A stretch of DNA of 17,874 bases from Aureococcus anophagefferens (lineage: Eukaryota > Sar > Pelagophyceae > Pelagomonadales > Pelagomonadaceae): the NCBI RefSeq assembly GCF_000186865.1, contig NW_008705617.1, positions 11,704 through 29,577 of the forward strand, read 5' to 3'. This document shows positions 1-17,874 of the stretch, in pieces. The position numbers were made by a program, and so were the translations under genes. The notes beneath the pieces were generated by a model. That model was given only the letters and a program-made list of their open reading frames with translations, was not told the DNA's origin and made no database searches. Positions within the stretch are counted from its first letter, which is position 1; each line of letters starts with the position of its first letter.

Positions 1-1016
1 GCCGGTGGTGTGTTCTGCGTCCGGGAGTTTAGGAAAAAACATAGCGTCTTGCCATCGAAACCAAAATCGACGCGGTCTGGACCGACGTTTCAATTGGGGT
101 ATTCCTCAGGTGGGAAATATTCTACGTGCGCCAACTCGCCGCTGGTGCCGCGCGCCGCGCGTGGGACCCCCCCTGGGGGCTTTCGAAACGAATCGAAACA
201 CCGTTTTCGCGCGTCAGCGCGCGCGTCTCGGCCAGAAGATTGGTTCGTAGGGTGTACCAAACCCATGCGGACCCGGGCGCGGCGGGTCTGCGCCGTCGGG
301 CGACGTGAGTCGCGTGCGATCGCGGCCGAGGTCGTCTCGGTGAAACGACCGCAGCCGGCGCGCCGCGCGCGCGGACAGACGAACGAAACTCGTAACCTCA
401 ACGATCGTTCGTCGAGTGCGAGCGGCTACGATGATGTGTGGTGTTCGTTCCGGGCTCTGCGGGGCGAGCTAGGCGGTGCCCGCGGGGCTCGACACCCGCG
501 CCTTCGTGCGCGGCCGTCAGCGGTCTTCAAACCGCAGGCGGTGCGCGCCGCAGCGCACGCACGACGTCAAACAACACGCACGATGTGACCACGTACATCA
601 AGTCTAACAACACGTCCGTGCACGCACGGGACGACGTCACCTCAGGCACTGTCGCGGCGCATCGCAACCGTCACTTTTGCCCTCACGATTCACGTTGAAC
701 GTCAACTTCGACGCTTGCCTCTGGTTTTGCTTGAGGGGGCGTGCGACGCAGGCGCGGCAAAGGCCTCCCTGGCCCAGTCCCCGCACCTCCGCCCAATATG
801 GCATATTTTCCCGCATCTCACTGCTCTCCATAGCCCTCCTCCCCGTGTAAAACGAGACAGACAGTTATTGCGTGCGCGAAGCTTTAGCTGTGGTTATCAT
901 ATTTTGCAGGGCTTGGCCCTGATGACGTGAACCACTGGGATGCCCTTGAGTCTCCTCGCTGAGTCCTTGAGCCACTGGGATGCTTGCGACCGGTATGGAG
1001 GACCAGCCGATCCGGA
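1..1016. other. GC-rich region without a supported gene
   Basis: About 1 kb to the left of the first gene. Long open frames exist on both strands, but their translations are arginine/serine/alanine-rich with no domain-like pattern, as expected from chance frames in GC-rich DNA. No intron-linked exon chain could be built. The only structure seen is a 12-bp direct repeat at 932-943 and 972-983. Upstream or downstream exons of genes outside the window cannot be excluded. Confidence 0.5.
932..983. repeat. Short direct repeat, 40-bp period
   Basis: CCACTGGGATGC occurs at 932-943 and again at 972-983. The spacer also contains two CTTGAG words, so this may be the remnant of a 40-bp tandem duplication. 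It lies just beyond the stop codon of the minus-strand gene that ends at 1017. No function is implied. Confidence 0.6.
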
Positions 1017-2189
1017 TTATTCAAGTTCACGGACAGAAAATTCCAGGCCGGGGGGGGGGGATTCAGGTCGCATCGTCACCCTGGTCGGCTCAGGCGCGTC
1101 GGCCTCTTTCTCGACGGACGGGTCCTCGCTGGATGGGTCCTCGCCGTCGTCGTCGTCGTCGTCGTCGTTCTCCTCGCGTCGTCGTCGTCGTCCTCCTCCC
1201 CCCCGTTCTTTTCGGGCGGCACGACAAAGTGCAACGACGAGATGACGCAGCGCTCTGCGTCGCCGGCGCGCAGCGGGTCCTCCAGCCCCACCTCCATGCG
1301 GTTCCGCGAGTTCAGCATCTCCTAGTCTGACGGCGATGGTCCAGAGCCTGCCAATGACCCGCTAGACGCCGGCGAGCTGAGCCCGCGTCACAAAGGAGAG
1401 CGTCGTTGTCGACGAGGACCCCGTGCGCTTCACGAAGGTCACGTCGCTCGGGCGCATCGCCCACGATATCTTGCCTGTCGTCGACGGGCGAGCCGTTGGC
1501 GGCGCGCCTGTCGCATTGAACAGGCGCGACAGGATCGCGAAATCCGTGTTCGTCATGCCGATTGTCGCTGCGCTGCACCCGATGCCGTTCTTCTTGTCGC
1601 TGCCACCCTCCGAGAGGATGCCGAAACCGACGGCGTGCAGCTCGACGCGTAAGCCCAAGGCCAGATGCGTGAGCGAGCCCTCGGGCACGCTCGGCCACGA
1701 GATCGCGCCGACTGACTTGCCGTAAACGAGACCGATGACGCCCTCGAGGGGCAGCGACACGCCGTGGTCCTCGTAGACGACGAGGACGACGGCCTCGACG
1801 TCACTGGAGGCCACTTCCGTCCGCGTGTGCGTGAGGTCCAAGTGTGGCGGCTGCGACTTCGACGTCGCGTACGGCTCGACGAGGACGAAGTCGTCGTCGC
1901 CGCTGGCAGCGCTCTTCTGCGCCGACGGCACAGCGCGCTTCGCGGCGGCGTCGAGGTCGCTGAACGACACGATGCTGACGATGCGGCCAATCTCGACGCT
2001 GCGGACGTGGACGCTCTCGCCCAGCCGAAGCGCACCCAACGCGTCGTCACGACATCCCTGGGCATGGTTGCGACTCGAAGGCGTCGCGCAACGACGGCGC
2101 ATGCGCCAGACGCCCAGCAATTGCACGCAGGAGGCGCCGCAACGTGCCGGGTGCTGGCCAAGGCGCTGGAGCCGGCCAAGCTGCGACCC
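1017..2189 (-). CDS. Hypothetical GC3-rich protein with acidic tail, three exons, 5' end unresolved
   Basis: Proposed exons on the minus strand are 2189-1368, 1321-1223 and 1172-1017, giving about 358 codons to a TAA at 1019-1017. The first exon has third positions almost all G or C, which is a strong coding signal and unlike the other host genes here. A 46-nt intron (1367-1322, GT...CTAG|G) joins it in phase 0 to the next exon. A second 50-nt intron (1222-1173) also keeps phase and leads to a tail with a run of seven Asp and many Glu/Pro. If that second intron is not removed, the frame instead ends at about 1076. The opening part (LGESVHVRSVEIGRIVSIVS, then a DDDFVLVEPY stretch) has the look of a small beta-barrel such as a BAH or Tudor module, but this is a weak impression. 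No start codon is certain: the frame is open up to 2204 and 2189 may be a splice acceptor. I do not recognise the gene. Confidence 0.55.
1050..1060. repeat. 11-base G homopolymer
   Basis: Eleven consecutive G on the plus strand. Read on the minus strand it encodes a proline run near the C-terminus of the gene at 1017-2189. The reading frame of the last 13 or so codons depends on the exact run length, so it is sensitive to sequencing error. Confidence 0.8.
1146..1193. repeat. GTC/GAC trinucleotide repeat (two blocks)
   Basis: Two GTC-repeat blocks (about 1146-1168 and 1178-1193) are separated by a short interruption. On the minus strand the first block encodes an Asp run in the acidic tail of the gene at 1017-2189; the second falls in the proposed 1173-1222 intron. 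Confidence 0.8.
1173..1222 (-). other. Possible 50-nt intron in repeat-rich sequence
   Basis: Minus strand GTGCCG...GCGAG followed by G. It is phase 0 on both sides and leads from a neutral segment into an Asp/Glu-rich tail. The intron would hold a 7-base G run and a GAC repeat, so a frameshift by slippage or a sequencing error is the alternative explanation for the frame change. Confidence 0.4.
1322..1367 (-). other. Predicted 46-nt spliceosomal intron
   Basis: On the minus strand it starts GTCTAG, which supplies the in-frame stop that would otherwise end the upstream exon, and ends GACTAG followed by G. Removal joins two frames in phase 0 that both have GC-rich third positions. Length and AG|G acceptor match introns elsewhere in the window. 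Confidence 0.65.
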
Positions 2190-2699
2190 CTCACATATTT
2201 TTATTCACATCCATAGCGCAGGAGTCCCCCTATTTCCCTGTCTCCCTAGGGAAGTCAGAAGCAGTCCCCCCACCAACCCACCAAGGGGAGGCTGAGCTCA
2301 ATTGATAATGTACCAGGGAAAAAGGAAGCCATCTGCAGAAGCCATCAGAGCCTGGTGCTCCGTTCGATGAAGACAGAAAGCATGTGTCTTGTTCAACATT
2401 TCCCTTTCCTGCATACCCTTCCGATGCTACCGCGGGACCAAGTAGCGCGCACGGAAAAACATGAACTTTGGCCGATGGCTGCGAACAGTAAAATATTTAA
2501 TGCATCCCCGGCTAAGCGCTGTTTACAGCGCAACTCACAGGTGCCTGCGGAGTGTAAGGTAAATGCACTCTATAAGCACAGTGTCGAGGGCACAGTAGAA
2601 TAATGCAGCCGAATAACCCATCTCAACAGCCGAATAAACCCATCTCAACAGGAGTTGCTCGTCTAAGAACCGGTGGTTCTCCCCACGCCCAACTGTGCC
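2190..2699. other. Intergenic region
   Basis: This lies between the unresolved 5' end of the gene at 1017-2189 and the 3' end of the gene at 2700-7917, both on the minus strand. It holds a two-unit tandem repeat and, on the minus strand, an AATAAA-like word near 2198-2204. No open frame with coding character was found. It could hold the promoter and a first exon of the left gene, or further 3' exons of the right gene. Confidence 0.5.
2606..2648. repeat. Two-copy 21/22-bp tandem repeat
   Basis: Units at 2606-2626 and 2627-2648 differ only by one extra A (CAGCCGAATAACCC versus CAGCCGAATAAACCC, each followed by ATCTCAA). This is a recent local duplication downstream of the minus-strand gene that ends at 2700. 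Confidence 0.85.
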
Positions 2700-5600
2700 C
2701 TAGCTAGTCATTCGCATGGGACTGCAAGCTTTGCTATGCACAATAGGCAAAGCGAGTTCATCAGACATGGTCTTTGCAAGACAAGCGCCAACTTCAACTG
2801 TGCATTGTCGGGAACGAAGCCTAGCGATGACATGCGAAAGAACAGGATCTGGTGCGAAGAGCAGTTCGGTGTATTGGACTTGAAATCCAGTCAGATAGAT
2901 TGGGGGAGCGTGGAGCATAGAGAGGGGGAGAACAACAAAAGTTGGAATGGACATCAGCACATGTTTGGCTACCGACTTTGAGCAGCTTGACACACAGGAC
3001 TGATAACCATTAGGCTTTGAGACGTTTCTGGTCGGATACATGGTCAGTGAGTTTGGGAGGTAGTGGCCATCAGACTGGCTTGTTGAAGGCGAGGATAGAT
3101 CATGCACAATCAAGTCTACTACATCGCGAGCGTCATGAAGTACCATGTCCCCAAAACACGAAAGCTCCATCGAATGGCGCAAAAAGTTGCGCTCGAAAGC
3201 ACGGCTGCCAACACGAGTACCATCGGAGTGTGCAAAGCAATTAGCAGCATTGGTCGTAGAGAGTACACGAGAGATAGCAACATCAGAGATACATTCCCAG
3301 GGCAGAACTTGCGCACGCTTAGAGCAGACAAGGGTGGCGATTGTTTCCCTGTCTGATGCTAGTGCGGTCGAGAAAAAATTACATGGAAGGGAAACTATGC
3401 TGGATATTCGTTTGAGAATGGAACGACGATGAACAACCCCATTTCGTTCCGCAACAACACGTCTCGCTCCAGTAAACGCGCCAATCAGGGATGCACTAGC
3501 CACCTCTAGCCCACGATCAGTTCGACCAAATGCAAGCGTATGACGCCAGCCCATGCGGGGGGCATATACGATAAGCGCACCTGCAGCATGGATAGCGTAG
3601 GCAGTCGGTAACCAGCGTGGATCTGGGGTTTCAGAATGCATACTGCGGAGTCGCCTCATAGTCGCGGTGAGCTCTCGAAGAGCATTGCGATTGCGATTTT
3701 TCACTTGATTGAGAGTCAGTTTGCCACGGCGATGACGAACGACGTCTGCTCGCACTCTCGCAATAGACCGCCAGCATGCAGACGCATCACACGCAGTGGG
3801 TGCACAACGTGGCCAATGTGCGGTTCTATTAGTAACAGTTACATGATTGTGTCCGAGCGTTCGTTGACTGCAATAAGACTTCTTATGCTGGACAAATTCA
3901 ACTTGAACATCGCTCTCGAAATGTACAAAAACATCGAAAAGTATGACATTTTCGTCAATCATGGCCTTATCTGCAACCGCAGCAAGGAAACGGAGCAAGC
4001 GTTCTAGAATCTTGCGAAGCTGCGATCGTGTGGCAGCATCGGCGACAGTAGCCAATGGTATGAACGGACCATCGACAAGAAGCTTCAGCAGCAGCTCTCT
4101 TGCCTCCCACCAGTGCGCGATTGCACCCAAAGGATCATCGCAGACGTGCCGCAACTCGGCGATGTTGAGATAGGTTTCAAGGAGAAGCAGGGGCTCATTG
4201 ATGACCGCTGCGATTTCAAGGGCATGGCGGGAAGCTAAAGCCGCATCTTCAATTGTTGCACGCCCACCTTCAGCCATCAATTCAGATTGAGGCGCGGTCA
4301 TCGTTGTTTCGAGAAACATCCTGTCAAGGCTTAAAGTAGCAAAGGCAGATGCGGCTCGAGCAATGCCAAACGAATCATTTATTGCCTTGAAGCACTCCAA
4401 TGCATGCCGATACCAACGCAAGGCATCATTACGCATATCGGCTGCATTTCCATAAGCGCGGTAGTGTCGGGATCGTGATCGTCTCGACATCTCATCCGTT
4501 ACGCTTAAAGGTTCACGACTTTGATCGTGTCCGGTAGATTGAATAGTATCACAACTATGCTGCTTATAAAACCGGCAATCAAGTGCGCAATCTTGGCGAG
4601 TGGGGTCATGACTGTATTCATCGAGACACAAGGGAAAGGCTCGTGTTTCAGCATCCCTTGCAAAGGCTACCTGCGCACGACCACGAAGCTCATATAAAGC
4701 ACCAAGTTCGCCAAGACCTCGCACAGAACCCACACGAGAGACAGCCGCCTCAGCCGCCGCAACCGTAGGCACAAGCCTCTTCAATGCTCTCCTTGGACGC
4801 CTCTCTAGTAAGGCTACCTCTGCAGCTAGTTGGCCGAGGTCAACATCGTTATCACAAAATGCCACGAGGCGACCTTTCAGGGGTGAATCCCACAAAGGTT
4901 GGTATTCACCACGGCACAGGTCCTCCAGGGGATTCCATAGAGATCGAGCTAAGGATCCGCTCGAAGCATGTTGTCGAATGCGTTCGACCCTACGCAAGGC
5001 AAGCTGTGCGCTCATCGTGTCATCACACAGCACATGAGCTTCAATGAGATATGACAAAAACGCAATGCGACGTCGATGGGATGTTGGACATACAGCTAGA
5101 GCACGTTCTAAACAAAACGTGGCTAGAGAAGGTTCGCACTGCTCTACAGCAATGTGTGCTACGGATAAAGCAGCCTGTTGTGATGCTAACTCGAGCTCGT
5201 AAATTGAAGTTGAAGTCGCACACATTTTCTGACGCCCTGACAGATCCGCTTCTAAATTTTGCAACGTCAAGTGCGCATAGGTGAGATCACTAGATTTTGC
5301 GAAGTGAGTCACGAGTAGTTCTGCTACAAAAAAGACCTCATAGACATCAGCAATAATTATTGAGTCTAGCACCTGAATAAGACCCAGCCTCTTGTTATCC
5401 TGCAAACGCGTTTGATGTGCTAGTGCTCGAATCCTGCGCCCTTCGAAACGTTCGCGCAAGTCGCCCAAAACATGATTGCAGTGAGTAACTCCGGTTTCAC
5501 GATCTCCTTGACGCGTTGACACAATGCATAATTCGCGTTGCAACTTGCGTCGCTCATTCGAGTCATCACGGAGCCTCAAAATTGCCACACATACATCAAG

Positions 5601-7917
5601 AACCAAAACTGCATACGCATGTTTTGCACGTCGCTCGAGCGCACGAGCAAGCGCTCGCAAGGCTGTGTAACCCATGGAGCATGCAAGAACTGAATAGGCA
5701 GTAGGGGCAAAGTTGTGTTGCTGGGACGATGCAGGATCCAATGGACCTTCATAACGATGGGCATGGAAAGGCAAATCAACCTACATGTAGACAACCCGTT
5801 TGGCGGTCATAACAAGATTGGTCTCATGAAGAGCGCATACAGGACTCCGGAGAGAGAAACAGGGATGGTAGTGGTGTGTTGCTCCAACACGCAGGTTGCC
5901 TCGAAGAGGAGCATCTCGGCAATGCGAAGTTCTTGTGTCGCACCGTGTAGCGCCTTCCGACCGCGCCACAATCTGCGGCGCAATCTAAGATTATTGCCAA
6001 GTGCTAGCGTAGAAGCTTCGTAGCGGTCAATTATCGTGGCTTTCTCATCACGGACGCGTTCGACGCCACGAAGGTAGCCAATGCCCAGGGCAAGAGCGGC
6101 TTTGGCACGAGCGAGACTTGACGGCGGTAATGCCAGAACTAGGGCAATAAGCCGTCCTTCGACACGGCCTGATGCTCGCGATGACCACTTATTTTCCAGC
6201 GCTGACTCGAGAGCCGCTCCGGACTCACACGCAATAGCATCCTTGTCACGAAATTCTTTAGAACTCGCCACTTCCCAAAAGACTCTCGACGTTGATGCTT
6301 CGCGCCACATAACTGTAGATATTCTTGGTTCGGGTGATTCGCCTGGTACTAGTTTTTCTACAGTTAACGGTGAGTAGCCCATGGACTCTAGACGTAAATC
6401 AGCCAGGACGAGAGCTTCCAGGCCATCAGCATCCAGAATACGATAGCTTAAACGTAAAGAATGAACTACATCAAGCGCGGCCGCAATACTCGATCGAGGT
6501 AGCGGTGGGAGAGCCCCACACCAGCACCGACCACGAAAGGATGGTGGTGCGCACCCGTCGCGTATTTGCTCACATACGGATCTTCGTGTTGGGCGTGAGT
6601 GTACCTGATACTATGAGGGTGAGAAAATACGAATCCTCGCATTCTGAAAAGGTACCTTCGTACGAAGACACGTCTAGACACTGGATTGGTTTTGACCAAG
6701 GCTAGATGAGCCACAGCTTCGTCAACCATGAGCTTGCTCTTAGCCCGAAGAAAGGCATCGTCAATGTCACCTAGAAGAGCAGCTGTTCCATGGCGGAATG
6801 CAGCTAAATCGCGAGCGTCGAGTGGATGGGGAGGCGCAGATAACCTATGAGGGAGGTCAAGTTGTTTTTTTGTGTTCGTCGCGTGGAGCAGCTCCGCCGC
6901 ACACAACTCATCGCAGCGCTGCGCGAGACGACACACAAGTCGTGAAAGACGCCCACAGCACTGGTGGCAGCGGAGATCATCGTCGAGCGTTGATGCACTG
7001 GGTCCGCCAAAGGAGACAATTTTCAGTGCCTTTGGAGTGACACTGGCAGCAGTTTCGAGGCTGTGCAATAATGTCTTCACGTACGTGACGCAATTGTGCC
7101 AACTTCCATTGCAGTACGCCATCTCTGCAGCACGCAATGACCTTTCCAACGCTGCCTCCTCACTTGGTGGCCGCTCACGTTCGTGCATATTCTCGAATCG
7201 CTCTGGAGATGGTCGTGCAACAACAGCAGACGTATGGGAAACCTTGTAGCACAAATTTTGCAGCCATGCAACCGTCCCGCGTGCTGATTCTGGCGCATGG
7301 GGTGATGCAAAAGGTATCGAATCACGTTTACGAAGATCTTGACGTCGCATACTGAATCCTGTGGATATTTCTGGTGGTACGTGTGGTGTTATCCGGACGT
7401 CCGGGTCAACACCAAGAGAGGATTTAGTCCAAATGGCACAGGCTTCCCGATCAGTATCGCGTTGAACATCGCTAGCTCCTATTTGCCGTGGTCGCTGGAA
7501 TGTTGCATATGCTGAGAATAGTGTTGGTTGCCGTGGTAGAGAATGCATACTATGCACATCACAGAAAACCATGGCGTCTTTTATTGCATATCCATCGAGA
7601 TATTCGAGCAGTGATTCCACTGGTGCACCACTTGGGTCTATGATAACCACCTGCTTATCATCTGCCAGTGATGCGATGCTAGGCGCGGCAGCTGTGGCAT
7701 AATCTTCAGCTTCTTCATTCAACGCTAGGGCTTTAGGTGTTTTCGCCCCGAGTGACAGCTCCAAGTCCCAGTCTTCATTGGTTCCAGAGGTCGAACGGAC
7801 GGTAGATTCACAGGGTCGCAGGGACTGCAAGGTCGTCCCCGACAGAGACGCAACCCCAGAATCAGATAGGAAATCACTGTCCCAGCAAGCTGAGGAAAGT
7901 TGATGGTTCCCGGCCAT
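2700..7917 (-). CDS. Large TPR-like helical repeat protein with separase/CHAT-like C-terminal segment
   Basis: Proposed exons are 7917-6664, 6604-5837 and 5780-2700. All joins are phase 0 and give about 1700 residues. The ATG at 7917 is chosen because the open frame upstream has only a GTG. Residues 1-250 are low-complexity and Ser/Thr-rich. The middle is dominated by amphipathic helices resembling TPR units (for example the segment around NDALRWYRHALECFKAINDS in exon 3). Near residue 1500 comes a hydrophobic strand and the motif VLPWECISDVAISRV, which has the form of the L-P-W-E signature at the start of the protease fold in separase (peptidase C50) and related CHAT domains. Length and order, helical repeats then this motif, fit separase. 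However, only about 198 residues follow, and neither the H-G-x-G nor the C-S-S catalytic motif is in this frame. It may be an inactive relative, lack its last exon(s), be damaged at the 3' end, or be another TPR protein with an inactive CHAT-like domain. It is transcribed away from the transposon. Confidence 0.6.
5781..5836 (-). other. Predicted intron 2 of the TPR/separase-like gene (about 56 nt)
   Basis: The acceptor ACATGTAG|G is clear, because the TAG closes the downstream frame exactly there. The donor is uncertain. GC at 5836 gives 56 nt and correct phase, and GT (GTCCTG) nine bases upstream, giving 65 nt, also keeps phase. The best-looking GT (GTATGC at 5840) gives the wrong phase. Confidence 0.45.
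6605..6663 (-). other. Predicted intron 1 of the TPR/separase-like gene (59 nt)
   Basis: Minus strand GTACGA...TATCAG followed by G, phase 0. A frame change is required here: the first frame continues to a stop at about 6466 with poor coding character, while the next frame is open from just after a TAG at about 6611 and runs into a good helical sequence (ALDVVHSLRLSYRILDADGL). The exact donor is uncertain; an alternative GTACCT lies 8 nt further on but gives the wrong phase with this acceptor. Confidence 0.5.
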
Positions 7918-8413
7918 TAAGGTCAGAATTTTCCCCACGGCGAGGCTACCTAAAACCAGGATCGGACAACATCACCGAGGTTCCGCCCACCACCCGCCGC
8001 CGAAAATCGACCTTATGAAAACGAAAGCCTTCGACCCGAGAAATTTCTTAGCTGCATAGCATGCAAGCTTGCGTACAGCTGTAGCCAACTGACGGTGAAT
8101 ATTGACGGTGCACCGCGGGTCCGCCAGGACTCGTAAGGTAGTCCGCGGGGGCTGCTAGGGTCATGCGCCGGGGTGCCCGGCTCGGCATCGAGGCCATGGC
8201 GTCGGCCATCATCATGGGGTCTGAGGGCGTCTGTCCACCGCCTCGTTTGTCATGTAGAGCCTAGCCTAGCGCGTCACGGTGTACCGGGACGGCCAGAGGT
8301 GGTATGGTTGGAAACCTGGCCTGTCGAACCCCCACTCGGCAGTTAGCTCTGACTGGGTGGACTCTGAGGACTCCAGTTTCCGGTAGCTGGGACCAAAATA
8401 TGGTGGTAATTTG
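7918..8413. other. Intergenic region left of the transposon
   Basis: Presumed 5' region of the minus-strand gene at 2700-7917, and left half of the original intergenic space between it and the ARM-repeat gene. It contains a TGACGGTG word repeated at 8090-8097 and 8103-8110. No convincing coding frame was seen. The last five bases, ATTTG, are the left copy of the target duplication. Confidence 0.6.
8409..8413. repeat. Target site duplication, left copy
   Basis: ATTTG directly abuts the left terminal repeat and is repeated exactly at 14611-14615 after the right terminus. The match stops at five bases on both sides. Confidence 0.85.
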
Positions 8414-8432
8414 CACTTACTAATCGACGGAC
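8414..8432 (+). repeat. Left terminal inverted repeat of the transposon
   Basis: CACTTACTAATCGACGGAC. It matches the reverse complement of 14592-14610 at 16 of 19 bases, with the outer seven bases identical. Similarity fades beyond base 19. Confidence 0.85.
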
Positions 8433-8549
8433 CAAGTTGCAGTGAAATGTATCGCTCGGCTGAAACGTCGTCCATACACAGAACGAACCATGAATTATCC
8501 GAGAATCCGACAAAAGATCCCCGTGGCCGTTCATAATAATTTGACAGCT

Positions 8550-10167
8550 ATGTCGGACGCCGAGGCGCCGGATATGGGCGGTAAACTACAGGTTTATCGT
8601 CTAGAGAAGCGCAAGGGAGAAGTGGATGATGCCAATATCATCGCGGGCAAGCGCGTCCGTCCACAGGGTCGCGCGCCTATCGTATCGGCTGCCCCACGGA
8701 CAGTTGCCCCGCGGCGCGTCTCGCCAAAAAAGGCAGCGCCTTCTCCGGACGTACCCGGCCCAGATGATGATGGTGTGTCTCGGCACATGCTTCGGGCTGA
8801 TCTACAGGCTGGAGACCTAGTCTTGGTCAAGGGCTGCGACTTCGCCGCTCTTGCTAAAGCGGGAGTTGCTCCGGATGCGGTTTGCACAGCTGAAGTGCTG
8901 TCTTCTACGGCTGCTGGTGCCAGGTGTAAAGTAGCTGGTGTTTCTGACATGCTTCTTCTGCCTCCAGGACACCAAGCAGCTTCGCTTTGCGTGCGACCTG
9001 AACGTGTCAGACGGTTCGTTTTTGTGTCAAATTAAATGGCGTCATGTTTTTTGTAGGCATGACAAGATTGTTGTCGGGCAGTGGGTGAGAGAGCGAGTCT
9101 CTGCTTTTGATTCTAACTCAGGTCAGAGATGGTCCCATGTCAACTATGGTGCTCTCGCAGACAAAGCCACTATTCTATGCTATATCTGTGCAGTGCATGA
9201 GCACATCTCATATTTGTATACACCTGATGATGGTGAGGCTTTGAAGATAACAAATGAAAATGTGAGGAGGAGAAGAGTCAGCTCCATTTGTGAAGTGAAG
9301 GTGTCGAAGTCTGAGCGACGGCTGAGCACCGAGACGAAGAACTCTGTACCAAGGCAGCCACCGCCTGCATCACTCGCTGAAGTGCCATGGTTGAATCCTT
9401 TGGCCAGGGACAAAGGCAATGTGCTCCAGTGCATCCAGAGTATTCTAAGGAGCCGTGGCAAGCGAGAAAAGCCCACGGATTCACGCGACATACACATGTC
9501 CTTCTCATCTTTTGAAGGTATTACCCGCAGTGAGTATGTGGGTACGCTGAGTGCCATTCGCGTCTGCTACCCGCTTCGGGAGAGCTTTGATGCCGAGTAC
9601 ATGCATGTGTATGGATCCTGTCCCGTGGAGCACATGCAAATCTGCAGTTGGCGCACAAAGGACGAGCTGGAAAGGCTCGGCAACTGGTTTGGTCAACCGA
9701 ATTTCAACATGCACAGACGTGGGAACCGTCCAAAGCTATGTGTTCCAATGCCAGTGATGTTTGATGAGATGAATGTGGTGCATCCAAAGTACTCCAGAAC
9801 TCGAATTGTGTTGAAATACAACATCACTACGTTTATGGCAAAGGTTACGGTGGCATACCAGCGAGTTGGACCGGTTGCACAAGGTACTGCACATCACTTT
9901 CTACCCGGAGGTGACTGCGCCCCACCAGCTATGCCAGTCCCAACTCAGCCATCTGAGCCTGTGCAATGCGGAGAAGAAGAGTACACTGATGCTGTTCTCC
10001 AGGGCGAGCAAATTGAGATTGACTCTGGCACGTACAAGATCATCGAGGTCGGCCCCACCTGCAAAGTGACTCTCGTCGCTGGCAGCGGCACGCAGTCTAT
10101 CCTCATCCCGCGCGCAGACGCCGTGAGGCGCCTCGCCTTGTTCCTCGGCCTAGCCCCTCCCCAGTAA
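8550..10167 (+). CDS. Transposon companion protein with Tudor/SH3-like modules, two exons
   Basis: Exons 8550-9013 and 9057-10167 give 524 residues. The ATG at 8550 has a purine at -3. In-frame ATGs at 8442 and 8490 would add an unremarkable leader close to the terminal repeat. Residues 1-85 are basic and proline-rich and look disordered. Residues 86-155 (LQAGDLVLVKGCDF ... CVRPERVRR) and about 157-228 (VVGQWVRERV ... NENVRRRRV) each have the strand pattern of a small beta-barrel, as in Tudor or BAH-like chromatin readers. Residues 260-425 form a separate conserved-looking domain rich in aromatic and Cys residues (e.g. YGSCPVEHMQICSW). Residues 464-515 again look like a small barrel. I do not recognise the family. 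Convergence with the transposase inside shared terminal repeats suggests an accessory factor for transposition or target choice. That role is inferred, as are the domain calls. Confidence 0.75.
9014..9056 (+). other. Predicted 43-nt intron in the transposon companion gene
   Basis: It starts GTTCGT and ends TTTTTTGTAG followed by G. The upstream frame stops at 9033-9035 inside it. Splicing restores an Arg codon (CG|G) and continues into the long frame to 10167. Length and AG|G acceptor match host introns in the window, so the element's gene is spliced by the same rules. Confidence 0.7.
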
Positions 10168-10216
10168 CAGCCTTGCTATTCTCCGAAGTCCACGATGGAG
10201 CTGATGGCAGCACGAT

Positions 10217-10274
10217 GAGCTACTCGTAGAAGTAGCTCAAAAATAATAATTAGACGGAGATAAAGACATCTCCG
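10217..10274. repeat. Two adjacent hairpins after the companion gene stop
   Basis: GAGCTACT (10217-10224) pairs with AGTAGCTC (10231-10238) across a 6-base loop. CGGAGAT (10255-10261) pairs with ATCTCCG (10268-10274) across another 6-base loop. They flank an A/T-rich stretch about 50-110 nt after the stop codon at 10167, so they would lie in the 3' untranslated region of the plus-strand transcript. Confidence 0.6.
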
Positions 10275-10512
10275 AGCAGAGCTCCTTCGCGCGCGCGCAC
10301 CAGAACTCGTAGTTTTGTAAGCCGTCGCGATTAGGCGGAGAAAGTCGCACTCGAAGTTGCCGCGGAGCTGCGGGACGTGCTCGCGAGTGTCGTGCATGCC
10401 AGATTCGTGCGCTCCCAGCGTAAAACTTGCACCACTCGTAGCGGCGGTCGCGGCGGGGTAGTGCGTGCACTCAGGTTATATGGACATGCGCATGGGCGGA
10501 GATCGATGCAGG

Positions 10513-10554
10513 GGACGGGGCTGCCCGTCCATGCTCTCCTTAACTCGGGAGAGC
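10513..10554. repeat. Pair of short perfect hairpins in the central spacer
   Basis: GGACGGG (10513-10519) with CCCGTCC (10524-10530), loop 4. GCTCTCC (10533-10539) with GGAGAGC (10548-10554), loop 8. They are adjacent and each has a seven-base perfect stem. The second is followed by TTCGAATAC, which resembles a tRNA T-loop, but no tRNA cloverleaf fits. Confidence 0.5.
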
Positions 10555-10611
10555 TAATTCGAATACACGATTGCTAATTAACTTAGCCTACTGAGTTTAT
10601 TTAGTTGGCCG

Positions 10612-10794
10612 ACCACCAAAAAGCCACAGGGATAAATCGGGAAACTAGCGGACGGCCACCCCCTCACCCCCCTCCGCGGGCGTACCCTCGGCAACAAAAG
10701 CCAGCATATGCATGCTAAATTCCCACGGCGTTGCGACTTCTAGCTTAGCACCAGTGGCAACTCGAATGTAGAAAACCACCAAAAAGCCACAGGG
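10612..10794. repeat. 20-bp direct repeat in the central spacer
   Basis: ACCACCAAAAAGCCACAGGG is found exactly at 10612-10631 and 10775-10794. Similarity continues imperfectly for about another dozen bases, with AATCGG shared. Related shorter words (CCTGTGG near 10823, CCCACAG near 10864) lie to the right. These may be protein-binding repeats or remnants of a local duplication. Confidence 0.8.
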
Positions 10795-10973
10795 TCGAAT
10801 CGGAGAAAAAGCTTATGACCATCCTGTGGTTCCTCGAGCGAGGCGTATCGCTGGCCAAAAAGACCCACAGCTTGCACTTGCCTCGCATCCAAAAGTTAAA
10901 ACTAGCACCTCAGGCTACCACCCAGGTCGGTAGACGAGCACATAGTTAACACGCGCAGCCGGCGGGACGTGCC

Positions 10974-13900
10974 TCAGGAGTCGCAGTCCATACACCGCAG
11001 CCCCTCGTCCGCCGACACACAAGCCAAGCCGGAGAAAGGCCCTCGTGGGCGCTGGCTAGGCGTCTTTGCTCCGCGCCAAGTCCAGTCTGCAACCTCGGCA
11101 TCGAGGTTGTCACGCTCATCCATGTCGAGGTCACCATCCTCATCTTCAAAATCGCTGTCACTCTCGTCTGCAGGCTCGAAGTCTGGGTCATCCACCGGAA
11201 GCACATCATCAGGAAACGCTTGCAGGAGAAACGTAGGCTGGTCCACAGCCCGAGCCGAGTTTGCAGGACTGAAGAACTTCTGCAAATGCCCATGGAACCA
11301 CCCATATCGCCGGAAGCAGATTTCAAACAGGCTCACCATTCTTGGACTCTGCTGCTGCACACCTCGCTTTGCACCCTCCACCTGCATCCCTCCGCCCTTC
11401 GATGTCTTATTATGATACAAATTTTTCAGCAATTTGACAAAGCCCTCCACTGCTTGCTGTTCCCATAGCTTGAGAAATATCCCGCGCTGCATGAACTCCA
11501 GGGCGTGTCCTGAGCCAACTATATGTGCATAGTTGCCTATGAACTCTCGGTTCCATAGTGATATTCCATGATCATAATACATGTGACTCAGTCTGTAGAT
11601 GAGTTCCTCATCGAACTCACCCACTTTATCGAGCTCGTCCATGAGCTGAATGTAGCATCTCATCAGCTCCTTCACCTGCTGGTTCCTGCTTCCTTGGGTG
11701 ACACAAATGTCTATCACTGCTTCTCCCACTCTTCTGATGACCTTTGCTCCCAGATACACCTCCATGCTTACTCTGCCCACCCCTGCTCCGGCCTTCAGAA
11801 ACGGCACCTCCCATTGCTGCGAGGCTTGAAATTTATGCATGCCTCGGGAATTGATGATGGACACAGCCTGCTCCACAGTTTGCTTCCTTGCTGCCTGTGT
11901 TGCCAAATCTGGTCTGTGAGCCTCACTGTACACATCATTCAAGATGAGCGTGATCAGAGCCTCCTGCGTATTCTTTTTTAAATGAAGCAAACATGGCACC
12001 ATGTCCTCTACCAATATTACCAGTGCATCATCATTGCCCTTGCAGCACTCAAGTTTTTCTCTGAGCCTTAGAATATCGTAGCAGCACACCATTAATGGCT
12101 CTATGGCAGCAACGAGTGCTGATGCACTCATGCTTTCATAGTCTTTGACATGCAGGTCCATTGCTGTTTTTTTGAGGGCTTTGGTACGTTCCATGGCTTC
12201 ATTGACACCTGTAGGTTGAAATCCAATATGAAATGTTCGCCCCTGGTCCTTGGGAAGAGCTGATACATATTTATTTCTTAAAGCAGCCTCCACTTCCTGC
12301 AGTAATTGGGGTTTATCGAGAAACTCAAGTACTCCCAGCTCCTCGTAATCATCTTCATCCAGCTCCTCGTAACCCAGGACCTGTGCTTTTATGAAAGAAG
12401 GGACATTTCCAACCAGACTCTTCTCCAACAAGGCCAGCTGCGATTTGAGGCGGGAGAGGAGGTCCTGCGTAAGCATAGGCTCACAAAAGCACCTGTCAAA
12501 ATTGTTCGAGGTGCATCTGTGGCATCTTTCTTGACCAATTTTGGGAACATGCAGGTTGTCATCATGCACAGGACAGAGGTGGCAGGGATTTTTGCTGTTC
12601 TTTGCAGCTCCACCTCTACACTTAACTTTTTTTATTCCATTTTCCTCCTCGACAGTACCGCTGGTTTTCCATGTAGAAGAGAGGTCCTTAGCCGATTTTA
12701 TCATCAGGTAAAACTTTCTCCCAAGCCGCTTATGATTGAAGTAACCACCCCTCTTGTCCAACTCCCTCTTGAACCTGTAGACCATGTTCAATGCAGGAAA
12801 CGCATGCCATAATAAGCCAGTCTCTTTATGCATAATGGCCCCAGATGGCAGCAGATTACCTGTGCTCTGGAATTTTCTGTTTAATAACCCATCAATAGCA
12901 TCCCTGGCAGGTGCCCCTGGTAGCTGTACGGCAGCAAAAGTGACTGACTGATGAGCGGTCACTTGGCCATTATCGCCGGTTCCTTTAACCTCCACCGCAT
13001 CAGCTGGACTGTGTCCCCTGTCATTCAGGCCATTGTCTTGAAGGTAAATTTCGAGACCATTCTGAAAATCTCCGAGAGCAGCGTAATCACCATCATGAAT
13101 CTTTATTCCCATATCATTAGCTGGAATTTTAAAATCCAGCTTAAACATAGCAGACATGAAAGCGGTAGCTTCCTTGATTTTTACTCTCAATTTGACATGA
13201 TGAGGGATGATCCAATTGCCTCTTAGCTTCCTGGGCATGCGCCGCCCGAAATCCGACACGAACCACTGGTCTGTCAGTTTCACCGTAATGTCATGCATGT
13301 TCTGGATGTCACCGATCGAAAGTTTGGCCCTGGTGTCCAACTGGCACACCCATTTCCAGGGCTGTCCAATCTGGGCACTAAACTGGGTTAAGACTTGAAC
13401 TGTAATGGTGGCCCATAAACCACCAAAACGGTGCTCTGCAGAATACAAATTTTGGACCATGTAGATCATCATGGTGTGCCACGCGTCCAGGGTCTGATCT
13501 CTCCCTGTAATGGGACACATTTTACTCTTCTTCAGCTCATGGATGAGCAGCACAGTTCTCTGGCAGACCATCCACTGGTCGCTCCCGAGCTCCTCCGGTT
13601 GCTTCCATGTCTCACGCCCTAATGCCCTCATGATCATATTTTTTTCACTGTTCGATAAGCCAGCTTCAAAGGTGTCTGAAGGAAGTCTTTTTCTTCTCTT
13701 AGAGATGGGCCCCATTAAATCCTGGTCACTCACTTGGCACCCCGCGTCCATAGTTTGAACCGGTCCGGCAGTTGCTGCGGCAGTTGGCCGTCGAAGTAAC
13801 TTTTTCAGCGCGCGCCTCAGTGGCAGAGAATCTTCCTTGCACACCTTTGCCCCATCCTTGCTGTGGTGCGCCCGAACCTTCTCCACGGTCGCGTCGTCCA

Positions 13901-14084
13901 TGTGCGGCACCAGCAAGTCCCACATCTCCTTGTCGACCGTTAGCGTCTGGAACTTGACGAAGCCGCCGGTAAGCTTCTTCTCCTTCCGAGGCGCCTCAGG
14001 GGCTGTGCGGTTGTCCATGTGTCCGAAAGCAGCCCTCCGGCCCGGGTCATACGGGACGCCCGCTGCCAGCGGTTGCGTTTCCAT
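10974..14084 (-). CDS. Large DDE-type transposase candidate, intact, 1036 residues
   Basis: One uninterrupted frame from an ATG at 14084 in good context to a TAG, with no intron needed. Residues 1-140 are basic and probably DNA-binding or disordered. A first acidic-residue motif occurs in VKGTGDNGQV (Asp371) followed by a hydrophobic strand (SVTFAAVQL). A second candidate is Asp467 in SAKDLSSTW. After it comes a Cys/His-rich insert (C501-x2-C504, H507, H512, C521-x2-C524, C532, C534). Near the C-terminus, NYAHIVGSGHALEF (H854, H860) is followed 20 residues after H860 by Glu880 in WEQQAVEGFVKLLKN, then a basic TSKGGG stretch. This D-D-C2-H2-E order is shared by several RNase H-like eukaryotic transposases, including RAG1/Transib and CACTA groups. 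Residues 956-1000 form an acidic tail. Expected function: nuclear cut-and-paste transposition of the element at 8414-14610. The catalytic assignments are by pattern only, and the family name is unknown to me. Confidence 0.82.
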   Translation of the reverse strand: METQPLAAGVPYDPGRRAAFGHMDNRTAPEAPRKEKKLTGGFVKFQTLTVDKEMWDLLVPHMDDATVEKVRAHHSKDGAKVCKEDSLPLRRALKKLLRRPTAAATAGPVQTMDAGCQVSDQDLMGPISKRRKRLPSDTFEAGLSNSEKNMIMRALGRETWKQPEELGSDQWMVCQRTVLLIHELKKSKMCPITGRDQTLDAWHTMMIYMVQNLYSAEHRFGGLWATITVQVLTQFSAQIGQPWKWVCQLDTRAKLSIGDIQNMHDITVKLTDQWFVSDFGRRMPRKLRGNWIIPHHVKLRVKIKEATAFMSAMFKLDFKIPANDMGIKIHDGDYAALGDFQNGLEIYLQDNGLNDRGHSPADAVEVKGTGDNGQVTAHQSVTFAAVQLPGAPARDAIDGLLNRKFQSTGNLLPSGAIMHKETGLLWHAFPALNMVYRFKRELDKRGGYFNHKRLGRKFYLMIKSAKDLSSTWKTSGTVEEENGIKKVKCRGGAAKNSKNPCHLCPVHDDNLHVPKIGQERCHRCTSNNFDRCFCEPMLTQDLLSRLKSQLALLEKSLVGNVPSFIKAQVLGYEELDEDDYEELGVLEFLDKPQLLQEVEAALRNKYVSALPKDQGRTFHIGFQPTGVNEAMERTKALKKTAMDLHVKDYESMSASALVAAIEPLMVCCYDILRLREKLECCKGNDDALVILVEDMVPCLLHLKKNTQEALITLILNDVYSEAHRPDLATQAARKQTVEQAVSIINSRGMHKFQASQQWEVPFLKAGAGVGRVSMEVYLGAKVIRRVGEAVIDICVTQGSRNQQVKELMRCYIQLMDELDKVGEFDEELIYRLSHMYYDHGISLWNREFIGNYAHIVGSGHALEFMQRGIFLKLWEQQAVEGFVKLLKNLYHNKTSKGGGMQVEGAKRGVQQQSPRMVSLFEICFRRYGWFHGHLQKFFSPANSARAVDQPTFLLQAFPDDVLPVDDPDFEPADESDSDFEDEDGDLDMDERDNLDAEVADWTWRGAKTPSQRPRGPFSGLACVSADEGLRCMDCDS

Positions 14085-14248
14085 GGCAGCGGCTGGAGCG
14101 ATAGAGCTAGCACGCTAAGCTTCTGTCCGACCAATGTGATCAGCCGATTGGATTCTTGGAAAATATATCATTCGTTCTCTACATGTCTTTTGCTCGAGAC
14201 GATGTGGTTGGTCGGCGGAGCGGGGCTGCGTCTGGGGTCTGGGGCGCC

Positions 14249-14325
14249 CGAAGGTACTATGCCCGCGCGGCTGCCGGCCGGAATCGGGGCGACGAGAGAG
14301 GGGTTCGCTTGGCATAGTACCTTCG
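14249..14325. repeat. Internal inverted repeat upstream of the transposase gene
   Basis: CGAAGGTACTATGCC at 14249-14263 is perfectly inverted at 14311-14325, with a 47-base GC-rich spacer and weaker pairing outside. It lies between the right terminus and the transposase start, 285-361 bp from the end of the element. It could be a transposase-binding or promoter element, or a structured 5' leader. Confidence 0.85.
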
Positions 14326-14591
14326 AGCACCCAGAACCTCGCCGCGGGGACCGCCTCGCGCGCGCGGAGAGAGAGGGGAAAATGATCTCGGCTTCTGCGT
14401 GCTCCCGAGACGAGCGGGCTGAAGATTTGGGATGCTCGACCCCGAATTGCCATTGCGAAGTGTGCTCAGTTTCTCTCCCCCTGGCCTGGAACATGCCAAA
14501 CCCAGCATCAGAGATCGTGCGACCATCATCGACGACGTCCAACCACTTTCGAAAGTAAACTTCTAGGTTCAATAAGTTAATGTTGCGTTCC

Positions 14592-14610
14592 GGCCGACGA
14601 TTGGTAAGTG
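14592..14610 (-). repeat. Right terminal inverted repeat of the transposon
   Basis: Reverse complement reads CACTTACCAATCGTCGGCC and matches the left end at 16 of 19 bases. It is followed directly by the right ATTTG. Confidence 0.85.
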
Positions 14611-14615
14611 ATTTG
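14611..14615. repeat. Target site duplication, right copy
   Basis: ATTTG, identical to the five bases at 8409-8413. The next base differs from the left side, so the duplication is exactly 5 bp. Confidence 0.85.
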
Positions 14616-15034
14616 CCCTCAGCCTGACTCCTGACTAGGGTATGGTAATAATTAGTTCCCTACTCAAGTCACGGTAGGCAGACTAATCTCGGATCGGGGC
14701 TCTCTGTCCTCAATCGCTGGAGTTAAGTGAGTAAGAAAGAAAAGGGGCAACGTCATGGAAATCCAGATATGTATCCTCCGTCGCTCGCTGTATCTATCCT
14801 AAAGCCAGACTCTAGATACAAGCCAACTGCACTGCCAACTTCAAGCTAAGCCAGTCAAGATACCTCAGTCTAGTCTCCCGCCACACGGGGCTGGTCGTCG
14901 TCGGACCTCAGGGGCAGCACGAGTGTGTTCTGTGACATGCCACGTACGTCGGAGCTCTTACGTACACCCTAAGGGCCTCCGTAGGTCTTAGGTCATTCCG
15001 GTAATGCTCAGCCCTAGGAACTCCGATCAGCGTA
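14616..15034. other. Intergenic region right of the transposon
   Basis: Presumed promoter and 5' leader region of the ARM-repeat gene. It was contiguous with 7918-8413 before the insertion. I saw no coding frame, clear TATA box or RNA gene. Upstream non-coding exons of the ARM-repeat gene could be present. Confidence 0.5.
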
Positions 15035-17542
15035 ATGATATATCCTGGCGGCTATATCACCTGCACATATGAAATAGTGCCCGAACGTTTGTTCTCGCGC
15101 ACTATGCCTGAGCACGGTCTTTCGGTCGGCACTCGAGTTGAGCAATCACAGACTACCGTCGTACCGTTTGCCCGCAAAAAAGGCGTGACGTCTGCGCATG
15201 TTGTGGGTAAAAAGCTGACAACATTGATAAGCGAGGATCCTAATCTATTCTGGGAAGCAGCACAGCATGAGTTTGGTGTTGCGTTGCAAAGCATGTCGCT
15301 GGACTTAATGGATTCTCTTGATGTTCGGTTAAAAGCTTTAGGCCAGAAGGTGTCCCGTCTAGAAATAGCGGCGAAGGAAGCTGTCACCAACCGTGATGCG
15401 AGAGCTGTCGCACGTGAGGCTGAGGCTGCATTCATTGCAGAAAAAGAACGTTCTGAAAAATCGCTACTAGCACAATGGCTCCAGGGCTTTGCGCATAGCC
15501 TCTACAAAGGGCCTAGCACATCGGGTCTCGAATTTGCGTTAGAGGTTGGACTTGGTCTGGATGCAATTGACTTTGCCTTTTGTCGCTACGCGCTCAATGT
15601 GGCCCTAGCCGCTCCTAGTGTGTCCCAAGAAAAGATGATAGTTTCGCGAGTTCCGCAAGTACTGGTTGGCATCGTTGACGGTGCTAATACTGCGATGGCA
15701 ACTCGCCGCGCCAATAAATGTCTGTGCCAACAGCCAGGCTGGAGGGGTTTAGGCGGCCGCGCGTGCCAAGGAAGTTCGTCAGCTGCGAGATGGACGCTCG
15801 CTTCGTGTCTTAACACGGTGCCAGGTTGACACTCTCCAGGTTGGTTATGGGCTTGTAAATATTTAGGCCCTTTCTGATGCGGCAGCCCTAGTCTGTGGAC
15901 CATCCCTCATGGCGCTTACGCACCTCGCCCAAAAGGATGGTCCCGCACGAGCTGCGATAGCCGAGGCGCAAGACTGTGTGTCTCAAATGAGTTCTTTGGG
16001 GTTGTCCAATCGATCTAGATGTGAGGACGACCATAAAATCAGGCAAACGGAATCGCGGTCCTAACTGCATGCTTAATAAACGCAAGACAGCCAGCTGTGC
16101 TTTCCCAGGCGTGCCACGCGATTGGAGCGTTGGCATTGCTCGCAGAGAATCGGATACGAATTGCCGCGGCCAATGGCATAAGCATTCTTGTGAAGCTGTT
16201 GAGTATGGCACGCCCGCCGCCTATACTTGCAGCAGATGCCGCTAATGACCTAGTTTGCGCCTCATCTGTATACAGAGTGCCAAAAGATGCAAATGAAGAC
16301 CTTCGAGTGACTGAGGCTGTTCAGGAAGCTGCATTGGTCGCATTCACAAACCTTACGTGAGCATCTTGTAATAACACAGTCCTAGGATCCCCTGACTTCC
16401 TAGGAACTCATCGGAAGCAAATCGGCAGCTTGTCGCCGAATTGGGTGGCGTGACTCCAATGGTGGTTTGTGCTCTCTTTGCTCGCGGTGGCGCTCCCGTG
16501 CGAAATGCTGCACAGGCAATAGCTAATGTAGCATATGGTTCGAATTTTGCTGTGGCAAAATGCTTGATGGCACGGGCCGATGTTGCAATGTGCTCTGCCA
16601 TAAGTGCCGTTGACCTTCTCTGCGAGGACAGCCTGCTCGAGGCAGCGTAGTTTGCAGAGTCTTAATACTTTTTTGTATGGTAATTAAGGCACCTTAGATT
16701 TAGAGCTTTGGCAAACATGGCCCTTGACGAAGCATCACAGTCTGGATTGGCCGCAGGTGATGCTATGGTGTGGTGTGTCCGAGGTCTGTCTCACTGTCAA
16801 CACGTCCGCGTCCTCCGGGCGGCAGCACATGCAACAGCTGCGTTGGCATACAAGTCTCTGGCGAACAAGGCGCGCCTTGCGCAACTTGGAGCTCTTGCTG
16901 CCTGTCTACGGGTTGTCTCTGACTTTGGCATTGGGTCCCTTCATCACACAGAACACTACGTTCCGGCGGTCTATGTGAATCCCAGCGTGTAGATCAGGGC
17001 TCGACCAAGATATAATTCCATGTGAACTAACCGTAATGTGTCAGGCAACATCACTAGCGGCGTGTACCCTACTCTCTTTCCATCCAAACCACCTCATCTT
17101 CGAAGACTGCTGTGGAACAGAGACGTATGCTAATCTGTGTGCTACTACTGAGCATATGGAATTGCTCAGGGTTGGCGCTATGGTTGTTGCTTCAGTAGCG
17201 CCTACAGCTCACGACCGTTGGGAGGCACACGCTGAGGGCAGAACGATTCATTTTGAGGCAACTGATGGCTTTAATGCCCTCGTGAGGTGTACTAAGTGGG
17301 TGTTTTCTCGTGCCGAGACACCAGGGTGGCTGCAGACCGCCATCAACGCTCTTCAGATGAACCAGGTCCAATTAGAAGAAGTCCGACGGATACGTATCGA
17401 GCAAGGGGGCGCTCCAAATATCCGAGACGTCGAACTGTTCCCCAGGCACGAGCTTTTTGAAGAATTTTTGACACCCGTTTGCCTTGATCATGTTGTTGCC
17501 GAAAGTTCCAGTCTTCGAGATCTTGCCTTTCGTCTGTACTGA
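15035..17542 (+). CDS. Armadillo-repeat protein with N-terminal coiled coil, about seven exons
   Basis: Model: 15035-15709, 15753-15824, 15867-15965 (or -15977), 16043-16356, 16404-16646, 16689-16986, 17045-17542. All phases agree and give about 732 residues to a TGA at 17540. Another in-frame ATG at 15104 (MPEHGLSV) may be the true start. Residues about 70-160 are helical and charged (LKALGQKVSRLEIAAKEAV, AEKERSEKSLLAQW), suggesting a coiled coil. From about residue 250 on, three-helix units of ARM type recur: ALMALTHLAQKDGPARAAIAE, then ACHAIGALALLAENRIRIAA, ALVAFTNLT...NRQLVAELGGV, AAQAIANVAY and RALANMALDE. The last exon is less repeat-like and carries aromatic residues. ARM proteins usually act as scaffolds that bind peptide ligands, and the partner cannot be told from the sequence. 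The gene is transcribed away from the transposon, divergent to the gene at 2700-7917. Confidence 0.8.
15710..15752 (+). other. Predicted intron 1 of the ARM-repeat gene (about 43 nt, donor uncertain)
   Basis: The acceptor GGTTTAG|G is required because the TAG closes the downstream frame. A GC donor at 15710 gives 43 nt and correct phase. GT donors at 15659, 15665 or 15674 also keep phase but give 79-94 nt and remove sequence that looks coding. Confidence 0.45.
15825..15866 (+). other. Predicted 42-nt intron of the ARM-repeat gene
   Basis: CAG|GTTGAC ... TATTTAG|G, phase 0. Reading through would hit an in-frame TAG at its 3' end. An alternative GT at 15840 would leave a 27-nt intron, which is shorter than any other here. 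Confidence 0.65.
15966..16042 (+). other. Predicted intron of the ARM-repeat gene with possible GC donor
   Basis: The acceptor AAATCAG|G is clear. Using GAG|GCGCAA at 15966 (77 nt) gives a seamless ARM junction RAAIAE-ANGIAVL. Using GT at 15978 (65 nt) keeps phase but inserts four extra residues in that helix turn. Confidence 0.55.
16357..16403 (+). other. Predicted 47-nt intron of the ARM-repeat gene
   Basis: AC|GTGAGC ... TTCCTAG|G. The split Thr codon (AC|G) joins FTNLT to NSSEANRQLVAELGG with correct phase, restoring an ARM unit. This is the best-defined intron in the window. Confidence 0.85.
16647..16688 (+). other. Predicted 42-nt intron of the ARM-repeat gene
   Basis: GC|GTAGTT ... 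TTAAG|G. The split Ala codon joins LLEAA to HLRFRALANMALDE. The intron is A/T-rich compared with its exons. Confidence 0.8.
16987..17044 (+). other. Predicted 58-nt intron of the ARM-repeat gene
   Basis: AGC|GTGTAG ... TGTGTCAG|G, phase 0. A CTAAC word about 20 nt before the acceptor could serve as the branch site. Confidence 0.75.
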
Positions 17543-17874
17543 CTTTGACTTCGTCTGCACTGAGGAACGGACCAGGGTAGTTCAGATGGGATGGTGGCTG
17601 CTCGAAGGCAGCAGCGAGAATTACCGCCGCCGCCTAGGACAATCATGATTATCGGCTTGGTCGATTTCAAGGTCATTTCGCCCCCTCCCCAACCCCCCCC
17701 CCCCATAAAGCAAATCCTACTATTAGGCTGATATTAGGCAGGCCTTGCGTTTCAAACATCGGCGGCCGAAAAGTCGGCGGGCGCCGGCGGGGGTTGGAAG
17801 AAGGGGTGGGGGGGCGGCGGTGGGGACGGAGGCCCGGGGCCCGGGGGAGGAGGAGGCGAACGAGGAGGCGGAGG
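17543..17874. other. Intergenic region with C run and G-rich end
   Basis: The 3' flank of the ARM-repeat gene. It contains a 12-base C run (17693-17704), followed at once by ATAAAG. The last 115 bases are strongly purine-biased, with many runs of three or more G that could form G-quadruplexes. No gene seen. Confidence 0.6.
17760..17874 (+). repeat. G-rich low-complexity tract
   Basis: Repeated GGGG, GGCGG and GGAGG words run to the window edge, with several consecutive G runs at short spacing. It is compatible with G-quadruplex formation or a GC-rich promoter or 5' region of a gene beyond the window. Confidence 0.7.

Follow-up and report, generated by a model that had tools for sequence, protein, structure and literature searches.

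What kind of transposon occupies positions 8414 to 14610 of the window, the 17,874-nucleotide stretch of Aureococcus anophagefferens DNA analysed here, and could its enzyme be related to RAG1, which carries out the rearrangement of antibody genes? The initial annotation had proposed a complete protist DNA transposon with 5-bp duplications and a partner gene lacking the marks of RAG2, and this description held, while the family to which the element belongs proved more difficult to decide.

Ends and copies of the element

The exact ends and the target duplication described previously were both recovered. The element is 6,197 bp long (8414–14610) and its ends begin with CACTTAC. The features of its boundaries are as follows:

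8409–8413, no strand: left target-site duplication ATTTG, identical to 14611–14615
8414–8432, plus strand: left terminal inverted repeat CACTTACTAATCGACGGAC, matching the right end in 16/19 positions
8414–8472, plus strand: 59-bp left end common to the 15 small copies
14185–14610, plus strand: 426-bp right end common to the 15 small copies
14592–14610, minus strand: right terminal inverted repeat CACTTACCAATCGTCGGCC, matching the left end in 16/19 positions
14611–14615, no strand: right target-site duplication ATTTG, from sequence comparison

A scan across the complete window for inverted ends that match in at least 16 of 19 positions and are flanked by a 5-bp duplication gave two matches, this element and a CGT-repeat artefact, and the same scan gave none in each of eight Markov-1 resamples.

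A search of the 49-Mb genome with the element ends, which the initial annotation had suggested as a check, revealed at least 19 left-end and at least 20 right-end matches. Paired ends define 16 complete elements, namely the 6,197-bp element, the one full-length copy found, and 15 copies of 474–486 bp; three left ends and four right ends remained unpaired, and for the four right ends no far end was recognised within the approximately 1.5 kb examined. A perfect 5-bp duplication flanks all 16 complete copies, with no other duplication length among them, and as all 16 duplication sequences are distinct and the 14-base flanks differ, inverted ends with a duplication of constant length occur at independent sites (16/16). 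Every small copy consists of the first 56–59 bp and about the last 426 bp of the large element, to which the right part is 89.0–98.8% identical, and among themselves the small copies show 89–100% pairwise identity; GTC is shared at the deletion junction. They derive by internal deletion from this element or a near-identical one, are built on one deletion, and thus all 15 are non-autonomous, MITE-type copies derived from an autonomous element. This origin proves the ends of the element and makes it likely that the small copies were moved in trans by it or by a sister copy. From these sequences the element is a real and probably recently active transposon, a reading that is weakened by the facts that movement is read from copies and that only one full-length copy was found.

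Two convergent genes

The initial annotation had placed two intact convergent genes and nothing else between the ends. This stands for the larger gene, a single intact open frame, and for the remaining frames, which apart from the two partner ORFs do not exceed 179 aa, but the partner reads through without interruption only once a predicted intron of 43 bp is spliced out, giving 524 aa.

8550–9013, plus strand: predicted partner exon 1, from the ATG at 8550, open throughout and continuing in frame into exon 2 across the predicted intron
9014–9056, plus strand: predicted GT-AG intron of 43 bp, from sequence and frame
9057–10167, plus strand: predicted partner exon 2, within ORF 8938–10167
10168–10973, no strand: 806-bp stretch separating the two convergent stop codons
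10974–14084, minus strand: putative transposase of 1036 aa, single intact open frame

The partner ORF 8938–10167 had no match in Pfam, NCBIfam or the PDB, and hmmscan against Pfam found neither Kelch nor PHD nor any other domain in the two partner ORFs, in agreement with the earlier statement that the partner is unlike RAG2. An AlphaFold model of the partner ORF alone was unusable (pLDDT 35).

Protein-database searches with the 1036-aa protein, in each of which about 8,000 candidates were scored, returned the three relatives P0001–P0003, 92–96% identical over the aligned parts, and no homologues beyond them. Two are from A. anophagefferens and the third is 96% identical; P0002 is identical to the protein across residues 138–434. 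No relative was found in the viral contigs or phages searched. Pfam, NCBIfam and PDB sequence searches with the 1036-aa protein gave no significant match, and its AlphaFold model, built with three usable homologues, reached a pLDDT of 32 and was unusable, so that an RNase H fold has no support from the predicted model. The following patterns were nevertheless recognised:

12573–12584, minus strand: C501-H-L-C504, first C-x2-C, candidate zinc ligands, pattern also present in the distant relative C61 (CNFC)
12513–12524, minus strand: C521-H-R-C524, second C-x2-C, CRRC in C61 at similar spacing
11505–11525, minus strand: H854-x5-H860, candidate zinc ligands, matched by HDIIAGH in the alignment to C61 and conserved in P0003
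11445–11447, minus strand: E880, candidate catalytic glutamate 20 residues past H860, invariant in the four-row alignment A5

E880 is the single catalytic candidate from sequence patterns and C501-x2-C504 lies upstream of it. HMYYDH (H834-x4-H839) was also considered as the His motif and was rejected because its second His is absent from P0003.

Elsewhere in the genome the search found no further intact copy of this transposase gene, only partial relatives and the intact distant relative C61. C61 scored 40 over 92 columns of a profile of the 1036-aa protein (at most 27 in 40 shuffles), and both proteins have the order C-x2-C, H-x5-H and E, with an identical spacing of 20 residues from the His pair to E. 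The N-terminal halves of C61 and of a further relative, C15, did not score above shuffles against this profile, and C15 lacks the His pair. The relatives at C15, C63 and C68 are partial or broken. Relatives of the partner are a 42-aa remnant at C68 (95% identical) and a sequence at C72 with 24% identity, interrupted by a stop and with no transposase match beside it. C15 and C61 each have a candidate second ORF in convergent orientation to that of the transposase. As homology to the partner did not rise above shuffles at C15 (21.49 compared with 21.68) and none was found at C61, this common layout is positional evidence only, and the argument is further weakened because these ORFs lie in GC-rich DNA and are overlapped by long antisense frames (704 aa at C15 and 383 aa at C61). 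A scan for CA-ends with a duplication of at least 4 bp found none around C15, C61 and C63, and the TIR scan around C72 gave one weak candidate (13/20). C61 ends in a 37-nt inverted repeat for which a clear duplication was not found, and matches to this end in the genome were limited to its own two ends.

Position among known transposon families

According to the available text of Kojima 2025 (PMC12730594), the CMCT clade unites EnSpm/CACTA, Mirage, Chapaev, Transib, Plavaka, ESTA and Lanisha and is marked by CA..TG ends, duplications of 2–5 bp, a C(2)C between the second Asp and the last Glu, and H(3-4)H. The element has CA..TG ends and a 5-bp duplication within this range, and its protein has a candidate C(2)C, followed by a His pair, upstream of the putative catalytic Glu. 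It differs in the His pair, which as H-x5-H is one residue wider than in that text, in its second C-x2-C and in the lack of a profile match. EnSpm/CACTA, with 3-bp duplications, CACTA ends and a known transposase profile, differs from the element with its 5-bp duplication, CACTT end and missing Pfam match. The initial annotation had offered the RAG/Transib side or an undescribed DDE superfamily; the order of C-x2-C, H-x5-H and E is loosely compatible with that of RAG1, Transib and CACTA, but no sequence method linked the protein to RAG1, Transib, CACTA or KDZ. Transib ends are of the CACWATG type, and the element, although it shares the 5-bp duplication, has CACTTAC at its ends.

On this evidence we favour, with some reservation, a complete DNA transposon at 8414–14610 that probably moves by cut-and-paste and whose 1036-residue protein is predicted to act as a DDE transposase belonging to CMCT in the broad sense (CACTA/Mirage/Chapaev/Transib/RAG1-like). 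The 16 distinct 5-bp duplications, the deleted copies, the intact frame, the motif order common with C61, the CA..TG ends and the candidate convergent ORFs at C15 and C61 speak for it, and the missing transposase profile match, the His spacing, E880 as the one residue of the catalytic triad with a candidate, C15 without a His pair, the N-terminal halves of C61 and C15 and the low pLDDT of 32 speak against it. The lineage is unplaced and possibly CMCT-like, with a partner that does not appear to be RAG2, and a few sequence marks raise the possibility of a remote kinship between the larger protein and RAG1.

It appears rather unlikely that the element represents an undescribed superfamily separate from CMCT, or a strongly diverged group such as hAT5, whose 5-bp duplications and CA-ends arose convergently. 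The missing family matches in Pfam and NCBIfam, the restriction of the homologues found to P0001–P0003, the His spacing and double C-x2-C departing from the pattern in the available text, and the hAT groups with 5-bp duplications cited there (PMC12730594) would fit it, but the motif order and +20 spacing are kept in C61, and no hAT dimerisation or BED domain was matched in the element's proteins in Pfam.

That the element is a divergent Transib or RAG-like transposon of the RAG1/Transib branch, its convergent partner having replaced or preceded RAG2, we regard as unlikely. The accessible text of PMC7204232 describes 5-bp duplications as the general pattern in RAG, Transib and RAGL, and RAGL genes as convergent; the element resembles RAGL/ProtoRAG in both respects and in its CAC-starting TIR, and its first seven bases fit the protostome RAGL consensus CACTWMC. 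Over 17 bases of the RAGL end consensus, however, the ends match in 11/17 and 12/17 positions, which is not significant (chance 0.15 and 0.05 given the CAC start). Furthermore, hmmscan against Pfam-A found neither the RAG1 core (PF12940) nor RAG2 in its ORFs, the partner lacks Kelch and PHD matches, and PDB sequence searches returned no RAG1 or Transib chains; a PF12940 scan of the alga's own genome was without a match, but as its control was silent too, this result carries no weight.

The same alga harbours AanRAGL, a RAG-like transposon reported to be active (Tao et al. 2022, PMC9435367), with two genes between TIRs, 5-bp duplications and CA-starting ends as in our element. AanRAGL ends, which also speak for the RAG1/Transib branch, were detected in this genome, with the published end motif at seven other places, and the genome contains non-autonomous copies of AanRAGL. 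Together with the two A. anophagefferens proteins matching the 1036-aa protein, this motif fits that alga as the host. The element is not AanRAGL, because the ends (CACACCCAAACCT plus CCTCAAYAYG in AanRAGL, CACTTACYAATCG here) and the gene orientation differ, the AanRAGL genes pointing in the same direction and ours converging; the AanRAGL proteins are RAG1- and RAG2-like, whereas ours have no such match. Introners of Aureococcus are likewise small non-autonomous repeats, DNA-transposon-like according to the available text of PMC9860276, where the family 4 example from Aureococcus sp. has an 8-bp duplication and carries both of its splice sites. As the element has a 5-bp duplication and GTAAGTG at its outer edge, this reading was dropped.

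A dead or host-captured relic, now fixed and with a partner taken from the host, would agree with the one full-length copy, the broken relatives at C63, C15 and C68, the predicted splice and the stop-interrupted C72, but is highly improbable given the intact 1036-aa frame, small copies up to 98.8% identical to the element and the candidate second ORFs at C15 and C61.

Proposed mechanism and implications

For the favoured CMCT-like transposon, the transposase would bind both CACTTAC ends and excise the element, which would then be inserted into a target cut with a 5-bp stagger; the same enzyme, or that of a sister copy, would have mobilised the deleted copies in trans. C501/C504 and H854/H860 are predicted to coordinate zinc on either side of a helical insertion, with E880 as the last catalytic residue. 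The convergent partner might be an accessory subunit binding DNA or the transposase. It would correspond in position to RAG2, or to TNPA of En/Spm, in other two-gene elements, but no likeness to RAG2 was detected. The more specific claim of a new, deep-branching lineage on the RAG/Transib/CACTA side, which has a convergent non-RAG2 partner and shares its alga with the RAG-like transposon of Tao et al., is doubtful.

In summary, this locus holds a complete two-gene transposon, probably recently active, with an enzyme that fits no profile searched, and its copies of about 483 bp are a ready reporter for movement in trans. As its host is shared with the active RAG-like transposon of Tao et al. 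2022, it now becomes possible to ask whether having a convergent helper gene beside the transposase is a speciality of RAG or a more widespread arrangement, and what role a helper other than RAG2 may have.

Complete element, target duplications and small copies

The element in the window is a real, complete transposon with the following features.

8414-14610, the element, 6,197 bp
8550 (ATG) to 10167, plus strand, partner gene, 524 aa once a predicted 43-bp intron is removed
9014-9056, plus strand, predicted partner intron, 43 bp, GT..AG
10974-14084, minus strand, 1036-aa large protein (putative transposase), single frame

Of 19 places compared, 16 agree between the termini CACTTACTAATCGACGGAC and CACTTACCAATCGTCGGCC, and ATTTG flanks the element on either side as a 5-bp duplication. 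Scanning the whole window for such a duplication with ends matching at 16/19 places or more gave two matches, the element and a CGT-repeat artefact, and the same scan of eight Markov-1 resamples gave none, confirming the exact inverted ends and identical flanks described in the initial annotation. Read outward, both ends (8414-8420 and 14604-14610) give GTAAGTG, a sequence close to that of a strong splice donor, and an insertion could provide flanking host transcripts with a splice donor.

Using the left (87 bp) and right end (80 bp) as queries against the genome (49.05 Mb, 86 contigs, the window being G000:C57:11704-29577) we obtained at least 19 and at least 20 matches, respectively. Paired matches yielded 16 complete elements, namely that of the window and 15 small copies of 474–486 bp. 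In each of the 16 the 5-bp duplication is perfect, and no two have the same five-mer, so the duplication claimed from the window holds in every complete copy. Outside these pairs lie three left-only and four right-only matches, and no far end was recognised for the latter within the ~1.5 kb examined. The duplications lean to YYNRR (45/64 positions, one-sided binomial p = 0.0008, the preference being sought post hoc in a list already seen), a weak palindromic preference.

Each small copy consists of the first 56–59 bp of the element joined to about its last 426 bp, the right part being 89.0–98.8% identical to the element. GTC is common to both sides of the deletion junction, whose coordinates are identical in 13 of the 15 copies and off by a few bases in the other two (L011 and L013); L023 has a small gap close to the right end. 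Among themselves the small copies show 89–100% pairwise identity (mean 94%, 105 pairs). Because of this common make-up and junction, the small copies most likely stem from a single internally deleted copy that spread to 15 or more sites. The right-end stretch common to the small copies contains a 22-nt inverted repeat (14242-14263/14311-14332, 91%, 47-nt loop), a possible regulatory or binding site.

The two genes and their homologues

The genes are convergent, their stop codons lying 806 bp apart. From the proposed pair of intact convergent genes the layout and the large frame could be upheld, and the partner is open only with the predicted intron removed, the splice at 9014-9056 being read from the sequence. 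With Pfam (E ≤ 1) no match was obtained for the large protein or either partner ORF; the sole NCBIfam match of the large protein was at chance level, and PDB sequence searches gave chance-level matches only, with no transposase among them. The predicted partner thus appears to be without RAG2 marks, as had been suggested, with no Pfam match in its two ORFs. Structure models were unusable, both for the large protein with three usable homologues (mean pLDDT 32.3) and for the partner ORF alone (pLDDT 35.1). Between the genes lies a 50-nt direct repeat (10612-10661/10775-10824, 76%). Beside the element two large minus-strand frames (2700-5774, 1024 aa; 6466-7938, 490 aa) showed no Pfam match above cut-off.

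Protein database searches returned three homologues of the large protein: AURANDRAFT_68607 (P0002, Aureococcus anophagefferens), 100% identical over residues 138–434, AURANDRAFT_67471 (P0001), matching block-wise, and an ENA protein (P0003) with 96% identity. No other relative was found among the ~8,000 length-restricted candidates per search that share most words, a candidate-limited search that may miss relatives, as one run overlooked P0001 and P0002. Over their first ~58 residues P0001 and P0002 clearly differ (compared with window 13674-14018), which could reflect recombination between two element copies or the use of another exon in the gene model.

Relatives in the same genome and candidate catalytic motifs

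Three further contigs encode relatives of the large protein. C63 (L035) has a 573-aa frame with 32% identity over residues 132–427, with D250, D371 and D398 among the identical acidic residues, from which no catalytic Asp pair could be picked. C15 (L036) matches in its C-terminal half (25% over residues 490–948, E 2e-11 in a small database). The C-terminal region of a 1242-aa frame on C61 (L049) matches a window/P0003/C15 profile over 92 columns with a score of 40, whereas 40 shuffles reached 27.1 at most and the reversed control 22.0. In their N-terminal halves neither C61 nor C15 aligned to the window profile above shuffles.

The window protein shows the order C501-x2-C504, C521-x2-C524, H854-x5-H860 and E880, and C61 the order C664-x2-C667, C682-x2-C685, H1068-x5-H1074 and E1094. 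In both, the Glu lies 20 residues past the second His; in RAG1, 20 residues likewise separate the second zinc His from the catalytic Glu. C15 keeps the Glu and lacks the His pair, and P0003 keeps H854/H860 and E880 and not the second His of HMYYDH.

A 517-aa frame converges on the transposase relative at C15, part of it with a 62%-identical match at C29, and a 459-aa frame on the 1242-aa frame at C61. As both lie in GC-rich DNA and are overlapped by long antisense frames (704 aa at C15, 383 aa at C61), these second frames are candidate genes. Against a window/C72 partner profile the C15 frame scored 21.49, below the shuffle maximum of 21.68, and the C61 frame gave no match above shuffles at all. 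A converging second ORF thus recurs in three elements, as a candidate in C15 and C61. Judged by sequence comparison, partner homology is established only for C72 (24% identity, E 3e-16, broken by a stop) and a C68 remnant (L037, 4647-4772, 42 residues, 95% identity) in another context, possibly left by another full-length copy that is now broken. In the C61 element (L049:2338-7790) both frames are enclosed by an inverted repeat of 37 nt (95%) whose ends are CTATAGTTTTGCCCC-like; no clear duplication was seen at its ends and no further end copies in the genome.

Placement of the element

The element may be CMCT-like (CACTA/Mirage/Chapaev/Transib/RAG1-like): it fits the motif order, ends and duplication length in the clade's description (Kojima 2025, PMC12730594), but its conserved His pair is off the spacing published there. 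As for RAG kinship, RAG-like (RAGL) transposons (PMC7204232) share with it 5-bp duplications, CAC ends and convergent genes. However, neither the large protein nor the partner ORFs match a RAG1 or RAG2 profile, and against the RAGL end consensus of 17 bases the two ends score 11 and 12 matches, a level that 15% and 5% of random CAC-starting sequences reach. Neither the suggested RAG kinship nor a new superfamily is established.

Identity with AanRAGL, the RAGL transposon of A. anophagefferens, was ruled out by differing ends and gene direction. Its end motif, CACACCCAAACCT, a spacer and CCTCAAYAYG (Tao et al. 2022, PMC9435367), occurs seven times in this genome (reversed control 0), and two sites traced to the far end (L055 on C3, L061 on C11) are non-autonomous copies, 1,043 and 1,619 bp long, whose target duplications of 5 bp read CGCTT and CGCCG. 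Together with the A. anophagefferens protein matches, these ends make it very likely that the genome is that of this alga or a close strain. A RAG1-gene search of the genome found none, its control being likewise silent. In the accessible part of the Aureococcus literature (Transib/RAG1, transposon/MITE, transposase/terminal inverted repeat, introners) no description of the element was found, and a Repbase entry is possible.

With no RAG1/RAG2 profile match, a chance-level end consensus and AanRAGL excluded, we file the element under none of RAGL, Transib and CMCT and leave its lineage unplaced. Its mode of movement is likely that of a cut-and-paste DDE element; it has probably been active recently and is likely to have mobilised its deletion derivatives in trans.
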